From NCBI RefSeq assembly GCF_000282035.1, contig NZ_AKKA01000070.1:1-64000 (forward strand): 64,000 bases of DNA. The letters are read 5' to 3'. The notes beneath the pieces are model-generated. The model worked only from the letters and a program-made list of their open reading frames with translations, did no database searches and was not told where the DNA came from. Below are positions 1-64,000 of this stretch, piece after piece (the first letter of the stretch is position 1; every line of letters starts with the position of its first letter). The DNA is from Rhizobium sp. CF122. GTDB taxonomy: Bacteria > Pseudomonadota > Alphaproteobacteria > Rhizobiales > Rhizobiaceae. The translations under genes were made by a program, and so were the position numbers.

Positions 1-85
1 CACCGGCGCCGACGACGATCACATCGTATGAGTGATCGACGTACTTGTAGGCCTTCCCATTCTGAACGGGTGAAGTCGGTGCCAT
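1..85 (-). CDS. sdhA: Succinate dehydrogenase flavoprotein subunit, N-terminal fragment
   Basis: Only the first 28 codons lie in the window; the gene runs off the left edge. The peptide starts MAPTSPVQNG and reaches the beginning of the FAD-binding Rossmann loop (YDVIVVGAG), as in the SDH flavoprotein, which oxidises succinate to fumarate in the TCA cycle and respiratory complex II. It lies 7 nt downstream of sdhD on the same strand, giving the order sdhC-sdhD-sdhA. The identification leans heavily on that context because so little protein is visible. Confidence 0.88.
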   Translation of the reverse strand, partial: MAPTSPVQNGKAYKYVDHSYDVIVVGAG

Positions 86-92
86 GATACGG

Positions 93-473
93 TTATCCTA
101 CGAATGCAATTTTCAAAATGGCGAAGAGACAGAGCCCCGCCATCAGGATCGAAAAGAAGGTGTTCAGCATCAGCAGGCCGATCTTGGCGAATTCGCCATG
201 TACGTAATCCTCGATGATCACCTGCATACCGAGCCGCATATGAATGGTGCCCGAGACGACCATCAGACCCATGACGACTGCAACAAGCGGGTTCGACAAG
301 GCGTGAACCACGTCTGCGTAAGGCGCGCCTGCGTGAACGATCATGAAAATGATGAAGAAGAGGAAGAGCGGCACATTGGCAACCGCCGTGACGCGCTGGC
401 GCCAGAAATGATCGGTTCCTTCCTTGGCCGAGCCAAGGCCGCGAACCTTGCCGAGGGGGGTGCGCATATCCAT
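93..473 (-). CDS. sdhD: Succinate dehydrogenase membrane anchor subunit SdhD
   Basis: This 126-residue protein has three hydrophobic helices (about residues 32-50, 58-79 and 95-123), as expected for the small anchor subunit of complex II. The conserved region [16 protein letters not shown] carries the His, Asp and Tyr that in this family contribute to heme b and quinone binding. Together with SdhC it fixes the SdhAB catalytic head to the inner membrane and passes electrons to ubiquinone. It sits between sdhC (11 nt upstream) and sdhA (7 nt downstream), so the three are surely co-transcribed. Confidence 0.93.
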
Positions 474-484
474 GAGAACAACCT

Positions 485-880
485 TCAGAAGCGAATGAGG
501 AAGCCGATCACCCAGACCAGCACGGTCAGACAGAGCGATATGACGATCGAAGCCTGAGCCATCTTAGTCGAGACTTCTTTATCGAAGCCGTAGCCGAGAT
601 CCCAGACGAAGTGACGCAAGCCGCCGACCATGTGGTGCAGCAGTGCCCAGGTATAGCCGAGCAACACGAGCTTGCCGACGATGCTGCCGAGTATCCAGTT
701 GACCCAATCATAATAGGCCTGGCCGGTTGCAGCTCCGATCAGCCACCAGGCGACCAGCAGCGTGCCGACATAAAGTGCGCCACCAGTAATACGGTGGACG
801 ATCGACATAACCATAGTGGGGATTGGTTTGTAAATTTGCAAATGCGGCGACAGGGGCCGGTTATTTGTGACATTCGCCAT
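485..880 (-). CDS. sdhC: Succinate dehydrogenase cytochrome b556 subunit SdhC
   Basis: This 131-residue anchor subunit of complex II carries the family signatures SPHLQIYKP near the N-terminus, SIVHRITG before helix 1, and [13 protein letters not shown], which contains the heme-ligand His and conserved Arg/His/Asp. Three membrane helices are evident. The ATG at 880 was chosen because [13 protein letters not shown] matches the usual N-terminus and a GAGG ribosome site lies about 9 nt upstream; an in-frame start at 925 would add an atypical Arg-rich extension. It is the first gene of the sdhCDA(B) operon, whose promoter must lie in the region shared with the divergent gene at 1193. Confidence 0.93.
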
Positions 881-1192
881 CAGAACCTCGCGGCGTCTTC
901 TCTGCGCTCCCGGATTTCGGAGCATTCAAGGCAACCACACGAATGACAAACTTGTTTGTGTGCGTCGCATCAATGGCGACGTTTAATCACGGAAGCCCCT
1001 AACGACAAGTATAATTGCACCCCCAATTTAATTTAATCGATTTGCGTCTCTGGGTGGCGCGAACTGTGCTTGACGGTCCGGCCGGTGCTCGACGCAAGCG
1101 GCATGCCGCGACGTCTTCTGGACAACCGACGACTTTTGGCGCATTTTGCTGTTAACGCTTTGTTAACCATTTCATTTTCGGAGATCCGCGTG
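881..1192. promoter_or_regulatory. Divergent intergenic region between sdhC and the secreted-protein gene
   Basis: This 312-nt gap holds the promoters of the sdh operon (leftward) and of the gene at 1193 (rightward). Two palindromic signals are visible: ACAAAC-TT-GTTTGT at 946-959, 66 nt upstream of sdhC, and TTAA-N7-TTAAC at 1152-1167. An AT-rich patch, TTTAATTTAA near 1025, may belong to the sdh promoter. No convincing small gene was found. Confidence 0.6.
1152..1167 (+). promoter_or_regulatory. Candidate CtrA box (TTAA-N7-TTAAC)
   Basis: The sequence TTAACGCTTTGTTAAC matches the full CtrA consensus TTAA-N7-TTAAC exactly. CtrA is the essential cell-cycle response regulator of alphaproteobacteria. 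The box ends 25 nt before the ATG at 1193, so it would lie over or next to the core promoter of that gene. The match is seen directly; binding is inferred. Confidence 0.55.
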
Positions 1193-1741
1193 ATGCTGAA
1201 GACTATCTCCACGCTCGTTTCACTTGTCGCCGCTGCTTTGATCGCGCTACCGACCTCGGCGGGCGATTTCGGCAAGAATTCGTTCTCTCGCCACGGTGGT
1301 AAGGGATTCATCAGGCATCATGCACCCACCATCGTCGGCCGACCCTTTCGTGGATGGAACGATGGACGCATCCGTTTCTCAGATGGATACGGCCAGTTCG
1401 GCTATCGCCACGGCCGAACGCCTCTGATCAAGCGCGCTTCATGGCCGAATGGTGGCTACAATGGTTATCGCGGCTATGGCGGAGGTTATGGCGGCTACGG
1501 TGGACGCAACGTCATCGTCCTCGTTGCGCCACAGCTGGGCGGCGGAAACGCAAGCGGCACCTATGCCGGATCGTCCTACGTGTATGACAACGACGGCGGA
1601 ACTTATGCGGTCGGCAGCGGCTACGGCCTTCCAGCACCAACGCAAACCACGACCCTTGCACCAATGGCCAAGGTCATCAACGTCACGGCGAAAAGCAGCA
1701 GCTGCTCTTACGAGGCAGGCGTCTGCGTTATCAGGCCGTGA
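1193..1741 (+). CDS. Secreted glycine/tyrosine-rich protein of unknown function
   Basis: The 182-residue product has a clear Sec signal peptide (MLKTIS, then a hydrophobic stretch ending LPTSA, predicted cleavage near residue 23). The mature part is basic and rich in Gly, Tyr, Arg and His, with a run of YGG/GYGG repeats at about residues 87-103, and ends in a short domain with two cysteines (CSYEAGVC) that could form a disulfide. I do not recognise a catalytic family. The ATG at 1193 was chosen because GGAG lies 9 nt upstream and the signal peptide starts there. The stop overlaps the convergent methyltransferase gene by 11 nt. A CtrA-type box lies just upstream. It is probably an envelope or surface protein; the role is unknown. 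Confidence 0.75.
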   Translation: MLKTISTLVSLVAAALIALPTSAGDFGKNSFSRHGGKGFIRHHAPTIVGRPFRGWNDGRIRFSDGYGQFGYRHGRTPLIKRASWPNGGYNGYRGYGGGYGGYGGRNVIVLVAPQLGGGNASGTYAGSSYVYDNDGGTYAVGSGYGLPAPTQTTTLAPMAKVINVTAKSSSCSYEAGVCVIRP

Positions 1742-2378
1742 AACGCCAGACAGTTGTTTTCTTCACCTCGCTATCCTCAAGCGCTCGCGTAACCGGCACC
1801 TGATAGACTGCGCAGAATTTTAGGCGGTCCTTGGGAAGATAGCTGCGACCCGGATCGCCGACGAGGACCGTAATGCCTTGGCGGCTGAGAGCTTCGAACC
1901 ACGGAACGATCGCGGTGGCAAAGCCGCTGTCGTAGAAGACATCACCGGCGAGCAGAATGTCGGCCTCGACCTTGCCGCCAATCAGATCAGCAGCAGTGAA
2001 ATCGACCTCGACCGCGTTCAGGCCGGCGTTGAGCCGCACAGCGGTTTCGGTCCACGGATCGATGTCGGCGGCAACGACCTTGGCAGCTCCCGCCATCTTT
2101 GCGGCAATCGCCACCAGGCCGGAACCTGTGGCGAAGTCGAGAACGCGCTTGCCGGCAACGATATCAGGATGGTCGAGTATGTAGCGCGCCAGCCCCTGAC
2201 CACCCGCCCAGGCGAACGCCCAGAAGGGCGGCGGCAGACCGATTTCCGCAAGCTCCTCTTCCGTCTTCAGCCACAACTCATGCGCCTCGTCTGCCAGATG
2301 CAGTCGAATTTCCGGCACATGCGGCGGCGTCATCGGGCTGGTATTGGCGCGGATGAAGATCTCGGGATCGGTTCTCAA
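1731..2378 (-). CDS. Class I SAM-dependent methyltransferase (nicotinamide N-methyltransferase/METTL-like)
   Basis: The SAM-binding motif VLDFATGSGLVAIAA, followed by the acidic loop AADIDP, marks a Rossmann-fold methyltransferase. The later segment LLAGDVFYD corresponds to motif IV and resembles the protein-lysine-methyltransferase/NNMT-like group. The substrate is unknown. Start choice is uncertain: TTG at 2378 begins LRTDPEIFIRANT just after the EVE stop codon; ATG at 2441 would overlap the EVE gene by 56 nt, and ATG at 2333 would lose likely conserved residues. It is the last gene of the compact tsaD-gpsA-yciI-EVE run and may be translationally coupled to it. Confidence 0.8.
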   Translation of the reverse strand: MRTDPEIFIRANTSPMTPPHVPEIRLHLADEAHELWLKTEEELAEIGLPPPFWAFAWAGGQGLARYILDHPDIVAGKRVLDFATGSGLVAIAAKMAGAAKVVAADIDPWTETAVRLNAGLNAVEVDFTAADLIGGKVEADILLAGDVFYDSGFATAIVPWFEALSRQGITVLVGDPGRSYLPKDRLKFCAVYQVPVTRALEDSEVKKTTVWRFTA

Positions 2379-2385
2379 AGGCGGC

Positions 2386-2823
2386 TCAACGCGGCGGATT
2401 GTCGAGACCACCCAGCCGGCAGATCTCCAGATACTCCTCATCCGTCACCGGCTGGACCGAAAGCCGCATGGAGGTGACGAGCGACATCTTGGCGAACTTC
2501 TCGTTGGCCTTGATGTCTTTGAGCGAGACCGGCTTGGGGATGTCGCAGACAGCGCGAATATCCACGCAATCCCAGCGGTCGTCACCTTTTGCCGTCGAGT
2601 CCGGATGAGACAGAGCGCAGACTTCGACGATACCGACGATCTCGAGACCTTCGTTGGAGTGATAGAAGAAGCCCTTGTCACCCAGCTGCATCGCCCGCAT
2701 GTTGTTGCGGGCGAGATAGTTGCGGACACCGGTCCATTCGGTGCCCTTCTCGCCGGCCGCCTTTTGCTGCTCCCAAGACCAGGAAGCAGGTTCGGATTTG
2801 TAAAGCCAGTGCGCCACGCTCAT
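2386..2823 (-). CDS. EVE domain protein (thymocyte nuclear protein 1-like)
   Basis: This 145-residue protein is a single EVE domain from its first residues (HWLYKSEPASWSW), with the typical GVRNYLARNNMRAMQLGDKGFFYHS segment and a C-terminal LEICRLGG. EVE belongs to the PUA-like superfamily and is thought to read modified bases in RNA or DNA; its bacterial role is not settled. The start codon overlaps the stop of the YciI gene by 4 nt (ATGA), so the two are translationally coupled in the run that follows gpsA. The family is clear; the function is not. Confidence 0.9.
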   Translation of the reverse strand: MSVAHWLYKSEPASWSWEQQKAAGEKGTEWTGVRNYLARNNMRAMQLGDKGFFYHSNEGLEIVGIVEVCALSHPDSTAKGDDRWDCVDIRAVCDIPKPVSLKDIKANEKFAKMSLVTSMRLSVQPVTDEEYLEICRLGGLDNPPR

Positions 2824-3113
2824 GCCTCCGGATTATTGAAGACCCAGTTGAAGGGCTTGATGTCGACGCTCTCGAAAAGTCCGGCCTTTGCGTAGGGATC
2901 GCTGTCCGCCAGGGCCTTGGCCGCTTCGATCGTGTCGGCATGAATGATAACGAGGCTGCCGCAGGGCTTGCCCTCGCCATCGAGAAACGGTCCAGCCATC
3001 TTCAAAACGCCTTCAGCATTGAGCTTGTTGAGATGTTCCACGTGGGCGGGCCGTGCCTCCATGCGGACATTGAGGTGATCGGGCTTATCCTTGCAGAGGA
3101 GAGCAAAAAGCAT
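2820..3113 (-). CDS. YciI family protein
   Basis: The 97-residue protein matches the small ferredoxin-like YciI fold: MLFALLCKDKPDH at the start, HVEHL with the family His, a central GPFLDGEG, and DPYAKAGLFESVDIKPFNW near the end, including the conserved Asp-Pro. Members resemble muconolactone isomerase and dehalogenase-like enzymes, but most have no known substrate. It lies 10 nt downstream of gpsA and overlaps the EVE gene by 4 nt. This tsaD-gpsA-yciI-EVE arrangement looks like one transcript. Confidence 0.9.
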   Translation of the reverse strand: MLFALLCKDKPDHLNVRMEARPAHVEHLNKLNAEGVLKMAGPFLDGEGKPCGSLVIIHADTIEAAKALADSDPYAKAGLFESVDIKPFNWVFNNPEA

Positions 3114-3123
3114 ATCGGAACTC

Positions 3124-4107
3124 CTATTCAGTCGTAATCGGACGCGTCATGAGCTGATCGATGGCTTCGGCGATGCCGAGCTTGCCTTCGATGATAGCGG
3201 AAACGGCATCGGTGATCGGCATGCTGACATTCAGCGACTGCGCCAGACGCGATGCAACAGCGGCCGCAAAGGCGCCTTCAACGAGCTCGCCGTGGGCGGG
3301 ATCGACTGTCTCGCCGCGGCCGAGCGCGATCCCGAAGCGTAGGTTACGCGATTGATGGCTGGTCGCCGTCAGCACCAGATCGCCGAGGCCGGACAACCCG
3401 CGCACCGTATCCGCCTGCCCGCCTTTTGCAACGACGAAACGGGACATTTCGGCAAGCCCGCGTGCAATCAGTGCCGCGCGCGCCGAGTCGCCAATGCCGG
3501 CTCCCTCGACGATACCGCATGCGATCGCCAGGACGTTTTTCAGTGCTCCGCCGAGCTGCACGCCGATCCGGTCAGACGATGCATAAAGCCGGAACGTCCG
3601 CCCGGAAATGGCGTGGGCCAGCCTTTCGGCAACGTCCATATCCGCCGCAGCAATTGCCATGGCCGTTGGCAATCCCTTCGCGATATCGGCCGCAAAGCCG
3701 GGTCCGGATAGGACAGCAATCGCGTGACCCGGTATTTCGCGCTCCAGCATGTCAGTCAGCAGATTGCCTGTTGCCCTCTCAATGCCCTTGGCACAGGTGA
3801 CAACGATGGCATCGCTTGCGAGATAGGGCCGGTACTGTCTCGCCGCATCCGCCTGCGCCTGTGAAGGCATCGCGAAGAGCACCATGTCGGCATCGCCGAT
3901 CGCATCTGGTTCGGCGGAAAAGGCAAGGGACTCCGGCAACGCGATGCCCGGCAAGACCGCATCGTGCAAACGTTCGGCCTTCAGGTCCGCGATCAATTCA
4001 GGATCCCGACCGACGAGTGTCACCGCGTTGCGTTCCGTCAAGGCGATCACCGCGGCAAGTGCGGTTCCAAAAGCACCGGCTCCGATGACGGCAATCTTCT
4101 CGCTCAT
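3124..4107 (-). CDS. gpsA: Glycerol-3-phosphate dehydrogenase [NAD(P)+]
   Basis: GpsA reduces dihydroxyacetone phosphate to sn-glycerol-3-phosphate, the backbone for phospholipids. The 327-residue protein begins with the nucleotide-binding loop [10 protein letters not shown], carries TCAKGIE and [17 protein letters not shown] in the middle, and has the catalytic-lysine region [15 protein letters not shown] at about residues 184-198. Length and motif order are normal. It overlaps tsaD by 4 nt (ATGA), which indicates translational coupling. Confidence 0.97.
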
Positions 4108-5201
4108 GCTTTCGCTCCCCGCTTGCCGAAGCCAAGCAATGTCTCGGCGTTGGAATCCAGCGGCCAGCGCGAGCGCGGCTGCACATCGAGGTCATCCGGT
4201 TCGACGCCTGTCGCCATCCGCTCCAGGCCAGCCCAGGCAATCATCACGGCGTTATCGGTGCACAGCCGCAGCGGCGGCGCGACGAAACGAAAGCCATGCT
4301 TGCCGCAAAGCGACTGCAGGGTACTGCGAACCTCCAGATTGGCAGCGACCCCGCCAGCAACCACGAGGGCCGGCCCGCCGTCGACATTTGGGAACTCAGC
4401 CTTGAAGCGTTCCAACCCACGGCCGATGCGATCCTTCAGCGTCCGTGAGATCGCCTTCTGGAATGAGGCGCAGATGTCGGCGACATCCTGCTCCGTCAAC
4501 GGCGCGATTTCTGTCGCCGCCTGGCGCACCGCCGTCTTCAGACCGGAAAACGAGAAATTGAGCTTGGCCTCTCCCACCAAAGGTCGCGGAAAATCGAAGC
4601 GATCCGGGTTACCACTCTTGGCCGCGCGCTCGACCGCCGGACCGCCGGGATAAGGCAGGCTCAGCAGTTTCGCCGTCTTGTCGAAGGCTTCGCCGAGCGC
4701 GTCGTCGATCGTCGTACCCCAGCGTTCATATTGCCCGACACCGCGGACAAGAATAAGCTGGGTATGGCCGCCCGAAACGAGCAGCATCAGATAAGGAAAG
4801 GCGAGCCCGTCCGTCAGCCGCGCCGTCAATGCATGCCCCTCGAGATGGTTGACGGCATAGAGCGGTTTTCCGGATGCTTTGGCGATCGCCTTTCCGGTCA
4901 TGAGGCCGACGAGCAGACCGCCGATGAGGCCAGGCCCCGAGGTTGCCGCGATGGCATCGATATCCGAGAGCGACACATTGGCACGTTTCAAGGCTTCCTC
5001 GATCAGCGTATCGAGGGCTTCGACATGGGCGCGCGCGGCGATCTCCGGCACGACGCCGCCATAGGCGCTGTGCTCCTCGAGTTGGCTCAAGACGACGTCC
5101 GAACGCACCGTCGGCTGCCCGTCAAGAGCTCGCTCGACCACTGCCGCCGCGGTTTCGTCGCAGCTTGTTTCGATGCCGAGGATGCGTAGAAAGGGCGCCA
5201 T
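4104..5201 (-). CDS. tsaD: tRNA N6-adenosine threonylcarbamoyltransferase
   Basis: TsaD, with TsaB and TsaE, transfers the threonylcarbamoyl group to A37 of tRNAs that read ANN codons. The product is 365 residues from the ATG at 5201, starting [17 protein letters not shown] as in rhizobial homologues; the open frame extends upstream to 5534 but over hemC sequence on the other strand. Visible motifs are GIETSCDET, the metal-binding NHLEGH (about residue 119), VSGGHTQL and a C-terminal [10 protein letters not shown]. It diverges from hemC with 73 nt between the starts, so both promoters share that gap. MtaB (53.0 kb) later modifies the same t6A37. Confidence 0.97.
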
Positions 5202-5274
5202 GAAACCTGATCGTTGATTGCGATGGGTCTTAAACCTGTTTACGAGGAACTCCGGTAACAACGGATCAATGCGG

Positions 5275-6204
5275 ATGCAAACAAAACCTTTCCGGATCGG
5301 CACTCGAGGCAGCCCGCTGGCGCTCGCCCAGGCTCGCGAAGCGCGTGACAGGCTGATGGCGGCGCACGGGTTGCCGGAAGAGATGTTCGAAATCGTCGTG
5401 CTGAGCACCAAGGGCGATCGCATCACCGACCGCTCGCTGGCCGAGATCGGCGGCAAGGGCCTGTTCACGGAAGAGCTGGAGCAGCAGCTTGCGAGCGGCG
5501 ACCTCGACATCGCCGTGCATTCCGCCAAGGACATGCCGACGCGGCTTCCCGAAGGGCTCTGTCTTTCCGCTTACTTGCCCCGCGAAGATGTCCGAGACGC
5601 GGTGATCGGACGCACAGCGCCGAAACTGATCGACCTACCCCACGGCGCGACCGTCGGCTCTTCGTCGCTTCGCCGACAGGCGTTGATCCGTCGCCTGCGC
5701 CCCGACATCAACGTTATTACCTTTCGTGGACTTGTCGATACACGGTTGAGAAAGCTGCAGGAGGGCGAGGTCGATGCGACGCTGCTTGCGCTCGCCGGAT
5801 TGAAGCGCCTCGGCAAGGTCGACGTGATAACAGATATCCTCGCCGTGGAAACCTTTCCGCCCGCGCCGGCACAGGGCGCGATCTGCATCGAAAGCCGGAT
5901 CGGCAACGCCCGCATCGATGACCTGCTTGCACCCATCAATGATGCGGCAACCTTCGATGCGGTTTCCTGCGAAAGAGCGTTTCTCACCGCCTTGGACGGC
6001 TCGTGCCGCACGCCGATCGGCGGCTATGCCATCTGTGAAGGCGATCAAGTCCGCTTCTCCGGCTTGATCATCACGCCGGACGGTCGCAATCAGCACGCCG
6101 TCAGCGTCGATGGCCACCGGCGCGATGCTGCTGCATTGGGCACGCGTGCCGGGCAGGAAATCCGCGCACGCGCCGGCAGCAGCTTCTTCGACGACTGGAG
6201 TTGA
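5275..6204 (+). CDS. hemC: Porphobilinogen deaminase (hydroxymethylbilane synthase)
   Basis: HemC polymerises four porphobilinogen units to hydroxymethylbilane in heme and corrinoid synthesis. The N-terminal [14 protein letters not shown], the LSTKGD and [11 protein letters not shown] segments, SAKDMPT and the cofactor-binding Cys in [11 protein letters not shown] (about residues 241-250) are all present. From ATG 5275 (MQTKPFRIG) it is 309 residues, normal for the family; ATG at 5269 would add two residues. It heads a plus-strand group hemC-hemD-mitofilin-hemY, with hemD 7 nt downstream. Confidence 0.97.
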
Positions 6205-6211
6205 CGTCCCG

Positions 6212-6919
6212 ATGCGCGTGCTCGTGACCCGTCCCCAGTATTCGGGCGAGCGCACCGCCAAGCGTCTTCGCGAGCTGGGACACGAACCGATATCGCTGCC
6301 GCTGTCGCAGCCGGTTCACTACGTTGATGCAGCGGTACGTGGCCTCGAGACGACCGAAGGCAGCATTGCAATCACCAGTGCTGAAGCGATCAGGGCGCTC
6401 GCTTGGCGAAGCGCTGAGTTCGCCGTTCACCTCGCACGCCCCGTCTTTGCGGTCGGGAAGGCAACCGCCGAAGAAGCACGCGCGTTCGGCTTCGTCTCCG
6501 TCACCGCATCCAGCGGCAACGGCCACGAACTTGCGCAGACGATTGCGGAGAGAGCTGGCGGCCCCGTTCTGTATCTGACCGGCCTGCCAAGAGCCGAGAC
6601 CTTCGAGAAGCGAGCGCGCGAAATCGGCCTGGAGATCACTGTCGCCGAATGTTACCGGATGGAGCCGACACGGATCGCACCGCAGACGCTGGAAACGATC
6701 TTTGCACACCAACGGCCGGATGCGATCCTCTTCTACTCGCGTCAGACAGCCGAAAACTTCTTCGGCATGGTCGAGGCGCACATGAGCCCCGATGCGCTAG
6801 ATGGGACGCGCCTTCTCTGCCTCAGCAAGTCCGTTGCGGAGGCAGTCCCGATGCCACTGCAGGGCGCCGTGAGCATCGCGACGATGCCGGAGGAGCGCAG
6901 CCTTTTGTCGCTCCTTTGA
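6212..6919 (+). CDS. hemD: Uroporphyrinogen-III synthase
   Basis: HemD closes and inverts ring D of hydroxymethylbilane to give uroporphyrinogen III. The 235-residue protein has the expected low-conservation two-domain form: MRVLVTRPQYSGERTAKRL at the start, ITSAEAIRAL near residue 55, LYLTGLPRAETFEKRA in the middle, and DAILFYSRQTAENFF near residue 170. The ATG at 6212 lies 7 nt after hemC. Position directly behind hemC supports the call, since HemD alone diverges strongly. An 88-nt gap separates it from the mitofilin gene. Confidence 0.95.
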   Translation: MRVLVTRPQYSGERTAKRLRELGHEPISLPLSQPVHYVDAAVRGLETTEGSIAITSAEAIRALAWRSAEFAVHLARPVFAVGKATAEEARAFGFVSVTASSGNGHELAQTIAERAGGPVLYLTGLPRAETFEKRAREIGLEITVAECYRMEPTRIAPQTLETIFAHQRPDAILFYSRQTAENFFGMVEAHMSPDALDGTRLLCLSKSVAEAVPMPLQGAVSIATMPEERSLLSLL

Positions 6920-7007
6920 ACGCTTAGATGCCCAAATTTCATCTAACCTCTTTCCTTGACTGGCATCACTGATTAGTTTCCTTGCGATGCATTAAGATGA
7001 GGATCTC

Positions 7008-8228
7008 ATGGCACCAGGAAATCCGCCTCGCCACTCGAAGAGCACCGAAGAGCCGGTCACTATCGATCTGGACACGCAGGAATTTGCTTCTGCCAAGGAT
7101 GCCGAAACGAAGGCCGAGGAGCCGACCGATGAACCGGACGCGAGCCCCTCAGATGAACCCGCAGCGCAGGCCGAAACGCCCAATGAGCCGCCGCCTCATG
7201 AAGCGCCAACAGCTGCTGAGCCCGTGGCTAATGAGCCGGTTCCTCCGGCGCCGCCTGCCTCGCAGCGGGGTAGCACGTCGTCCTTGGTCGCCGCCGGTAT
7301 TGTTGGTGGTCTAATAGCATTGGTCGGCGCCGGGGCCATTCAATATGCCGGCTACCTGCCCAGCCCGTCCGCTCCCGCTGTACCATCTGCCGATGTCACC
7401 AATCTCTCCGCCGAAATCGACGGGCTGAAGCAATCGGTCGCCAATCTCACCGCTGCCCCCTCCACATCAGATAACAGTGCGCTGGAGCAGCGCATTGCGG
7501 CATTGGAAGCGACCGCCAAGAACCCGACCGCTGCTGCCACCGACACGCCGGCAGTCGATGCGCTCAATCAGAAAATTGTCGACTTGACCGGCCAGATTGA
7601 CGAGTTGCGTGGCGCCGTCACTCAGGCCTCGGAACAGAAAACCTCCGACAGCGCCGAAATGGAGCAACGTCTGGCTGAAGCGGAAAAGAAGCTCAATGAA
7701 CCGCGGCAGGATGTCGCCGTCGCCAAGGCGATCGCGGCCGCCGCGCTGAAGGCGGCGATCGATCGCGGCGGGCCGTTCGTTGCCGAACTCGACACGTTTG
7801 CCGGCGTCTCCCCTGATGATCCCGCGACCACAGATCTGCGCAATTTCGCGGAGACCGGCGTTCCCTCGCGTGCCGAGCTGGTCCGCCAGGTACCGGACGT
7901 CGCAACGGCTATCGTCGATTCCGTTAATCAGACCGACCCCAACCAGAGTTGGTCCGACCGATTGATGGCGAGTGCCAAATCGTTGGTGAAGGTTCGTCCC
8001 GTCGGCAATGTCGAGGGCGAGAGCGTAGAGGCGATCGCCGCACGCATGGAGGACAAGGTGAAGAACGGCGACCTGCAGGGCGCCGCATCCGAATGGGCCA
8101 ATCTGCCGGCTCAGGCGAAACAGGCATCCGCCGCCTTCAAACAATCGCTTGAAGCTCGCATCCGTGTCGAGGATCTGGTGGGCAGCGCCTTGTCCAAGGC
8201 CGTTTCCAACGCCGGCAAGGAGGGCTGA
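7008..8228 (+). CDS. Mitofilin/Mic60-like inner-membrane protein (COG4223 type)
   Basis: The 406-residue product has an acidic, Glu/Pro/Ala-rich cytoplasmic N-terminus (about 1-85), one transmembrane helix (about residues 91-113, SSLVAAGIVGGLIALVGAGA), a long predicted coiled coil (about 130-235, with heptad-like LNQKIVDLTGQIDELRG), and a C-terminal globular region rich in Ala with ESVEAIAARMEDKVKNGDL. This matches the alphaproteobacterial homologues of mitochondrial Mic60, which are typically encoded between hemD and hemY and are reported to shape inner-membrane folds. hemY follows after 3 nt. The family call rests on architecture and position; residue-level proof needs a profile search. Confidence 0.85.
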   Translation: MAPGNPPRHSKSTEEPVTIDLDTQEFASAKDAETKAEEPTDEPDASPSDEPAAQAETPNEPPPHEAPTAAEPVANEPVPPAPPASQRGSTSSLVAAGIVGGLIALVGAGAIQYAGYLPSPSAPAVPSADVTNLSAEIDGLKQSVANLTAAPSTSDNSALEQRIAALEATAKNPTAAATDTPAVDALNQKIVDLTGQIDELRGAVTQASEQKTSDSAEMEQRLAEAEKKLNEPRQDVAVAKAIAAAALKAAIDRGGPFVAELDTFAGVSPDDPATTDLRNFAETGVPSRAELVRQVPDVATAIVDSVNQTDPNQSWSDRLMASAKSLVKVRPVGNVEGESVEAIAARMEDKVKNGDLQGAASEWANLPAQAKQASAAFKQSLEARIRVEDLVGSALSKAVSNAGKEG

Positions 8229-8231
8229 GGC

Positions 8232-9824
8232 ATGGTCAGGCTCGTCATATTTGCCCTCCTCGTCCTGGCACTCGGCTACGGATTTTCCTGGCTGGCCGAT
8301 CGCCCCGGCGACCTTTCGCTGATCTGGGAAGGACAGCTCTACCAGACCCGGCTTATCGTTGCGGCAAGCGCCCTGATCGCACTGATTGCGGCGGTGATGG
8401 TCCTGTGGTGGTTGCTGCGAACGCTGTGGCTGTCGCCCTATTCCGTCACCCGGTACTTTCGTGCCCGCAAGCGTGATCGCGGCTATCAGGCACTATCAAC
8501 AGGCCTGATCGCAGCGGGTGCCGGCAATGCGGTGATGGCGCGCAAGATGGCCGCACGCTCCCGCGGTCTGATTCGCGCCGATCAGGAGCCGCTGATCGCT
8601 CTCCTCGAGGCACAGGCAGCGCTGATCGAGGGTCGCCACGACGAAGCCCGGGCCAAATTCGAAGCGATGACCAACGATCCCGAGACCCGCGAACTCGGGC
8701 TGCGCGGACTGTATCTGGAAGCCAAGCGGCTCGGCGCCAGTGAGGCAGCGCGCCAGTATGCGGAAAAGGCTGCCGACAACGCGCCCTACTTGCCTTGGGC
8801 TGCCCAGGCAACGCTCGAGTATCGCAGCCAGGCAGGCCGCTGGGATGATGCGATGCGGTTGCTGGAGCAGCAAAAGGCAGGCCGCGTCATCGAAAGGGCC
8901 GAGGCTGACCGACTTCGCGCCGTGCTGTTGACCGCCCGCGCCACCGAAAAACTAGAAAACGATCCAGCGGGCGCGCGCGACGACGCCACGCATGCGCTCA
9001 AGCTCGCCGCCGACTTCGAGCCTGCCGCAATTATCGCCGCGAAGGCGCTGTTCCGCGAAGACAAGCTGCGCAAGGCGGCGTCCATCCTCGAGCAGGCGTG
9101 GAAGTCCGCGCCGCACCCCGACATCGGCCGCACCTATGTTCGCGCCCGCAGCGGCGACTCTGCCGCTGACCGCCTGAAGCGCGCCGAGCGCCTGGAGGGG
9201 ATGCGGCCAAACAACGTCGAATCCTTGCTTCTCGTGGCGCAGACCGCTCTCGACACCCAGGACTTTGCAAAAGCCCGCGCCAAGGCGGAAGCCGCTGCCC
9301 GTATCGAGCCACGCGAAGCCGCCTTCCTGCTGCTCGCGGATATCGAGGAGGCTGAAACCGGCGATCAGGGTCGTATTCGCCATTGGCTTGCGCAGGCCCT
9401 TAAGGCGCCGCGCGATCCGGCGTGGGTGGCGGATGGCTTCGTTTCCGACAAATGGCTACCACTCTCACCCGTCACGGGTCGACTGGATGCCTTTGTCTGG
9501 AAGGCGCCTTTCGACCATGTGGACAAAGCGGTCGATGAAAGCACGACGATCTCCATCGACAGCGCGCTGAAAACGCTGCCGCCCGTGCGCGAAGCTCGCT
9601 CCGAAAGCCTGGCCAGCGATCACCGTATCATCGAACTCGAGCGGGCTGCCACGATAGCCGAGGCGGCGCGTCCATCTCCGAAACCGCCGGCGCCAAGCAA
9701 GCAGGCGGCAGAAGCTGCAACTTCACCCGAACCGCGCCCCTTCTTTGGTGGCCTGCCGGACGATCCCGGCGTTCGCAATCCAGCGGCGGAGCCAGAACCC
9801 AAGACACGGCTTCGCCTTTTCTAG
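8232..9824 (+). CDS. hemY: HemY family protein with TPR repeats
   Basis: The 530-residue protein starts with two membrane helices (about residues 4-20 and 42-66), as in the HemY N-terminal domain, then carries helical TPR-like repeats from about residue 100 to 390 (for example AARQYAEKAADNAPYLPWAA and LLLVAQTALDTQDFAKARAKAEAAARIEPREAAF-type units). The tail (about 450-530) is Pro/Ala-rich and disordered. HemY-type proteins accompany heme genes but are not enzymes of the pathway; a role in membrane assembly or protein contacts is suspected. It follows the mitofilin gene by 3 nt. Confidence 0.92.
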   Translation: MVRLVIFALLVLALGYGFSWLADRPGDLSLIWEGQLYQTRLIVAASALIALIAAVMVLWWLLRTLWLSPYSVTRYFRARKRDRGYQALSTGLIAAGAGNAVMARKMAARSRGLIRADQEPLIALLEAQAALIEGRHDEARAKFEAMTNDPETRELGLRGLYLEAKRLGASEAARQYAEKAADNAPYLPWAAQATLEYRSQAGRWDDAMRLLEQQKAGRVIERAEADRLRAVLLTARATEKLENDPAGARDDATHALKLAADFEPAAIIAAKALFREDKLRKAASILEQAWKSAPHPDIGRTYVRARSGDSAADRLKRAERLEGMRPNNVESLLLVAQTALDTQDFAKARAKAEAAARIEPREAAFLLLADIEEAETGDQGRIRHWLAQALKAPRDPAWVADGFVSDKWLPLSPVTGRLDAFVWKAPFDHVDKAVDESTTISIDSALKTLPPVREARSESLASDHRIIELERAATIAEAARPSPKPPAPSKQAAEAATSPEPRPFFGGLPDDPGVRNPAAEPEPKTRLRLF

Positions 9825-9839
9825 ACAAACAGGACCTAA

Positions 9840-10325
9840 ATGTTCGAACGCTTCCAGGAATTCTTTCAGAATCTGACTTCCGACAATGCAAAGAAAGGCT
9901 TCGCCCCCGATGATCCGCGCATCGCTGTGGCCGCGCTCTGCATGCAGGTCATGGAGGCCGACGGTCAGGTCAAGGACAGTGAGACGAAGCGACTTCGCAA
10001 GCTGCTGAAAGATCAGTATGGGCTAGACCGCAAGCAGCTCGATGCGCTGATGGCCGCCGGTCAGGAGGCAGAGAGCGATGCCGTCGACTACTACCGCTTC
10101 ACCTCGGATCTCAAGCGCCACCTCAACACGGAACAGCGGCTCGAACTAATCGGAGTCCTCTGGGACATCGTCTATGCCGATGGCGAGCGCAGCGAGATGG
10201 AGGATGACGCGATCTGGCGGATCGCCGAACTTCTCGGCGTTTCCGCGCGTGAGCGGATCCAGAAGCGGCAGGAGGCAGCACGACGGGTCACGGATACCGA
10301 GGTGGTACAGGACGATGCCGACTGA
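9840..10325 (+). CDS. TerB-family protein
   Basis: This 161-residue, all-helical protein has the TerB-like pattern: RIAVAALCMQVMEADGQVKDSETKRL at about residues 23-48 and a second acidic helix-loop, GVLWDIVYADGERSEMEDDAIW, at about 100-122. The paired Asp-Gly loops are probable metal sites. No other tellurite-resistance genes (terC, terD, terZ) are nearby, so a general role near the membrane or stress is more likely than tellurite resistance. It lies 15 nt after hemY and overlaps the next gene by 11 nt. Confidence 0.85.
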   Translation: MFERFQEFFQNLTSDNAKKGFAPDDPRIAVAALCMQVMEADGQVKDSETKRLRKLLKDQYGLDRKQLDALMAAGQEAESDAVDYYRFTSDLKRHLNTEQRLELIGVLWDIVYADGERSEMEDDAIWRIAELLGVSARERIQKRQEAARRVTDTEVVQDDAD

Positions 10326-11073
10326 CCGTTTACCCGAGCACATCCAACCTCCGGTTCTGATTGTTCTGCATCAGGAGCGCTCGAGCCCTGGCCGGGTTGG
10401 TCAGCTGCTGGTCGAGAAGGGGTATCGGCTCGATATCCGGCGCCCGGCTCTCGGCGACAAGCTTCCCTCCACGCTTGCCGAGCACGCAGGAGCCGTTGTC
10501 TTCGGTGGACCAATGAGCGCCAACGATACGGATGATTTCGTCAAGACGGAGATCAACTGGCTCGATGTGCCGCTGAGGGAGAAGCGCCCGCTGCTCGGCA
10601 TCTGCCTTGGCGCACAGATGCTGGTCAGGCAACTCGGCGGCAAGGTTCAGGCGAACGCCGATGGCTCCACCGAGATCGGTTGGTATCCGCTACGCCCCAC
10701 CGAGAAAGGCCGACTGCTGATGCACTGGCCGAGGATGGTTTATCACTTTCACCGCGAAGGCTTTGACCTGCCGCACGGCGCGGAGCTGCTGGCGGAGGGA
10801 GATACCTATCCCAATCAGGCCTTTCGCTACGGCGGCCATGCCTGGGGTCTGCAGTTCCACGCAGAGCTGACGCGCGCGATGATGCACCGCTGGGTGGTTC
10901 ACGGCGCCCATCGCTTCATTCTTCCGAACGCACAGCAGGGTCGTGAACATCTGGAAGGACGAATGCTCTTCGACGCGCCGCTGAAAGCATGGCTGAACGA
11001 GTTCCTTGACATCGTTTTCAAAGGCAAGGCGGCCAAGTCCGTCGCGACATCCAAGGCCGCCCTTCCCGCTTAG
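10315..11073 (+). CDS. Class I glutamine amidotransferase
   Basis: The 252-residue protein has the class I amidotransferase triad: nucleophile Cys in GICLGAQML (about residue 98), and His and Glu in LQFHAELT (about 178-183). The early VFGGPMSAND also fits the stand-alone GMP-synthase-like group. These enzymes hydrolyse glutamine to supply ammonia; the partner or substrate is unknown here. The ATG at 10315 lies inside the last codons of the TerB gene, an 11-nt overlap in another frame, which suggests translational coupling. Confidence 0.88.
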   Translation: MPTDRLPEHIQPPVLIVLHQERSSPGRVGQLLVEKGYRLDIRRPALGDKLPSTLAEHAGAVVFGGPMSANDTDDFVKTEINWLDVPLREKRPLLGICLGAQMLVRQLGGKVQANADGSTEIGWYPLRPTEKGRLLMHWPRMVYHFHREGFDLPHGAELLAEGDTYPNQAFRYGGHAWGLQFHAELTRAMMHRWVVHGAHRFILPNAQQGREHLEGRMLFDAPLKAWLNEFLDIVFKGKAAKSVATSKAALPA

Positions 11074-11212
11074 CAGCGTGCGCCCCGCACCGCGTCGTGC
11101 TAGAATCCACTCTGGCGATATTCACCAGCAAGAATGCGTTCCGATCCAGGATCAGATCTTGGAAATCTCCGTGCCCGAGCAATGACCAGCAAGCTATCTC
11201 CGGAGGAATTCC

Positions 11213-11698
11213 ATGGCTAACTACGAGCAGAGACTTGCCGCGATGGGATTGGTTCTACCACAGCCCCTGAAACTGCCTTCCAACATGGTCCTTCCGTTTC
11301 CGTGGGTGAACGTGCGCGGCAATCGCGCGTTCGTCTCAGGCCATGGTCCGCAGAATACCGATGGTACGCCCGCCGGTCCGTTCGGAGCCGTTGGCGAAAA
11401 CATCTCCATTGAGGAGGCTAAGGCATCCGCTCGGAAAGTAGCTCTTTCGATGTTGGGCAGCCTGAAGCGGGAGTTGGGCAGCCTTGATCGCATTTCCGGC
11501 TGGTGCCGCGTGTTCGGTATGGTGAATTGCGCGCCGCGCTTTGCCAATCCGCCCGCCGTAATCAATGGCTTCACCGAGCTGATCATCGAGGTGTTCGGAC
11601 CGGAGGTGGGCAGTCACTCCCGATCCGCGATCGGCGTTGCCGGCCTGCCGCTAAACTTTCCGGTCGAAATCGAAGCAGAGCTCATCGTCTCGACCTGA
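11213..11698 (+). CDS. RidA/YjgF-YER057c-UK114 family protein
   Basis: The 161-residue protein matches the larger Rid subgroup: FVSGHGPQNTDGTPAGPFG at about 42-60, ARKVALSMLGSLKRELGSLDRI in the middle, and the C-terminal SRSAIGVAGLPLNFPVEIEAEL. The Arg in SRSAIGVAGLP fits the site that in RidA binds the imine or enamine carboxylate, so deaminase activity on reactive imines is plausible. A strong Shine-Dalgarno (CCGGAGGAATTCC) precedes the ATG. It stands alone after a 139-nt gap. Confidence 0.92.
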   Translation: MANYEQRLAAMGLVLPQPLKLPSNMVLPFPWVNVRGNRAFVSGHGPQNTDGTPAGPFGAVGENISIEEAKASARKVALSMLGSLKRELGSLDRISGWCRVFGMVNCAPRFANPPAVINGFTELIIEVFGPEVGSHSRSAIGVAGLPLNFPVEIEAELIVST

Positions 11699-11704
11699 AG
11701 GCCG

Positions 11705-12952
11705 TCACACTTGCCCTCGCCGCTCCGGCGCATCAAGCGTGTCGATCTTGCGCAGCTTCGAAAAGCTCGTTGCCCAAATTGCCGCCACGGCAAGTGTTCC
11801 AACGCCACCGATCACAACGGCGGGGACGGCGCCGAAAATCGAAGCCATTGTGCCTGCTCGGAATTCGCCGAGTTCGTTGGAGGCACCCACGAAGACCATG
11901 TTGACGGCATTGACCCGGCCGCGCAGTTCGTCCGGCGTCCAGAGCGCAATCAGGCTCTCTCGCACGTAGACGGAAATCATATCGGCCGCACCCATGATGG
12001 CCAGCGCTGCGATCGACAGTTCCGTACTGGTCGAAAACCCGAAGACGACAGTGCCGATGCCGAACAGGGCGACGCCGATGAACATGGCAATGCCGGCACT
12101 GTGCCTCAGCGGATAGGCAGCGAGAAAAATCGCCATGGCGATCGCGCCAACCCCGGGCGCCGAGCGCAGGAGGCCAAGCCCCCAGGGGCCGAGTGTCAGG
12201 ATATCGCGCGCGAAAATCGGCATCAGTGCCGTCGCGCCGCCGAGCAGCACCGCAAAGAGGTCGAGCGATATGGCGCCGAGCACGACTTTTTCGGCGCGAA
12301 TGAAGCGGAAGCCACCGAGGATCATATCCCAGCTCTTGGCTTCGCCAGTCGTCTTCTGCGGCGGTTTGGGGATCATATAGAGCAGCGCTGCGCCAAGGGC
12401 AGCGAAGACGACAGCGACGGTGTAAGCCGTATGAGGGCTGATGCCATAGAGGAGCCCGCCGAGAACCGGCCCCGTGATCGCCGCCAGTTGCCACGAAGAC
12501 GAATTCCAGGCGATGGCATTCGACAGATCCTGCGGCGGCACAAGGTTCGGGGCCAGCGATTGCACTGCCGGCGACATGAAGGCGCGCTCGATGCCGAAAA
12601 CCAGCAGAACGGCAAACACAGGCAACGGCGAGAACGTGCCGGTTATCGTCATCAATAGCAGCGCCAGCGTACACAACGCGCTGACGAGCGAGCAGATGGC
12701 GGCGATCGCACGTCGATTGTGTCGGTCAGCGACGGATCCGGTGACAAGAATCAGCACCAGCGACGGCAGAAATTGCACGAGGCCAATCAGGCCGAGATAG
12801 ATCGCGCTGCCGGTCTGGTCATACATCTGCCAGCCGACGGCGACACTGACGATCTGCTGCGAAAAAGACAACAGAAACCGTGCGAAGAAGAACCGGGTGT
12901 AGGACGAATGCCGGAACGCGGCAAAACGATCTCCGGTTGGCGAAAAGGACAT
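11705..12952 (-). CDS. MFS transporter (enterobactin-exporter/MFS_3-like)
   Basis: The 415-residue membrane protein has about twelve hydrophobic segments and MFS loop motifs, including GSVADRHNRRAIA after helix 2 and the conserved RFFFARFLLSFSQQIV helix 1 with GWQMYDQTGSA. This form belongs to the EntS-like MFS_3 group of exporters; the substrate cannot be read from sequence. ATG at 12952 (MSFSPTGDRFAAF) was preferred over 12985 because GGAAAG lies about 9 nt upstream. It is convergent with the Rid gene, with 6 nt between the stop codons. Confidence 0.9.
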   Translation of the reverse strand: MSFSPTGDRFAAFRHSSYTRFFFARFLLSFSQQIVSVAVGWQMYDQTGSAIYLGLIGLVQFLPSLVLILVTGSVADRHNRRAIAAICSLVSALCTLALLLMTITGTFSPLPVFAVLLVFGIERAFMSPAVQSLAPNLVPPQDLSNAIAWNSSSWQLAAITGPVLGGLLYGISPHTAYTVAVVFAALGAALLYMIPKPPQKTTGEAKSWDMILGGFRFIRAEKVVLGAISLDLFAVLLGGATALMPIFARDILTLGPWGLGLLRSAPGVGAIAMAIFLAAYPLRHSAGIAMFIGVALFGIGTVVFGFSTSTELSIAALAIMGAADMISVYVRESLIALWTPDELRGRVNAVNMVFVGASNELGEFRAGTMASIFGAVPAVVIGGVGTLAVAAIWATSFSKLRKIDTLDAPERRGQV

Positions 12953-13091
12953 GAAGGCTTTCCAAGACAACAGGCCAGACGCCAACGCGCGACGCCGCTG
13001 TTAAACATGATTTACAATGCGTTTCGAGACAGCACTTGCTCGTTTAGTCGCCAATGTCTACATGTCTGTCAACAACGAACTGGAGACGGCA

Positions 13092-13382
13092 ATGCTTGCG
13101 CTTTTTCAAACCATTGATTTGGCGTTGAATCTCTACACTTGGGTGCTGATCGCCAGCGCTATCTTTTCCTGGCTGTATGCGTTCAACGTGATCAACTCTA
13201 GCAACCAGTTCGTCAATTCGGTCGGCATGTTCCTCTACAACGTGACCGAACCGCTGCTGCGACCGATCCGCCGCGTGCTGCCGAACCTCGGCGGCATCGA
13301 CATCTCGCCGATCATCCTGCTGCTGATCATCTTCTTCGTGCGTTCGCTGATGTGGAATTCGATCTTCCCGCTGGTGGCATGA
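13092..13382 (+). CDS. YggT family membrane protein
   Basis: The 96-residue protein has two membrane helices (about 5-25 and 65-93) with the family core [24 protein letters not shown] between them. YggT proteins occur next to DUF167 genes across bacteria and have been linked to envelope or osmotic functions, but the mechanism is unknown. ATG 13092 (MLALFQTID) was chosen because TGGAG lies 7 nt upstream. Its stop overlaps the DUF167 start (ATGA). Confidence 0.93.
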
Positions 13383-13693
13383 GCCAGCCATGGGCTGCGT
13401 TCACCGATCACATCTCTCTCGCAGTTCGTCTGACCCCCAATGGCGGACGCGACGCAATTGACGGTGTGGAAATAGACGCCGAAGGCAAGTCCCACCTCAA
13501 AGTCAGAGTGACGGCCGTTCCCGAGAAGGGCAAGGCGAACAAGGCATTGGTCGCGCTGGTGGCCAAGTCGCTTGGTGTTGCAAAGTCATCCGTCAGGATC
13601 GCCTCCGGCGATACGTCGCGCAAAAAAATCCTCCGGATCGATAGCGACCCGGAGGATTTGATCAGGAAATTGAGTGCTCTCGTGGAGAGTTGA
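13379..13693 (+). CDS. DUF167 (UPF0235) family protein
   Basis: The 104-residue protein matches the YggU/DUF167 fold: [19 protein letters not shown], then [44 protein letters not shown]. The Pro-Glu-x-Gly-Lys-Ala-Asn segment is the family signature. Its function is unknown. It overlaps yggT by 4 nt. Its last codons also contain the terminator of the convergent ppa gene (13622-13659). Confidence 0.93.
13622..13659 (-). terminator. Rho-independent terminator of ppa, inside the DUF167 coding sequence
   Basis: On the minus strand an 11-bp perfect stem (AAATCCTCCGG pairing with CCGGAGGATTT, arms at 13649-13659 and 13626-13636) with a 12-nt loop runs into seven T residues. It begins 35 nt after the ppa stop codon. 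It lies wholly within the DUF167 reading frame on the other strand. Confidence 0.85.
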
Positions 13694-14230
13694 TTACGCC
13701 TTTTCCTTCTTGGCGCGTTCGATCGCCTCGAGGATCAGCGCGCCGGCTTCCTTGGAATCACCCCAGCCGAAGATCTTCACCCACTTGCCGGGTTCGAGAT
13801 CCTTGTAGTGCTCGAAAAAGTGCTCGATCTGCTTCAGCGTGATCTCCGGAAGGTCGGTAAAGTCCTTTACCTTCTCGTAGCGCAGCGTCAGCTTCGGCGA
13901 CGGCACGGCGATGATCTTCTCATCCTTGCCGGAATTGTCCTCCATCTTCAGAACGCCGATCGGGCGCACGTTGATGACGCAGCCCGGAACAAGCGGACGC
14001 GTGCTGGCGATCAGGACGTCGATCGGATCGCCGTCTTCAGAAAGTGTGTGCGGCACGAAGCCGTAATTGCCCGGATAGGTCATCGGCGTATAGAGGAAGC
14101 GATCGACAACGAGCGTACCGGCTTCCTTGTCCATCTCGTATTTGATCGGGTGGCCGCCGACGGGCACCTCAACGATTACGTTGACATCTTCCGGCGGGTT
14201 CTTGCCGATGGAAATCGCGTCGATGCGCAT
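13694..14230 (-). CDS. ppa: Inorganic pyrophosphatase (family I)
   Basis: Ppa hydrolyses pyrophosphate to two phosphates, pulling biosynthetic reactions forward. The 178-residue protein is the normal bacterial length. It has [38 protein letters not shown] with the metal-binding Asp cluster at about residues 65-72, and the later [11 protein letters not shown]. It is convergent with the DUF167 gene; the two stops are adjacent, and its terminator lies inside that gene. Confidence 0.97.
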
Positions 14231-14343
14231 AGAGCTTCCCTCTAAAGGTTAAGTCGATGGTTGCCAGATACTGGGAATCATCCCGCAACGCAACACGCCA
14301 GTGTCGATTTGAGATCCGCCTGCGGGCGTCGGCAGACCGACGT

Positions 14344-16995
14344 TCAGGGCGATACGCGGCTTCCGTGTTGTTCCCGCGCAAACGCCGCACCGGCTCCGAG
14401 CAGCGTCCTTCGTCGGCCTGCTGGCACGTAGCGCAGGCGACGGGCGAGTTGCCTCAACCCTCTCCACAACTGGTGGCCAAGCATCATTCGACGCTGCAGC
14501 CGGTAAGCAAGGATGCCGGTCACGAGGCCTGATGCCACCGAGATCGCGACCGGCAGCGGCGCCGTGAAGATCTTGGGATTGCCGGTATCAAATATGACTT
14601 CCGGCAGGATACGATGCAGCAGGTAGATGTGATAACTCGCAGTTGCGATCGAAACGGACACGGCAGCAAGCAGTGCCGGCAGCCTGACCCGAGGCAGATA
14701 GAGAAGAACCGCGAGCACCGGCACCTGCATGCCGTAAAGGATCCAGGAGCCTGCCCAGTTTCCACCGGTATAGGCCATGAGCGGCATCACCGCGCACCCG
14801 GCGGCGATGACTGCAAGCCGTTTTCCCGCCGAATTCGCAAATGCCGCGCACCACCCGAAAACCGCAAGGTGCAGCACCCATGCAAGAGTGAATATCTGCC
14901 TTTGGCCAACTGGCCAGAGCGCTGGGATAACGAAGTGTGCGAGCACCGCAAAGGCCAGCAGCAGCATGCCGAAACGGAACGGATCCCTGACAGCGAAACG
15001 CCGAACAGGCGGCACCGCAAACAGCGTCCCCCAAAGCAGCAGAAGCTGCGCGAAGGTTTCCACGAACCAGTAGAGATAAGGCAGCATCTCGTGTCGCCCT
15101 GGCTGGGCGAAGCCGAGGTTTCCGACAAGAAACACCGAGGCCCATGGTATTGCGCCCCAGGCAATGCTGAAGCCAAGGACGACGAGGTAATAGGGCCAGA
15201 GAACGAGACCGAGCGGCCGCAGGAAGCGCCTCAGATCGCCGGCGAAAAGCGCACTCGATTGGAAGCGTGCCAGTCCGTATCCGCACAGCACGAGCATTGT
15301 ACCGGCACCGCCCGGAATCGGCCACGGCGTCGCGTGATGCAGCACGACCAGCAGAATTGCGATCGATTTCAGGAGGATATCGCTGGCGATCGTTCGTCGG
15401 GCGCTCGTCGAATGCGATAAAGCCGACAGAGCGCCAACACTCATCTTTTCCCAGCCATCCGGCACCGTGCCGAGCAGCCGCTCAAGACCAACGGTAAGCT
15501 CAAGGTAACGCAGCGAATCTCCGCCAAGCTCTGCAAAGTTGTCCTGGGGCGAAACCTGCAGCGGGAAGAACACCTCGCGAAACAGGCTTATGACCGTTGC
15601 TTTCTCGCGTGCCGGCGGCTCTTCCATGCGCAAGCGAAGTTGTTCGTAGTCGATCTTGCCGTTGGCCAACCGTGGCAATTCCCTAAGGGCGATCGCACGC
15701 ACCTGCGGCAAGCCGATACATGCAAGCATCGCCAGCGCCTCACGAACAACTTTCTCGTCTTGCGGGCCCGTAAAGGCCGCAAGCAACTGCTGGTCGTTGC
15801 CAACAACAGCGGCAGCAATACCTTTCGCAGCCAGCGCCGTTTCGAGCGCGTCGTGACCGAGACGGACACCGCCAATCTTCGACATCCGCCGCAGGCGGCC
15901 CGTGATTCGAAACAGGCCATTCTCATCGCGCGTAGCAAGATCGCCGGTCCGAAGCTCCTCGATATCAGCGCCTCCCGCCAGATCTTGACGCGCCTCGGCG
16001 TAGCCGAGCATGACGTTCGGTCCGCGATAGACGAGTTCCCCGGCAACGTCGGTGCCCGTGATCGTCACTCCCTGGTCGTCGACCAGCCACAGTTCACCGC
16101 CCGGCACCGCAATCCCGATCCGATCGGCACTGCCTGGCAGACGCTCGGGAGGGACATAAGCAATTCGCGCCGTCGCCTCTGTCTGCCCGTACATCACATA
16201 GAAGCGCTGCCCCGCACCCTGCAGCCAGCCATGATAACGTCGCACCGCCTCCGGCTCCATGCGTCCTCCGGCAACCGTCATGAAGCGAAGATCAGGATAG
16301 CGCTGTTGGCGAAATCCACGTTGCTCCAAGAGCTCGTAGGAATGCGGGACACCTGCAAAATTCGTGCATCGCGCTGCCCTGAAATCATCCAGGAATGTCG
16401 GCTCGAGGACTGATGTCCCGGGCATCCAGACAGCGGCACCGACCGCAAGGTGGGAATTGAGCACCGACAATCCGTAGGAATAATGAAATGGCAGGACCAG
16501 GGCGCCAATATCGCCCGGATGCAGGCCAAGATAGTCGGCGATCTGCTCTGCATTGGCGGCAACGGCCGTCTTCGACAATCTCACGGCCTTGCCACTGCCC
16601 GTACTCCCTGATGTCACAAGCATCAGGGCGAGATCAGCATGCATGGCCACATCACGGGAACCGAGATTTGTTTCGGTGAGCCGCCAGCGCCCGCCCTCGC
16701 GGCGGTAGACGATCTCGGGTGCAAATCGCTCCATGAAGGACGACGAGGCCACGCCGTCCTCCGGCGGCAACAGCGCCACGGCATGCCCGCCGGCAAGGGC
16801 CGCGAGATAGGCGATGATCGAATGCTCGGATTGTGCCGCCTCTATCGCGACAAGCTTCTTGCTCGTGCCTAATTCACGGCTTAGCGACGCAACACGATCT
16901 GCGAGTTCGCGATAGGTGATTGCAGGTCGGGACGACAACAAGAGGGCCGGCCTATCGCCCACGTGGTCGATACGCGTCCAAAAGCCATCCAACAT
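14344..16995 (-). CDS. Fusion of AMP-forming adenylation domain, carrier domain and membrane acyltransferase
   Basis: This 883-residue protein joins three modules. Residues about 1-450 are an acyl-CoA synthetase/NRPS-type adenylation domain: LVTSGSTGSGKAVRLS (phosphate loop), YGQTEATARI, ELVYRGPNVMLGY, TGDL and the C-terminal Lys in LPRLANGKIDYEQL. Residues about 465-530 are a phosphopantetheine carrier domain with the attachment Ser in FAELGGDSLRYLEL. Residues about 540-850 hold some ten membrane helices, starting SDILLKSIAILLVVLHHATPWP, as in acyltransferase family 3 (OafA/NodX type). Such a protein could activate an acid, hold it as a thioester and pass it to a surface acceptor. Substrate and acceptor are unknown. 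GGGAGAAC precedes the ATG. Confidence 0.88.
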   Translation of the reverse strand: MLDGFWTRIDHVGDRPALLLSSRPAITYRELADRVASLSRELGTSKKLVAIEAAQSEHSIIAYLAALAGGHAVALLPPEDGVASSSFMERFAPEIVYRREGGRWRLTETNLGSRDVAMHADLALMLVTSGSTGSGKAVRLSKTAVAANAEQIADYLGLHPGDIGALVLPFHYSYGLSVLNSHLAVGAAVWMPGTSVLEPTFLDDFRAARCTNFAGVPHSYELLEQRGFRQQRYPDLRFMTVAGGRMEPEAVRRYHGWLQGAGQRFYVMYGQTEATARIAYVPPERLPGSADRIGIAVPGGELWLVDDQGVTITGTDVAGELVYRGPNVMLGYAEARQDLAGGADIEELRTGDLATRDENGLFRITGRLRRMSKIGGVRLGHDALETALAAKGIAAAVVGNDQQLLAAFTGPQDEKVVREALAMLACIGLPQVRAIALRELPRLANGKIDYEQLRLRMEEPPAREKATVISLFREVFFPLQVSPQDNFAELGGDSLRYLELTVGLERLLGTVPDGWEKMSVGALSALSHSTSARRTIASDILLKSIAILLVVLHHATPWPIPGGAGTMLVLCGYGLARFQSSALFAGDLRRFLRPLGLVLWPYYLVVLGFSIAWGAIPWASVFLVGNLGFAQPGRHEMLPYLYWFVETFAQLLLLWGTLFAVPPVRRFAVRDPFRFGMLLLAFAVLAHFVIPALWPVGQRQIFTLAWVLHLAVFGWCAAFANSAGKRLAVIAAGCAVMPLMAYTGGNWAGSWILYGMQVPVLAVLLYLPRVRLPALLAAVSVSIATASYHIYLLHRILPEVIFDTGNPKIFTAPLPVAISVASGLVTGILAYRLQRRMMLGHQLWRGLRQLARRLRYVPAGRRRTLLGAGAAFAREQHGSRVSP

Positions 16996-17131
16996 GCTTG
17001 TTCTCCCACGCGCACCAAGAGCGTGAGCCGCGACTTATATAAGTTGAATATGATTTGCAAGTTTTAGCGACCGACAATTGCTGCCAGGCAAAGCGATTTC
17101 AGTGAAAAAGCTCCGCTCAAAGCTCGGTGAT

Positions 17132-17638
17132 TCAACCCCAGATAAAGCCGATTTTCTTTAACTGCTTTTGGTCGAAAGTTTCCATGCCTTCGCAATAGTC
17201 AACGCCGCCGTGGCTGCGATAGAACTGAGCGCCCGTCTCGTTTTCCTCGAGGCACCAGACAACCAGTCCATTGCAACCGAGCGACTTCAGCAGGCGCCTC
17301 GCCTCACCAAAAAGCAGGTGTCCGAGGCCAATCCCCTGGTACTCCGGTCGAAGATAGAGTTCGTAGATCTCGCCTTCCTGGGGAAGTGCACGGGCACGAT
17401 TGAGGCCGAGTGTTGCGTAGCCTGCGACCGTGCCGGCGACGTCGAGAACGAGAAGCGTTGCGGGTCCGCGGGTGGCCTTGCGCCACCAATTCTCACCGCG
17501 ACGCTCGATCATTTGCCGCAACGCACGATGCGGAATGATCCCCGCATAGGTGTGTTGCCACGCAAGCCGATGCACTTCCGATATGGCTCGGGAATCGTGC
17601 GGCTCGGCCCGCCGAACATCGATCGACAACGTCTTCAT
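17132..17638 (-). CDS. GNAT family N-acetyltransferase
   Basis: The 168-residue protein has the GNAT acetyl-CoA motif A (YELYLRPEYQGIGLGHLLFGEA, with QGIGLG) at about residues 92-112 and a typical motif B region (NGLVVWCLEENETGAQFYRSHG). The N-terminal SEVHRLAWQHTYAGIIP is common to acetyltransferases of the RimI/PhnO-like group. Substrate unknown. The ATG at 17638 was chosen over the longer frame to 17803 because the extension runs across the AT-rich intergenic region and looks unlike coding sequence. A CtrA-type box lies 99 nt upstream. Confidence 0.88.
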   Translation of the reverse strand: MKTLSIDVRRAEPHDSRAISEVHRLAWQHTYAGIIPHRALRQMIERRGENWWRKATRGPATLLVLDVAGTVAGYATLGLNRARALPQEGEIYELYLRPEYQGIGLGHLLFGEARRLLKSLGCNGLVVWCLEENETGAQFYRSHGGVDYCEGMETFDQKQLKKIGFIWG

Positions 17639-17736
17639 AACGCTTACTCTGGTCCGATTGTCGGCAATTAACCATATGCGCGCCGCGCATTCAGGCCCTT
17701 TGCCCACAGGCTTAAAATGTGGACGACGGCTGAAAT

Positions 17737-17752
17737 TTAACGCTTTTTTAAC
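17737..17752 (-). promoter_or_regulatory. Candidate CtrA box (TTAA-N7-TTAA)
   Basis: TTAACGCTTTTTTAAC matches the CtrA consensus TTAA-N7-TTAAC exactly. It lies between the end of typA and the start of the GNAT gene, about 99 nt upstream of the latter, a usual distance for an activator or repressor site. Binding is inferred only. Confidence 0.45.
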
Positions 17753-17785
17753 TATTGCGACAAGCAAGATTCGGCAAACTGCACA

Positions 17786-17816
17786 AATAAAAAACCCCGG
17801 CACGAAGGCCGGGGTT
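17786..17816 (-). terminator. Rho-independent terminator of typA
   Basis: Read on the minus strand, AACCCCGGC and GCCGGGGTT form a 9-bp stem with a 6-nt loop, followed by a T-rich tract (TTTTTTATTTG). It starts 23 nt after the typA stop codon. Confidence 0.85.
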
Positions 17817-17839
17817 GAAGCTTGAAAGACTTCAGTCGC

Positions 17840-19660
17840 TTAAGCGTACTTCGCCTTTTCCATGCGCTTGCGCTCGTTCGGGTCGAGGTACATCTTGCGC
17901 AGGCGGATCGACTTCGGCGTGACTTCGACCAGTTCATCGTCCTGGATCCAGGAGAGCGCGCGATCGAGCGTCATGCGGATCGGAGGCGTCAGCTTGACGG
18001 CTTCATCCTTGCCGGCTGCGCGGATGTTGGTCAGCTTCTTGCCCTTCAAGACGTTGACTTCGAGATCGTTGTCGCGGCTGTGGATGCCGATGATCATACC
18101 GGCATAGACCTTCTCGCCCGCGTCGATGATCATCGGGCCGCGATCTTCCAGGTTGAACAGAGCATAGGCGACAGCCTCGCCATTGTCGTTGGAAAGCAGC
18201 ACGCCGTTGACGCGGCCGCCGATCTCACCCTTGTACGGCTGATAGTCATGGAACAGACGGTTCATCACGGCCGTCCCGCGCGTATCCGTCAGCAGTTCCG
18301 ACTGGTAACCGATCAGGCCGCGCGTCGGCGCGAAGAACTTCAGACGGATGCGGTTGCCGCCCGACGGACGCAGCTCGGCCATTTCGGCCTTGCGCTCCGA
18401 CATCTTCTGGACGACGACGCCGGAATGCTCTTCATCAACGTCGATAACGACTTCTTCGATTGGCTCCAGCATTTCGCCGGTCGCTTCGTCCTTGTGCATG
18501 ACGACGCGCGGACGCGACACGGCCAGTTCGAAACCTTCGCGGCGCATCGTTTCGATGAGAACGGCAAGCTGCAACTCGCCGCGGCCGGAGACGAAGAACG
18601 AATCCTTTTCGGAGGATTCTTCGATCTTCAGCGCAACGTTGCCTTCGGCTTCCTTGAACAGACGGTCGCGGATGACGCGCGAGGTGACCTTGTCGCCTTC
18701 GGTGCCAGCGTAGGGGCTGTCGTTGACGATGAACGACATGGTGACGGTCGGCGGATCGATCGGCTGCGCCTGCAGCGCCTCGGTGACCGAGGGATCACAG
18801 AAGGTATCGGCGACAGTGCCCTTGGAAAGACCGGCGATCGCGACGATGTCGCCGGCATGCGCTTCTTCGATCGGCTGACGCTCGATACCGCGGAAAGCCA
18901 GGATCTTGGAAATACGCCCGGTTTCGATCGTCTTGCCATCGGCGTGCAGAACCTTGACGGCCTGGTTCGGCTTGATCGAGCCGGAATTGATACGGCCGGT
19001 GATAATGCGGCCGAGGAAGGGGTTGGCTTCGAGGATCGTTCCGATCATCGTAAACGGACCTTCGTGAACCGTCGGCTCCGGAACATGCTCGAGCACGAGG
19101 TCGAGAAGCGGCGCCAGACCCTGGTCCTTCGGGCCTTCCGGGTTGACGTTCATCCAGCCGTCACGGCCCGAACCGTAGAGGATCGGGAAGTCGAGCTGCT
19201 CATCGGTCGCGTCGAGGTTTGCGAAGAGGTCAAAGACTTCGTTGATGACTTCTTCGTGGCGGCCGTCGGGACGGTCGATCTTGTTGATCGCGACGATCGG
19301 GCGAAGGCCGACCTTCAGCGCCTTGCCGACGACGAACTTCGTCTGCGGCATCGGGCCTTCGGAAGCGTCGACGAGAACGATCGCGCCATCCACCATCGAG
19401 AGAATACGCTCGACTTCGCCACCGAAGTCGGCGTGGCCGGGGGTGTCGACGATGTTGATGCGGACACCCTTCCACTCAACCGAGGTCGCCTTGGCAAGAA
19501 TCGTGATGCCGCGCTCTTTTTCCAGGTCGTTGCTATCCATGACGCGTTCTGCGACGCGCTGGTTCTCGCGGAACGAGCCGGACTGTTTCAGGAGCTCGTC
19601 AACCAGTGTCGTCTTGCCATGGTCAACGTGCGCGATAATCGCGATGTTGCGAAGTGCCAT
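17840..19660 (-). CDS. typA: Ribosome-associated GTPase TypA/BipA
   Basis: BipA is a translational GTPase that binds the 70S ribosome and helps 50S assembly and stress growth, notably in the cold. The 606-residue protein has G1 AHVDHGKTTLVDELL, G3 DTPGHADFGGEVERIL, G4 NKIDRPDGR, then EF-G-like domains and the BipA-specific C-terminal region with GRGELQLAVLIETMRREGFE and ALFNLEDRGPMIIDAGEKVYAG. ATG at 19660 (MALRNIAIIAHVDHG) is the usual start; the frame continues to 19714 without a recognisable extension. It stands as a single gene ending in a strong terminator. Confidence 0.97.
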   Translation of the reverse strand: MALRNIAIIAHVDHGKTTLVDELLKQSGSFRENQRVAERVMDSNDLEKERGITILAKATSVEWKGVRINIVDTPGHADFGGEVERILSMVDGAIVLVDASEGPMPQTKFVVGKALKVGLRPIVAINKIDRPDGRHEEVINEVFDLFANLDATDEQLDFPILYGSGRDGWMNVNPEGPKDQGLAPLLDLVLEHVPEPTVHEGPFTMIGTILEANPFLGRIITGRINSGSIKPNQAVKVLHADGKTIETGRISKILAFRGIERQPIEEAHAGDIVAIAGLSKGTVADTFCDPSVTEALQAQPIDPPTVTMSFIVNDSPYAGTEGDKVTSRVIRDRLFKEAEGNVALKIEESSEKDSFFVSGRGELQLAVLIETMRREGFELAVSRPRVVMHKDEATGEMLEPIEEVVIDVDEEHSGVVVQKMSERKAEMAELRPSGGNRIRLKFFAPTRGLIGYQSELLTDTRGTAVMNRLFHDYQPYKGEIGGRVNGVLLSNDNGEAVAYALFNLEDRGPMIIDAGEKVYAGMIIGIHSRDNDLEVNVLKGKKLTNIRAAGKDEAVKLTPPIRMTLDRALSWIQDDELVEVTPKSIRLRKMYLDPNERKRMEKAKYA

Positions 19661-19785
19661 ATTTCTATATCTCTGAGGCTGGGGCGCCGCGCTGGGAGAA
19701 GGCGCCAATTTCATTTGGGCGGCTCATACAGTGTTTTTCGCTTTTGCGAAAGGGGGGGACGCCGGATTGCCTGCCATGCATGTCG

Positions 19786-21363
19786 TCAACTCGATATCTG
19801 CGGGTCGAGGGTCATCCGCCACAGTTCCGTATCGTTCCGGTCCATCAACCTCACGGTCAGTTGCTCGGTCTGCCCGTCGATGTCGACGAGCCCGAAGAAC
19901 TGCATGCCGGCCGACGGCGGCAAGTTCTGCTCCGAGCCGCCAGGCGCTGCTTTCATGAACTTCACCTGTGGCCCGAAGGTCATGTCGAGTTGCTGCGGAC
20001 CGTAGGTTCCCGAATGGAGAGGACCTGCCACAAATTCCCAGAACGGCAGGAACTCCCGGAACTTCGCCTTGCCGGGATCGTAGTGGTGCGCAGCGGTATA
20101 GTGTACGTCAGCCGTCAGCCAGATCATGTTGGATATGGCGGCATCGCGGATGAACCGCAGCAAATCGGCAAACTCCACCTCGCGGCCGAGCGGGGCACCA
20201 TCATCACCATTCGAGATCGACTCGTTGCCGCTCCGGTGGCCGTAGTCGTCCCAGATCACCAGTCCGATCGGCAGATCGCAGGCAATCACTTTCCAGGTCG
20301 CCGTCGAGCGAACCAGTTCACGCTTCAGCCATGCCACCTGGCGCTCGCCCAGCAGACGGGAGCTGTCAGAGAAGGTGGCATCAACGCCAAGGCTGTTGGG
20401 ACCGCGATAAGCGCGCAGGTCCACGAAGAAGACGTCGAGCAATGGACCATAGGAGATTTTGCGGTAGATGCGGCCGGGCTCATCGGCGACATAGCGGATT
20501 GGTGTCATTTCGTGAAAGGCGCGGCTGGCGCGACTGGCGAGTGTCGTGACGGATTTTTCCGTATAGCGGTCGTCGTCGCGAAGGTCGGTCGATGGCGACC
20601 AATTGTTCAGCACCTCATGATCGTCCCATTGATAGAAGACGGGACAGACCGCGTTGAATTGCTTCACGTGATCATCGAGCAAGTTGTAGGCCCATTGCCC
20701 GCGAAACTGGTCGAGCGTCTGGGCGATGCCGCGCTTTGCCTCGGTGACGATCCTGTTTTTCCAGACACTGCCGTCTCGCAGCTTGATTTCATCAGGCATC
20801 GGATTGTCGGCGTAGATCGTATCGCCGGAGTGGATCATGAAATCCGGACGGTGATAGGCGATCGTCTGATAGGTGCGCATGCCCTCGTCGTCGATGCCCC
20901 AGCCCTGACCAGCCGTATCGCCCGACCAAGCGAAGCGGATGCTGCGCTTGCCCGATGGCGCCGTTCGAAACTGACCCGGGATAGGCTCCGAAAGATCGTT
21001 GATGTCCTGCAGGTCGGCCGCACGGAAGCGGTAGAATATGTCCTGGTCAGGCGGAAGATCCTGAAGCAGCAGCTTCCCGGCAAGACCGGTTTGTGGCGTG
21101 ACGTCTATGGGCGCGATGCGCACCGCATTGGCGAACCTGTCGCTCGTCGAGTATTCGACATGCAGTCGCGCGGGCCGGTCCAGCTGCGTCCAGATCACGC
21201 CGGAGCTGACATCAATGTCGCCGGACTGGACGCCGGATGTGAAGACCGGACGACTGGAGGAACCACGCGCATAATAGGGCATCGCCAGCCCTGCCAGTGA
21301 AAATCCGCCGACCGCTCCCATGGACGATAGGAAGCGCCGGCGGGTCGTTTCGGTCAGTTTCAT
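19786..21363 (-). CDS. phoD: Alkaline phosphatase D family protein, Tat-exported
   Basis: The 525-residue protein starts with a twin-arginine signal (TRRRFLSSMG followed by a hydrophobic stretch to about residue 32), so it is exported folded to the periplasm. It then has the PhoD N-terminal beta domain (SGVQSGDIDVSSGVIWTQLDRPA) and the metallophosphatase domain with FAWSGDT, HSGDTIYAD, and QWDDHEVLNNW carrying the metal-binding Asp/His residues. PhoD enzymes are Ca/Fe phosphodiesterases or monoesterases. I saw no clear PHO box upstream. Confidence 0.94.
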   Translation of the reverse strand: MKLTETTRRRFLSSMGAVGGFSLAGLAMPYYARGSSSRPVFTSGVQSGDIDVSSGVIWTQLDRPARLHVEYSTSDRFANAVRIAPIDVTPQTGLAGKLLLQDLPPDQDIFYRFRAADLQDINDLSEPIPGQFRTAPSGKRSIRFAWSGDTAGQGWGIDDEGMRTYQTIAYHRPDFMIHSGDTIYADNPMPDEIKLRDGSVWKNRIVTEAKRGIAQTLDQFRGQWAYNLLDDHVKQFNAVCPVFYQWDDHEVLNNWSPSTDLRDDDRYTEKSVTTLASRASRAFHEMTPIRYVADEPGRIYRKISYGPLLDVFFVDLRAYRGPNSLGVDATFSDSSRLLGERQVAWLKRELVRSTATWKVIACDLPIGLVIWDDYGHRSGNESISNGDDGAPLGREVEFADLLRFIRDAAISNMIWLTADVHYTAAHHYDPGKAKFREFLPFWEFVAGPLHSGTYGPQQLDMTFGPQVKFMKAAPGGSEQNLPPSAGMQFFGLVDIDGQTEQLTVRLMDRNDTELWRMTLDPQISS

Positions 21364-21632
21364 GCCAAGGTGTGTCCGGCTTGCTCGAGCGGGAGAGAGC
21401 CTCCCGCGCCGAACCTATGGCGGTCGTCATGTCATCTTCTTGAAGACGGCATGACGGTTTTTCGAAACTTCCGCGACAGTTTTGTTAAGCGAGAGGCCCG
21501 GCAGGGAAGCCGAAATGCGTGCTGCGTGAAAATCGTTATTCCGCGGCCAGCCCGCTAGGACGCAGCAGGCTGAGCAGAGGAGCGCCGGCTGCGTCATGAT
21601 CGGGATGGCGAAGAGGCGCAATCCCGGACCTG
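21364..21632. other. Intergenic region between M3 peptidase and phoD
   Basis: A 269-nt region downstream of the M3 peptidase gene and upstream of phoD, both on the minus strand. It must hold the phoD promoter. No PHO box, hairpin terminator or small gene was clear by eye. Confidence 0.4.
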
Positions 21633-23720
21633 TTAGGCATCACTGCCGGACAGTTCCTCGAAGGTCGCAAGCCCCTTCTTCACCAGCATTGCATCCGGGC
21701 TCGGCAGCTTGCCACGGAAAGCCTTGTAAGCATCCTCGGGATCGATCGCGCCGCCGACGGAGTAGATGTTGTCTTTCAGCTTGGCGGCCATCTCGCGATT
21801 AAACGCGTCGCCGGTTTCCTCGAAGGCGGCAAAGGCGTCAGCATCGAGAACCTCGGACCACATGTAGGAATAGTAGCCGGCTGAATAACCGCCGGAGAAG
21901 ATGTGCTGGAAGTGCGGCGAGGCATGACGCATGACGATCGACTTCGGCATGCCAAGCTCGGACAGCACCTCGGACTGCACAGCCATCGGATCCTCGACCT
22001 TGTCGCGAGTGTGGAACGCCATGTCGACGAGCGCGGAGGAGGTGAATTCAACCGTATTGAAACCGGAATTGAAGGTGCGCGCGGCCAGAACCTTGTCGAG
22101 CAACGCCTGCGGCATCGGCTCGCCGGTTTCGAAATGCACGGCATATTGCTTCAGGATCGCAGGCACCGTTAGCCAGTGCTCGTAAAGCTGTGACGGCAAT
22201 TCTACGAAATCACGCGAGACGCCCGTGCCCGACACCGACGGATAGGTGACGTTCGACAGCATCCCGTGCAGCGCATGACCGAACTCGTGGAACAGCGTGC
22301 GTGCATCGTCGAGCGAAAGGAGCGCCGGCTTGCCTTCGGCGGGCTTCGCGAAATTGCAGACATTGTAGATGATCGGCAATTCGCCGTTGCGACCGTTCTT
22401 CAACGGCAGCTTGTGCTGCGATTGGAACGAGCTCATCCAGGCGCCGGAGCGCTTCGAGCTACGGGCAAAGTAATCGCCAAGGAAGAGTGCCACCAGCCTG
22501 TCCTCGCGGTCGCGGATTTCGAAGACGCGAACATCAGGATGGTAGGCCGGAACGCCCTTCTTCTCGACAGCGCGAATGCCGAACAGCCGGCCGGCGACGT
22601 CGAAGCAGGCGTCGATAATCTTCTCGAGCTGCAGGTAGGGCTTCAGCTCGGCCTCGGAAAAATTGTACCGCTGCCCCCGGATCTTCTCGGCATAGTGCCG
22701 CCAATCCCAGGGCATGACGTCGTGGTTCTTGCCTTCGTCCGCAATCAGCCTGGCGATGTCTGCCTCCTCCTCGCCGGCGCGCTTGACCGCCTTCGTCCAT
22801 ACCTCCTGAAGCAGGTGGTTCACGGCATCCGGCGTCTTCGCCATTGTGTTGTCGAGCTTCAATTCCGCGAAGTTGCCGTAACCGAGGAGCTTTGCCACCT
22901 CGTCGCGAAGCGCAAGTGTATCGCGGATGATGCCGCGATTGTCGGTCGCGCCATCGTTCTCGCCGCGCGCAACCCAAGCCTTGAAGGCCTGCTCACGCAG
23001 ATCCCGCCGTTCGGAGAAGGTGAGGAACGGTTCGATGATCGAGCGCGACAGGGTAACGGCAAATTTGCCCTCCTCGCCTCGCTCGCGCGCAGCCGCGGCC
23101 ATCGCATCCTTCAGGAACTCGGGGATACCCTCGAGGTCGGCCCCGTCGGAAAGGATGAGCGCCCAGTTCTTTTCATCGGCGAGCACGTTCTGCCCGAACT
23201 GGGTGCCAAGACCGGCAAGCCTTTCGTTGATGCCCGCGAGCTCCTCCTGCTCGGCTTTCGGCAGCTTCGCACCCGATTTGACGAAGCCTTTCCAGTGCCG
23301 CTCCAGCACGCGCGTCTGCTCCAGCGTCAGGCCAAGGCTTTCACGCGCTTCCCACAGGGCATCGATGCGGGCAAAGAGTGCGGCGTTCATGCCGATCTTG
23401 GAGTAATGGCGCGACATCTTCGGCGAGATGTCCCGTTCCAGCGCTTGGATCGTATCGTTGGTGTGAGCACCCGCCCTGTTCCAGAACAATGCCGATACGC
23501 GTGACAGCTCATCGCCCGCGATCTCGAGAGCAACGACGGTATTCTCGAATGTCGGCGCCTCCGGATTGCCCGCGATCGCGTCGATCTCCTTCTCATGCGC
23601 GGCAAGCGCAGCATCAAAGGCGGGACCAAAGTCGCCGTCATTGAGTGCATCGAAACGCGGCAGGCCGTGGAGACCGTTCCATTCGACGAGTGCGGGGTTG
23701 AATTCTGGTGTGGAAGGCAT
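21633..23720 (-). CDS. M3 family metallopeptidase (oligopeptidase A/Dcp type)
   Basis: The 695-residue zinc peptidase has the M3 active site HEFGHALHGML at about residue 455, preceded by DDARTLFHEFGH and followed by SGTGVSRDFVELPSQLYEHW, which supplies the downstream Glu zinc ligand. The long helical N-terminal half is typical. Lack of a signal peptide points to a cytosolic oligopeptidase (PrlC) or dipeptidyl carboxypeptidase (Dcp); these cannot be separated by eye. The ATG at 23720 (MPSTPEFNPALVEW) fits homologue length; an upstream TTG at 23777 is less likely. Confidence 0.95.
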   Translation of the reverse strand: MPSTPEFNPALVEWNGLHGLPRFDALNDGDFGPAFDAALAAHEKEIDAIAGNPEAPTFENTVVALEIAGDELSRVSALFWNRAGAHTNDTIQALERDISPKMSRHYSKIGMNAALFARIDALWEARESLGLTLEQTRVLERHWKGFVKSGAKLPKAEQEELAGINERLAGLGTQFGQNVLADEKNWALILSDGADLEGIPEFLKDAMAAAARERGEEGKFAVTLSRSIIEPFLTFSERRDLREQAFKAWVARGENDGATDNRGIIRDTLALRDEVAKLLGYGNFAELKLDNTMAKTPDAVNHLLQEVWTKAVKRAGEEEADIARLIADEGKNHDVMPWDWRHYAEKIRGQRYNFSEAELKPYLQLEKIIDACFDVAGRLFGIRAVEKKGVPAYHPDVRVFEIRDREDRLVALFLGDYFARSSKRSGAWMSSFQSQHKLPLKNGRNGELPIIYNVCNFAKPAEGKPALLSLDDARTLFHEFGHALHGMLSNVTYPSVSGTGVSRDFVELPSQLYEHWLTVPAILKQYAVHFETGEPMPQALLDKVLAARTFNSGFNTVEFTSSALVDMAFHTRDKVEDPMAVQSEVLSELGMPKSIVMRHASPHFQHIFSGGYSAGYYSYMWSEVLDADAFAAFEETGDAFNREMAAKLKDNIYSVGGAIDPEDAYKAFRGKLPSPDAMLVKKGLATFEELSGSDA

Positions 23721-23852
23721 GCGGAGATCCTTTGTGGCAGGCAACTGAACAGGCAATATAGGGATGCGCGCCCGCAATTGGTATTGCCGATCAGGCGCGC
23801 ATCTCCCGGCCTGACTGCGAAAAAGTTCATGGCAAGAAATGATGCATAAGAA

Positions 23853-23868
23853 TTAACTGATCGTTAAC
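23853..23868 (+). promoter_or_regulatory. Candidate CtrA box (TTAA-N7-TTAAC)
   Basis: TTAACTGATCGTTAAC matches the CtrA consensus exactly and lies 64 nt upstream of the ATG at 23932, a typical promoter position. The M3 peptidase gene starts on the other side (23720), so either gene could respond. Binding is inferred. Confidence 0.55.
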
Positions 23869-23931
23869 GATTGACGCACGTTCGCCACGCGCGGTAGTTT
23901 CACGATCATCCTTTTGCAGTGGATACGCGCC

Positions 23932-24363
23932 ATGGAAATCCTTTCTGTGCGGTCTTCGCCGAATTTCCTTTTCAGAAGAAACCAAGATAATCCAAGCAGT
24001 TACAACGAATTAGAAGCGCAGCTCGGCACAACAACGAAGGCTTCGACGGCGTTCCATATTGATGAAACGAGCGCAGATACGCCTGATTTTTCCGCGATCA
24101 GCGCCAGTGAACTGCGCCAGTATGCAAGGCAGAGCTTCGATGCCGGCGCAATCGATCAGGATACATTCGCCGCCATTTCCGAGCCGCTGCCGATGCGAAC
24201 GATCGATCCATCAGGCAACATTCTCGACCTGTCCGCCGTTACCGACGCGACGAGCTTCAATTTCCGGGACTACTACAAAGACCAGCTGCAGATCGCGACA
24301 TCGATCGGTGACCGGGAAACAGTGGAACGGCTGAATTCCGTCGTCAGCTTCCTCGACGTCTGA
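23932..24363 (+). CDS. Conserved hypothetical protein of unknown function
   Basis: The 143-residue product has no signal peptide or membrane segment. The N-terminus (to about residue 45) is polar and Ser/Asn/Thr-rich; the middle holds a helical ISASELRQYARQSFDAGAIDQDTFAAI segment, and the C-terminus NFRDYYKDQLQIATSIGDRETVERLNSVVSFLDV is probably helical. I do not recognise the family. The ATG at 23932 was chosen over a TTG at 23914. A perfect CtrA-type box lies 64 nt upstream, so a link to cell cycle, motility or polarity is possible but unproven. It is convergent with the LysE gene, with only 2 nt between them. Confidence 0.7.
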   Translation: MEILSVRSSPNFLFRRNQDNPSSYNELEAQLGTTTKASTAFHIDETSADTPDFSAISASELRQYARQSFDAGAIDQDTFAAISEPLPMRTIDPSGNILDLSAVTDATSFNFRDYYKDQLQIATSIGDRETVERLNSVVSFLDV

Positions 24364-24365
24364 TC

Positions 24366-25007
24366 TCAGGCTTTCCGCCACCCGAGCAGGCCGGGCGTCG
24401 CATGCCAAAGGGCCTGCGCTGCGAAACCCATGAACAGGACGCCCGAGCAGCGGACGATCAACCGCTCGTGCGCTCGATAGAATCGCCGGACGGTTCCCGC
24501 GCCAATGACGGTAATCAGGATCATGTCCGCCACGATGAAGCCCAGGAACGAAACCGCCAGCAGAACCGGCAGCGTGTGAAACTGCAGTGCGCTTGCAGAG
24601 CCGGCAACGAGCGCAGTGAACGTCGCGAGCGCGACTGGATATCCCTTCGGATTGGTCACGCCGAAGATCAGGCCGCGACGGAACGGTCGCTCCACGACCA
24701 TCAATGCCTGCCCGTCACCCTTCGGCTTTGCGCGCACCGCATTCCAGCCGATCCAGGCGAGGTAGAAACCGCAGAGAAGCCCGAGCGCGTCGAAGACAAA
24801 AGTGCCGATCGTCTTGGCGCCGATGATCGCGATCAGTGCCAGCGACGCCCAGAGCAGATCGCCGACCAGATGGCCGCCGACGAACAGCGCGCCGGCGCGG
24901 CGTCCCTGCCCCGCACCGATACCAAGCAGCGCGAGGAAGGCAGGCCCTGGAATGAGCACGTAGAGAAGAGCTGCCAGAAAGGCGCCCGCGAGCAGGGATT
25001 GGGTCAT
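24366..25007 (-). CDS. LysE/RhtB family amino-acid exporter
   Basis: The 213-residue membrane protein has about six helices and the LysE-family opening LLYVLIPGPAFLALLGIGAGQGRRAG, with the PGP motif in helix 1. The cytoplasmic loop GVTNPKGYPVALATFTAL matches the family NPK signature. These proteins export amino acids or related metabolites; the substrate is not predictable. ATG 25007 was chosen because the PGP motif then lies at the usual distance. It diverges from the MFS gene at 25175. Confidence 0.92.
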   Translation of the reverse strand: MTQSLLAGAFLAALLYVLIPGPAFLALLGIGAGQGRRAGALFVGGHLVGDLLWASLALIAIIGAKTIGTFVFDALGLLCGFYLAWIGWNAVRAKPKGDGQALMVVERPFRRGLIFGVTNPKGYPVALATFTALVAGSASALQFHTLPVLLAVSFLGFIVADMILITVIGAGTVRRFYRAHERLIVRCSGVLFMGFAAQALWHATPGLLGWRKA

Positions 25008-25174
25008 CAACAAACTCCAGAAGGGACCGCCGCAGCTTATGCGCCAATAGAAAGGCGTCAAGCTGTCATGGCGACCCATGAGATTTTTGAATTGCCGGAT
25101 CACGCAGCTTCCGACAGAAGGAAAGCGGCCGCCCTCGTGCGGATCGCGCATGTTACCAAAGACCGAGTACCCCT

Positions 25175-26413
25175 ATGCCCCCATTCCGGATGAGCGAACG
25201 GCGAACGAGCATGCTCGGTGCGCTTCTCGCAACCATCGGCCCGATCTCGATGTCGATTTACACGCCGGCGATGCCCGAACTCGTCCATGCGTTCCAGACG
25301 TCCGACTCGGCAATCAAGATGACGCTCTCCGTCTATTTCGCCGGCTTCTCTGTGGCGCAATTGCTTGCAGGTCCGCTTTCGGATGCCTTTGGCCGGCGTG
25401 CGGCGACGCTCCTGTTTGTCGGCATCTATGTCGTCGGCAGCCTGCTTGCTGCCTTCGCGCCCGGCATCGAATGGCTGCTCGCTGGCCGCCTGATCCAGGG
25501 CGTTGGCGCCTCCGTCGGGATTACGGTTGCCCGCGCCATCGTGCGCGACCAGTTCACCGGAACCCAAGCCTCGCGCATCATGAACCTGATCGGCATCATG
25601 ATCGCCATTGGACCGGCGGCCGCACCGACGATTGGTGGATTGGCACTTGCCGCTTTCGGCTGGCAATCCGTCTTCTTCCTTCTGATCGGCTTCGGACTCC
25701 TGATCTGTTTTGGAGTGATCGTGTTCATGCGCGAAACGAGCGTGCCGGATCCGCGCCGCGCGCTCCCGGTTCCGCTGCTTCGCGCCTATCTGGAGCTTGC
25801 ACGCGAAAGCCGCTTCGTCTCCGCCTCGCTCGTGCTCGGTGGCTCGATCGGCGCACTCTACGCACAGGCGACGCTGCTCCCCTTTATCCTCATCAAGGTC
25901 GTCGGCCTTTCACCGACAGCCTTTGGCTTGGGCATGCTGATGCAGTCCGGTTCCTACTTCCTGGGCTCCGTCTGCCTGCGTTATGCGGCGCCGCGCTTGG
26001 GCGGCGACGGTTCCGTGCGCGTCGGGCTTGGGCTACTCGGGCTCGCCGGCATCATGATTGCGCTGTCCGTCCACTTCGTGACGCCCTCCTATCTCTCGAT
26101 CATGGGGCCGATCGCGTTCCTGGCCTTCGGATTGGCTTTCCTGACGCCACACATGACGACATCGGGCCTCTACCCCTTCCCGCATATCGCCGGCTCGGCC
26201 TCGGCAATGATGGGCTTCATTCAGATGGGCGGCGGATTTGCCGGCGGCGTCGCGGGTTCGCTGATCGGCATGCCACTCCTCGCCTTCGGAACGGTGATCC
26301 CGATCATGGCGCTGATTTCGATCGTAAGCTATGTCTGGTTCGTGCGCGCCTCGCAACGCACCGCAACGCCACAACAGGCGAATGAAGAAAGCCCGCACGA
26401 GGCGGGCCTTTGA
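25175..26413 (+). CDS. Bcr/CflA-type multidrug efflux MFS transporter
   Basis: The 412-residue protein has twelve predicted helices. It carries the drug:H+ antiporter-1 signature: ISMSIYTPAMPEL in helix 1, GPLSDAFGRRAATLL between helices 2 and 3, and LIQGVGASVGITVARAIVRDQF in helix 4 to 5, all typical of Bcr/CflA proteins. The substrate is unknown, probably a drug or toxic metabolite. The start is uncertain between ATG 25175 and ATG 25190; neither has a strong ribosome site. The stop lies inside a hairpin shared with argG. Confidence 0.93.
   Translation: MPPFRMSERRTSMLGALLATIGPISMSIYTPAMPELVHAFQTSDSAIKMTLSVYFAGFSVAQLLAGPLSDAFGRRAATLLFVGIYVVGSLLAAFAPGIEWLLAGRLIQGVGASVGITVARAIVRDQFTGTQASRIMNLIGIMIAIGPAAAPTIGGLALAAFGWQSVFFLLIGFGLLICFGVIVFMRETSVPDPRRALPVPLLRAYLELARESRFVSASLVLGGSIGALYAQATLLPFILIKVVGLSPTAFGLGMLMQSGSYFLGSVCLRYAAPRLGGDGSVRVGLGLLGLAGIMIALSVHFVTPSYLSIMGPIAFLAFGLAFLTPHMTTSGLYPFPHIAGSASAMMGFIQMGGGFAGGVAGSLIGMPLLAFGTVIPIMALISIVSYVWFVRASQRTATPQQANEESPHEAGL
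26387..26410 (-). terminator. Terminator-like hairpin between the MFS gene and argG
   Basis: GCCCGC (26391-26396) and GCGGGC (26402-26407) form a 6-bp stem with a 5-nt loop, flanked by AAA on the left and TTT on the right. On the minus strand it reads into TTTCTTCATT and starts about 25 nt after argG. It overlaps the last codons of the MFS gene, so it may act in both directions. Confidence 0.6.
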
Positions 26414-26434
26414 TCTCTTGCGCTCTGCTCTCGA

Positions 26435-27658
26435 TTACTTCGAGAGGTTGCGTTTGGCGAGTGTGCGCAGGCGCAGCGCGTTCAGCTTGATGAAGCCGGC
26501 GGCGTCCTTCTGGTCGTAGGCGCCCTGGTCGTCTTCGAAGGTAACGAGCTTGTCGGAGTAGAGCGACTTCGGGCTTTCGCGGCCGATGACCATGACGTTG
26601 CCCTTGTAGAGCTTCAGCGTCACTTCGCCTTCGACATGCTCCTGGCTCTTGTCGATCAGCGCCTGCAGCATCTCGCGCTCCGGCGAGAACCAGAAGCCGT
26701 AGTAGATGAGCTCGGCGTAGCGCGGCATGATCTCGTCCTTGAGGTGCGCGGCACCGCGGTCGAGCGTGATGGATTCAATCGCGCGATGCGCGGCAAGCAG
26801 GATCGTACCGCCGGGCGTTTCGTAAACGCCGCGCGACTTCATGCCGACGAAGCGGTTTTCCACGAGGTCGAGGCGGCCGATACCGTTGTCGCGGCCGTAA
26901 TTGTTGAGCGTAGCAAGCAGCGTCGCTGGGCTCATACGGACGCCATTGATCGAAACCGCGTCACCCTTCTCGAAGCCGACCTTGATGATCGTCGCCTTGT
27001 CAGGCGCGGCTTCCGGCGAGATCGTGCGCATGTGCACGTATTCGGGCGCTTCCTGAGCGGGATCTTCCAGAACCTTGCCCTCGGACGACGAGTGCAGCAG
27101 GTTGGCGTCGACGGAGAACGGCGCCTCACCCTTCTTGTCCTTGGCAACCGGGATCTGGTGCGCTTCGGCAAAGGCCAGCAGATCGGTGCGGCTCTTGAAC
27201 GCCCAGTCGCGCCATGGCGCGATGATCTTGATGTCCGGGTTCAAAGCATAGGCGGAGAGTTCGAAACGAACCTGGTCGTTGCCCTTGCCGGTGGCGCCAT
27301 GCGCGATCGCATCGGCGCCGGTCTTGCGGGCGATATCGATCAGGTGCTTGGAGATCAGCGGGCGTGCGATCGAGGTGCCGAGCAGATAGACGCCCTCATA
27401 GACGGCATTGGCGCGGAACATCGGGAAGACGAAGTCCTTGACGAACTCTTCGCGAACGTCCTCGATGTAGATTTCCTTGATGCCGAGCATCTCGGCTTTC
27501 TTGCGCGCCGGCTCCAGCTCTTCGCCCTGACCGAGATCGGCCGTGAATGTCACGACCTCTGCACCGAGTTCGGTCTGCAGCCACTTCAGGATGATCGAGG
27601 TGTCGAGGCCGCCGGAATAGGCGAGGACAACTTTCTTTACGTCTTTGTGCGATGCCAT
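26435..27658 (-). CDS. argG: Argininosuccinate synthase
   Basis: ArgG joins citrulline and aspartate with ATP to form argininosuccinate, the penultimate step of arginine synthesis. The 407-residue protein begins [27 protein letters not shown], holding the PP-loop SGGLDTS, and continues with [32 protein letters not shown] (second signature) and [18 protein letters not shown]. Length and motif order are standard. The open frame extends upstream to 28321, but that part is antisense to the SDR gene and is not coding. Confidence 0.97.
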
Positions 27659-27845
27659 GATGATGAGGTCCGTTGCAAAAGGGCAGCGGCAAGCCCGCCA
27701 AGCCCGGTATGGCTGGGCACTTTTAGCGAGATCGGCGCAGGACGCAAGGGCAACGGCGACCACGGGCGGCGCGGATATTGTTTGACAGGCCGAAAGCGCA
27801 ACCCATATCTGCCAGCGTCCGCACAATGCTGAGGAGTGGCTGGCC

Positions 27846-28700
27846 GTGACGAAAATCCAAGACATCATCAAGAAATCCAATGTCGCTGTCATCACCGGCG
27901 GTGCTTCCGGCATCGGGCTTGCCGCGGCGAAACACTTTGCCCGGGTGGGCATGAGCGTCGCCATTGCCGATCTAGGCGGCGACCGGCTTGCGGAGGCGGC
28001 AAAGGAACTGAAATCGATCTCCGGCGAAGAGAACGTGCTCGCCGTTGAAACCGACGTTGCGCAGAAGGACTCGCTGGAAGCGCTCGAGCGGACGGTGATC
28101 CAGCGCTTCGGCCGAGTGCATATTCTTATGAACAATGCCGGCATCGGCCCCGAGACGTCGATTTTCAGCGCCCAGGCCGATTGGGACAGCATCGTCGGCG
28201 TCAACTTGCTTGGCGTCATCAATGGAACGCGGACCTTCGGCCAGCATATGCTCTCGCACGGCGAACCCGGTCTTATCATCAACACCGGTTCCAAGCAGGG
28301 CATTACCACGCCGCCCGGCAATCCGGCCTACAACGTCTCGAAGGCCGGCGTGAAGGTGTTCACCGAAGCGCTCGAGCATGAATTGCGCAACACCGAAGGC
28401 TCGAAGATCTCTGCCCATTTGCTGATTCCCGGCTTCGTCTTCACCGGCCTCACCAAGGGCGATCGTGCCGAAAAGCCGGCCGCCGCATGGACTCCCGAAC
28501 AGACGGTCAACTTCATGATCGAAAGCCTGGAACGTGGCGACTTCTATATCCTCTGCCCGGACAACGACGTCGCCCGCGCGGTGGACGAACGCCGCATGGC
28601 CTGGGCGATGGGTGACATCATCGAGAACCGCCCGCCGCTGTCGCGCTGGCACAAGGATTATGCCGACAAATTCAAGGCCTATCTCGAGCGGCAGGAATAG
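27846..28700 (+). CDS. Short-chain dehydrogenase/reductase
   Basis: The 284-residue SDR has the NAD(P)-binding [11 protein letters not shown] at about residues 18-28, the NNAG motif (about 95), the catalytic Ser in NTGSKQG and the YNVSKAG Tyr-x3-Lys at about residue 162. An acidic residue after beta-2 (IADLGG) suggests a preference for NAD. The substrate is unknown; the long C-terminal region after residue 200 is typical of the larger classical SDRs. The start is GTG at 27846 with GAGGAG about 9 nt upstream; no ATG fits the Rossmann fold as well. Confidence 0.92.
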
Positions 28701-28781
28701 GTCGTATTAGAAGGTTTGATTAGACATTTTCTGGAAGCCGGGTAAAAACGGTCGACGTTTTCCGGCTTTCAGAGTGTACCC

Positions 28782-29423
28782 ATGGACTTCCTGCCCAGCT
28801 TTCCGACGCTTCTTGCCTTCGCAGCCGCGACCCTTCTGCTTGCTGCGACGCCTGGCCCCGACATGACTCTGTCAATCAGCCGCGCGCTGGCGCAGGGCAA
28901 GAAGGCGGCACTGTTCGTCGTCCTCGGCACGAGCCTCGGCATCGTGGTCCACACCATGCTGGTCGCCTTCGGTGTTTCGGCGCTGATTACAGCTTCGCCG
29001 ACGGCCTTCCTGATCCTGAAGACCGGCGGTGCCGCCTACCTGCTCTGGCTTGCCGTCCAGGCGATCCGCTATGGCTCGAAGTTTTCGGTAAACAAGGTGG
29101 AAGCCTCAAAGGGCACGCCGCTTGCCAATATTTCCTCGGGCTTCTGGGTCAACCTCCTGAACCCCAAGGTCATCATCTTCTTCATGACCTTCCTGCCGCA
29201 GTTCGTCAGCGCCGGCGACCCGGCGGTGACGCAGAAGCTACTGTTTCTCGGCTTCTGCTTCATCGTGATCGGCATGCCGGTGAACGCTGCCGTCGTCTTC
29301 GCGGCCGACTGGCTGGCCGGATGGCTGCAGAGCAACAAGAAGATTCTGCGCGGCATGGATCTTACCTTCGCCGGCGTCTTCTCCGTCTTCGCGGCAAAAA
29401 TCCTGCTGACCCAGGCGCGCTGA
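28782..29423 (+). CDS. LysE/RhtB family exporter (second copy)
   Basis: The 213-residue membrane protein opens with a hydrophobic helix ending ATPGPDMTLSISRALAQGKKAA, the LysE-family PGP motif, and has the loop SGFWVNLLNPKVIIFFMTFLPQF, which matches the NPK signature well. Six helices are predicted. It is a different paralogue from the one at 24.4 kb, clearly of the RhtB/homoserine-exporter subgroup, though the substrate cannot be assigned. It ends in a palindrome shared with the convergent ABC gene. Confidence 0.93.
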   Translation: MDFLPSFPTLLAFAAATLLLAATPGPDMTLSISRALAQGKKAALFVVLGTSLGIVVHTMLVAFGVSALITASPTAFLILKTGGAAYLLWLAVQAIRYGSKFSVNKVEASKGTPLANISSGFWVNLLNPKVIIFFMTFLPQFVSAGDPAVTQKLLFLGFCFIVIGMPVNAAVVFAADWLAGWLQSNKKILRGMDLTFAGVFSVFAAKILLTQAR

Positions 29424-29440
29424 TCCGGTAACCGGATCAG
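29420..29440. repeat. Perfect 21-nt palindrome covering both convergent stop codons
   Basis: CTGATCCGGT-A-ACCGGATCAG is a perfect inverted repeat of 10 bp around one base. It contains the LysE stop (29421-29423) and the ABC ATPase stop (29437-29439, minus). No T tract follows in either direction, so it is a stem-loop that could help 3' end formation rather than a classic terminator. Confidence 0.6.
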
Positions 29441-30231
29441 CCGATCAGCAGCGCATCGTCATCCAAGGTCTGGCCGCGCATCTTGCGGAACATGGCAATC
29501 AAGTCTTCGACCTGCAGCGTCTTGCGGCTGTCGCCGCTGACGTCGAGAACGATCTCGCCACCATGCAGCATGATCGTGCGGTGCCCATAGTCGAGCGCTT
29601 GACGCATGGAGTGGGTGACCATCAACGTCGTCAGCTTGCGCTCCGAAACGATTTTCTGCGTGAGGCCCATCACGAACTCGGCCATGCCAGGATCGAGCGC
29701 CGCCGTATGCTCGTCGAGCAGCAGCACTTCGGAACCGGCAAGTGTCGCCATGACCAGCGACACCGCCTGCCGCTGGCCGCCGGAAAGCAAATCCATGCGA
29801 TCCCGCATCCGGTTCTCGAGTCCGAGATTAAGTTCGCTGATACGCTCGCGGAAAAGCTCGCGCCGTTTCGGACCCAGCGCCGAGGCGAGACCACGCTGCT
29901 CACCACGACGCGCCGCAAGCGCAAGATTTTCCTCGATCGAAAGCGAGCCGCAACTTCCCGTCAGCGGATCCTGGAAGACGCGGGCGACGAGGCCGGCGCG
30001 GGCAGCCGTGGACTTGCGCGTGACATCGGCATGGCCGATCAGCACCTGGCCTTCGCTGGCAAGCACATCGCCGGCAAGCACGCCGAGAAGCGTCGACTTG
30101 CCCGCGCCGTTCGAACCGATGACGGTGACGAACGAGCCTTCCTCAATCGTCAGGCTGACACCGTTCAGCGCCTGCTTTTGCAGCGGCGTACCCTTGCCGA
30201 AGACGACCTTGATATCCTTGAGTGTAATCAC
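29437..30231 (-). CDS. ABC transporter ATP-binding protein (COG1101/TrpZ-like)
   Basis: The 264-residue ATPase has Walker A GSNGAGKSTLL (about residues 39-48), the signature LSGGQRQAVSLVMATL, Walker B VLLLDEHTAALDP and a switch His in MVTHSMRQALDYG. It is the energising subunit of a transporter whose permease and binding protein lie just upstream. This trio matches the uncharacterised COG2984/4120/1101 family that includes tryptophan/tyrosine uptake systems of Gram-positives. It overlaps the permease gene by 4 nt. Confidence 0.93.
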   Translation of the reverse strand: MITLKDIKVVFGKGTPLQKQALNGVSLTIEEGSFVTVIGSNGAGKSTLLGVLAGDVLASEGQVLIGHADVTRKSTAARAGLVARVFQDPLTGSCGSLSIEENLALAARRGEQRGLASALGPKRRELFRERISELNLGLENRMRDRMDLLSGGQRQAVSLVMATLAGSEVLLLDEHTAALDPGMAEFVMGLTQKIVSERKLTTLMVTHSMRQALDYGHRTIMLHGGEIVLDVSGDSRKTLQVEDLIAMFRKMRGQTLDDDALLIG

Positions 30232-31109
30232 GATGCCGTACCTCCGCGGCGAAGGCGGGGAAGAATGAGCGCGATCGTCACCAGCACCGCCGTCACGAAA
30301 TTAAGGTCCGAAGCCTGCAACCCGATAACGTCAGTCGAGAGCGCGAGCTGGATGGCGATACGATAGAGGATCGAGCCGAGCACGCAGCCGATCAAGGCGA
30401 TCAGCAGCCCGCGCCGGCCGAGCAGCGTTTCGCCGATGATGACGGCCGCGAGGCCGACAACGATCGTACCAACACCCGAGGTGACATCGGCAAAGCCGTT
30501 CGTCTGCGCAAACAGTGCGCCGCCGAAAGCGACCAGCGCGTTGGAGATCGCCATGCCGAGATAGATCTGGCGGCTCGTGTCCACACCCTGCGCGCGGGCC
30601 ATACGGGGATTGGCACCGGTCGCGCGCATCGCCAGACCCGAGTCGCTTTCCAGAAAGCGCCAGACGAGGATCACGGCGACAACGACGAGGACGCCAACGA
30701 AGAGCGGGCGAACGTAGAAATCACGCAGCCCGTGACCGAAGAACGGGCTGATCATCGTATCCGCATTGATCAGCGCGACGTTCGGCTTGCCCATCACACG
30801 CAGGTTGACCGAGAAGAGCGCGATCATCGTCAGGATCGACGCCAGCAGGTTGAGGATCTTGAACCGTACATTGAGCATCGCGGTAACAATACCGGCCGCA
30901 GCCCCCGCGACCATGGCAATGAGCGCAGCAAGCCAGGCATTGACTCCCGCAATGATGAGAACCGCCGTTACCGCAGCGCCCAGCGGGAAGGAGCCGTCAA
31001 CCGTCAGATCAGGAAAATCCAGCACACGAAATGCGAGGTACACGCCGAGCGCTACGAAGGCATAGACCAACCCCAGCTCCACAGCTCCCCAGAATGCGAT
31101 CTGACTCAA
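30228..31109 (-). CDS. ABC transporter permease (COG4120/TrpY-like)
   Basis: The 293-residue membrane protein has eight or nine predicted helices. VYAFVALGVYLAFRVLDFPDLTVDGSFPLGAAV at the start and GANPRMARAQGVDTSRQIYLGMAISNALVAFGGALFAQ in the middle match the branched-chain-type (LivH-like) permease fold of COG4120. It forms the channel for the ATPase that follows. It lies 122 nt after the binding-protein gene, with a strong stem-loop in that gap. Confidence 0.92.
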   Translation of the reverse strand: MSQIAFWGAVELGLVYAFVALGVYLAFRVLDFPDLTVDGSFPLGAAVTAVLIIAGVNAWLAALIAMVAGAAAGIVTAMLNVRFKILNLLASILTMIALFSVNLRVMGKPNVALINADTMISPFFGHGLRDFYVRPLFVGVLVVVAVILVWRFLESDSGLAMRATGANPRMARAQGVDTSRQIYLGMAISNALVAFGGALFAQTNGFADVTSGVGTIVVGLAAVIIGETLLGRRGLLIALIGCVLGSILYRIAIQLALSTDVIGLQASDLNFVTAVLVTIALILPRLRRGGTAS

Positions 31110-31170
31110 GGCTCTTGCCCTCTCTTCTGACTCGTCCCGACTGTTACGGGACCCAGGCTTTTAATACCAT

Positions 31171-31211
31171 CAGCCGCCCCCGCGTAAAACGGGAGCGGCT
31201 GGACGGCAGGT
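31171..31211 (-). other. Intercistronic stem-loop between binding protein and permease genes
   Basis: CAGCCGC (31171-31177) pairs with GCGGCTG (31205-31211), and CCC with GGG extends the inner stem around a loop containing TAAAA. There is no T tract. Such hairpins between a binding-protein gene and its permease commonly protect the upstream mRNA and lower downstream expression. Confidence 0.6.
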
Positions 31212-31231
31212 TTCTCAAAAATACGCGGCGA

Positions 31232-32185
31232 TCAGTCGATCGTCTTCGTCGCGCGCTTCAAGACGCTTTCGGGCAGCGTCACGCCCATCTTCGTGGCAGC
31301 GCCCTTATTGACCACCAGATCGCTACCAGCGGCAACCTTTACCGGAATATCGCCCGGGTTTTCGCCCTTAAGGATACGAACGACGATTTCGCCGGTCTGC
31401 TTGCCGACATCGTAATAATTGAAGCCGAGCGCAGCGATTGCACCGCGCGAGACGGAGTCCGTATCCGCAGTGAAGAGCGGCAGCTTGCTTTCTTCGGCAA
31501 CGGCGACGGCACCTTCGAGCGCAGAAATGATTGTATTGTCGGTCGGGATGTAGATGGCATCGGCACGGCCGACGAGCGCGCGGGCCGCACCCTGCACCTC
31601 CGCGGACTTGGTGGCAGCCGACTCGACAACCTTCAGGCCGGCCTTCTCGGCTTCCGTCTTCAGAACGGCGAGCAGCGACACCGAGTTGGCTTCGCCTGAG
31701 TTGTAGAGGTAGCCGATCGTTTTAACGTTCGGCAGGATTTCCTTGATGAGCGCAAGGTGCTCGGCAACCGGCGACATGTCGGACAGGCCGGTAACGTTGC
31801 CACCCGGCATCTCCATGTCCTTGACGAGCTGCGCGCCGAGCGGATCGGATACAGCGGTGAACACCACCGGGATGTCACGTGTTGCGGAAACGACAGCCTG
31901 TGCGGAAGGCGTGGAGATCGGCACGATGACGTTAGGGCCTTCGCCGGCGAACTGGCGGGCGATCTGTGCTGCGGTTGCCGGATTACCCTGGGCAGACTCG
32001 AACATGAACTTCAGGTTCTCGCCTTCCTTGTAGCCTGCCGCCGTCAGCACATCGAGGACACCTTTGCGTGCGGCGTCGAGCGCCGGATGCTCGACGATGG
32101 CCGTGACTGCGACGGTCACATCTTCGGCCTTGGCAGGCAGAGTCAAGGCCAGCGTCGCCGCGACAGCAAGCAAAATGGAACGCAT
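31232..32185 (-). CDS. ABC transporter substrate-binding protein (COG2984/TrpX-like)
   Basis: The 317-residue protein has a Sec signal peptide (MRSILLAVAATLALTLPAKA, cleavage near residue 20) and a two-lobed periplasmic-binding fold: VTAIVEHPALDAARKGVLDVL, QIARQFAGEGPNVIVPISTPSAQAV, VFTAVSDPLGAQLV, and TDNTIISALEGAVAVAE. These match the COG2984 binding proteins. In Gram-positives some take up aromatic amino acids; the rhizobial substrate is unknown. It is the first gene of the three-gene transporter run. Confidence 0.92.
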   Translation of the reverse strand: MRSILLAVAATLALTLPAKAEDVTVAVTAIVEHPALDAARKGVLDVLTAAGYKEGENLKFMFESAQGNPATAAQIARQFAGEGPNVIVPISTPSAQAVVSATRDIPVVFTAVSDPLGAQLVKDMEMPGGNVTGLSDMSPVAEHLALIKEILPNVKTIGYLYNSGEANSVSLLAVLKTEAEKAGLKVVESAATKSAEVQGAARALVGRADAIYIPTDNTIISALEGAVAVAEESKLPLFTADTDSVSRGAIAALGFNYYDVGKQTGEIVVRILKGENPGDIPVKVAAGSDLVVNKGAATKMGVTLPESVLKRATKTID

Positions 32186-32208
32186 TGGGTATCCTCCTGA
32201 TATGATTT

Positions 32209-32235
32209 TGGCCTGCTTCTAGGAAAAGCAGGCCA
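32209..32235. repeat. Ten-bp inverted repeat between rlmN and the transporter operon
   Basis: TGGCCTGCTT (32209-32218) and AAGCAGGCCA (32226-32235) form a perfect stem with a 7-nt loop, 24 nt upstream of the binding-protein start and 45 nt downstream of rlmN. No T tract follows on either strand. It may terminate rlmN transcripts or structure the leader of the transporter mRNA. Confidence 0.55.
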
Positions 32236-32279
32236 TGAAATCAATCATTAGAAAACACTGAACGGATCAAACTTGCTGA

Positions 32280-33515
32280 TCAGTCGTCCGCGCCGTGATT
32301 GGCGATCATCATCGCTTCGAAGGCCAATCGTTCGGTCTTGCGCATCCGCTCCGAGTCCGACTTCAGCTGGCCGCAGGCTGCGAGAATGTCGCGGCCGCGC
32401 GGCGTCCGGATCGGCGAGGCATAGCCGGCGGAGTTGATGAAATCGGCAAACTTCTCGATCTGCGCCCAGTCCGAACACTGGTAATTGGTGCCCGGCCACG
32501 GATTGAACGGAATGAGGTTGATCTTCGCCGGCACGCCCTTCAGCAGCTGAACGAGACCCTTGGCATCCTCCAGGCTATCGTTGACGTCCTTGAGCATCAC
32601 ATATTCGAAGGTGATGCGACGGGCGTTCGACAAGCCAGGATACTTCCGGCAGGCGTCCATCAGTTCCTTCAGCGGGTATTTCTTGTTGATCGGCACCAGG
32701 ATGTCGCGCAGGTCGTCGCGCACGGCGTGCAGCGAAATTGCCAGCATCACGCCAATTTCATCGCCAGTGCGGAAGATTTCAGGCACGACGCCTGACGTCG
32801 ACAGCGTGACGCGGCGCTTGGAGAGCGACAGGCCGTCGCCATCGGTGGCGATCAGCAACGCCTGCTTCACGGCATCGAAATTGTAGAGCGGCTCACCCAT
32901 GCCCATCATCACGATGTTGCTGACCTTGCGGCCTTCCGCTGGCATGATGGTACCTTGCGGCGCCTCGCGGTCCGGGAAGTCACCGAGCCGATCGCGAGCC
33001 AGCAGAAGCTGCGAGAGAATTTCTTCCGCCGTCAAGTTGCGCACCAGACGTTGCGTTCCGGTATGACAGAAGGAACAGGTCAGCGTGCAGCCCACCTGGC
33101 TTGAGATGCAAAGCGTCCCACGACCCTCTTCCGGAATATAGACGGCCTCGATCTCAACCGGACGCCCCGCGCCGCGCGCCGGGAAACGCAGCAGCCACTT
33201 GCGGGTGCCGTCGTTGGAAACCTGCTCCTCGACAATTTCAGGACGCGCGATGGTGAAATGCTGCTTCAGCATCTCGCGCATGTCCTTGGCGACATTCGTC
33301 ATGTGATCGAAATCGGAGACGCCGCGCACGTAGATCCAGTTCCAGAGCTGGGCGACGCGCATCTTGATCTGCTTGTCCGGCACGCCTCTTTCGCGCAGCC
33401 CAGCACCCATCTCCTCGCGGCTGAGGCCGATCAGCGAGGGCTTCAGCCCAGCATCAGCACCGCTGATCGCAGCACCCAAAGGCTTGGTAACGGTCATCGC
33501 ATCCATGACGGACAT
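32280..33515 (-). CDS. rlmN: Dual-specificity RNA methyltransferase (23S A2503 / tRNA A37)
   Basis: RlmN is a radical-SAM enzyme that methylates C2 of A2503 in 23S rRNA and A37 in some tRNAs. The 411-residue protein has the 4Fe-4S motif CTLTCSFC (C-x3-C-x2-C), [13 protein letters not shown], and the second catalytic Cys in ILAACGQL near the C-terminus, so the two-cysteine mechanism is intact. The ATG at 33515 ([12 protein letters not shown]) gives family-typical length; ATG 33539 is also possible. It is a single gene. Confidence 0.95.
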
Positions 33516-33689
33516 AGTCTCTAATCCCGAATTCAACATGCTACCGTCCCGGAAAGCCGGATGACTTGTGGGTACGAAGGGCATGGTGGCAGAAATTGAA
33601 TGCGGAGCATACGGCAAGGACCGCGATCTATCCGCTGTTGCGCGGGCCTTTAGCATCATTTTTGCCGCGCGTCACTATAGATGGAAAAC

Positions 33690-33716
33690 GACAAAAGCCG
33701 GCGCAAGGCCGGCCTT
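33690..33716 (-). terminator. Rho-independent terminator of the IalB gene
   Basis: On the minus strand GCCGGC-CTTGC-GCCGGC forms a 6-bp GC stem (extended by flanking AAAG/CTTT) followed by TTTTGTCGTTTT. It lies about 30 nt after the IalB stop codon. Confidence 0.75.
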
Positions 33717-33743
33717 TGAATTCAAAGAACAATCCCGAACCGC

Positions 33744-34307
33744 CTATTTGCAGCCTTCGACCTGCTTCAGCGCGGCGGAAATGCCGGAAAGCGAATAGCT
33801 GTAGGAGGTCGAAGTACCCTTGCGCGATGTCGCGTTGACGGTCATCGCGTGGCCGCTCTTCATGGCCGCGACGAGCGCCGGCTCCTGAGCTGCATTCTCG
33901 ACCCAGCCGGCCTTGTCCTTGGTGAACATCACGAAGGTCTTGTTGTCGATGACAACATCGATCTTCGAGTTTTCCTTGACGGTGTAACCCATCATCGCTT
34001 GCGGCTCGTAGGAAATGTTCTGGCCGGGGCGCTGCGAAACGATGAAGAAGTTATCACCGTGATCGATGCCGGCTGGCTTCTTTTCCGTCGGCACGGACAG
34101 AACGTAGCAGACGGTGTTCGCGCCGGACTTGTAGGAGTAAGCGCCCCAAGCCTGGAACTGCTGTATGCGTGTCGGCGCTGTCGAAGCCGGCGTTGCCTGC
34201 TGCTGCGGTGCCTGCGCCGCAGGCTGCGACTTCCTGGTCTGAGCGGATGCAATGCCGGCGCCGGCTAGAGCGAGGGAAAGGGCGATTGCGGTACTTCTAA
34301 GAAACAT
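33744..34307 (-). CDS. Invasion-associated locus B (IalB) family protein
   Basis: The 187-residue protein has a Sec signal peptide (cleavage after ...AGIASA, about residue 22), a Gln/Pro/Ala-rich linker to about residue 48, then the IalB domain: FQAWGAYSYKSGANTVCYVLSVPTEKKP, FFIVSQRPGQNISYEPQAMMGY, and a C-terminal YSLSGISAALKQVEGCK. Two cysteines (CYVL and EGCK) probably form a disulfide. IalB was described in Bartonella erythrocyte invasion, but the family is common in free-living rhizobia, where its role is unknown. Confidence 0.92.
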   Translation of the reverse strand: MFLRSTAIALSLALAGAGIASAQTRKSQPAAQAPQQQATPASTAPTRIQQFQAWGAYSYKSGANTVCYVLSVPTEKKPAGIDHGDNFFIVSQRPGQNISYEPQAMMGYTVKENSKIDVVIDNKTFVMFTKDKAGWVENAAQEPALVAAMKSGHAMTVNATSRKGTSTSYSYSLSGISAALKQVEGCK

Positions 34308-34641
34308 GGATATCCTGCCGGTTCTTGCGATTCGAGCCCGAAGCGAACGGGCGGCGCATAATCACGATCTGCTTTATTTTGACTTAATTCAGGTTACCAA
34401 AGCGTCAACAGGGACCGCGAGAAGTCCCTGCCTGTGCCATTTTCGCCCAAGTGTCAACGTCGGGCGCTGGCGCCTCGCCCGTGATGACGTGATACCGCGT
34501 GCGCACACAGACCATCGTCATGAATGAATTTAAGACATAAAGATTCAGGCAAGAGTTTGACCTTTTGAGAAACCGTTGTACGTCAATAAGCATTAGAAAT
34601 CCGTTGGAGAATTCGCCGGGTTAGGGGACTTTGGACGGGAC
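34308..34641. other. Intergenic region between IalB and ECF sigma genes
   Basis: A 334-nt divergent region that must hold the promoters of both genes. It is AT-richer than its surroundings near 34375-34390 and 34510-34600. I found no convincing paired -35/-10 for an ECF factor and no palindrome of note. No small gene with a clear ribosome site was seen. Confidence 0.4.
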
Positions 34642-35202
34642 ATGAATGCCGAGGAGAAACAGCGCTTCGCCGACCTCGCCAGGGCCGTTGCGGACCGCCG
34701 TGACCAAGAGGCATTCGCCGTGCTGTTCGATTACTTCGCGCCGCGCCTCAAATCCTGGTTACTGCGCCAAAGGATGGCTAGCAGCGAGGCAGAAGAACTC
34801 GTTCAGGAAGTGATGATCGTGCTCTGGCATAAGGCTGAGCTCTACGACGCGGCGAGATCATCGCTGTCGACCTGGCTGTTTCGCATCGCCCGCAATCGCC
34901 GGATCGATCTTCAGCGCCGCGCGAGGACCCGCATCCTGGATGGTGCAGACCCGGCATTGCAACCGGTCGCCGAAGTTGCCGCCGACGAAATTCTCGCCAA
35001 CGACGATCGAGACGCCCATGTGCGCAAAGCCGTCAGCCAGCTCCCCGAAGAGCAACGCGAAATGCTCCGCGCCGCGTTCTTTCTCGGCCAATCCCATTCG
35101 CAGATTGCTGAGGCGACGGGCTTGCCGCTCGGCACCGTAAAGTCCCGTATCCGGCTTGCCTTCGGAAAGCTCCGGAAGGCTCTTGAGGCTGAAAGCGCCT
35201 GA
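34642..35202 (+). CDS. ECF-type RNA polymerase sigma factor
   Basis: The 186-residue protein has sigma region 2 (FAVLFDYFAPRLKSWLL, AEELVQEVMIVLWHKAELYD, SLSTWLFRIARNRRIDLQRR) and region 4 (LPEEQREMLRAAFFLGQSHSQIAEATGLPLGTVKSRIRLAFGKLR), with the short linker of ECF factors. It would redirect RNA polymerase to a stress regulon. No anti-sigma gene follows: the next gene is convergent, 5 nt away. The subgroup resembles RpoE/ChrR-controlled ECF factors, but its partner is not here. Confidence 0.93.
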   Translation: MNAEEKQRFADLARAVADRRDQEAFAVLFDYFAPRLKSWLLRQRMASSEAEELVQEVMIVLWHKAELYDAARSSLSTWLFRIARNRRIDLQRRARTRILDGADPALQPVAEVAADEILANDDRDAHVRKAVSQLPEEQREMLRAAFFLGQSHSQIAEATGLPLGTVKSRIRLAFGKLRKALEAESA

Positions 35203-35207
35203 CGCGG

Positions 35208-35597
35208 CTAGATCGTCTTCATGCCTTCAGGCTTGTCGGCAAGCGCACGGTCCGCTGCCTCATAGTGCCTCGGCTGCAGGTGCCTGCTGACCATTGCGAA
35301 GGCGGCGGAGAGGACTGCCACGTCGTCCGAAAACCCGATCACGGCAAAAACATCAGGGATCATATCGATTGGCATGACGAAATAAGCAAGCGCAGCCAGA
35401 AGCACGCCGCGCACCCTTGTCGGCGTCTGCGGATCCATCGCGCAGTAGAATGCGGCGACGACATCGCGCGCGAAGGGAATCTGCCGCACGGCCTTCTTGA
35501 AGGTCGGCCAGAATTTCTTGCGCACAGTCTGTTCGCGCCGGCTCTGCGTATCATCGTCGCCCGGCAGAAGGATCTCACCGAATTTGACGTCGTCCAT
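35208..35597 (-). CDS. YkvA family (DUF1232) protein
   Basis: The 129-residue protein has the DUF1232 core RVRGVLLAALAYFVMPIDMIPDVFAVIGFSDDVAVLSAAF at about residues 62-101, with the signature YFVMPIDMIPD. The core is hydrophobic and is thought to be membrane-associated. The N-terminal half is charged. Function unknown. It is convergent with the ECF sigma gene. Confidence 0.9.
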   Translation of the reverse strand: MDDVKFGEILLPGDDDTQSRREQTVRKKFWPTFKKAVRQIPFARDVVAAFYCAMDPQTPTRVRGVLLAALAYFVMPIDMIPDVFAVIGFSDDVAVLSAAFAMVSRHLQPRHYEAADRALADKPEGMKTI

Positions 35598-35647
35598 CCC
35601 GATTGGTCCTTTCGTTCACGCGCACATATGTGATGGCTGTACCGGAT

Positions 35648-35953
35648 TCAATCAAGCCGGCGTGCTGCCGCCTTCTCCATCGCTGCCGCCAGCCGGAAGT
35701 CAAGCTCGGTCAGGCCGCCGGCATCATGGGTGTTGAGTTTCACCTCGACGCGCGAATAGACATTGAACCATTCCGGATGATGATTGAGCCGTTCTGCCGC
35801 AAGCGCCGCTTCCGTCATGAAGCCGAAAGCCTCGACGAAATTGCGAAACTTGAAGCTTCGCGATATCGACGTGCCAGTGTCATTGAGCGACCAGCCGTCA
35901 AGCTTGGCAAGTTCGGCGGCGATGGCTTGCCGTTCCAGTTTTTCCCGTTTCAT
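35648..35953 (-). CDS. phhB: 4a-hydroxytetrahydrobiopterin dehydratase (PCD/DCoH)
   Basis: This enzyme dehydrates 4a-hydroxytetrahydropterin, recycling the pterin cofactor of aromatic amino-acid hydroxylases. The 101-residue protein has the family segments [27 protein letters not shown] and the catalytic [33 protein letters not shown], including the paired His-His and the later His-Asp. ATG 35953 is preceded by GGAGGGA, a strong ribosome site. No phenylalanine hydroxylase gene lies in the window. Confidence 0.93.
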
Positions 35954-35988
35954 GCGATTGTCCCTCCTCTTTCCATCATGGACCACAG

Positions 35989-36489
35989 ATGAAACGCATT
36001 AGCATCCTGTTTGTTTGCATGGGCAATATCTGCCGTTCTCCCCTTGCCGAGGGTATCTTCTCGCATCTTGTCGACGCGGCTGGTCTTGCTGATTGTTTCG
36101 AAATCGATTCGGCCGGCACCGGTGGCTGGCACGAGGGCGAGCATCCGGATCGGCGTTCGATCGCAACGGCCAGAGATCACGGGATAGACATCTCCCGACA
36201 ACGCGCCCGTCGGATAACGACGGAGGATTTCAGCCATTTCGACCTGATACTCGCGATGGATCGCGCAAATATCGTCGAACTGCATCGGATGCGCCCGGAA
36301 GCCACAAACATCCGCCTGTTCGGCGAGTTTGCGCTCGAAACCGGCGAGGATATACCCGACCCATACTACGGCAGCAGGGACGAGTTCGAACTTGTCTACG
36401 CTAGGCTCTTTACCGGCTGCAGGAAGCTGCTGGAGGCGCTGGGCACAGACAATGCCTCGTGGAGCGGGAAGACCTCTTCCGTCAGGTAA
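35989..36489 (+). CDS. Low-molecular-weight protein-tyrosine phosphatase
   Basis: The 166-residue protein carries the P-loop CMGNICRS (C-x5-R-S) at about residues 10-17 and the catalytic acid in DIPDPYYG at about 125-131, so it is probably active on phosphotyrosine. [26 protein letters not shown] matches the family. In rhizobia such enzymes often control exopolysaccharide tyrosine kinases, but none is adjacent. Its last 94 nt overlap the convergent thpR gene. Confidence 0.93.
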
Positions 36490-36989
36490 GGCCCGCCGCC
36501 AACCGATTCCCTCGATGACAGCAGGACGAAGCGGGGAACAGTGAAGGCCGAGGTCTGAAAGTTGCCGCGGCCAGCGAGGTAATGCACCACATCATCGACC
36601 CGCGACGATTTCAGCCGCGCCAGCGTGACATGCGGCGTGAACTTGCGAGGATCCGGCGGCAATCCGATGCGCTGGCAGATCCGCTCGATTTCCGCTTGAA
36701 GCGCATACATCTCCGGCGAAGGCGAGACGCCGGCCCAGACCGAATGCGGCTTCTTGGATCCGAATGCGCCGATACCATCAAGGCGGATCTGGAATTCGGG
36801 GCGGTCGATGCGGTCAAGCCGATCGACAATTTCGTCTGCCGTCCGTCCATCGACATCGCCGATGAACCGCAAAGTGATGTGGTAATTTTCCACATCAATC
36901 CATCTTGCACCAGGGAGACCACCGCGCAGCAATGAGAGGCTCATCGCGACATTGCGCGGAATTTCGAGGGCGGTAAACAGTCTCGGCAT
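36396..36989 (-). CDS. thpR: RNA 2',3'-cyclic phosphodiesterase (2'-5' RNA ligase family)
   Basis: The 197-residue protein belongs to the 2H phosphoesterase family: both active-site motifs are present, HITL (about residue 38) and HVTL (about residue 123), each in its expected half. ThpR opens 2',3'-cyclic phosphates at RNA ends, with weak ligase activity. ATG 36989 has GGGGAG upstream; a GTG at 36998 is less likely. The last 31 codons overlap the phosphatase gene on the other strand; the usual domain end ([10 protein letters not shown]) falls close to the start of the overlap. Confidence 0.92.
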   Translation of the reverse strand: MPRLFTALEIPRNVAMSLSLLRGGLPGARWIDVENYHITLRFIGDVDGRTADEIVDRLDRIDRPEFQIRLDGIGAFGSKKPHSVWAGVSPSPEMYALQAEIERICQRIGLPPDPRKFTPHVTLARLKSSRVDDVVHYLAGRGNFQTSAFTVPRFVLLSSRESVGGGPYLTEEVFPLHEALSVPSASSSFLQPVKSLA

Positions 36990-37057
36990 AACGAGCACTC
37001 CCCGAATCTATTGCAGGTGCTCACACGGAATCACGCATTGGGCACCTGTGCAAGCCC

Positions 37058-37702
37058 CTAATTCTTCACAGTAGAAATCGTTCCCAAGAATTGCGTGATA
37101 GCCGGCTCCATCTTTTCGACCATCACATCGACCCCCTTGCTGTTGGGGTGCATCCCATCTTCGAGCTTCAAACCAGCCGCAAGGGCGACGCCGTCGAGAA
37201 AGAAGGGATAGAGCGCAACACCATGTTTTTGCGCGAGTTTCGGGTAGATCGCATTGAAGCGTGCGGCATAGTCGCCACCCATGTTCGGCGGCGCCAGTAT
37301 ACCGACAAGAAGAACGGCAATGCCGCGTTCCTTTAGCCGGACAATCATCTGGTCGAGATTCTTTTCACTTTCTTCGGGAGGGATGCCACGCAGTGCATCA
37401 TTGCCGCCGAGTTCGAGAATTACGCCATCGGTACCGTCGGGAACCGACCAATCGATTCGTGCAAGACCGCCGGTCGTCGTGTCCCCGGAGACCCCCGCAT
37501 TGGCGATCGATATATCGACCCCTTTGGCTTTCAGAGCTGCTTGCAGTTTTTCTGGAAACCCGTCGCCGGGAGGAAGCTGGTAGCCTGCCATCAGGCTGTC
37601 CCCAAAGCCGACAAGGCTGATTGTCCTTGCATTGGCTGTGACTGAGAACATCAGCGAGGCAACAATGACGGCGATGTGAAGGCCGGCAACTTTAAATCTC
37701 AT
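37058..37702 (-). CDS. tesA: SGNH-type esterase/lysophospholipase (TesA-like arylesterase)
   Basis: The 214-residue protein has a Sec signal peptide (about residues 1-25, ending TANA) and the SGNH blocks: block I GDSLMAG with catalytic Ser, block II Gly (NAGVSGDTTTGG), block III ELGGNDALRG and block V DGMHPNSKG with the Asp and His. TesA is a periplasmic lipase/thioesterase/arylesterase. It diverges from an ABC pair (ybbA-ybbP); this neighbourhood is conserved in E. coli and many other bacteria. Only 53 nt separate the start codons. Confidence 0.93.
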   Translation of the reverse strand: MRFKVAGLHIAVIVASLMFSVTANARTISLVGFGDSLMAGYQLPPGDGFPEKLQAALKAKGVDISIANAGVSGDTTTGGLARIDWSVPDGTDGVILELGGNDALRGIPPEESEKNLDQMIVRLKERGIAVLLVGILAPPNMGGDYAARFNAIYPKLAQKHGVALYPFFLDGVALAAGLKLEDGMHPNSKGVDVMVEKMEPAITQFLGTISTVKN

Positions 37703-37755
37703 TCCGCTTTCCCTAGATTGGCAAGACGATCGGCATCTATATAGGGCGAATACTG

Positions 37756-38463
37756 TTGGCAAAAACCATCATCGAGTTGAAGCGCGCCGATTTGACGCTT
37801 GGCAGCGCCGCCGCCTCCGTCCATGTGCTGAAAGGCATCGATCTGACGATTGCCGCCGGGGAGTCGGTCGGCATCGTAGGGCCGTCGGGCTCCGGCAAAT
37901 CGACATTGCTGATGGTGCTTGCAGGGCTTGAGAAACTCGATAGTGGCGAGATCAATGTCAGCGGCACACCATTGCATGCTCTGAGTGAAGACGAAGTGGC
38001 CGACTTCCGTGGGCGTAACATCGGCATCGTCTTCCAATCTTTCCACCTAATAGCCAACATGACGGCGCTGGAGAACGTCGCCGTACCGCTGGAGCTTGCC
38101 AATCTTTCCAATCCCTTCGAAATCGCACGCCGCGAATTGAAATCCGTCGGTCTTGGCGATCGATTGAACCACTATCCTGGCCAGCTCTCCGGCGGCGAGC
38201 AGCAACGCGTGGCAATTGCACGCGCCCTCGCACCCTCGCCGGCATTGCTGATTGCCGACGAACCGACCGGCAACCTCGACACCGACACCGGCCGCCAGAT
38301 TGCAGATCTTCTGTTTTCGAAGCAGACAGAGCGCGGGATGACGCTACTGCTTGTCACCCATGACACCGCCCTTGCCAAACGCTGCTCCAGGCAGATTCGG
38401 GTTCGTTCGGGACAAATCGAGGGCGATAGCGCGCATGTGCAGCCCGAGGCAGCGATTGCATGA
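37756..38463 (+). CDS. ybbA: ABC transporter ATP-binding protein, YbbA/LolD-type
   Basis: The 235-residue ATPase has Walker [17 protein letters not shown], signature [15 protein letters not shown], Walker [13 protein letters not shown] and [15 protein letters not shown], as in the MacB/LolD family. With the FtsX-like permease that overlaps it by 4 nt it forms a mechanotransmission-type ABC complex; its substrate is unknown. The only start that fits is TTG at 37756, as no in-frame ATG or GTG lies upstream of the Walker A motif. It diverges from tesA. Confidence 0.92.
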
Positions 38464-41003
38464 GATTGTTGACCCCGCGTGTCTCCCTTGCCTTTCGTCT
38501 CGCGCTTCGCGAACTTCGCGGCGGGCTCGGCGGCTTCTATATCTTTCTCGCCTGTATCGCTCTCGGCACCGGCGCCATTGCGGCGGTCAATTCGGTTTCG
38601 CAGTCGATCACTGACACGATCGCCACGCAGGGTCAGGAGATTCTTGCCGGCGACGTGCGCTTCGAGCTTAACAACCGCGAGGCGACTGACGCCGAAATGG
38701 ATTTCCTGCGCGGCTTCGGAAAGGTGTCGACGTCGACTGGCCTGCGCTCGATGGCACGCAAGCCCGACGGCTCGGATCAGGCTCTAGTCGAAGTCAAGGC
38801 GGTCGACGGCGCCTACCCACTCTACGGTACCTTCGAGGCCGAACCGAACTATCCGTTGCACGCGCTTCTGTCCGGGCAGAGCGGTACCTATGGCGCAGTG
38901 GCCGCGCCGCTTCTGCTCGAGCGACTTGGCCTCTCCATTGGCGACGAGATCCTCCTCGGCAATGTCATTCTGAACGTCACCGGCACGATCAAGACCGAAC
39001 CTGACGCGGTTTCGGAAGGTTTCGGCTTCGCACCCCGCCTCCTCGTGAGCAGGGACGCGCTCAAGGCATCCGGCCTCATCCAGACCGGCAGCCTGGTCGA
39101 GCACGTTTACAAGATTCGCATGGACGACCCCGCCGAGAGATCCACGATCCGCGATCGGGCTGCGAAGGCATTTCCGTCCGCCGGCTGGTCGATTCGCACC
39201 AGCGACCGGGCAGCCCCTTCGCTGACCGAGAACATTGAACGATTTTCGCAGTTCCTGACACTGGTCGGACTGACGGCCCTGATCGTCGGTGGTGTCGGCG
39301 TCGCAAACGCCGTGCGAGCTTTCCTCGATTCCAAGCGGACGACGATCGCAACCTTCAAATGCCTTGGCGCGCCGGCGGCGACCGTAGTCCTGATCTACCT
39401 TTTCCAGATCGCCATCATTGCGCTCGGCGGCATGGTCATCGGGCTCATCATCGGAGCGCTGGCGCCAATCGTGGCGTCGCAATTTCTTGCGCAATTCTTA
39501 CCTGTTTCCACCGATCTGACGTTCTATCCCGAGCCCTTGGCCCTCGCGGTCGTTTTCGGCATTTTGACAACACTGGCCTTTGCCATCATGCCGCTCGGAC
39601 ATTCCCGCGAGGTTCCGGCAACTGCGCTCTTCCGCGAGCAGGGTTTCGAAGCGCGGGGCTTGCCATCCTGGCCCTATATTCTTCTAGCAGCGGTCTTTCT
39701 CCTCGCACTCGCCGGTCTCGCGATCATAACGGCTTATGATGGCTTCATCGCGGTCGTCTTTGTCGGGGCAATCGCCTTCGCCTTTGTGATCCTGCGGCTT
39801 GTCGCGGCCGGCATTGCTTGGCTCGCGCGTCGCAGTCCACGCGTCAATTCGCCAGCCTTGCGCCTCGCAATCGGTAACATCCATCGGCCCGGCGCACTGA
39901 CGCCTTCCGTCGTTCTGTCGCTCGGTCTTGGCCTTGCACTGCTTGTCACCCTCACGCTGATCGACGGAAACATGCGTCAGCAATTAACCGGACGCATGGC
40001 CGCTGGCGCACCGAATTTCTTCTTCGTCGACATTCAGGGGTCGGAACTCGAGAAATTCCGTAGCGTCGTTAAAGCCGGTTCCCCGGATGGCAAACTGGTC
40101 GAAGTGCCTATGCTGCGCGGGCGCATCCTCGCCTTCAACGGCGAGGACGTGACGAAGCGGAAGGTTCCGCCGGGCGGCCAGTGGGTGCTGCGCGGCGACC
40201 GCGGCATTACCTATTCGGAAACACTGCCGGAAAATGCGTCGTTGACCGAAGGTTCCTGGTGGCCGAAGGATTACAGCGGCGAGCCGCTTGTCTCCTTTTC
40301 AGCCGAGGAGGCCGGAGAACTCGGCTTGAAGATCGGCGACACCGTCACCGTTAACGTGCTTGGGCGTAACATCACCGCCCAGATCGCCAATCTGCGCAAG
40401 GTCGAGTGGGAATCGCTTTCCATCAACTTCGTGATGGTGTTCTCGCCCAATACGTTCCGCGGCGCCCCGCACGCCTGGCTGGCGACGCTCACTGACCCGA
40501 CGGCGACCTCTAGCCAGGAGGCCACGATCCTCAAATCCGTGACAAATACCTATCCGACAATCACCAGCGTGCGGGTCAAGGATGCGATCGACATCGTCAA
40601 CACACTGGTGGCGCAGCTGGCGACGGCGATCCGCGCCGCCGCCTCCGTTGCACTTATCGCCTCGGTGCTTGTTCTTGCCGGCGCTCTGGCTGCTGGCAAT
40701 CGCGCTCGTACCCATGATGCGGTCGTTCTTAAGACACTCGGCGCGACGCGGCGAATGCTGATCCGCGCCTTCTGCTACGAGTACCTTATCCTTGGCGCTG
40801 CGACCGCAGTCTTTGCCCTCTTCGCCGGCGGCATCGCGGCCTGGTTCATCACCGCCCGGATCATGCGCATCTCCTCGCACTTCCTGCCCGATGTCGCCGG
40901 CCTGACGCTCGTGACTGCTTTGGTACTGACAGTCGGTATCGGTCTCATCGGAACCTGGCGCATCCTGGGGCAGAAGGCGGCACCCGTTTTGCGCGAACTC
41001 TGA
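38460..41003 (+). CDS. ybbP: FtsX-family ABC permease, YbbP-type
   Basis: The 847-residue protein has the double FtsX layout of YbbP: a first helix (about 15-40), a periplasmic domain to about 255, a helix bundle at about 265-480 (for example FSQFLTLVGLTALIVGGVGVANAVRAFL), a second periplasmic domain at about 500-720, and three C-terminal helices ending ILGQKAAPVLREL. The gene pair with TesA suggests a role in extracting or moving lipids or peptides across the envelope. It starts at the last base pair of ybbA (ATGA overlap). Confidence 0.93.
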   Translation: MRLLTPRVSLAFRLALRELRGGLGGFYIFLACIALGTGAIAAVNSVSQSITDTIATQGQEILAGDVRFELNNREATDAEMDFLRGFGKVSTSTGLRSMARKPDGSDQALVEVKAVDGAYPLYGTFEAEPNYPLHALLSGQSGTYGAVAAPLLLERLGLSIGDEILLGNVILNVTGTIKTEPDAVSEGFGFAPRLLVSRDALKASGLIQTGSLVEHVYKIRMDDPAERSTIRDRAAKAFPSAGWSIRTSDRAAPSLTENIERFSQFLTLVGLTALIVGGVGVANAVRAFLDSKRTTIATFKCLGAPAATVVLIYLFQIAIIALGGMVIGLIIGALAPIVASQFLAQFLPVSTDLTFYPEPLALAVVFGILTTLAFAIMPLGHSREVPATALFREQGFEARGLPSWPYILLAAVFLLALAGLAIITAYDGFIAVVFVGAIAFAFVILRLVAAGIAWLARRSPRVNSPALRLAIGNIHRPGALTPSVVLSLGLGLALLVTLTLIDGNMRQQLTGRMAAGAPNFFFVDIQGSELEKFRSVVKAGSPDGKLVEVPMLRGRILAFNGEDVTKRKVPPGGQWVLRGDRGITYSETLPENASLTEGSWWPKDYSGEPLVSFSAEEAGELGLKIGDTVTVNVLGRNITAQIANLRKVEWESLSINFVMVFSPNTFRGAPHAWLATLTDPTATSSQEATILKSVTNTYPTITSVRVKDAIDIVNTLVAQLATAIRAAASVALIASVLVLAGALAAGNRARTHDAVVLKTLGATRRMLIRAFCYEYLILGAATAVFALFAGGIAAWFITARIMRISSHFLPDVAGLTLVTALVLTVGIGLIGTWRILGQKAAPVLREL

Positions 41004-41099
41004 TTGACCAAACAGAGAAATTTCCTTCACCTTACGGCGATTTAACCCGATCCCGGGTTGCAAGGGCCTTGTTTGCGAAAGCCGAAAGGCTCATATTGT

Positions 41100-41181
41100 G
41101 TGCAGGCATGCTGGGCTCCGCAGCGGCGCCCGGGTTTCGCGCCCGCCACCGTGTCCACACCGGAGCTTGTAAGAGGAAACT
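41100..41181 (+). ncRNA. Candidate ybhL leader RNA upstream of the Bax-inhibitor gene
   Basis: The 178-nt gap before this gene ends in a GC-rich stretch with two possible stem-loops: GGGC...GCCC near 41113-41131, and CCG-TGT...ACA-CGG near 41149-41163, just before the ribosome site. Alphaproteobacterial ybhL (YccA) genes are known to be preceded by a conserved structured leader (Rfam ybhL family, from memory). The position fits; sequence identity to the family was not tested. Confidence 0.35.
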
Positions 41182-41910
41182 ATGGCTGACCTTCGTAATT
41201 ACCAAGGCCGCGTTCAGACCGGCGAGATGATCGACCAGGGCCTACGCAGCTATATGCTCAAGGTCTACAACCTGATGGCGCTGGGTCTGGCGATCACGGG
41301 TGTAGCCGCTTATCTGGGCTTCAATTTCGCCGTCCAGGACGGCCAACTGACGCAGTTTGGCGTATTGCTTTTCCAGTCGCCGCTCCGCTGGGTGGTCATC
41401 CTTGCACCGCTGGCTGCCGTGTTCTTCCTGAGCTTCAGGATTAACCGGATGAGCGTTGCCGCCGCGCAGACGACCTTTTGGGTCTACGCCGCGCTGGTGG
41501 GGCTCTCGCTCGCGTCCATCTTCCTGGTCTACACACAGTCGAGCATTACACAGACGTTCTTCGTGACCGCAGCCTCCTTTGGCGCGCTCTCGCTGTACGG
41601 CTACACGACCAAGCGTGATCTCTCCGCGATGGGCTCGTTCCTGATCATGGGCCTTTTCGGCCTGATCATCGCGTCGATTGTGAACATCTTCCTGGCATCG
41701 TCCGCCCTTCAGTTCGCGGTCTCTGTGATCGGCGTGCTGATCTTCGCAGGCCTGACCGCCTACGATACGCAGCGCATCAAGGAACTGTATTACGAAGCCG
41801 ACGGCGCAGAAGTAGCCGGCCGCAAGGCGATCATGGGTGCGCTAACCCTGTATCTCGACTTCATCAACCTCTTCATGTTCCTGCTGCAGTTCATGGGCGA
41901 CCGCAAGTAA
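41182..41910 (+). CDS. Bax inhibitor-1/YccA (YbhL) family membrane protein
   Basis: The 242-residue protein has seven membrane helices from about residue 27 to the end, starting LRSYMLKVYNLMALGLAITGVAAYLG, with GLTAYDTQRIKELYY and the C-terminal ALTLYLDFINLFMFLLQFMG that carry the conserved Asp residues of the TMBIM/BI-1 calcium-channel family. Bacterial members bind or inhibit FtsH, or act as pH-dependent Ca2+ leaks. It is a single gene with its own terminator and a possible structured leader. Confidence 0.95.
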   Translation: MADLRNYQGRVQTGEMIDQGLRSYMLKVYNLMALGLAITGVAAYLGFNFAVQDGQLTQFGVLLFQSPLRWVVILAPLAAVFFLSFRINRMSVAAAQTTFWVYAALVGLSLASIFLVYTQSSITQTFFVTAASFGALSLYGYTTKRDLSAMGSFLIMGLFGLIIASIVNIFLASSALQFAVSVIGVLIFAGLTAYDTQRIKELYYEADGAEVAGRKAIMGALTLYLDFINLFMFLLQFMGDRK

Positions 41911-41927
41911 GGAACGGGGGATGTATC

Positions 41928-41956
41928 AAAAAAGGCGGCTTCGGCCGCCTTTTTTG
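41928..41956 (+). terminator. Rho-independent terminator after the BI-1 gene
   Basis: AAAGGCGGC and GCCGCCTTT form a 9-bp stem with a TTCG tetraloop (41940-41943), followed by more T residues and TTGC. It lies 20 nt after the stop codon and is a textbook terminator. Confidence 0.93.
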
Positions 41957-42021
41957 TTGCCTGGTCATGCGGAGAATGATTTCTGGAAGAGTCCATTGTT
42001 CATATCCGCCCGGCCGACCGC

Positions 42022-42579
42022 ATGCCCATCTTCCTCCGCGACGCTTCCTCATCCGACCTCCCCGCCATCACCGCCATCTATCGCGAATCCGTCCTGAATG
42101 GTGTCGCAAGCTACGAGATCGTCCCGCCGCAGCAGAGCGAGATGGCGGCACGATTTTCCGCAATCACGGGTCAGAGCTATCCCTACATCGCCGCGATTGG
42201 TGAGGATGGCAACTTGCTCGGTTACGCCTATGCATCAGCCTTCCGCACACGCCCAGCCTACCGCTGGATCGTCGAGGATTCGATTTACCTGGGACCGGAA
42301 GCGCGCGGCAGGGGAATTGGAAGGCGGTTGCTCGCCGAACTGATCCGACGCTGCACAGATCTCGGCTTTCGCCAGATGGTGGCCGTGATCGGCGGCGCGC
42401 ATCCGGCGTCGATCGCCTTGCATCAGGCACTGGGCTTTGAGGAAACCGGCCGCCTGAAAGGAACTGGCTACAAGCACGGCCGTTGGCTTGACACAATGAT
42501 GATGCAGCGCGCTCTGGGCGAAGGCGCGGCCACCGACCCCGATCCCTCTGTCTACCCAGGCACGCTGTTCAAGGTGTGA
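42022..42579 (+). CDS. GNAT acetyltransferase, phosphinothricin-acetyltransferase-like
   Basis: The 185-residue protein matches the Pat/Bar subgroup of GNATs: the N-terminal RDASSSDLPAITAIYRESVLNGVASYE, LLGYAYASAFRTRPAYRWIVEDSIYL, and the acetyl-CoA motif YLGPEARGRGIGRRLLAELI (RGRGIG). The natural substrate of most homologues is unknown; methionine sulfoximine/sulfone acetylation is one known activity. The start ATG 42022 fits the fold. Confidence 0.92.
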   Translation: MPIFLRDASSSDLPAITAIYRESVLNGVASYEIVPPQQSEMAARFSAITGQSYPYIAAIGEDGNLLGYAYASAFRTRPAYRWIVEDSIYLGPEARGRGIGRRLLAELIRRCTDLGFRQMVAVIGGAHPASIALHQALGFEETGRLKGTGYKHGRWLDTMMMQRALGEGAATDPDPSVYPGTLFKV

Positions 42580-42585
42580 CAGGGT

Positions 42586-42987
42586 TCACTTCTCGACGAG
42601 CTTCAGAACCTTATTGAAGACCTTCAAAACCTGCTGCAGCTCGTGTCCGCGCTTCAAGATGACACCGTGCGTATTGATAACGCAGTAGGCCCCCTGCTTG
42701 GCGGCGAGCCTTGGATTCTTCTCGATACGAAAGAGCGGCATTTCGCCCGATCGCTTGAAAACCGAGAAGATGGCGCGGTCTTTCAGGTGATCAATCGCAT
42801 AGTCACGCCAGTCACCCTCGCCAACCATGCGGCCATAAATCCACAAAATCGCATCGAGCTCGCGTCGGTGGAACGTGACCGGCGCTGGGTCCCTGCTCTG
42901 CTTATATTCCTTGAGATCTACGACGACTGAGGAACTGTTCTCGGCTAACCGGCTCTCGCCGTGCCGCAAATCCTGCTGATCTGTCAT
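42586..42987 (-). CDS. DUF2794 family protein
   Basis: The 133-residue protein is a small alphaproteobacterial family of unknown function: VTFHRRELDAILWIYGRMVGEGDWRDYAIDHL in the middle and a basic C-terminus LFRIEKNPRLAAKQGAYCVINTHGVILKRGHELQQVLKVF. It has no signal peptide or membrane segment. ATG 42987 (MTDQQDLRHG) was preferred to the longer frame, whose N-terminal part looks non-coding. Convergent with the GNAT gene; 6 nt apart. Confidence 0.88.
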   Translation of the reverse strand: MTDQQDLRHGESRLAENSSSVVVDLKEYKQSRDPAPVTFHRRELDAILWIYGRMVGEGDWRDYAIDHLKDRAIFSVFKRSGEMPLFRIEKNPRLAAKQGAYCVINTHGVILKRGHELQQVLKVFNKVLKLVEK

Positions 42988-43352
42988 CAGTCTCCCTGTG
43001 CCTCCGCTTGTGACAGGTGAATGACAGTTTGCCTTAGCGTTTATAAATTGCAAGCAGGCGATCAGTCACATTAATCATAGTCTGTGCAATCTCCCGAGTG
43101 CCGCAATTCAGTCAAAACAGCGCCTCATTTGCAAGGGAAATTCCCTCACGACTGCGCCGCGGGGCCGTTCGGACCCGCGTTGCACACGAATTGCGCATGA
43201 TCTTTTTGCCAGATTCGGTCTGCTGAAAAGGTTGCGTGCGAGTTTGGCGCCAGCGCGCCAAAGGGCCCGGCTGACCGTATCGACCTTAACCCCAGCCCCG
43301 AATACGATCAGCCGGGCCGCCCCGTTTCCATCCGCGCAAGCAGATGAAATGG
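42988..43352. other. Structured intergenic region between DUF2794 and DUF1223
   Basis: This 365-nt region lies upstream of DUF2794 and downstream of DUF1223, both on the minus strand. It holds three stem-loops close together: 43158-43179 (6+2 bp), 43243-43262 (8-bp perfect stem, 4-nt loop) and 43264-43318 (11+5 bp, one mismatch, 21-nt loop). It could be a terminator array, an mRNA-stabilising element, a small RNA or a repeat of the intergenic mosaic kind. No coding gene was found. Confidence 0.5.
43243..43318. repeat. Two adjacent long inverted repeats
   Basis: TTTGGCGC-CAGC-GCGCCAAA (43243-43262) is a perfect 8-bp hairpin. One base later, GGCCCGGCTGA-C-CGTAT (43264-43280) pairs with ATACG-A-TCAGCCGGGCC (43302-43318), a 16-bp stem with one mismatch. 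Neither is followed by a T tract. Confidence 0.7.
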
Positions 43353-44090
43353 TCAGATGTTCTTCCCGGCCATGACGACCGTCGCTCCGAGGATCGCAGA
43401 TGGTTTGCCATCGGCGGTGGAGGATTGAAGTAAAATCGCGCAGCCCTCAAGATCTGGCTTCTGCATCACGCTTGCCGGCAGCGTCAAGCTCGTTTCCTTG
43501 CCCTCCCACATGCCGACGGTTTCCACGTCTGCAACACTGTTTAGGTAGGCGATCTTCTTGCCGCTGTTTTCGCCCTTCTCGACGTCAATGGTTTTCTCAC
43601 GGTTGAAGTAGACCATGACGACATTGGCTTTGCCCTGTCCTGCGCCGATCTTAATCTCGAGTTGGTCGCCGCGCATCTGTGCCTTCACCGGCACTGACAG
43701 CCCCATACCTTCAGCTGCATAGCCATCGATCTTCTTATTGATCGCGCCGAGATCGGCGCCTGCAACGTGGTCGCGGCCATTGATGATGACCTGCGGCGTA
43801 TAGACGTTGGCACGGCCCATCGCCTGCGCATAACCATACTGCCGCTCGGTATTTTCCTTGGAACTCAGCGTGTCGGCCCATCCCATGTAGTTCCAGTAGT
43901 CAACGTGATAGGCAAGAGCGATAACGCCCCCGGCCTCGACGAGCTTACGGAAAGCTGCATCGGCTGGAGGACAAGAAGAACATCCCTGCGAGGTAAAAAG
44001 TTCAACCACACCTTTCGGCGCGTCCTGGGCAAAAAGTGGGCCGGCAAGCGCCACACCTGCAACCAGAGAAATCAGAAACCGCGGGGACAT
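43353..44090 (-). CDS. DUF1223 family protein, secreted thioredoxin-like
   Basis: The 245-residue protein has a signal peptide (cleavage after ...AGPLFA, about residue 21) and a thioredoxin-like domain opening with VVELFTSQGCSSCPPADAAF, whose CSSC is a CxxC-type site. Continuing segments HVDYWNYMGWADTLSS and NVYTPQVIINGRDHVAGAD are typical of DUF1223. It is presumably periplasmic and redox-linked; no activity is established for the family. Confidence 0.9.
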   Translation of the reverse strand: MSPRFLISLVAGVALAGPLFAQDAPKGVVELFTSQGCSSCPPADAAFRKLVEAGGVIALAYHVDYWNYMGWADTLSSKENTERQYGYAQAMGRANVYTPQVIINGRDHVAGADLGAINKKIDGYAAEGMGLSVPVKAQMRGDQLEIKIGAGQGKANVVMVYFNREKTIDVEKGENSGKKIAYLNSVADVETVGMWEGKETSLTLPASVMQKPDLEGCAILLQSSTADGKPSAILGATVVMAGKNI

Positions 44091-44261
44091 TCATGCACCT
44101 TTTCTTCCGCACCTACCGCCACGCTTCGCCGCAGGTCCGATGTCTGAGCGTAGAGATAGTGGTTCTCGGTCGAAACGGAAAGTCACGAACGGGTGAGGCA
44201 AAGCTTCGTGGAAGCCAAGCTGAAACACATCGTCGTGAGCAGACATCCAATACCTTGCGCT

Positions 44262-44296
44262 CAAACAAAAACCGCCGGAAATCTCTTTCCGGCGGT
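44262..44296 (-). terminator. Rho-independent terminator of acnA
   Basis: On the minus strand ACCGCCGGAA and TTCCGGCGGT form a 10-bp stem with a 6-nt loop, followed by TTTTTGTTTG. It lies 25 nt after the acnA stop codon. Confidence 0.92.
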
Positions 44297-44321
44297 CATT
44301 GTCATGCAAGTCTGTTAACAA

Positions 44322-47012
<2,691 letters not shown>

Positions 47013-47270
47013 GAGAGACCCCGTTTCTGATAGCGAACACAATCGTGCGGACGCCTATGCACGTAATGCACATCAGGATGCGGGTACGGCCATTTCCGCT
47101 GTCCGCACGTGGAGCGAAGCCCATGTTCGGCGCAAGGATGAAATTCACGCCGACCGCTGGCGTGGTTGCGGGTCTTATAGATAATTTCTAAGAAAGGTGC
47201 CAGAGAGTGCGTGACCCATTTCGGATTTTTTTGCATTGCGATGACTGAAAAATTAAACCACGGAAAAGTC
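47013..47270. promoter_or_regulatory. Divergent acnA/ccmA intergenic region
   Basis: This 258-nt region holds the promoters of acnA (leftward) and the ccm operon (rightward). AT-rich stretches at about 47175-47190 and 47220-47260 are likely promoter parts. No clear palindrome or known operator was seen by eye. Confidence 0.4.
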
Positions 47271-47918
47271 ATGCATCTCGAGGCGGCCAATCTGGCCGCG
47301 CGCCGGGGAGAAGACCTGATTTTCGAGGGCGTGTCCTTTCGCCTGGAATCAGGTGAAGCGCTAGTTTTGACAGGTAAAAATGGATCAGGAAAGTCAACTT
47401 TGCTGCGTGTCGTCGCCGGTCTGCTGCGTCAGGAAAGAGGCTCGGTGAGCTTAACTGATTCGCATGGCAACACTCTCCGGCGTGTCGGCGAAATCAGCCA
47501 CTATCTCGGCCACCGCAATGCGATGAAAAGCGAGTTGACAGTCGCCGAAAACCTCGACTTCTGGCGCCGCTTTCTTGGAGATACGCACGGCGCTTCGGCC
47601 GTTTCCATAGACGAGGCTGCCGAGGCCGTCGGGCTCGCAGGGATCACGCACCTCCCTTTCGGCTACCTTTCGGCTGGCCAGCAACGCCGCTTTGCCTTCG
47701 CCAAGCTGCTTATCGCCCACCGGCCGGTCTGGATCCTCGATGAACCGACCGCTGCACTGGACACAAGCGGCGACCGCCTCTTTACAGAGCTTATCGAAGC
47801 GCATCGGCGCAAAGGCGGAATCGTGCTCGCAGCGACCCACCAGCCGTTAGGACTGGAAGGCGCGCGGGAATTGCGGATGGCGGGATTTGCCCACGCCGGA
47901 CCGGGGGTGTGGGCATGA
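47271..47918 (+). CDS. ccmA: Heme-exporter ATP-binding protein CcmA
   Basis: CcmA is the ATPase of the CcmABCD complex, which releases heme-loaded CcmE for cytochrome c maturation. The 215-residue protein has Walker [18 protein letters not shown], signature LSAGQQRRFAFAKLL and Walker B VWILDEPTAALD. ATG 47271 (MHLEAANLA) follows GGAAAA closely and gives normal length. It overlaps ccmB by 4 nt. Confidence 0.95.
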   Translation: MHLEAANLAARRGEDLIFEGVSFRLESGEALVLTGKNGSGKSTLLRVVAGLLRQERGSVSLTDSHGNTLRRVGEISHYLGHRNAMKSELTVAENLDFWRRFLGDTHGASAVSIDEAAEAVGLAGITHLPFGYLSAGQQRRFAFAKLLIAHRPVWILDEPTAALDTSGDRLFTELIEAHRRKGGIVLAATHQPLGLEGARELRMAGFAHAGPGVWA

Positions 47919-48574
47919 CAGCCCTTCTCCTGCGCGACCTCAAACTCTCCATTCGGGCCGGCGGCGGTGCGCTGATCGGCGTTCTCTTTTTCCTGACCGT
48001 CGTCGCAGTCATACCCTTCGGTGTTGGGCCCGATCTAGCGCTGCTGTCCCGCATCGGCCCGGCAATTGTGTGGATCGGTGCACTGCTTGCCGCGCTTCTC
48101 GGCCTTGACCGCCTGTTTCAGGCCGAACGCGACGATGGCTCGCTCGATCTCATGTTGATGCAAGAGACGCCGCTCGTCCTGACGGTGCTGGTCAAGTGCC
48201 TGGCACACTGGATCGCCACCAGCCTGCCGCTGGTCATCGCCTCGCCGCTGCTCGGCCTGTTCATGAATATGAGCGAGACGGCAATCGGCGCGACGATGCT
48301 GACGCTGCTCGTTGGTTCGCCCGCGATTACCTTCATCGGCGCGGTTGGTGCAGCCGTTGCCGTCGCCCTGCCGCGCGGTGGTCTGCTGGTCTCGATCCTG
48401 GTGCTGCCACTGACCATCCCCGTGCTGATCTTCGGCGTCAGCGCCACTTATGCGGCGGTCGAGGGGCCATCGCCCTTTCTGCCGCCTTTCCTCATCCTGA
48501 TCGCGCTCACGCTGTTCTTCGCCGTCATCGGTCCGGCGGCGGCGGCATTGGCGCTGCGTAACACGTCGGATTGA
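47915..48574 (+). CDS. ccmB: Heme exporter protein CcmB
   Basis: CcmB is the integral-membrane partner of CcmA. The 219-residue protein has six helices and the family core [22 protein letters not shown] with the charged loop, then [17 protein letters not shown] and [22 protein letters not shown]. The ATG at 47915 overlaps the ccmA stop codon (ATGA); a GTG two codons upstream is possible. ccmC follows after 47 nt. Confidence 0.95.
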
Positions 48575-48621
48575 TGGAGCGCTCGATTGCGGCATCAGGC
48601 ATATCGCGGTAAGGAAACGGC

Positions 48622-49383
48622 ATGAACGAAACGAGCCTTGCCATCACGAAATTCAGCGACCTCGCCAACCCGACGCGGTTTCTGGCGCTGGCTGCACGCA
48701 TCCTTCCCTGGATGGCCGGTTTCACGGCCCTCTGTTTTATCGTGGGGCTGTATCTCAGCTTCACGACCGAAGGCGACTACCAGCAGGGCGAAACGGTTCG
48801 CATCATGTATATCCACGTGCCGGCCGCCTGGCTGGCGATGATGGGCTATACGATCATGAGCATTTCGGCGATCGGCACACTGGTCTGGCGCCATCCGCTG
48901 GCGGATGTATCGGCAAAGGCCGCAGCCCCGCTCGGCGCCGCCTTCACGCTGATTGCCCTTGTGACCGGTTCCCTCTGGGGCAAGCCGATGTGGGGCGCCT
49001 GGTGGGTCTGGGATGCGCGGCTCACGTCCGTCTTCATTCTGTTCCTGATGTATCTCGGGCTCATCGCCCTCAATCGCGCGATCGACGACCCATCGAAGGC
49101 GGCCCGCGTCAGCGCCATCCTGATCCTCGTTGGCTTCGTCAACATCCCGATCATCAAGTTCTCGGTCGATTGGTGGAACACCCTGCATCAATCCGCGAGC
49201 GTTCTGCGTCTCGACGGTCCAGCCATCGATCCGGAGTTTCTGCGGCCACTGCTGGTGATGGCCGTTGCATTCACCGCGCTCTTCTTCACGCTGCACATCA
49301 TGGCTATGCGCAACGAAATCTGGCGCCGCCGCGTCACCGCCCAGCGTCGTATGGCGGCACGCTTGGCGAGCCGCGAGGGATAG
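48622..49383 (+). CDS. ccmC: Heme-handling membrane protein CcmC
   Basis: CcmC presents heme to the chaperone CcmE. The 253-residue protein has six helices and the tryptophan-rich motif [13 protein letters not shown] (about residues 129-141), with flanking His residues in [12 protein letters not shown] and [11 protein letters not shown] that bind heme. The length is normal. It belongs to the ccmABCDG run and is followed by ccmD after 2 nt. Confidence 0.96.
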
Positions 49384-49385
49384 CC

Positions 49386-49553
49386 ATGACACACGCTTTC
49401 TATGTCTACGGCGCCTACGGCTTTGCCGCCCTTGTCACGGCAGCGGCCACCCTTTGGACTTGGGCTGACGGCCGCGCGCGCCGTCAGGAACTGGCAGCCC
49501 TCGAAGCCTCCGGTATCCGTCGCCGCTCGGCGCGAGCAAAGGACGGCGAATGA
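49386..49553 (+). CDS. ccmD: Heme exporter protein CcmD
   Basis: This 55-residue gene is easily missed. The product has one membrane helix (about residues 8-27, [20 protein letters not shown]) and a basic tail of Arg/Ala, matching the CcmD family, which keeps CcmE bound to the CcmABC complex. It starts 2 nt after the ccmC stop codon and overlaps ccmG by 4 nt (ATGA). Confidence 0.92.
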
Positions 49554-50155
49554 GCACCGCACCAGAAACGAGCCGCGCCAAGCGCGGATTTGGGCGCTAC
49601 GCGGTCGCCTTGATCCCGTTGATCGTCTTTGCCGGCATCGCAGCCACCGCAGCAAAGATGCTCTACGATCAGGACGTCCACGGCAAGGATATCTCGGAAA
49701 TCCCGTCGGCCCTGATCGGCACGAAGGCGCCGGTGCTGAACCTCGCGCCACTCGAGGGCGCCAACCTTCCGCCACTGACCGACAGTGCCATCAAGGGCAA
49801 ACTGACGCTCGTCAACGTTTTCGCCTCGTGGTGCATTCCCTGTCGCGAAGAGCATCCGATCTTGAAGGAGCTGGCAAAGGACGGCCGCCTCAACGTGGTT
49901 GCCATCAACTACAAGGACAAAAACGACAACGCACTTCGCTTCCTCGGCGAACTTGGCAATCCCTTTGCCGCAATCGGTGTCGATCCCAAGGGGCAGGCAG
50001 CTATCGATTGGGGTGTCTACGGCATCCCGGAGAGCTATCTCGTCGCTCCCGACGGCACGATCCTCTACAAGCGGGTCGGCCCGTTCGACGAAGTCAGCCT
50101 GAAGGAAGTGCTTTTCCCGGCCATGGAGAAGGCGCTGGCCAAGCCGGCGTCCTGA
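49550..50155 (+). CDS. ccmG: Thiol:disulfide interchange protein CcmG/DsbE
   Basis: CcmG reduces the CxxCH cysteines of apocytochromes c. The 201-residue protein has one N-terminal membrane anchor (about residues 17-36, [20 protein letters not shown]) and a thioredoxin fold with the active site WCIPC at about residues 94-98 in [17 protein letters not shown], followed by [23 protein letters not shown] with the cis-Pro loop. It ends the ccm run seen here; ccmE, ccmF and ccmH are not in the window. Adjacent to the convergent DUF2585 gene. Confidence 0.95.
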
Positions 50156-50743
50156 CTAGATCCCGGCTTGCCAGGTCTTGATCGCCTCAATGGGCCAAAT
50201 CAGCATCAGTACGTTGAGTGTCAGGTTGTCGCGAATGACATAACCGGTGAACAACTCGAAGAAAATCGCGATCGCGATCGTCAGTACAACGGGCGCCCGC
50301 GAGGCGAAGAAGAACCCGACGACCATGAAGACTGTGTCCATCGACGAGTTCAAGATGCTGTCGCCATAGTAGTCGAGCGAGATCGTCGCCGTTCGATAGC
50401 GGTCGATGATCAAAGGCGAATTTTCCAGCAGTTCCCAGCCGGATTCGATCATCAGCGCCAAAAGCAGCCGCATGGCGATCGGCTTTCCGCGCAGAACAAG
50501 GTGCGCGATGCCGTAGAAAATGAAGCCGTGAATGATGTGGGACGGCGTGTACCAATCGGAAATATGCTGGGAGTTACCGCTGGAATTGACGGTGCCTTCC
50601 CATAGTTTGACATATCCGCAGGTGCAGATGGGGGTGCGGCCCATCATGTATTCGGCGATGATCTGGATCAGCAGAACCGCAATGCACGCAGCGAACCAGA
50701 ATGTTTGATGCTTCGCTCTGTCTGCCGTATCCAGTGTCGTCAA
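50156..50743 (-). CDS. DUF2585 (UPF0314) membrane protein
   Basis: The 195-residue protein has about four helices and the alphaproteobacterial UPF0314 signature [40 protein letters not shown], followed by [35 protein letters not shown]. Conserved Cys, His and Asp/Glu residues hint at a metal site, but the function is unknown. It overlaps yciB by 4 nt, so the two are one transcript. Confidence 0.92.
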
Positions 50744-51384
50744 CTCTCGGTCTCTCCCGCCGGTGTGACCGTATGCTTCATAATCAACGGCATCTGCGCA
50801 AGCGTGAAGATGATGGTTATGGGCATTGTCCCCCAGACCTTGAAGGCAACCCAGAAATCATCAGAGAAATTGCGCCAGATGACTTCATTCAGCACTGCGA
50901 GGAAAAGGAAAAAGACGCCCCAGCGGATGGTCAGCTTCCGCCAACCCTCGGCATCAAGCTGGAAGGCCGCGTTGAAGACGTAGCCGAGCAACGATTTGCC
51001 GAAAGCTAGGCCGCCAAGCAGCGCAACGCCGAACAGCGCGTTGACGATGGTCGGCTTCATCTTGATGAAGGTTTCGTTCTGCAGATAGATCGACAGCGAT
51101 CCGAAGATGACGACCACGATCCCCGAGACGAACGGCATGATCGGCAGATGCCCGAGCACGACCTTCGAGACGATCAGCGAGATCACCGTTGCCGCCATGA
51201 AGAGGGCCGTTGCCACGAATAGTGGTCCGCCGAGCTCCGACAAAGCCGGAAACCGCTCGACCAGCCACGCGCCGCGCAGGTTGGCGAAAAAGAAGATCAG
51301 CAGCGGGCCAAGCTCCAGCGCCAGCTTCAGCATCGGGTGATGCCGGTCGGCCGCGCTTGGGGTGATATCGCTCTCTGTCGTCAT
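50740..51384 (-). CDS. yciB: Inner-membrane-spanning protein YciB (septation protein A)
   Basis: The 214-residue protein has five or six helices and the family motifs [18 protein letters not shown] near residue 25, [17 protein letters not shown], and [32 protein letters not shown] at the C-terminus. YciB affects cell-envelope integrity and septation and interacts with division proteins in enterobacteria. Its stop overlaps the start of the DUF2585 gene by 4 nt. It lies downstream of ftsY on the same strand. Confidence 0.95.
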
Positions 51385-51447
51385 GCTATCTCAAATCCGT
51401 TTGTGAACACGAGACGCTTGCCCGCGCTTGTCGGCATATCTGTGGCA

Positions 51448-53004
51448 TTATTGACCGAGCCCGGCAATGGCATGGGCAAAATCCTCCGCCTCGAAAGGCT
51501 CTAGATCTTCGACACCTTCGCCGACACCGATGAAATAGACCGGCAGCTTGTGCTTGGCGGAGATCGCCACGAGAATGCCGCCCCGCGCCGTGCCGTCGAG
51601 CTTTGTCATGATCAGCCCGTTGACCCCGGCCACGTTGCGGAAGATCTCCACCTGCGACAGGGCGTTCTGCCCCGTCGTCGCGTCAAGCGTCTGCAGCACC
51701 GTATGCGGCGCATCCGGATCGAGCTTGCCGAGAACACGAACGATCTTCTCGAGTTCGGCCATCAGCTCCGCCTTGTTCTGCAGGCGGCCGGCTGTATCGA
51801 TGATCAGCACATCGCACTTCTTCGCCTTGGCCTGCTCGAAGGCGTCATAGGCAAGACCCGCCGCATCGGCGCCGAGCTTGGTACCAATGAACTCCGACTT
51901 GGTGCGGTCGGCCCAGATCTTCAACTGCTCGATGGCAGCGGCACGGAAGGTGTCGCCGGCAGCCACCATGACCTTTAGCCCGGCGCCAGAAAGCTTGGCC
52001 GCCAGCTTGCCGATCGTCGTGGTCTTGCCAGTACCGTTGACGCCGACGACCAGGATGACATGCGGCTTGTGGCTGAGATCGAGCTGCAACGGCTTCGCGA
52101 CAGGCTTCAGCACCTTGGCGATCTCGCTCGCCATGATGCGGCTGACATCCTCGCCGGTGACGTCCTTGCCGTAGCGCTCGGAGGCCAGCGTATCAGTGAC
52201 GCGCATCGCCGTCTCGACGCCAAGATCGGCTTGGATCAGCAGATCCTCGAGATCCTGCAGCGTATCATCATCGAGCTTGCGCTTGGTGAAGAGGGCCGCG
52301 ATCTGGCCGGTGAGCTGCGACGAAGTGCGGGCAAGGCCGGCGCGCAGGCGCTGGAACCAGGAAAGTTTTGGCGCTGGCACCAGAGGCGCGGCCTCGGAAG
52401 CCGCGGGACCGGTGGCAAATCCCTTTGGAAGAACGGGAGCGGCGGAGGCATCGCCGGAAGCGTCATCCTCCGCCGGCGCAGATGTCTCTTGTTCGGCGGG
52501 AGAGGCCCGATCGGTGACGGGCTGCTGTTCCGCGTCGGCTTCCTCCGCAAACTCTGCAGCCGAGGACGTCTCTTCGGTTTTGCTGGCCGACGCTACTTCC
52601 GCAACATCCTCCTCTTCTGCCTGCTCGCCGATCTCCGAATGCAGGGGCGAAGTTGTAGGAAGCGGCTCTTCCGCAGCGCTTTCGGCAGGAGCGTTGATCT
52701 CCGCTTCGGCTTCAAGCAGCGAGAGCGGCACAAGGCCCATGTCGCCCGCCTGCACTTCCGACGGTAGGACCTCGGAAACGTCGTCCTTCTCAGGCGCAAG
52801 CGCTTCCGCCTGCTCTGCAAGCTCCTCCATGGTGGCGTCTTGGCCTACGTCATTGGCAGGCCCGCCGGCCGTCTCCATCTCTTCTGCCAGGACCGGGTCG
52901 GCGGCAACGGGAAGGCTTTCCTCGCGCGAATCCGGCTCCGGCGCGTGTTCTTCCTCCGGCTTTGGGCCGAAGGTGAAGACCTTTTTGATGAAACTGAACG
53001 CCAT
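51448..53004 (-). CDS. ftsY: Signal recognition particle receptor FtsY
   Basis: FtsY is the membrane receptor that docks ribosome-Ffh complexes at the translocon. The 518-residue protein has a long acidic N-terminal region (about residues 15-200, Glu/Ala/Pro-rich), then the SRP GTPase NG domain: GVNGTGKTTTIGKLAAKL (G1), DTFRAAAIEQLKIWADR, DTAGRLQNKAELMAEL (G3), TKLDGTARGG (G4) and GVGEGVEDLEPF (G5). The acidic arm aids membrane association. It is followed on the same strand by yciB and preceded by mtaB. Confidence 0.96.
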   Translation of the reverse strand: MAFSFIKKVFTFGPKPEEEHAPEPDSREESLPVAADPVLAEEMETAGGPANDVGQDATMEELAEQAEALAPEKDDVSEVLPSEVQAGDMGLVPLSLLEAEAEINAPAESAAEEPLPTTSPLHSEIGEQAEEEDVAEVASASKTEETSSAAEFAEEADAEQQPVTDRASPAEQETSAPAEDDASGDASAAPVLPKGFATGPAASEAAPLVPAPKLSWFQRLRAGLARTSSQLTGQIAALFTKRKLDDDTLQDLEDLLIQADLGVETAMRVTDTLASERYGKDVTGEDVSRIMASEIAKVLKPVAKPLQLDLSHKPHVILVVGVNGTGKTTTIGKLAAKLSGAGLKVMVAAGDTFRAAAIEQLKIWADRTKSEFIGTKLGADAAGLAYDAFEQAKAKKCDVLIIDTAGRLQNKAELMAELEKIVRVLGKLDPDAPHTVLQTLDATTGQNALSQVEIFRNVAGVNGLIMTKLDGTARGGILVAISAKHKLPVYFIGVGEGVEDLEPFEAEDFAHAIAGLGQ

Positions 53005-53019
53005 GAAGATTCCGTAAGC

Positions 53020-54294
53020 TCAGGCCGCGTCGGCGGCCGTCAATTGCATGTCGAGGTGTTTGCCGTTGTGCCCGGTGATGACAGCCTGCACGAAGCTTCG
53101 GGGCGCAAGCCCTACTGCTGCGACAAGAGTGAAGTTCTCGGTATGCGCCAAACCGTTGTTTTCCACCAGCAGCCATTGCTGTGTTCCGACCATCCCGTCG
53201 AGATGGGACTGATGCAGGCGATGTCCAGTGGCGCGAAGTCGCGCCGCCCGTTCCTTGACCAGCACGCGATCGAGCTGCGGCATTCGCGCGGCGGGTGTTC
53301 CCGGTCGTGGGCTGTAAGGGAACACGTGGAGATGGGCGATATTGGCCTCTTCCGCCAGCCGCATGGCATTGGCGAACATGTCTTCGCTCTCGGTCGGAAA
53401 GCCGGCGATCAGATCAGCACCGAAGCTCATGTCCGGTCGTAGGCGGCGCACGTCGTTAACGAAAGCCAGGGCATCCGCGCTCGAATGGCGGCGCTTCATT
53501 CGCTTCAGGATCATGTCGTCACCATGCTGTAGCGACAGATGCAGATGCGGCATGAACCGCGCCTCGTCGGCAATCAGATCGAGCAGATGCCTGTCGGCCT
53601 CGATGCTGTCGATCGATGAAAGCCGCAGACGGCGAATATCAGGCACCTGTTTCAGAAGCGTCTTGGCAAGCAATCCGAGCGTCGGCTCGCCGGGCAGGTC
53701 GGCGCCATAGCTGGTTGCATCGACGCCCGTCAGCACAATCTCCTGGTACCCGCTTTCGACCAGCTTGCGGGCCTGATCGACGACTGCCCCCATCGGCACG
53801 GAGCGCGAATTGCCGCGGCCATAGGGAATGATGCAGAAGGTGCAGCGGTGGTCGCAACCATTCTGAACCTGGATGAAAGCCCGCACATGACCATCGATGT
53901 GCTTAACCATCTGCGGCGCCGTCTGCCGCACGCTCATGATGTCGTTGACGCGCAGCTTCTCTTCGGCCGAAACGCCGAAATCCGGCAGGGCGCGATAGGA
54001 GGCGCTCTTCAGCTTTTCCTCGTTGCCGAGGACGGCATCGACCTCGGCCATGTCGGCGAAAGTCTCTTTTTCCGTCTGGGCCGCACAGCCGGTCACAATG
54101 ATACGGGCATGAGGATTGTCGCGCCGCACACGCCGGATCGCCTGGCGAGCCTGACGCACAGCCTCGCCGGTAACGGCACAGGTATTTACGAGGATGGCAT
54201 TGTTGAGCCCAGCCCTTTCGGCCTCCGCTCGCATCACTTCGGATTCGTAGGTGTTGAGACGACAGCCGAAGGTGATGACCTCAACGCCGCTCAC
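53020..54294 (-). CDS. mtaB: tRNA t6A37 methylthiotransferase MtaB
   Basis: MtaB is a radical-SAM enzyme that converts t6A37 of ANN-decoding tRNAs to ms2t6A. The 424-residue protein has the N-terminal cluster domain ([35 protein letters not shown]), the radical-SAM [21 protein letters not shown] with the C-x3-C-x2-C site, and a downstream domain containing [18 protein letters not shown]. The GTG start at 54294 overlaps the dapF stop by 4 nt (GTGA), so the genes are coupled. TsaD, which makes t6A, lies at 4.1 kb. Confidence 0.95.
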
Positions 54295-55196
54295 CGCGCT
54301 TCCGCTCCCTGCGCCGCATCCCGCGACCACGCACCGGTCGACGGATCGAGCGTGCCGGACCACTCCCATTCCGCAGGGCCCGTCATGATGACGTGACCAT
54401 CACGCTCGCGCCATTCGATCGTGAGCACACCCTGGTTGGGGCTGCTTGCGACCTTCACAGCGACTTCGCGCCCCGTGCGGCCGGTGCGGGCGGCAGAAAC
54501 GGCCGTGGCACAGGCGGCAGAACCGCAAGCAAGCGTCAGTCCCGCGCCCCGCTCCCAGGTGCGCGTTGTGATCGAACTCGGAGAGGTCACCTGCGCCAGC
54601 GTGACGTTGGCGCGCTCAGGGAACATCGGATGGTTTTCGAGCAGCGGGCCGAAGCGGCCGAGATCGAACGACATCACATCCCGATCCACCCAGAAGATCG
54701 CGTGCGGATTGCCCATGGAAGCGACGGATGGCGAATGCAGCACGGGATTGTCGATCGGCCCGATCTGCAGCTCGATACGGCTGGTATCGTGGAATTCCTC
54801 GGCAAGCGGGATCTTGTCCCAGTCGAAGAGCGGCCTACCCATATCGACGGAGATCGTCCCATCCGCGTGCTCGACGGCATTGAGGATGCCTGCCACCGTC
54901 TGGAAAGTGAAAACCTTCTTGCCGGTTTCCGAAGCGAGCGCCTGCACGACACAACGCGTACCGTTGCCGCAAGCCTGTGCCTTCGAACCGTCGGAGTTCA
55001 GAATATCGATCCAGGCATCCGTGCCCGCTGCCTTCGGATCATGGATCGCCATGATCTGGTCGAACTGCGTGTCCGGCTCGGCATTCAGCGCGATTGCAGC
55101 TGCAGGCGTCACCCTGTCGGCACGGCCGCGCATGTCAACGACCAGGATCTTGTTGCCAAGCCCGTTCATCTTTGCGAATTCGACCGTTGCGCTCAT
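54291..55196 (-). CDS. dapF: Diaminopimelate epimerase
   Basis: DapF converts LL- to meso-diaminopimelate for lysine and peptidoglycan. The 301-residue protein has both catalytic Cys motifs, [12 protein letters not shown] (about residue 82) and [15 protein letters not shown] (about 230), and the N-terminal [21 protein letters not shown] 55196 (MSATVEF) gives standard length; ATG 55205 adds MTP and has a better ribosome site. It overlaps mtaB by 4 nt. Confidence 0.97.
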
Positions 55197-55405
55197 AGGT
55201 GTCATGTCCGTCTCTGTTTGGGCTGTATATGGCGGAAATGCGGGGGAATTACCAGTGGCTTGACGGACCCGAGCACCGCGACACATTCATGGGAGAACCA
55301 TACCGAAGCCTCATATTTAAGAATGATCGCAACTATCTGGCACTTTTCTTCGCTTAGAGGCATTCTTTGGTTTCGGATGCGTGCTTTTGGCAGGGAGGAT
55401 CGCCG

Positions 55406-57364
55406 ATGCGCTGCTTCACGGTACTTGGGCCCTCGCAGACGGGAAAAACGACCCTCGTCGCAAAGCTGGCCTCGCTCGAGGGAACGCCCAGAAAGTCAGC
55501 CTCTCCATATGGATCAAGCCTGACGGAATTCGATTTCAAGGACGAAGCTTGGTGTGCGATCGACACCCCCGGGGCAAACGAGGCCCTGGCCTTGGCGCAG
55601 GACGCCCTCCTCGTCAGCGACGCCTGTATTCTCTGCATATCGCCGACACCTGATGAAGCCGTTCTTGCAGCACCCTATCTCCGCGCAATCGAGGCCTCGG
55701 GAACGCCCTGCGTGGCCTTCATCAATCGGATGGACGAGCCGCGCGGCCGATTGCGCGATGTCATCGCCGCACTTCAGACCTACTCCAACCATCCGCTCGT
55801 CCTACGGCAAGTCCCGATCCGCGAAGGCGACACGATTGTCGGCAGCTGCGATCTGATTTCCGAACGGGCCTGGCGCTACCGGGAAGGGCAGCCTTCCGCG
55901 CTGATCGAACTGCCGCACGATGCGGTCGAGCGCGAGCACGAGGCGCGCGTAGAGATGCTCGAGCAGCTTTCGGAGTTCGACGACTGGCTGCTCGAGGAGC
56001 TCATCGAAGACCGTGAGCCGGCAAGTGATACGCTGTTTGCCATCTCCTCGCGGATACTCAAGGAGAACCGGGTCATCCCCGTGCTGTTCGGTGCCGCCTC
56101 GCACAGCAACGGCATCATGCGCCTGATGAAGGCTCTTCGCCACGAGGCGCCACCGGCAGCAGCGCTACGGACCAGGCTCGCTGGAAGCTCCGGCGCGCAA
56201 GAGGCGGAACTTTCTGCCGTTAGTTTCCACGCCTATCACAAGGCCAATGTCGGCAAGACAGTCCTCATACGCGCGTTTGCCGATGGCTTGAAGCAAGGCG
56301 CTTCCCTCGGCGGCGCTACTTTGGGTCCCTTGCAGGAAGCCGGCAGCGGAAAGCCGATCAGCGGCACCGTGCAAGCAGGCGGCATCTTTGCCGCTCTCAA
56401 GTCGGACCATCTGCCCGCGCCCGCCCTGCTGACGCAGTCCACCAGCGTCGAACCGCCCGACTGGACGACACCTCCGACACCCATGCTCGAAAGAATCCTC
56501 GTTCCCGGCAGCGAACGTGACGAAACCAAGCTCTCGGCAACGCTGGCGAAATTGGCGGAAACCGATCGCGGCCTGAAGGTGATGCAGGAGGAAGGCACCG
56601 GCGCGGCACTGATCTGCGCACAGGGACCAGTCCACCTACGCGACCTACGCAAGACGCTCTCTGAGGTCTTCCGCGTCGAAGTGTCGGACCGCGCGCCGAA
56701 CCCGATCTACCGGGAGACCATCTCGAAGCCCTCGGACGTGCGTTACCGGCACCGTAAGCAGACAGGCGGCGCCGGCCAATTCGCCGATGTGCAGCTCAGC
56801 GTCCGGCCGAACGAACGCGGCCAAGGCTTCACCTTCGGCGAAAGTGTCAAAGGCGGCACTGTGCCGCGAAACTATATACCGGCCGTCGAGGCCGGTGCAC
56901 GCGAGGCAATGGAGAAGGGGCCGCTTGGCTTCCAGGTCATCGATGTCGATGTGACATTGACCGACGGCCAGTATCACTCGGTCGACAGCTCCGATTTCGC
57001 CTTCCGTGCAGCTGGGAAGATGGGCGTCAAGCAGGCGCTGTCGCAGGCATCCGCCGTTCTCATGCAGCCTGTCATCAGGGTCGATATCCATATCCCCTCG
57101 GTCTACTCCGGGGGTATGGTGACGCTCGTCTCCTCTCTCAAAGGACAGGTGCTTGGCTTCGACCGAGACGAGAACGCGAAGGGCTGGGACATATTCCGAG
57201 CGCTAGTGCCGGGCGGTGTGTTGGAAGAGTTGGCACGATCGCTGAAATCCGCGACCCAGGGCATCGGCCACTTCTCCAAGACCTTCGATCACTTCGAGGA
57301 GCTTTACGGCAAGGAGGCCGACACCATCATCAACACGCACGGCTCAGGGGCCCAACCGCACTGA
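55406..57364 (+). CDS. Elongation factor G-like translational GTPase (divergent paralogue)
   Basis: The 652-residue protein has an EF-G domain plan but altered G-motifs: G1 GPSQTGKTTLVAKL, G3 IDTPGANEALALA instead of DTPGHVDF, and G4 NRMDEP instead of NKMD. It keeps EF-G domain III-V features such as YRETISKPSDVRYRHRKQTGGAGQFADVQLSVRPNERGQGF (domain IV entry) and LMQPVIRVDIHIPSVYSGGMVTLVSSLKGQVLGFDRDE. Such FusA-like proteins exist beside true EF-G in many alphaproteobacteria; their role is unclear. ATG 55406 has GGGAGG upstream. It is a single gene, convergent with the MBL-fold gene. Confidence 0.9.
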   Translation: MRCFTVLGPSQTGKTTLVAKLASLEGTPRKSASPYGSSLTEFDFKDEAWCAIDTPGANEALALAQDALLVSDACILCISPTPDEAVLAAPYLRAIEASGTPCVAFINRMDEPRGRLRDVIAALQTYSNHPLVLRQVPIREGDTIVGSCDLISERAWRYREGQPSALIELPHDAVEREHEARVEMLEQLSEFDDWLLEELIEDREPASDTLFAISSRILKENRVIPVLFGAASHSNGIMRLMKALRHEAPPAAALRTRLAGSSGAQEAELSAVSFHAYHKANVGKTVLIRAFADGLKQGASLGGATLGPLQEAGSGKPISGTVQAGGIFAALKSDHLPAPALLTQSTSVEPPDWTTPPTPMLERILVPGSERDETKLSATLAKLAETDRGLKVMQEEGTGAALICAQGPVHLRDLRKTLSEVFRVEVSDRAPNPIYRETISKPSDVRYRHRKQTGGAGQFADVQLSVRPNERGQGFTFGESVKGGTVPRNYIPAVEAGAREAMEKGPLGFQVIDVDVTLTDGQYHSVDSSDFAFRAAGKMGVKQALSQASAVLMQPVIRVDIHIPSVYSGGMVTLVSSLKGQVLGFDRDENAKGWDIFRALVPGGVLEELARSLKSATQGIGHFSKTFDHFEELYGKEADTIINTHGSGAQPH

Positions 57365-58369
57365 TCATGCCCGCGGCACGTCGAAGACTTCGCCTGCCCT
57401 GAGCGGTCGGAACCGTTCCGGCGATATGCCGCGCTCGGTCATGGCCGCTTCCAGCGCCTTGAGCGGCGCATCGATCGCCTCGTCAGTCAGCTGGAACGTC
57501 GCAAAGTGATGCCCGGCCACATAGGCCGCATTGGCCAACTGCATGCCCATCACCGCTTCCGCAGGATTCTGATGCTGGCCCTTCATGAACCAGCGCGGCT
57601 CGTATGCCCCGAAAGGCAGGATGGCGAGGCGAAAGGCGCCATGCATTTGCCGCGCCGCCTCATAGTTGACACCGCCGTGAAAGCCCGTGTCCCCGACATG
57701 GTAGATCTTCCCGGCCGGTGTCGACAGGACGAAGGCCGCCCACAGCGCCATACGACGGTCGCCAGTGCCGCGTGCGGACCAATGATGCACCGGCTCGGCA
57801 TCGATCGCGATACCCGCAAGGGATATGCGCTCGCCCCAATCCATCGCCGTCACCTGTATGTCGGGCACGGCGCGGCGGATGATTGTATCGTTGCCAAGTG
57901 GCGTCACGACATGCGGCCGATGCTTTGCCTGCAAGCGCTTGAGCGTCGCGACATCAAGATGGTCGTAGTGATTGTGGGAAACAAACACGAGATCGATCGG
58001 GGGTAGATCGTCGAATGCGATGCCCGGTGCAACGGCGCGCTTCGGGCCGGCAAAGGTGAAGGGGCTGGCGCGCTCGGACCAAACCGGGTCCGTGAGGATG
58101 TTAAGTCCCGCGACCTGCACCAACAGTGTCGCATGACCGACCATGGTTACCCGCAGATCGCCACCATTCACGCGCAGATCGGGTTTTGCTGGTGCGAACG
58201 GGCTCGGAACCGACTTCGGCCAGCGATCGCGGCCGCCGCCGAACTGCCACCGCATCAGGTCTCGAAAGCCGAGAGGCTCGATACCATCCGGATTGAAGAA
58301 GTGCGTGCCGTCGAAGTGATCGGAGACAGGCCCCTGATAGTAGGGATTGCGTCGTTTGGCCGTGGGCAT
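57365..58369 (-). CDS. MBL-fold metal-dependent hydrolase (NAPE-PLD/UlaG-like)
   Basis: The 334-residue protein has the metallo-beta-lactamase fold with the zinc motif VSHNHYDHLDVATLKRL (HxHxDH) at about residues 128-145, preceded by LRVTMVGHATLLVQVAGLNILTDPVWSERASPFTF, and the later metal ligands in HVGDTGFHGG. This matches the N-acyl-phosphatidylethanolamine phospholipase D-like group. The substrate is unknown. Its stop is adjacent to the convergent EF-G-like gene. Confidence 0.92.
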   Translation of the reverse strand: MPTAKRRNPYYQGPVSDHFDGTHFFNPDGIEPLGFRDLMRWQFGGGRDRWPKSVPSPFAPAKPDLRVNGGDLRVTMVGHATLLVQVAGLNILTDPVWSERASPFTFAGPKRAVAPGIAFDDLPPIDLVFVSHNHYDHLDVATLKRLQAKHRPHVVTPLGNDTIIRRAVPDIQVTAMDWGERISLAGIAIDAEPVHHWSARGTGDRRMALWAAFVLSTPAGKIYHVGDTGFHGGVNYEAARQMHGAFRLAILPFGAYEPRWFMKGQHQNPAEAVMGMQLANAAYVAGHHFATFQLTDEAIDAPLKALEAAMTERGISPERFRPLRAGEVFDVPRA

Positions 58370-58674
58370 GCAAGAGCGATTCCGTTGAAGAGAAAGCAGA
58401 TCTGGGATTGGGCGCGCGGTTTTGAAAGGTCGAAACGCCGTCTTTTCTCGACCTTGCCTTGACTCCCGGCGCTTTTTCCTGTTTACCGCCGCTCAATCTG
58501 CGACGAGCTTCAAGACTCGAGCCACCGACCGGGACCCGCAAAGGTATAAACTGATCCCGGAGGTCCACACCCGACAGCGCGATGCGCCCTCGGGTGCTTT
58601 TTGGCTTTGCGTCTTGTTTTCGTCAAGGAAAAGCACAAGGTTTCCGTCATCCCGGAAATCACAAGGAAGAGCCG
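58370..58674. promoter_or_regulatory. Intergenic region upstream of ffh with a leader hairpin
   Basis: This 305-nt region holds the promoters of ffh (rightward) and the MBL gene (leftward). A -35-like CTTGAC lies at 58458-58463, with a poor -10 partner. Further right are a small stem, CCGGGA...TCCCGG (58529-58560), and a strong terminator-like hairpin (58568-58602). The whole region may encode a small RNA or attenuated leader ahead of ffh. No 4.5S RNA-like sequence was found in it. Confidence 0.5.
58568..58602 (+). terminator. Terminator-like hairpin in the ffh leader
   Basis: CACCCGA (58568-58574) and TCGGGTG (58590-58596) form a perfect 7-bp stem enclosing a second GCGC-GAT-GCGC stem. It is followed by C and TTTTT (58598-58602). 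It lies 73 nt before the ffh start codon, so it would stop transcription before ffh unless read through. Confidence 0.7.
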
Positions 58675-60249
58675 ATGTTTGAAAACCTCCAGGACCGTCT
58701 TGGATCCATTCTGAATGGACTGACAGGCCGTGGCGCGCTTTCGGAAGGCGATGTTTCTGCAGCGCTGCGCGAGGTTCGCCGTGCCTTGCTGGAAGCAGAC
58801 GTGGCGCTCGATGTCGTGCGCTCATTCACCGACCGCGTCCGCGAAAAGGCCGTCGGCGCCGAGATCCTGAAGTCGATCAAGCCTGGCCAAATGGTCGTCA
58901 AAATCGTCCACGACGAGCTGATCGAGATGCTCGGCGGCGAGGGCGTCGGCGTTGATCTGCATGCAGCGGCCCCCGTCGTCATCATGATGGTCGGCCTGCA
59001 GGGCTCCGGTAAGACGACGACAACGGCGAAAATCGCCAAGCGGCTCACCGACCGCGAAAAGAAAAAGGTGCTGATGGCATCGCTCGATACGCGCCGTCCG
59101 GCTGCGCAAGAGCAGCTTCGCCAGCTCGGTGTCCAGACGAGCATCGACACGCTTCCCGTGATATCAGGCCAGTCGCCGACCGACATCGCCGCCCGCGCCG
59201 TGCAGGCAGCCAAGCTCGGCGGCCATGATGTCGTCATCCTCGACACCGCCGGCCGCACGCATATCGACGAGCCCTTGATGGTCGAAATGGCCGACATCAA
59301 GAAGAAGTCGAACCCGCATGAAATTCTACTGGTCGCAGACTCGCTGACCGGTCAGGACGCCGTCAACCTCGCCCGCAATTTCGACGAACGCGTCGGCATC
59401 ACCGGCCTCGTGCTGACCCGCATGGACGGCGACGGCCGCGGCGGTGCGGCGCTTTCAATGCGCGCGGTGACCGGCAAGCCGATCAAGCTCATCGGTGTCG
59501 GCGAGCGCATGGGCGAACTCGAGGAGTTCCATCCCCGCCGTATCGCTGATCGCATCCTCGGCATGGGTGACATCGTTTCGCTGGTCGAGCGCGCTGCCGA
59601 AAACATCGACGCCGAGAAGGCGGCCGCCATGGCCGCCAAGATGGCCAAGGGCAAGTTCGACCTCAACGATCTCGCCGACCAGCTGCGCCAGATGCAGAAG
59701 ATGGGGGGCATGGGCGGCATCATGAGCATGATGCCCGGCATGGCAGGGATGAAGGACAAGATGGCCTCGGCCGGCCTCAATGACAGCCTGTTCGGCCGCC
59801 AGCTCGCCATCATCGGCTCGATGACCAAGGCCGAACGCGCCAACCCGGATATTCTCAAGCATTCGCGCAAGAAGCGCATCGCCGCCGGCTCAGGCACCGA
59901 TGCCGCCGACATCAACAAGCTTCTGAAGATGCACCGCCAGATGGCGGACATGATGAAGATGATGGGCGGCAAGGGTAAGGGCGGCCTGATGAAGCAGATG
60001 ATGGGCGGTCTCGCCGGCAAGATGGGCCTCGGTGGCCTCGGCGGTGGCATGCCCGATCTTTCGAACATCGACCCCAAGCAGCTCGAAGCGCTCCAGAAGC
60101 AGGCTGAAGCTGCCGGTCTCGGAAAGCCGGGCGGTGGCTTGCCTGGCCTCGGCGGAATGTCGGGTGGTTTGCCGGGCCTGGGCGGCGCCAAGCTCCCTGG
60201 CCTTGGCAGCGGTTTCCCGGGTCTGCCCGGCTTGCCGAAGAAAAAGTGA
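58675..60249 (+). CDS. ffh: Signal recognition particle protein Ffh
   Basis: Ffh binds signal sequences and 4.5S RNA and delivers ribosomes to FtsY. The 524-residue protein has the NG domain (GLQGSGKTTTTAKIAKRL G1, DTRRPAAQEQL, DTAGRTHID G3, TRMDGDGRGGAALS G4) and a Met-rich M domain (about 320-440, with FDLNDLADQLRQMQKMGGMGGIMSMMPGM). A Gly/Leu/Pro-rich tail (about 485-524, repeats of PGLGG) is unusual. ATG 58675 follows AAGGAAG. Chorismate mutase and rpsP come next on the same strand. Confidence 0.96.
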   Translation: MFENLQDRLGSILNGLTGRGALSEGDVSAALREVRRALLEADVALDVVRSFTDRVREKAVGAEILKSIKPGQMVVKIVHDELIEMLGGEGVGVDLHAAAPVVIMMVGLQGSGKTTTTAKIAKRLTDREKKKVLMASLDTRRPAAQEQLRQLGVQTSIDTLPVISGQSPTDIAARAVQAAKLGGHDVVILDTAGRTHIDEPLMVEMADIKKKSNPHEILLVADSLTGQDAVNLARNFDERVGITGLVLTRMDGDGRGGAALSMRAVTGKPIKLIGVGERMGELEEFHPRRIADRILGMGDIVSLVERAAENIDAEKAAAMAAKMAKGKFDLNDLADQLRQMQKMGGMGGIMSMMPGMAGMKDKMASAGLNDSLFGRQLAIIGSMTKAERANPDILKHSRKKRIAAGSGTDAADINKLLKMHRQMADMMKMMGGKGKGGLMKQMMGGLAGKMGLGGLGGGMPDLSNIDPKQLEALQKQAEAAGLGKPGGGLPGLGGMSGGLPGLGGAKLPGLGSGFPGLPGLPKKK

Positions 60250-60264
60250 AGGGTCGCTTAGAAG

Positions 60265-60585
60265 ATGATTGATCCTGAAATCAAAGCCCAGCTTTCGAAC
60301 TATCGCCAGTCGATCGACAACATCGACGCGGCGCTGGTCCACATCCTGGCCGAACGGTTCCGCTGCACCAAAGAGGTCGGCGTTCTCAAGGCCAAGTACA
60401 AGTTGCCGCCGGCCGATCCGGCGCGCGAAGAATACCAGATCGAACGCCTCCGCCGCCTGGCGAAGGATGCCAATCTGGATCCGGATTTCGCCGAGAAGTT
60501 CTTGAACTTCGTCATCAAGGAAGTCATCCGGCATCATGAGCAGATCGCTGCAGACCACGCCGAAAACGGCGCCGCAGCAAAATGA
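60265..60585 (+). CDS. Chorismate mutase (AroQ class, monofunctional)
   Basis: Chorismate mutase converts chorismate to prephenate for Phe and Tyr. The 106-residue helical protein fits the AroQ-gamma/beta-like fold: [79 protein letters not shown], with catalytic Arg and Lys in [12 protein letters not shown]. It lies 15 nt after ffh and is followed by rpsP; this order is common in rhizobia. Confidence 0.93.
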
Positions 60586-60634
60586 ACCATACCGCCGGAT
60601 CAGGCGGTCCAGAAAAGTCCAAGGAGTAAAGAAA

Positions 60635-61003
60635 ATGGCACTGAAAATTCGTCTCGCCCGCGGTGGTTCCAAGAAGCGCCCGTACTACCACATCGTTCTC
60701 GCCGACGCCCGTTCGCCGCGCGATGGCCGCTTCCTGGAAAACCTCGGTTCCTGGAACCCGATGCTTGCCAAGGACAACGACGCTCGCATCACGCTGAACA
60801 ACGACCGCATCAAGCACTGGCTTGAGCAGGGCGCACAGCCGACCGACCGCGTTCTGCGTTTCCTCAACGAAGCCGGCCTCGCAAAGCGAGACGCCAAGAA
60901 CAACCCGGTCAAGGCAAAGCCGGGCAAGAAGGCCCAGGAGCGCGCTGCTGAAAAGGCTCAGAAGGCCGCCGACGCCGCCGAAGCTGCTGCTTCCGCAGAA
61001 TAA
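60635..61003 (+). CDS. rpsP: 30S ribosomal protein S16
   Basis: The 122-residue protein opens [42 protein letters not shown], the S16 signature, and ends in an Ala/Lys/Glu-rich tail beyond the usual 80-90 residues, as is common in alphaproteobacteria. AAGGAG lies 9 nt upstream of the ATG. It is the last gene before a strong terminator that separates it from rimM. Confidence 0.97.
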
Positions 61004-61023
61004 TCGGGGACTTTCCCTTATCG

Positions 61024-61058
61024 AACGGGCGGCATGGCGACATGCCGCCCGTTTTCGT
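61024..61058 (+). terminator. Strong terminator between rpsP and rimM
   Basis: AACGGGCGGCATG (61024-61036) and CATGCCGCCCGTT (61041-61053) form a 13-bp perfect stem with a GCGA tetraloop, followed by TTCGTTT. It lies 20 nt after the rpsP stop and 63 nt before rimM. Confidence 0.8.
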
Positions 61059-61120
61059 TTCCATTCCACCGCACTTCGTTTAAGAGAAGCCCAGATTTGC
61101 GGCTTCATGTGAAGGACGTC

Positions 61121-61690
61121 ATGGCAAAGCTTGAAAATCCGGTTCTGATGGCAACGATCGGTGGCGCCCAAGGGCTGCGCGGCGAAGTGCGCGCCAAGGC
61201 CTACACCGCCGACCCGACCGCGCTCGGCGATTACGGCAACCTGCACAGCCTCGATGGGCGCACCTTCGAGATTCTCGATATCCGCGAGATGAAGAACGTC
61301 GTCGTCGTTCGCTTCCGCGGCATCAACGACCGCAATGCTGCTGAGGCGCTGAACGGGCTGGAGCTCTACATCGAGCGCGATAACCTGCCGGATGAGGAGC
61401 TTGAGGAAGATGAATTCTTCTACGCCGATCTCGAGGGACTGGAAGCGCTCGACGACCAAGGCGTCAGCTACGGCACCGTGACCGGCGTCTTCGACTTCGG
61501 CGCCGGCGATCTCCTGGAATTGAAGGGACCGGGCAAACGCCCGGTACTGATCCCCTTCTCTGAGGCCTCAGTCCTCGATATCGACCTCGAGGGTGGCAGG
61601 ATCACGATCGATCCGCTGGCTGCCGGCCTCGTCGATACCGAGGATGACAGCGCGAAATTCACGTCCGACACGCCGAAAAAGAAGAAGTGA
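61121..61690 (+). CDS. rimM: Ribosome maturation factor RimM
   Basis: RimM assists 30S assembly around S19. The 189-residue protein has the RimM N-domain ([27 protein letters not shown]) and the C-terminal PRC-barrel ([59 protein letters not shown]). ATG 61121 follows GAAGGA. Its stop overlaps a possible GTG start of trmD; the likely trmD ATG lies 8 nt after the stop. Confidence 0.95.
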
Positions 61691-61698
61691 GGCCGCCG

Positions 61699-62379
61699 AT
61701 GGCGTTCCGCGCGACCGTGCTGACCCTTTACCCGGAGATGTTTCCGGGTCATCTCGGCTACTCCCTCGCCGGCAAGGCGATGGAGCGTGACCAATGGTCG
61801 CTCGATACCGTGCAGATCCGCGATTTTGCCACTGACAAACATCGCACCGTCGATGATACACCCGCTGGTGGCGGCGCTGGCATGGTGCTGAAACCCGATG
61901 TTCTCGCCCGCGCCATCGACAGTGCTTCCAAGAACGACAGCCGGCCACGCCTGCTGATGAGCCCGCGCGGCAAGCCGCTGACACAGGAGCGCGTGCGCGA
62001 ACTCGCATCCGGTGATGGCGTCATCATCGTCTGCGGCCGCTTCGAGGGCGTCGATCAGCGCGTTATCGATGCGCGTGAATTGGAGGAAGTCTCGATCGGT
62101 GACTACGTGCTCTCAGGGGGCGAACCGGCGGCGCTGACCGTACTCGATGCGATCGTCCGTATTCTGCCTGGCGTCATGGGCAACGATCTTTCCGGACTGC
62201 ATGAAAGCTTCGAAGGCGGCCTGCTTGAGCATCCGCACTACACCCGGCCGCAGGAATGGGAGGGTCGGGAAATTCCAGCGATCCTCACATCTGGCAATCA
62301 CGGCGCGATCGACAAATGGCGCCGCGAGCAGGCACTGCAACTAACCCGGGAACGACGCCCGGACCTGCTGGACGAATAA
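61699..62379 (+). CDS. trmD: tRNA (guanine-N1)-methyltransferase
   Basis: TrmD methylates G37 of tRNAs reading CNN codons, preventing frameshifts. The 226-residue SPOUT enzyme has [45 protein letters not shown], and the trefoil-knot SAM site [29 protein letters not shown] 61699 has GAGG 7 nt upstream; a GTG at 61687 is possible. It follows rimM and precedes rplS, the usual order. Confidence 0.96.
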
Positions 62380-62444
62380 GAGATGGCCGGCCGCCAGGCA
62401 TCCACATTTAACGGTCGGGTTGACAAAATTTCCGGGCCGAAGGG

Positions 62445-62473
62445 GTGACAAAGCCTGCGCAATACGGTATGCG
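62445..62473 (+). promoter_or_regulatory. Candidate sigma-70 promoter of rplS
   Basis: GTGACA (62445-62450) and TATGCG (62468-62473) are separated by 17 nt, fitting the vegetative spacing. A perfect hairpin, ATGGGA-AAAC-TCCCAT (62484-62499), follows directly and would lie at the start of the leader. The 240-nt gap before rplS suggests its own promoter. Confidence 0.4.
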
Positions 62474-62619
62474 CACGCCCGGAATGGGAAAACTCCCATC
62501 AACCACGTAAAGAAAAACAGACGAATTCGCTCCTGCCCTCACCGGCAAATATCTGCGGCTCGACCAAGGATAGATCGTTCAGAGCGCTCTGGCTGTTGAA
62601 CCAACAAAGAGGTTGAGTC

Positions 62620-63156
62620 ATGAACATCATTCAGCAGCTTGAGGCCGAACAGGTCGCCAAGATCGAAGCCCAGCGCACGCTTCCGGAATTCTCCCCGGGC
62701 GATACCCTTCGCGTCAACGTTCGCGTCAAGGAAGGTAATCGTACCCGCGTACAGGCCTACGAAGGCGTTTGCATCGCTCGCTCCGGCGGCGGCTTGCAGG
62801 AGAACTTCACTGTTCGCAAGATCTCCTACGGCGAAGGCGTCGAGCGCGTATTCCCGGTCTACTCCCCGGCTATCGAAAGCGTAGAAGTCGTTCGCCGCGG
62901 TAAGGTCCGTCGCGCGAAGCTCTACTACCTGCGCGACCGTCGCGGCAAGTCGGCTCGTATCGTCGAGAACACCGGCACCCGCGCCCGCAAGCTGAACGAC
63001 GCCGAGCGTCAGGCCGTTGCCGAGGAAAAGGCACGTCTGGAAGCCGAAAAGGTTGCAGCAGCTCAGGCGCTCGCAGCCGAAAAGGCAGCTCAGGAAGCCG
63101 CCGAAGCCAAGGCAGCAGCAGAAGCTGCCGCAGCGGCTGAGCCGGCAGCAGAATAA
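62620..63156 (+). CDS. rplS: 50S ribosomal protein L19
   Basis: L19 sits at the 30S-50S interface. The core (about residues 1-120) has [37 protein letters not shown] and [13 protein letters not shown], the family signature. Residues about 125-178 form an Ala/Glu/Lys-rich extension, predicted helical, much longer than in E. coli (115 residues) but shared by many alphaproteobacteria. A GAGG ribosome site precedes the ATG. Confidence 0.97.
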
Positions 63157-63180
63157 GTTTCAATCCTTAGCGATTGTCGG

Positions 63181-63209
63181 AAAAGGCGGCTTCTGGGCCG
63201 CCTTTTTTT
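63181..63209 (+). terminator. Rho-independent terminator after rplS
   Basis: GGCGGC (63185-63190) and GCCGCC (63197-63202), extended by AAAA/TTTT, form a stem with a 6-nt loop, followed by a run of seven T residues. It lies 24 nt after the rplS stop codon. Confidence 0.93.
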
Positions 63210-63373
63210 GTTGCGCGCAATAGAGCGCCACTGCACTCCGACAGCGTCCCGGGCGATCTCCGGTCCTTTACGAGCCATTGTCCGAAAATTCCGAACAGCC
63301 CGTGCGGAATGTATGCCGTTATCGCCGGAGCGAACCTGCTCTATTTCTACCCCGTCTTTAAACGGAGTAGACC

Positions 63374-64000
63374 ATGTCCAACCTTGAAAAATCGGGCACA
63401 TTCACACTCGGCGACCGCACGGTGACGCGGCTCGGTTACGGTGCCATGCAGCTTGCTGGCAAGGGCGTCTTCGGGCCACCGAAGGACCGCGCCGAATCGA
63501 TAGCTGTGCTGCGCGAAGCGGTCGAAAGCGGCGTCAACCATATCGACACCAGCGATTTCTACGGTCCGCACATCACCAACCAGATCATTAGGGAGGCGCT
63601 GCACCCTTATAAGAGTGATCTTGTGATCGTCACGAAGATTGGAGCAACGCGTGGCCTAGACGCGTCGTGGAATCCGGCCTTCACAAAAGAAGCACTGACG
63701 CAGGCGATCCATGACAACCTTGAGAATCTCGGCCTTGACGTGATCGATGTGGTCAATCTACGAGCCATATTCGATGTCCATGGCCCTGCCGAAGGATCTC
63801 TAGAAGAACCGTTGACCGTCCTCGCCGATCTTCAGCGCCAGGGTCTCATCAAACACATTGGCCTCTCCAATGTCACCGCCAAGCAAATCGCGGACGGGCG
63901 AAGGATTACCGAGATCGTCTGCGTTCAAAACCAGTATAACCTTGCGCTTCGCGGGGATGACGCGCTGATCGAACAGCTTGCGGTGGAAGGGACTGCCTAC
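63374..64000 (+). CDS. Aldo/keto reductase, N-terminal part (runs off the window)
   Basis: The first 209 codons are visible. The AKR barrel is clear: TRLGYGAMQLAGKG, NHIDTSDFYGPHITNQIIREAL with the catalytic Asp and Tyr, and VIVTKIGA with the catalytic Lys, then HIGLSNVTAKQIADGR and VQNQYNL for cofactor binding. The usual catalytic His after strand 4 is replaced in DVVNLRAIF. These enzymes reduce aldehydes or ketones with NADPH; the substrate is unknown. CGGAG precedes the ATG. Confidence 0.92.
   Translation, partial: MSNLEKSGTFTLGDRTVTRLGYGAMQLAGKGVFGPPKDRAESIAVLREAVESGVNHIDTSDFYGPHITNQIIREALHPYKSDLVIVTKIGATRGLDASWNPAFTKEALTQAIHDNLENLGLDVIDVVNLRAIFDVHGPAEGSLEEPLTVLADLQRQGLIKHIGLSNVTAKQIADGRRITEIVCVQNQYNLALRGDDALIEQLAVEGTAY

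Follow-up and report, generated by a model that had tools for sequence, protein, structure and literature searches.

In the Dlt system (DltA, DltC, DltB, and DltD), which is responsible for D-alanylation of teichoic acids, and in its AlmEFG analogue, an adenylation (A) domain charges a carrier, from which the acyl group is transferred by a membrane acyltransferase to an acceptor of the cell envelope. Ferric-iron uptake by FbpA-type systems is common, and the supplier of ferric iron to FbpA-type proteins is often unclear. An acid-activating A domain and a carrier are also found under iron control in the siderophore NRPS systems that activate aryl acids (EntE/EntB and CahJ). Membrane acyltransferases of family 3 (AT3; OafB/OafA and OatA; PF01757) belong to the TmAT superfamily, together with HGSNAT. 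The described AT3 proteins use acyl-CoA, and their known fusions involve SGNH, alanine racemase, and NRF domains (PMC9833829; PMC12423673). The window analyzed here, a stretch of 64,000 nucleotides from Rhizobium sp. CF122 (contig NZ_AKKA01000070.1), contains a gene that combines an A domain, a carrier domain (T), and an AT3 domain. These parts are known; a search of open-access papers yielded no description of the A-T-AT3 architecture or of its regulation by iron, and the combination and its control by iron are new to that extent.

The A-T-AT3 gene (positions 14344 to 16995, minus strand) was delimited from its open reading frame, starting with ATG, and from family evidence. It encodes a protein of 883 residues and is the only full copy in its genome. 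Annotated plasmid records name such fusions just 'AMP-binding protein'. An earlier reading of the sequence alone had assigned three modules to this single chain, an assignment borne out by Pfam matches, relatives, structure prediction, and conserved residues. The A domain (residues 1–455; positions 15631 to 16995, minus strand) matched the Pfam AMP-binding model (PF00501; 1.4e-41, 143 bits). It displays the features of the ANL adenylation superfamily, namely the P-loop TSGSTGxxK, the YGxTE motif (YGQTEA in the window protein), TGD, and a conserved hinge and C-terminal lysine; R367 and K447 are conserved. Among 57 aligned proteins, the P-loop, YGQTE, TGD, Arg367, Arg370, Lys447, Ser494, His554, and Tyr791 were invariant or nearly so. 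In the model of the whole protein (mean pLDDT 84.6), the A domain accounted for the best fold matches, which include oxalyl-CoA synthetase, PltF, EntF, and EntE-EntB; CahJ was also among the fold matches.

The carrier domain (residues 466–528; positions 15412 to 15600, minus strand) matched the PP-binding model (PF00550; 6.9e-5, 23.5 bits for a cut-off of 20.8) over residues 469–510, surrounding the motif GGDS494L. The same model was matched by 38 of the 40 family members. Ser494 (codon at positions 15514 to 15516) is kept in all 57 aligned proteins. The predicted model places it at the N-terminal end of a helix, within the segment connecting the A domain to AT3, an arrangement shared with carrier folds. 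The GGDSL serine is accordingly placed on a carrier fold, as had been proposed. One gene for an ACPS-family transferase was found in the genome.

The membrane domain (residues 529–855; positions 14431 to 15411, minus strand) matched the Acyl_transf_3 model with a score of 15.6 bits (residues 541–831), below the cut-off of 31 bits. The same model (PF01757) was matched by 34 of 40 aligned relatives, with a best value of 1.2e-13. Folded alone with 38 sequences, the domain gave a confident model (pLDDT 91.7, pTM 0.90) containing about 10 membrane helices in the TmAT fold. The top three PDB matches of this model were human HGSNAT (probabilities of 0.99, 0.98, and 0.96), with Foldseek E-values of just 0.03–0.2. 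The AT3 motifs (PMC9833829) were identified as K543-X10-H554, R590xxR593, and S787xxxY791, residue 543 being Lys in the window copy and Arg in 93% of the relatives. The sub-threshold AT3 call is real, as indicated by the Pfam matches of relatives, the fold model, and the motifs, and the assignment of the membrane part to acyltransferase family 3 holds. The label 'OafA-like' was appropriate for the membrane domain only, since the 883-residue protein contains no SGNH domain. The C-terminal fold and the R/K-X10-H, RXXR, and SXXXY motifs are those of the described AT3 proteins, and transmembrane acyl transfer is expected in both cases. Unlike these proteins, the window protein joins its AT3 domain to acid-activating and carrier domains within the same chain, and iron-regulated promoters precede most of its relatives. 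The fused carrier suggests that an acyl-carrier, instead of acyl-CoA, may be the donor for AT3; the independence from acyl-CoA put forward in the earlier reading is plausible.

The specificity residues of the A domain separate it from DltA-type enzymes. In the aligned family, the pocket consists of Y172-[S/C]173-Y174-G-L-S177 and an invariant R277. Position 173, which we take from alignment to LgrA and background on A domains to be the equivalent of Asp235, is Ser in the window copy, and the Asp that binds the alpha-amino group in amino acid-activating A domains is replaced by Ser, Cys, or Thr throughout the A-T-AT3 family. An ordinary alpha-amino acid is therefore disfavored as substrate, a hydroxy-, keto-, or di-acid being the probable choice of the A domain. 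Synthesis of 2,3-dihydroxybenzoate as a substrate in the cell is also disfavored, since no isochorismate synthase match above the cut-off was detected in the genome (best scores of 131 and 108 bits for a cut-off of 224.75).

The protein would work as a Dlt or Alm system condensed into a single chain. Unlike in Dlt, an AT3 domain replaces the MBOAT protein DltB (or AlmG), DltD is missing, and an Asp suited to D-alanine is absent from the pocket. Conserved partner genes were likewise absent from the Rhizobiaceae loci. In comparison to EntE/EntB and CahJ, the protein lacks a condensation domain, has Ser/Cys at position 173, and carries a membrane acyltransferase after the carrier. A related, described A domain is that of the 'orf3' AMP-dependent synthetase of group II flagellin glycosylation islands in Aeromonas (PMC7874193), which is 33–44% identical, has a nearly identical pocket, and is also paired with a carrier. 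It differs in being free-standing, in association with a separate ACP, a FabG-like reductase, LuxE, and LuxC; neither an AT3 fusion nor a link with iron was found for this protein. The set comprising ACP, FabG-like, free-standing A, LuxE, and LuxC genes was observed in L051 (positions 6866–11683) and in about 20 other loci of L048–L083. Many of these sets, in Gammaproteobacteria, Bacillota, and other groups, adjoin genes reading as nonulosonic-acid genes. Since the pocket is common to these A proteins, which have no evident role in iron metabolism, iron binding is not required of the acid as such.

The A-T fusions form one clade (support 0.95), set apart from most free-standing A proteins, and most of them end in an AT3 domain of the query type. 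Other AT3 subtypes are present at the C-terminus in L028, L037, and L059. Unfused A-T proteins were observed in L041, L042, and L044, each with an AT3 gene immediately upstream; L050 has an AT3 ORF after the A-T ORF, although this pair could be a frameshifted fusion. Because A-T and AT3 occur both split and fused, we infer that the carrier may feed the AT3 domain. Three additional A-T proteins have C-terminal parts that are not recognized as AT3 by Pfam (L043, 4920–7799; L031, 7935–10808) or that align poorly with AT3 (L039, 49–2910), which suggests fusion of the A-T cassette with transferases of other types. The survey of the distribution showed that the fusion is widespread and patchy, being present in 26 of the 298 Rhizobiaceae genomes, in 13 of 109 genera, and in 9 of the 37 genomes of the same genus. 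It was also detected in Gammaproteobacteria and Actinobacteria, and in 81 plasmid records at a coverage of at least 80% of the query. No conserved neighborhood was observed in the rhizobial loci, and neither a TonB receptor nor a siderophore gene was a conserved neighbor in Rhizobiaceae.

Iron regulation and linkage to FbpABC operons, which the sequence-only reading had not noticed, provide the best clue to the function of the protein. The RirA operator is TGA-N9-TCA (PMC6386902; PMC8822346). Alignment of the rhizobial promoters revealed a conserved TTGAC...TCA element that overlaps the –35 region and fits this operator. TGA-N9-TCA was present in 29 of the 44 Rhizobiaceae-type promoters versus 59 of the 464 other ORFs (13%) of the same loci (Fisher test, 3e-14). 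The enrichment was retained after thinning at 70% (11/20, p = 1.6e-5) or 60% (7/13, p = 6e-4) protein identity. The nine internal bases of the operator vary and the TGA and TCA triplets are fixed. A canonical operator also accompanies the homologue of R. etli CFN 42 (L098). In the window, a variant with one mismatch, TGC-N9-TCA (TGCAAATCATATTCA; positions 17045 to 17059, minus strand), is located 48 bp before the start codon. The adjacent sequence ACTTATATAAGT (positions 17033 to 17044), which is kept in four of five close species, comprises a likely –10 region (TATAAG) and a 12-bp palindrome. The form of the operator in the window is TTGCAAATCATATTCAA, versus TTGACTGCGATAGTCAA for a canonical RirA operator. 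At the equivalent position, the window copy and four close species share TTGCAAAT[C/A]A[T/C]A[T/C]TCAA, a variant that departs from the RirA operator by one mismatch and is the best conserved block in an otherwise diverging spacer. With a matrix trained on the relatives, the window operator ranked 12 of 127,964 sequence windows with a score of 10.2, below every training site (14.8–25). No site within three mismatches of this exact operator was detected elsewhere in the genome. The same genome harbors eight genes of the Rrf2 family, to which RirA belongs, and a canonical operator located 46 bp before a gene for a ferrichrome/ferrioxamine-type binding protein, a spacing similar to that of the window gene.

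Additional operator-like sites were observed. A perfect RirA-like operator (CTTGACTTTCATAGTCAT; contig C24 of the same genome, site near 7005) precedes a gene for a predicted secreted protein of 150 residues (L134, 997–1446). Within the window, the top-scoring site obtained with the relatives-trained matrix is a putative operator at positions 60501 to 60519 (minus strand; CTTGATGACGAAGTTCAAG). The fusion gene of Pararhizobium has, as its divergent neighbor, an operon annotated as Fe(3+) ABC transporter. Close Rhizobium relatives harbor, about 3–4.5 kb upstream of the fusion gene, an ABC operon (ATPase, binding protein, and 559-residue permease) with a distant resemblance to ferric-type systems (L006, 35–3513; L007, 23–3501; L036, 1462–5216).

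In Actinobacteria, a 19-bp box of the IdeR/DtxR type, counted if at least 13 of the 19 bp matched, was detected in 15 of 19 loci, either before the gene or before an operon ending in the gene. The box was located directly before the gene in 10 of 19 cases; the frequency among other ORFs was 15 of 341 (p = 2e-8, without correction for relatedness). TGAGGTTAGGCTAACCTAA (18/19) and TTAGGCTAGCCTAACCTAA (17/19) were the best boxes. Nine of the 19 actinobacterial genes directly follow, in the same direction, an FbpABC-type operon encoding a binding protein, permease, and ATPase, with overlapping stop and start codons in L019, L024, L026, and L033. The two binding proteins tested, from L029 (8k7n, 1.5e-115; SfuA, 4e-112) and L024 (7w3w, 4e-75), matched essentially ferric-iron binding proteins alone in the PDB. 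NCBIfam models for the same ABC genes were below the cut-off and leaned toward 2-aminoethylphosphonate; the ferric assignment is therefore based on the PDB matches together with the iron boxes. For Fur boxes in the gammaproteobacterial loci, the best scores were no better than those of shuffled sequences. The occurrence of sites for two unrelated iron regulators, in two phyla, before genes for the same protein is the strongest evidence of the analysis. Based on promoters and operons, the A-T-AT3 family is very probably controlled by iron, and the same control is reasonably probable for the window copy with its variant operator. An iron-responsive promoter and a link with ferric uptake, the properties looked for in a siderophore enzyme, were both found for the family; the window copy has the variant operator only.

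The best reading of the modules and conserved residues is that of an active protein predicted to activate an acid, load a carrier, and transfer the acyl group at the membrane. As judged from the conserved catalytic residues and the fusion, the A domain would adenylate a small carboxylic acid using ATP, and the acid would be loaded as a thioester onto the phosphopantetheine arm of Ser494. The fused AT3 domain would then take the arm on the cytoplasmic side and convey the acyl group across the membrane to an external acceptor. The product might be, or complete, a secreted or surface-attached ferric-iron ligand feeding an FbpABC-type importer, a step that we regard as rather less than an even prospect. 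Since relatives in two phyla combine control by iron starvation with a frequently shared operon with a ferric importer, the protein probably aids iron capture, by a route not yet described. The whole reading, i.e. a one-protein enzyme induced by iron starvation that activates an acyl group and transfers it across the membrane in order to make or finish an extracytoplasmic iron ligand, is advanced tentatively, at slightly under an even chance. A less likely, more far-reaching possibility is that the protein is a complete, minimal iron-ligand synthase, which would activate the acid, load its own carrier, and, via an AT3 pore, build the ferric ligand and deliver it on the outer face in one step to feed FbpABC.

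Alternatively, the enzyme might modify the envelope, acylating a surface polysaccharide or lipid with iron limitation as one trigger and without any iron ligand. Described AT3 proteins modify mostly extracytoplasmic glycans (PMC9833829; PMC12423673), and iron boxes were not seen for the split A-T and AT3 pairs of Vibrio and Allorhizobium, in agreement with this possibility. However, conserved polysaccharide genes are absent from the surroundings of the rhizobial and actinobacterial fusions, and the ferric-importer operon and the boxes for two unrelated iron regulators point more directly to iron supply, making envelope modification a doubtful explanation. The RirA and IdeR/DtxR evidence would apply equally to an enzyme tailoring a siderophore, either one encoded at another locus of the genome or one acquired from a different species, e.g. 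for membrane anchoring or changed uptake, and the canonical operator preceding the ferrichrome/ferrioxamine-type binding-protein gene is compatible with such a role. We consider it improbable, as siderophore synthesis genes are not co-localized and the actinobacterial partner is an importer of bare ferric iron (FbpA-type) rather than one with a siderophore-type binding protein.

A minimal one-protein synthase of this kind, if true, would constitute an iron-capture route that differs from siderophore synthesis by modular NRPS or NIS enzymes and is common to Rhizobiaceae and Actinobacteria. Being compact, equipped with an iron-responsive promoter, and often the last gene of an FbpABC operon, the A-T-AT3 gene is a direct candidate for the supply of ferric iron to FbpA-type proteins. 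In addition, its AT3 domain would receive acyl groups from a fused carrier arm, not from CoA, which bears on the manner in which AT3 proteins move acyl groups across membranes.

The sequence-only reading had instead stressed a stand-alone acylation machine of unstated role, helped by the pyrophosphatase encoded by the neighboring ppa gene; the module content and the position of ppa, 114 bp downstream on the same strand, agree with it, and it is nonetheless very improbable because the iron-box promoters supply a specific context and ppa, present in 37 of 37 genomes of the genus, adjoins the fusion in only two of nine carriers (the window and G008). The position beside ppa was correctly noted; the functional partnership is rejected. 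In the other seven carriers, the fusion and ppa are on different contigs, and in ten congeners ppa is followed by a GNAT gene after about 90–115 bp. In the window, the same junction contains about 2.8 kb corresponding exactly to the A-T-AT3 gene and its promoter (positions 14301 to 17131; the ppa side ends at about 14300 and the GNAT side resumes at 17132–17138). Comparison with the empty junctions identifies the gene as an insertion, and its adjacency to ppa is coincidental, reflecting, on this genome comparison, a single-gene insertion site rather than a conserved partnership.
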